Below are positions 1-7,813 of a stretch of 7,813 bases of DNA, one piece after another (position 1 is the first letter of the stretch; each line of letters begins with the position of its first letter). The stretch comes from an uncultured Porphyromonadaceae bacterium. GTDB lineage: Bacteria > Bacteroidota > Bacteroidia > Bacteroidales > Muribaculaceae. The notes beneath the pieces were generated by a model. The model saw only the letters and a program-made list of their open reading frames with translations. It ran no database searches and was not told the DNA's origin. The stretch is taken from positions 1-7,813 of the forward strand of contig CAMWKC010000095.1 of assembly GCA_947174735.1 (NCBI GenBank), in the 5' to 3' direction. A program made the translations under genes and the position numbers.

Positions 1-488
1 TTCTTCGCCATATCGAACGTAATGCAGTGCTGCTGTTTATGATACCGGCGGATTCAGATGACATAAAACGGGATTACGAAATACTACTCAAAGAACTGCA
101 TGAATTCAACCCCGAGCTTGATGACAAATGTAAGGTTCTTGCCATATCGAAATCGGATATGCTTGATGAGGAGTTACGCGAAGGAATCACGCTTGAACTC
201 CCGGAGGGTGTACCTATGGTCTTTATTTCGGCCGTGACAGGTATGGGACTTAGCGAGCTTAAAGACTTGCTGTGGCGTGAAATCAACTCAGAGGCGAATA
301 TGGCTGCTTCGACTATAACCCACCGGCCTCTTGACCGCCGTCACCGTGTGGAAGAAGAAGATGAGTTTATATTTGACCAGCCTGAAACAGACGACAGTTA
401 CGATGAACAGGAGCTTCTTACCGATGAGGACTGGAATGAGGAATTCTGGGACGAAGAGGATAGTGTGAACGGACCCGACAATAAGTAA
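1..488 (+). CDS. obgE: GTPase ObgE/CgtA, C-terminal part (5' end outside window)
   Basis: This is the 3' part of the Obg-family GTPase, which associates with the large ribosomal subunit and the stringent response. The reading frame is open from base 3 (LRHIERN...), so the gene began before the window; the GTG at 27 is internal. The visible 161 residues cover the end of the G domain. The G4 motif is SKSD (147-158, a variant of NKxD) and the G5 motif is SAV (228-236), followed by GMGLSELKDLLW. After the G domain comes a strongly acidic tail rich in D and E, ending at the TAA at 486-488. The stretch FMIPADSDD and the acidic tail are as I remember them from Bacteroidetes Obg proteins. The Obg fold and the G1-G3 motifs lie upstream and are not visible. 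The acyltransferase gene starts 21 bases downstream in the same frame, consistent with one transcript. Confidence 0.95.
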   Translation, partial: LRHIERNAVLLFMIPADSDDIKRDYEILLKELHEFNPELDDKCKVLAISKSDMLDEELREGITLELPEGVPMVFISAVTGMGLSELKDLLWREINSEANMAASTITHRPLDRRHRVEEEDEFIFDQPETDDSYDEQELLTDEDWNEEFWDEEDSVNGPDNK

Positions 489-509
489 CCCCAAAGCAGA
501 TACATAAAC

Positions 510-1373
510 TTGGAAGAGAAAAAACAGCGCGAACTGCTGAAACTTGATCTCCACGATATACTGCGCCGGCGTGTGGGCGGCTGGAAAGGCCGTCTCATAC
601 CCGGCGCCCTTATTTCAAGTCTTGAACGACTGATACGACAGGACAGACTTAACGAACTTCTGGAGATTTCCTATCCTGCCGAAGGTTCGGCATTCTCAAC
701 GGCTATACTTAAAGAACTTGACATCTCGGTGACAATTGAAGGCACTGAGAACATACCTGCGGGCAAACGCCTGATATTCGCCTCCAATCATCCTTTAGGG
801 GGTCTGGACGGAATCACTCTTATCAAAGTTCTCGGAGAGATGTACGGTGACGATAAGATCAGGTTTCTTGTCAACGATATGCTGATGAACGTCGAACCGC
901 TTCAAAATGTATTCCTGCCTATCAATAAATACGGCTCACAGGGTCGTGAAGCGGCCAAAGCTATAAATGCGGCCTATGCTTCCGACATGCAGATAGCCGT
1001 ATTTCCGGCCGGTCTCGTATCACGCCTGCACGACGACGGCACCATAGCCGACCTTATGTGGCAGAAAGCTTTTGTAGCTAAAGCTATCGAATACGAACGT
1101 GACATCGTGCCCGTACGTTTTGTGGCACTCAATACACCACGTTTCTACCGTATGGCCCGCCGCCGTAAACGTCTTGGTATTAAAGTCAATCTTGAACAGG
1201 TTCTCCTGCCCTCGGAAGTCTGCAAGGCACAAGGCTCTAAATTCAGGATAATATTCGGACGTCCGGTAAGCTGGCAATCGTTACGCGACACCGCACGGAG
1301 TCCGCTCCGTCTCGCCGCCGATATACGTGAAGCGGTCTACAGTCTGGAGAAACCTGAAAGGATTGGGAATTAA
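510..1373 (+). CDS. PlsC/hemolysin-type acyltransferase (lysophospholipid acyltransferase superfamily), TTG start
   Basis: This 287-residue protein belongs to the glycerolipid acyltransferase superfamily (PF01553-like). Such enzymes transfer an acyl chain to a lipid or lipid-like acceptor at the inner face of the cytoplasmic membrane. Visible motifs are NHPLGGLDG (residues 93-101, catalytic H94 and D100), RFLVNDMLMN (118-127), LPINKYGSQ (137-144), FPAGLVSR (165-172) and IVPVRF (199-204). The H-x5-D spacing and FPAG motif resemble the hemolysin/OlsB-like branch rather than classical PlsC (H-x4-D, FPEG). The substrate could be a lysophosphatidate, an aminolipid (glycine or ornithine lipid) or a lipid A-type acceptor; I cannot tell which. 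There is no clear membrane span. The start is TTG at 510: no ATG occurs before about residue 111, and homologous-looking sequence begins around residue 13, before the alternative GTG at 573. It lies 21 bases after obgE and its stop overlaps the yidC promoter. Confidence 0.85.
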   Translation: MEEKKQRELLKLDLHDILRRRVGGWKGRLIPGALISSLERLIRQDRLNELLEISYPAEGSAFSTAILKELDISVTIEGTENIPAGKRLIFASNHPLGGLDGITLIKVLGEMYGDDKIRFLVNDMLMNVEPLQNVFLPINKYGSQGREAAKAINAAYASDMQIAVFPAGLVSRLHDDGTIADLMWQKAFVAKAIEYERDIVPVRFVALNTPRFYRMARRRKRLGIKVNLEQVLLPSEVCKAQGSKFRIIFGRPVSWQSLRDTARSPLRLAADIREAVYSLEKPERIGN

Positions 1374-1392
1374 AAAATATTTCTTACCTTTG
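1363..1392 (+). promoter_or_regulatory. Promoter of the yidC cluster (Bacteroidetes type)
   Basis: TTG at 1363-1365 (-33 element) is followed after 19 bases by TACCTTTG at 1385-1392, a full match to TAnnTTTG (-7 element). This is the primary sigma factor pattern of Bacteroidetes. The -33 element lies inside the last codons of the acyltransferase gene. Transcription would start near 1399, giving a leader of roughly 70 bases before the yidC ATG. No Shine-Dalgarno sequence is seen in that leader. Confidence 0.8.
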
Positions 1393-1466
1393 CAGTTTGA
1401 AATAACAATACCAACATCTTTAAACATAATACTCTGGCCCACCACGCTACAACAGCCTGACAACTT

Positions 1467-3554
1467 ATGGATAAGAACACCATCTCCGGCCTTATACTAA
1501 TGGCCGTAGTCTTTTTCGCCTTCATGTGGCTATCGCCCAAGGACAACCCGTCGGCGGAGAGTGCCGACACCGACAAGACCGAACAGGCCGCCGTACCCGT
1601 TCCAACCTCGATAGATTCCCTTTCCTCCAACGAACGGGAATGGCTGGTCAGAAACGTACAGCAATACGGAGAGTCAATGACTCTCAGTGACGGTCGCCGT
1701 GTCTCTGTGCTTAATCAGGGCGCACTTCATGTTACTGTTGACGGTAACGAAGTGACAGGTACATTTACTGTAGATGGCCGTATTATTCCACTCGAACAGG
1801 CTCTTGCAGGACATCTGGACGGTTTCGGTGTCAAGGAGCAGTGTGCCGCTATCGCCGCTCTGCGCGATGCAACGACCAATATCGGCCGTTTCGGTGCTTT
1901 TGCCCGTTTTCTCAATGGTAATGATTCGGTACTTACTCTCGAAAATGATGTACTTGCCCTGCAGTTAAATGCGAAGAGCGGTTCGATAACCCGTGCCGAG
2001 CTGAAAAAATACGATACCGAATATAACTCCGACGAGACAAAACGTGAACGCCGCAAAGTCGTTATATTCGAAGGCAATTCAAATTCGTTTGATTTTCAGT
2101 TACCGCTTCCGCAGCCGGTAAGTTCTGCCAATCTCTATTTTACTCCCCGTGTACTGAATGATTCGACAGTGCTTATGGCTCTTGAAATGTCGCCTTCTTC
2201 TTACTGGGGTATAGAGTACACTCTGCCTAAGGGTGACTCTTATGTAGTACGTATGCGTGTAGTGCAGAAGAACATGGCTGCGATAGCACAGTCTAATAAC
2301 CGTAACCTCGGTTTAACATGGACTCAGGACATGCACCGTCAGGAAAAAGGACGTATGTTCGAAGAACGCAACTCAGGTCTGTACTATAAATATGCCGGCG
2401 GGTCAGTTGAGAATCTGTCGGAAAATAAAAACGATTCCGAACAACGCAAGGCTAAAATAAAATGGATAGGTTTCAAAAATCAGTTCTTCTCGTCAGTACT
2501 TGTTTCCGACCGTCCGTTCAATACAGCTGACTTTGAATCACAGATACTGAAAGGAAGCGATTATCTTAAGACTCTCAGTACTGAAGCCATAGTGAACGAT
2601 TATGACTGGAATGTGGAGTCTCCTGCTTCATTCAGTCTGTTTATCGGTCCTAATCTTTATCCGCTTCTGTCGTCGCTTGACAAGACCATAGATGCAGGCG
2701 AAGACCTGAAACTGACCCGTCTTATACCTCTCGGATGGAGTATATTCCGTTGGATAAACACAGGTATCGTCATACCTCTGTTTAATTTCCTCGGTTCATT
2801 TATCAGTAACTACGGTATCATTATCCTGCTGCTGACCATCTTTATCAAGCTTATTCTTTTCCCGCTCACTTATAAGAGCTACCGCTCGTCGGCTGTAATG
2901 CGTATTTTAGCACCTGACATAAAAGCCATAAATGACAAATATCCCGGTCAGGAAAACGCTATGAAACGTCAGCAGAAAACAATGGCTCTGTATTCGCAAG
3001 CCGGTGCCAATCCTATGTCGGGCTGTCTGCCTATGCTGTTGCAGATGCCTATTCTGTTCGCCATGTTCTCTTTCTTCCCTTCGGCTATAGAACTGCGCGG
3101 ACAGAGTTTCCTGTGGGCACACGACCTTGCCGCACCTGACGCCATAATATCATGGAGCGGCAACATACCGTTGGTGACAGAATACTTCGGCAATCATATC
3201 TCTCTGTTCTGTCTGCTGATGACAATCACCAATATACTGTACACACGTATAAACATGCAGAACTCTCCCGGTCAGATGCCGGGTATGAAAGTAATGATGT
3301 ACATCATGCCTTTGTTCTTCATGGTCTTCTTCAATAACTACGCAGCCGGTCTGAGCTATTACTACTTCCTGTCGCTGCTTATAACAATACTTCAGACATA
3401 CGCTATACGTATGATGATAAAGGAGAAAGATGTGCGTGCGAAAATGGCTGAGAACGCCAAGAAACCCAAGAAGAAATCCGGCTTTATGGCACGTCTCGAA
3501 GAGGCACAGCGTCAGCAGCAGGAGATGATGCGCCAGCAACAGCGCAAACGCTGA
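1467..3554 (+). CDS. yidC: Membrane protein insertase YidC
   Basis: YidC/Oxa1 insertase: it inserts and folds inner-membrane proteins alone or with SecYEG. The protein has 695 residues. A membrane anchor lies at about 7-23 and is preceded by the typical MDKNTI start. A large periplasmic domain spans about 25-425. The Oxa1 core begins at about 430, with hydrophobic segments near 431-468, 519-540, 574-596 and 608-645. MRILAPDI (478-485) aligns by eye with the E. coli MRMLQPKI segment, placing R479 at the conserved groove arginine (E. coli R366). GCLPMLLQMPILFAMF (519-534) is the family signature. The tail is basic and glutamine-rich (KKPKKK, QRQQQ), as expected for ribosome contact. As far as I recall, Bacteroides YidC is nearer 600-620 residues; the surplus lies at about 50-155. 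The ATG start is supported by the anchor and upstream promoter. The next gene follows after 29 bases. Confidence 0.96.
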   Translation: MDKNTISGLILMAVVFFAFMWLSPKDNPSAESADTDKTEQAAVPVPTSIDSLSSNEREWLVRNVQQYGESMTLSDGRRVSVLNQGALHVTVDGNEVTGTFTVDGRIIPLEQALAGHLDGFGVKEQCAAIAALRDATTNIGRFGAFARFLNGNDSVLTLENDVLALQLNAKSGSITRAELKKYDTEYNSDETKRERRKVVIFEGNSNSFDFQLPLPQPVSSANLYFTPRVLNDSTVLMALEMSPSSYWGIEYTLPKGDSYVVRMRVVQKNMAAIAQSNNRNLGLTWTQDMHRQEKGRMFEERNSGLYYKYAGGSVENLSENKNDSEQRKAKIKWIGFKNQFFSSVLVSDRPFNTADFESQILKGSDYLKTLSTEAIVNDYDWNVESPASFSLFIGPNLYPLLSSLDKTIDAGEDLKLTRLIPLGWSIFRWINTGIVIPLFNFLGSFISNYGIIILLLTIFIKLILFPLTYKSYRSSAVMRILAPDIKAINDKYPGQENAMKRQQKTMALYSQAGANPMSGCLPMLLQMPILFAMFSFFPSAIELRGQSFLWAHDLAAPDAIISWSGNIPLVTEYFGNHISLFCLLMTITNILYTRINMQNSPGQMPGMKVMMYIMPLFFMVFFNNYAAGLSYYYFLSLLITILQTYAIRMMIKEKDVRAKMAENAKKPKKKSGFMARLEEAQRQQQEMMRQQQRKR

Positions 3555-3583
3555 AGCATAACGGCATCAAAACTCTCCGACCG

Positions 3584-4432
3584 ATGAAACGCCTGAAGAC
3601 TATCCGCATCGTGCTGGCGACCCTATTCTTAGGCGCCGCCATAGCCTATGTCTGCATCGGTCCGAAAGCTTCTGCATTAGCGCCTGTTGCTGTACAGGCA
3701 CAAATTGTACCGTCAGCACTCGGTGTCACACTCGGAGCCACATTACTGTGGCTTACTCTTACGTTTCTGTTCGGTCGCGTCTATTGCGCTACCGCCTGTC
3801 CGGTCGGTACCCTGCTCGACTGTGCTTTATGGCTGCGCCGCTGTGTTCAGCCTAACGGTACACGTCGGCGTCTGGGTGCCGGTCCTCCTTTCAGATACCG
3901 CCATGCACGACGGGCCCGCTGGGAAATTCTGCTGGCCTATATCGTATGTCTGGTGTTAGGCGTGGGAGTGGTCCCTATGCTTATCGAGCCGTGGCATGTA
4001 TTCTGCAATGTCGCGGCTCTCACTCATCCTTCACAGGCGGCTGCTCCGTGGCTGCAGTTAGGTATATCAGGTGTGACCGGTCTGTTAGCCGGGGGTATAA
4101 CCGCTCTCGGCATAATCTTGTCAGGATTATTTTGGGGACGTGAATTCTGCACCGTGGTCTGTCCTGTAGGTACAATTTTAGCCGCTGCCACAAACTATTC
4201 TTTCTATCACATTGAGATTGATCCCGACCGTTGTATCAACTGCTTTGAGTGTGAGCATAGCTGTCCTTCTTCATGTATAAAGGTAGTGAGCCGTCTTGTT
4301 GACGACACACGCTGTGTACGTTGTATGGAGTGTATAGCACGTTGTCCCAACGACGCCATACGATTGCAGCTTAACCGTAAACGTCCTGCCACACCTTTGT
4401 TCATACGTCACGTCACTTCCACTCCATCCTGA
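3584..4432 (+). CDS. NapH-like integral membrane 4Fe-4S polyferredoxin
   Basis: This 282-residue membrane iron-sulfur protein belongs to the NapH/RdxA-type family, whose members pass electrons between quinol or soluble donors and redox partners. Hydrophobic segments lie near residues 7-25, 45-65, 114-135 and 155-185. Two C-x3-CP motifs follow membrane spans: YCATACP (C68, C72) and FCTVVCP (C189, C193), both within G-R-x-[YF/EF]-C contexts typical of the family. Two 4Fe-4S ferredoxin motifs sit in the soluble C-terminus: C217, C220, C223, C227-P and C244, C247, C250, C254-P. All eight ligands are present, so two clusters are expected. No nap, nos, ccoG-type or rnf partner gene is visible, so the electron donor and acceptor are unknown. 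It sits 29 bases after yidC and 33 bases before thyA, probably in one operon. The fold assignment is firm; the physiological role is not. Confidence 0.85.
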   Translation: MKRLKTIRIVLATLFLGAAIAYVCIGPKASALAPVAVQAQIVPSALGVTLGATLLWLTLTFLFGRVYCATACPVGTLLDCALWLRRCVQPNGTRRRLGAGPPFRYRHARRARWEILLAYIVCLVLGVGVVPMLIEPWHVFCNVAALTHPSQAAAPWLQLGISGVTGLLAGGITALGIILSGLFWGREFCTVVCPVGTILAAATNYSFYHIEIDPDRCINCFECEHSCPSSCIKVVSRLVDDTRCVRCMECIARCPNDAIRLQLNRKRPATPLFIRHVTSTPS

Positions 4433-4465
4433 CCATCTCGTGTCAATTTCCAAATTCTGCTTAAC

Positions 4466-5263
4466 ATGCGTCCATATCTTGCGCTCCTCACCCATATTCT
4501 TGAAAACGGTGTCCGTAAAGATGACCGTACCGGCACCGGCACCATATCTACATTCGGTTACCAGATGCGTTTTGACCTTGAACAGGGATTCCCTCTGCTC
4601 ACTACGAAAAAGGTGCATTTGAAGAGTATAATACACGAACTCCTGTGGTTTCTTGCCGGTGATACCAATGTGCACACTCTACAACGTGAAGGAGTGCGTA
4701 TCTGGAATGAATGGGCAGACCCGGATACAGGTGATTTAGGCCATATTTACGGTTATCAGTGGCGTTCATGGCCCGATTATAAGGGCGGCTCTATCGACCA
4801 GATTACGCAGGCTGTAGAGACTATACGCCACAATCCTGATTCACGACGCATTATTGTCAGTGCATGGAATGTAGCCGACCTCGATAACATGAATCTGCCA
4901 CCCTGTCACGCACTGTTTCAGTTCTACGTCGCACAAGGCCGTCTATCCTGTCAGCTTTATCAGCGCAGTGCGGATTGTTTCCTCGGCGTACCATTCAACA
5001 TAGCTTCATACGCCTTACTCACCATGATGATGGCACAGGTCACGGGTCTACGCCCCGGCGAGTTCATACACACACTTGGCGACGCACACATTTATACCAA
5101 TCATCTCGAACAGGTACGTACCCAGCTCACCCGCGAACCGCGCCCCCTCCCCCGTATGCACCTTGACCCTGCTGTCACTGACATATTTGCCTTTCGTCCT
5201 GATCATTTCCGGCTCGAAGGTTACAACCCTCACCCTGCCCTTCACGGCACGGTTTCAGTGTGA
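4466..5263 (+). CDS. thyA: Thymidylate synthase ThyA
   Basis: Cytosolic folate-dependent thymidylate synthase: it converts dUMP and methylene-tetrahydrofolate to dTMP and dihydrofolate. The 265 residues closely match the 264 of E. coli ThyA, so the protein is full length. Visible functional residues are R21 in DDRTGTGT, R127/R128 in [11 protein letters not shown], the nucleophile C147 in [11 protein letters not shown]167 in YQRS, D170, N178 in [10 protein letters not shown] and H208/Y210 in GDAHIY. Each is offset by one from the E. coli numbering. The C-terminus ends in V, with GTVSV, near the position of the flexible E. coli tail. The ATG at 4466 gives the family's usual N-terminus (MRPYLALL). 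It is the last gene of the yidC cluster. In many bacteria folA follows thyA; here a repeat array begins four bases after the stop and no folA is present in the window. Confidence 0.98.
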
Positions 5264-5267
5264 TAAA

Positions 5268-5461
5268 GTTATCGGAGTTATCGGAATTATCCGAATTATC
5301 GGAATCATCGGAGTTATCAGAATTATCAGAATTATCCGAGTTATCGGAGTTATCGGATTATATCCGATAACTCCGATAATTCCGATAGCTCTGATGATTC
5401 CGATAACTCCGATGATTCCGATAATTCCGAAAAATCCGATTACTCGGAAAAACCGGATAAA
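5268..5461. repeat. Mirror-symmetric tandem array of 9-bp units (10 forward, 11 inverted)
   Basis: Ten contiguous forward units of the form (G/A)TTATCGGA occupy 5268-5357. A 5-base spacer (TTATA) at 5358-5362 follows. Eleven contiguous inverted units of the form TCCGATAA(C/T) fill 5363-5461, the outermost three or four being degenerate. No unit has gained or lost a base. Pairing the arms around base 5360 gives 77 identities in 90 positions by my count, and unpaired positions include several that would be G-U wobbles in RNA. The central 9-bp units pair perfectly with a three-base loop. The array starts four bases after the thyA stop, so it would form a very long hairpin in the thyA mRNA 3' end and a possible cruciform in DNA. 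I do not recognise it as a named repeat family. It may act as terminator, mRNA stabiliser or protein-binding array. Confidence 0.95.
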
Positions 5462-5463
5462 TC

Positions 5464-5502
5464 CAACAAAATAGCCGCGACGTCTCACGACGTCACGGCT
5501 AT
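5464..5502 (-). terminator. Intrinsic terminator of the minus-strand small RNA
   Basis: Read on the minus strand, 5502-5471 forms a 13-position stem (ATAGCCGTGACGT with ACGTCGCGGCTAT, one mismatch) around a 6-base loop. It is followed immediately by the T-rich tract TTTTGTT. On the plus strand the same stem is followed by TGCACTTTG, a poor terminator tail, which supports minus-strand function. It may still impede plus-strand transcripts leaving the thyA array. Confidence 0.8.
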
Positions 5503-5634
5503 TGCACTTTGAATAACTGAGTAAATCAGTTCCCTAATAATTAATTTACACCTAATTATCCGTTCTTGTGTCTTGCTTAAGGGAAAGCTGACCCTCCGCT
5601 ACTCTGCGGACTGAGTCGCTACCCAACTGTTCTA
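5464..5634 (-). ncRNA. Candidate small non-coding RNA, about 170 nt, family unassigned
   Basis: The minus strand carries a complete transcription unit with no sensible reading frame. It has a consensus promoter (5640-5670), an expected start near 5632-5635, and an intrinsic terminator ending at about 5464. Predicted 5' structure: a bulged rod at 5581-5624. On the RNA this is GGG, AGC, GACUC, UCCGC, a loop AGAGUA, then GCGGA, GGGUC, GCU and CCC, giving 16 pairs with small bulges. Further possible hairpins are an AU-rich one (AUAAUUA with UAAUUAU) and AACUGA-UUUAC-UCAGUU, before the terminator stem. An alternative GCUU-UCCCUU-AAGC hairpin competes with the base of the rod. The RNA lacks an obvious 5'-3' closing stem as in typical 6S RNA and a GGAA-capped helix as in SRP RNA. 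I cannot assign it; a Bacteroidales-specific Rfam family is possible. Confidence 0.6.
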
Positions 5635-5639
5635 TGCTG

Positions 5640-5670
5640 CAAAGTTAATACTTCTTTAAACTGTCTGCAA
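5640..5670 (-). promoter_or_regulatory. Promoter of the minus-strand small RNA
   Basis: On the minus strand, TTG (5670-5668) is followed after 20 bases by TAACTTTG (5647-5640), a full TAnnTTTG match. The bases just upstream are A/T-rich, like an UP element. The predicted start is near 5632-5635. No protein start follows in a suitable frame, so the product is most simply an RNA. Confidence 0.75.
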
Positions 5671-5701
5671 TTTTTTAATCAATCTTTATCGTTATTATAT
5701 T

Positions 5702-5737
5702 TTTAAATCGTTTTAAATTTACGCAAACGTTTTAAAA
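5702..5737. promoter_or_regulatory. Two candidate LacI/PurR-type operators
   Basis: Two CG-centred imperfect palindromes lie 19 bases apart. One is TTTAAATCGTTTTAAA (5702-5717). The other is ACGCAAACGTTTTAAA (5721-5736), with a perfect AAACGTTT core. The second matches most fixed positions of the E. coli PurR box as I remember it (ANGCAANCGNTTNCNT). A central CG step is typical of operators bent by the LacI-family hinge helix. The pair lies between the divergent promoters of the small RNA and the LacI-family gene, about 30 bases upstream of the small RNA -33 element. Binding is inferred, not shown. Confidence 0.4.
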
Positions 5738-5882
5738 CAGTCTTATTTACCCATTGATTTCACACTTTCTTCATCTAAAGCAACTGTTAACAAAAAATAA
5801 GCAAACAGACTGAAATACCTCAAACCAACTACCATGTAACAGACAAAATTATACAGGACAGACATAATAATTGTATTTTCTA
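5738..5882. other. AT-rich spacer with no recognised element
   Basis: Apart from the candidate operators at its left edge and the regulator promoter at its right edge, I see no gene, repeat or convincing structure in this AT-rich stretch. One CAAAATTA (5844-5851) matches the minus-strand -7 pattern but has no -33 partner at the right distance. Confidence 0.5.
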
Positions 5883-5913
5883 TTGTACATGCCATTTTTT
5901 AGCATTATCTTTG
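5883..5913 (+). promoter_or_regulatory. Promoter of the LacI-family regulator gene
   Basis: TTG at 5883-5885 is followed after 20 bases by TATCTTTG at 5906-5913, a full TAnnTTTG match. The predicted start is near 5920, leaving a 5' leader of about 105 bases before the ATG at 6025. The leader is pyrimidine-rich near the start codon and has no Shine-Dalgarno sequence. Confidence 0.75.
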
Positions 5914-6024
5914 TGGTCATATAATAACCAGGGACTCTCCTCATTCACCTCTGTCTGTTATGTTCCCGGTAATCTGAGACACCTACCAGCCAAAATTTCA
6001 CCATCTACCATACATCCCTCCCCT

Positions 6025-7089
6025 ATGCCACGAGCTACCATAAAAGACATAGCCAATGCTCTCACACTTTCTCCCTCGACTGTATCAAGAGCTTTGGCAG
6101 ACGATCCCAGCATTAATGCTGAGACACGCCGCCGTGTATCTGAGACAGCACGCCGTCTCGGGTACCGCCGTAATTCGCTCGCATCTTCACTACGGCGCGG
6201 CCGTACACAGTCAGTAGGATTGGTACTCAGCGAATTTACATCACCGTTCACCTGTGTTGTGGCCGAGGGCATATTACAATACATGTACCAGCGTGGCGTA
6301 CGTGTCATGTCGGCCAGCTCCTATTATGACCCGCAACGTGAGCTTTCACATCTTCAGATGATGGAACAGAGTATGGTAGACGGCATAATATTCCTTTTTT
6401 CCGACCCGGTGACCAATTATAACGAATTCCGGCGTCTGTCGGAATCAAGATTTCCTATGGTATTTATCGGCAGCTATCCGGACGGACTTCCGGTAGCGCG
6501 TATTACAGCCGATGTACGTAACCGTGCTTTCTTTCTATTCGATCATCTTCTTTATCAAGGTTACCGACGCATAGCTGTAATCGATACACCTCCGAATATC
6601 GGACTACCGGGAGAACTTATAGCTGCCTACCGGGATGCACTTGATAAATACCATCTCGATTTTGACCCCCGGCTGACAGGCACATCATTTCCCACTCCGG
6701 CCGACGGCATAGCGGTAGTAAATCATCTTGTCCGGGAAAAGATAGATTTCGACTGTATTGTCACATACGCTGATTATATGGCTGTAGGTATACTTATGCG
6801 ATTGCGCGAACTCGGTTTCAAGGTTCCTGAACAGGTAGCTATGGCTACCCTATACGGCACTCCGATGTCACGTCTCATTACTCCTCAGCTCACCACTATG
6901 GAGACCCCGCTGCTTGACATGGGCCGCTTGGCAGCACAAATGCTGCTTGACCAGATCGATTCACCCGATATGGCCCCGCAGCATCATTTTATAGACTTGC
7001 GCCTGAAAATACGTAGTTCAACAGTTGTAGGCAGCAGTTTCGAAACTCCCTTTCTTGTTCCGTGGGGTACGGGCCGCCCGACATCATGA
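6025..7089 (+). CDS. LacI/PurR-family transcriptional regulator
   Basis: This 354-residue DNA-binding regulator has an N-terminal helix-turn-helix (residues 4-24: TIKDIANALTLSPSTVSRAL) and the hinge region YRRNSLASSLRRG (47-59). The effector-binding domain of periplasmic-binding-protein type begins at QSVGLVL. The family binds palindromic operators as dimers, and small molecules, usually sugars or purines, control binding. The start is the ATG at 6025. An in-frame TTG at 5911 would add 38 residues but lies inside the promoter -7 element and the addition has no family resemblance. No carbohydrate or purine genes are nearby, so the ligand is unknown. Two operator-like palindromes about 290 bases upstream, between this gene and a divergent small RNA, suggest local control or autoregulation. 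The stop lies 5 bases from the stop of the convergent topA. Confidence 0.92.
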   Translation: MPRATIKDIANALTLSPSTVSRALADDPSINAETRRRVSETARRLGYRRNSLASSLRRGRTQSVGLVLSEFTSPFTCVVAEGILQYMYQRGVRVMSASSYYDPQRELSHLQMMEQSMVDGIIFLFSDPVTNYNEFRRLSESRFPMVFIGSYPDGLPVARITADVRNRAFFLFDHLLYQGYRRIAVIDTPPNIGLPGELIAAYRDALDKYHLDFDPRLTGTSFPTPADGIAVVNHLVREKIDFDCIVTYADYMAVGILMRLRELGFKVPEQVAMATLYGTPMSRLITPQLTTMETPLLDMGRLAAQMLLDQIDSPDMAPQHHFIDLRLKIRSSTVVGSSFETPFLVPWGTGRPTS

Positions 7090-7094
7090 ATCAA

Positions 7095-7813
7095 TCAATT
7101 TGCTTTTTTTACACGCCTGCGCCGTGCCGTTTTAGGCGCTGCATCCTGAGCCTCCATAAGAGCTTTTGCTTCTTCGAAAGTCAGGCTTGCCGGGTCAGTA
7201 CCTTTCGGTATTTTGTAATTCACAGTCTTTTTTGCACCTTCCGGTTTATAGCCTAAATAAGGTCCGTAGCGACCGTTCAGCACCTGCAGTCCCGGCATTT
7301 CGGCAAATTCCTTTATCTGTTTGTTAGCCGTCTCAGTCTGTTTCTGTTCTATAAGTTCAAGTGCTTCCTCGAGAGTGATAGTCTGCGGAGCCATATCTTT
7401 CGGTATCGAAGCGTAAGTTTTTCCTAACTGAACATACGGTCCGTAACGCCCTATTGCAGCCTTTACAGGTTGTCCTTCTACAGTACCTAACACTCGCGGA
7501 AGCTCAAAGAGTTTAAGAGCCTCTTCAAGAGTAAGTGTAGCTACACTCTGACCTTCAAAAAGACTGGCGAACAAAGGCTTTTCCTCATCGGCAGCATCAC
7601 CTATCTGGACCACCGGACCGTAACGTCCTATCTTGACTGATACCGGACTCCCGCTCACAGGGTCAGTTCCCAAAATACGTTCACCGACCTTATGCTCCAG
7701 ACGCATGGAGTCTATACGTTCTATGTCGGGATGAAAATCACCGTAAAACTCCCCTATCTCATCCTGCCAGCCCAGTTTACCCTCAGCTATATCATCGAAC
7801 TTCTCCTCTACCT
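7095..7813 (-). CDS. topA: DNA topoisomerase I, C-terminal part (5' end outside window)
   Basis: This is the C-terminal 238 residues of type IA topoisomerase, which relaxes negative supercoils. The visible part starts near the end of the catalytic region (VEEKFDDIAEG, then a W-containing helix and FYGDFHPDIE). Three topoisomerase C-terminal repeats follow, each with a GRYGP core and a later T-[LIF]-x-EEA motif. They are GRYGPVVQIG with TLEEAL, GRYGPYVQLG with TLEEAL, and GRYGPYLGYK with TFEEAK. The protein ends in a basic tail (TARRRRVKKAN), probably for DNA contact. No zinc-finger cysteines are present in the visible portion. The frame is open to the window edge, so the ATG at about 7706 is internal. 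The stop is TGA (complement of 7095-7097). The catalytic tyrosine and Toprim domain lie outside the window. Confidence 0.93.
   Translation of the reverse strand, partial: VEEKFDDIAEGKLGWQDEIGEFYGDFHPDIERIDSMRLEHKVGERILGTDPVSGSPVSVKIGRYGPVVQIGDAADEEKPLFASLFEGQSVATLTLEEALKLFELPRVLGTVEGQPVKAAIGRYGPYVQLGKTYASIPKDMAPQTITLEEALELIEQKQTETANKQIKEFAEMPGLQVLNGRYGPYLGYKPEGAKKTVNYKIPKGTDPASLTFEEAKALMEAQDAAPKTARRRRVKKAN

Follow-up and report, generated by a model that had tools for sequence, protein, structure and literature searches.

Several described repeat systems come close to the locus reported here. REP/BIME elements are palindromic repeats that occur dispersed in intergenic regions and next to the 3' ends of genes, a REP being characterised in PMC3733652 as a single palindrome of 20-40 bp; when placed less than 16 nt from a stop codon, REPs are described as lowering translation and stalling ribosomes in E. 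coli (PMC12306157). For perfect inverted repeats, a sharp peak at 50-80 bp downstream of the stop codon is reported in bacteria by a survey (PMC13155455). BrickBuilt of Porphyromonas gingivalis has, according to PMC4596501, 19 copies between genes, which have tandem units and long stem-loops and differ in unit number from strain to strain; there, the unit measures 23 nt, is accompanied by a leader, a tail and terminal inverted repeats, and lies 49-591 nt from coding sequences. The tandem repeats of Borgs are described as fast-evolving, intergenic or in ORFs, with a unit divisible by three and a disordered product, and also as perfect, head-to-tail and independently arising (PMC9879509). Finally, TAACTGA heptamer arrays of Beggiatoaceae, Cyanobacteria and some Bacteroidetes are reported as 7-bp direct repeats, intergenic and patchy across lineages, which in the main genome stand mostly a few nt before start codons, with one inverted case (PMC4679880).

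The window analysed here, a stretch of 7,813 nucleotides, is contig C95 of the G000 assembly (2.49 Mb in 388 contigs, estimated completeness 72%). Two other genomes recur in the comparisons: G045, a near relative, and G072, a sister species; their thyA genes are 97% and 94% identical to that of G000, respectively. According to Pfam, the window carries a yidC-type gene, a ferredoxin-type protein, thyA and a LacI-type regulator. The features around the end of thyA are as follows.

4466-5263, plus strand: thyA (thymidylate synthase; Pfam PF00303, E 2.2e-124), an ORF whose stop codon, TGA at 5261-5263, precedes the array.
5269-5357, plus strand: forward arm, ten 9-bp units of type TTATCGGAR (sequence reading; inverted-repeat and tandem-repeat searches).
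5358-5362, no strand assigned: spacer TTATA, the predicted loop region (sequence reading; folding).
5363-5461, plus strand: inverted arm, eleven 9-bp units of type TCCGATAAY, the last four degenerate (sequence reading; inverted-repeat and tandem-repeat searches).
5470-5503, minus strand: a separate terminator-like hairpin with the tail TTTTGTT (inverted repeat I20; terminator scan; folding).
5470-5650, minus strand: a conserved non-coding segment converging on thyA, a candidate small RNA, neighbour of the array and not part of it (sequence conservation).

A preliminary description of this DNA had reported ten forward and eleven inverted units around a 5-nt spacer without indels, and this is accurate. 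Forward units start at 5269, 5278 and onwards to 5350, inverted units at 5363, 5372 and onwards to 5453, which makes 21 units with zero indels; TAAAG separates the thyA stop TGA from the first of them. In the inverted-repeat search, the arms (5269-5358 and 5362-5451) were 90 nt each, 87% complementary and 3 nt apart, thus far exceeding the size of a normal terminator, as had been claimed. TRF detected 9-bp arrays on both sides of the centre, with unit matches of 84% and 75%. Exact TTATCGGA was found nine times in the window against 0.32 expected (none of 200 shuffles reached nine). Folded as RNA, the array region (5264-5464) gave -117.4 kcal/mol compared to -49.2 for its dinucleotide-shuffled versions (z -15.4), none of the 200 being equally stable. 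Rfam returned chance matches only, and none was above the gathering score (best tsr1, 42.9 bits versus a cut-off of 235).

An assembly artefact is unlikely as the source of this structure because G045, a different assembly, carries an array at this site too, longer by 63 nt and with 91.6% identity over 202 aligned bases. Thus, the total lack of such arrays in close relatives, which the preliminary description had named as grounds for dropping its reading, is not what we find. Alternatively, the units could extend thyA by a C-terminal Ser-Asp-x tail: translated in the thyA frame, the inverted arm gives SDN, and in-frame tails occur elsewhere (L010, L013, L175). However, two stops (TGA TAA) come before the array, the forward arm does not lie in the thyA frame, and the same site in G045 has the same stops. 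Taken together, we give hardly any credence to a coding tail or an artefact.

The array is not confined to thyA. Counting identical sequences once, and dropping loose clusters that had fewer than six units or were too sparse, the fetched stretches held 23 arrays in G000 and 30 in G045; the merging rule split two palindromes into separate arms (L171 3468/3598, L172 7738/7885). A further ten arrays came from five of the eight other genus genomes fetched. In the G000 assembly, a two-unit pattern had 82 matches on 18 contigs, with a single match for the backwards control. A strict three-unit pattern was positive in 10 and negative in 51 of 61 genus genomes, and it was found in none of the 394 other genomes sampled across the phylum (the one positive among 395 was G000 itself). 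A relaxed four-unit pattern matched 35 of 397 genomes of the taxonomic family, in 8 of 30 genera, with the highest counts in G045 (296), G000 (140), G106 (62) and G023 (42); low counts mean little here because the backwards control matches 16 of the 397 (counted from the listing). Other Bacteroidales-labelled records also contain the 9-bp units. Outside Bacteroidales, among the matches listed, the units stood mostly in one orientation, and in one Lentisphaerae contig (L134), about 170 nt separate a forward array from an inverted one; unit order was listed for 80 of the 84 collection matches (L085-L164). A mobile vector was considered and rejected: phage records had no match, each of the 17 IMG/VR contigs with units had them in a single orientation only, and the 14 plasmid matches were weak (74-79% identity over at most 44% of the query among the matches listed).

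Some individual arrays showed peculiarities. At the arm junction, the centre motif TCNGATTATATCNGA was present in one of 23 G000 arrays (window 5358-5362) and in five of 30 G045 arrays (L176, L177, L180, L185, L189), and 417 kb of the same loci contained none outside arm junctions. On contig C148 of G045, an array together with its surroundings occurs twice about 2.1 kb apart (L187, 1984-2229 and 4085-4330), as a tandem duplication or an assembly effect. In other genus genomes, 7-bp tandem arrays were seen near genes (L072, 884-1146; L201, several places).

We read the G000 and G045 arrays as a dispersed, REP-like palindromic minisatellite family, of which we found no description among the open-licence papers listed in our literature search. 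The earlier statement that the thyA array matches no known repeat class was too strong, as the family behaves much like REP/BIME elements and minisatellites, though it falls short of REP membership. Like REPs it is dispersed and mostly extragenic (37 of the 53 G000 and G045 arrays are intergenic); in contrast to the single short palindrome of a REP, its arms measure about 90 nt and consist of 9-bp units, and the unit differs between sister species. REPs go together with tyrosine (Y1) transposases (TnpA-REP/RAYT), whereas for the units no linkage to a Y1 transposase gene was observed. Y1_Tnp matches were obtained in four of four genomes, over the cut-off in three. The four in G000 lie on C58, C44, C80 and C16, none of them among the 18 unit-bearing contigs; contigs are short in this assembly. 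Whereas Borg repeats are perfect, direct and of independent origin by their description, one unit family occurs here at many loci, with units that vary and are inverted. BrickBuilt copies keep their distance from coding sequences, while the thyA array abuts a stop codon. By eye, the array junctions have no fixed end beyond the units and hence no common terminal inverted repeats of the MITE type; the orthologous comparison with G072 gave few clean empty sites. The TAACTGA arrays are likewise short-unit, intergenic and patchy, but apart from the one inverted case they are direct repeats, and in the main genome they mostly precede start codons. Unlike CRISPR, the units at thyA run head to tail without spacers.

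To describe placement, genes were taken as long-ORF calls and not from a gene finder. By the ORF rule used, 16 of the 53 arrays overlap an ORF, some of which really follow a stop codon (L012, L021). Five of the six reading frames are open through the units, which therefore produce spurious ORFs. Among the 37 intergenic arrays, 31 were flanked by a gene 3' end on one or both sides, 29 of them within 15 nt (overlaps included) and all 31 within 30 nt; the remaining six face 5' ends or a contig end. This is closer to the stop codon than the survey peak mentioned above. The position beside a stop codon that had been noted at thyA is thus a recurrent one, and the suggested role at the 3' end fits it. 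In L019, L024, L189 and L207, one of the units includes the stop codon (TAATCGGAG, TAGTCGGAG). Both neighbours were known for 25 intergenic arrays, 11 being convergent, 11 tandem and 3 divergent. In the convergent pairs at L018, L020, L170 and L181, the array makes up nearly the whole interval between two stop codons, and in the tandem cases it ends 13-33 nt before the next start codon. Eight of ten flanking proteins tested have a Pfam family. The same 9-bp units also encode Ser-Asp/Glu-x tails inside ORFs (L010, L013, L014, L175, L178); L174 was also listed among such C-terminal tails.

A stable hairpin after the gene, which at some convergent pairs is the sole long structure between the genes, is what an intrinsic (Rho-independent) terminator enlarged by repeat growth would provide. 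The folding z was below -3 in 29 of the 37 intergenic arrays, the other eight, mostly single-orientation arrays, showing no unusual folding. However, a T-tract directly after the stem (at least five T in 8 nt) was present in only 3 of 34 gene-strand tails, the window tail being ATCCAACAAA, and on these tails the canonical terminator was rejected. In addition, if tandem arrays stopped transcription, there would be little room for a promoter because so few nucleotides remain before the next start. At thyA, moreover, the separate minus-strand hairpin with its T-rich tail follows the array. Altogether, an enlarged terminator appears decidedly improbable.

The segment that contains this hairpin (5470-5650) has an identity of 99% to its counterpart in G045 and of 97% to that in G072, and it has matches in 24 of 111 genus genomes, 13 of the 24 lying within 1 kb of thyA by coordinate comparison. 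Nine distinct sequences could be aligned through a common block and through a hairpin at the end, whose stem changes while its CGTCGTGAGACG loop stays almost constant. There was no credible Rfam match. Ahead of the segment stands TTAACTTTGC, which we take to resemble the Bacteroides -7 box. Judged from its sequence, the minus strand looks like a candidate small RNA, so far undescribed, that would converge on thyA, with the array between both 3' ends.

The arms follow a single polarity. By a symmetric criterion, the forward (TTATCGGA) arm came first in 36 of 36 palindromic arrays (15 in G000, 20 in G045, one in another genome); L021 read as inverted, forward, inverted in a looser scan, below the threshold of this test. 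As independent births should give both orders, the uniform polarity suggests either common descent through copying or a constraint from the stop-codon side. The order of units within arms was less regular: mirror order was significant in 8 of 38 arrays, for which at most 15 of 300 sets of shuffled units did as well; the window array, with 18 of 300, was not among them.

Selection on RNA pairing was looked for in two ways. In 16 one-way arrays read on the gene strand, 67 G-U and 96 A-C mismatches were counted, thus showing no G-U bias; the imbalance (two-sided p 0.028) goes in the direction opposite to RNA-pairing selection. Five convergent arrays had 16 G-U and 13 A-C mismatches. In six orthologous pairs, chosen for having arrays in both genomes and including two that rest on a single flank (L024/L176 and L208/L172), compensatory change was scarce: 12 two-sided changes kept pairing and 6 broke it, while of the one-sided changes 52 broke and 22 kept it. 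The excess of pair-breaking over two-sided pair-keeping changes, 52 to 12, speaks against a hairpin reading, as do the eight intergenic arrays without unusual folding and the fact that G072 and most sampled genus members lack the TTATCGGA-type unit.

Changes between genomes were then considered. At thyA, the additional 63 nt in G045 correspond to seven units, between flanks that are 87-90% identical. The length difference was a multiple of 9 in three of the six orthologous pairs (thyA, L020/L170, L207/L169) and not in the other three. G000 and G045 share array sites, at a rate that is biased since the G045 stretches were picked for holding arrays; in the case of the G000 array L015, the G045 flank (L186 near 11539) is followed by 300 nt without a unit. 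A short-unit variant was present in 4 of 23 G000 arrays (in both arms of three), in none of 30 G045 arrays, and in zero or one of ten others depending on the word used, which suggests that unit variants spread between loci and between arms after the G000/G045 split.

The comparison with G072 covered 1.44 Mb of its genome of about 2.6 Mb. Both flanks were recovered there for 13 arrays (9 distinct sites), a single flank for 10 and neither for 30. The relaxed unit pattern had zero matches there. Three of the nine orthologous sites carry a different 9-bp unit of CTTATAAGA type (L012, L021, L207/L169), three are coding stretches with only degenerate S-D/E-x runs (L010, L014 twice), and three have no 9-bp array (thyA, L019, L181). 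At the orthologues of L019 and L181, folding revealed a long hairpin (at least 20 pairs) within about 30 nt of the stop codon, which the terminator pattern scan did not report; the array thus appears to stand where there would otherwise be an ordinary 3' hairpin. A period-9 scan of the 1.44 Mb detected 19 arrays of the CTTATAAGA-type unit, 9 of them with a stop codon within 30 nt and 15 folding with z below -3. This unit is near-palindromic (L219, L250, L251, L260, L266, L267, L270, L272, L278). L021 of G000 mixes both unit types. Array position is therefore partly kept while the unit turns over. A genome-wide concerted evolution, in which palindromic 9-bp arrays stay fixed at stop codons and the unit is rewritten as a set (TTATCGGAG versus CTTATAAGA), would account for such a pattern, and we put it forward as a possibility that is still doubtful.

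The change of unit also bears on a DNA-level element, namely a repeated binding site or a cruciform by which, between convergent genes, supercoils would be absorbed or polymerases blocked. Tandem units with palindromic arms, the surplus of convergent over divergent placements and mismatches without RNA-strand bias would all agree with it. On the other hand, a binding protein would have had to change along with the unit that differs in G072 at the same sites, and we consider such an element improbable.

A further explanation is that the arrays are self-propagating or mutation-driven palindromic minisatellites without useful function, which arise by slippage, template switching and inter-locus conversion and are tolerated at 3' ends and in disordered tails. 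It is a close rival because the pairing tests are negative, mirror order is rare, T-tracts are few and most genus members are without the unit. The short-unit variant of G000, the units that reappear as tails inside ORFs and the patchy occurrence in the genus also favour it. Tight anchoring to stop codons argues against it, as do the array sites common to G000 and G045 and the other unit at three of nine G072 sites. SbcD is part of a nuclease that attacks long palindromes. Loss of SbcCD defence was rejected as the cause of the arrays because SbcD is present in G000, G045 and G072 (over the cut-off in 6 of 10 genomes tested). On balance, a self-propagating repeat is quite possible, yet it is not the explanation that we put first.

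Our tentative preference, held with less than full conviction, is that the thyA array is one copy of a dispersed palindromic 9-bp family whose giant hairpin next to the stop codon marks or protects the mRNA 3' end and may slow ribosomes. An RNA hairpin at the 3' end fits because of the anchoring to stop codons, the paired arms, the rarity of arrays between divergent genes and the hairpin potential kept under a changed unit. In detail, the array would be transcribed with thyA, and the arms of the transcript would pair in the cell into one giant hairpin. This hairpin would act at the RNA 3' end, both marking and protecting the end of the message, and by analogy to E. coli REPs its closeness to the stop codon may slow terminating ribosomes. 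At L018, L020, L170 and L181, one array would serve both convergent transcripts. Variants would spread between the loci of one genome, through which a lineage could acquire its own unit.

Whatever their role, the arrays have practical consequences: several sit at contig ends, and they therefore probably break assemblies. If they act at mRNA 3' ends, they constitute a REP-like system of tiny units in which the shape is kept and the sequence rewritten. Concerted evolution, if true, would imply active copying between loci and a 3'-end role dependent on shape, not on sequence. Selfish arrays, on the other hand, would be an instance of satellite-like spread and turnover in compact bacterial genomes. 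Relatives that have TTATCGGA arrays, CTTATAAGA arrays or none at the same gene ends provide a natural experiment on stop-proximal hairpins.
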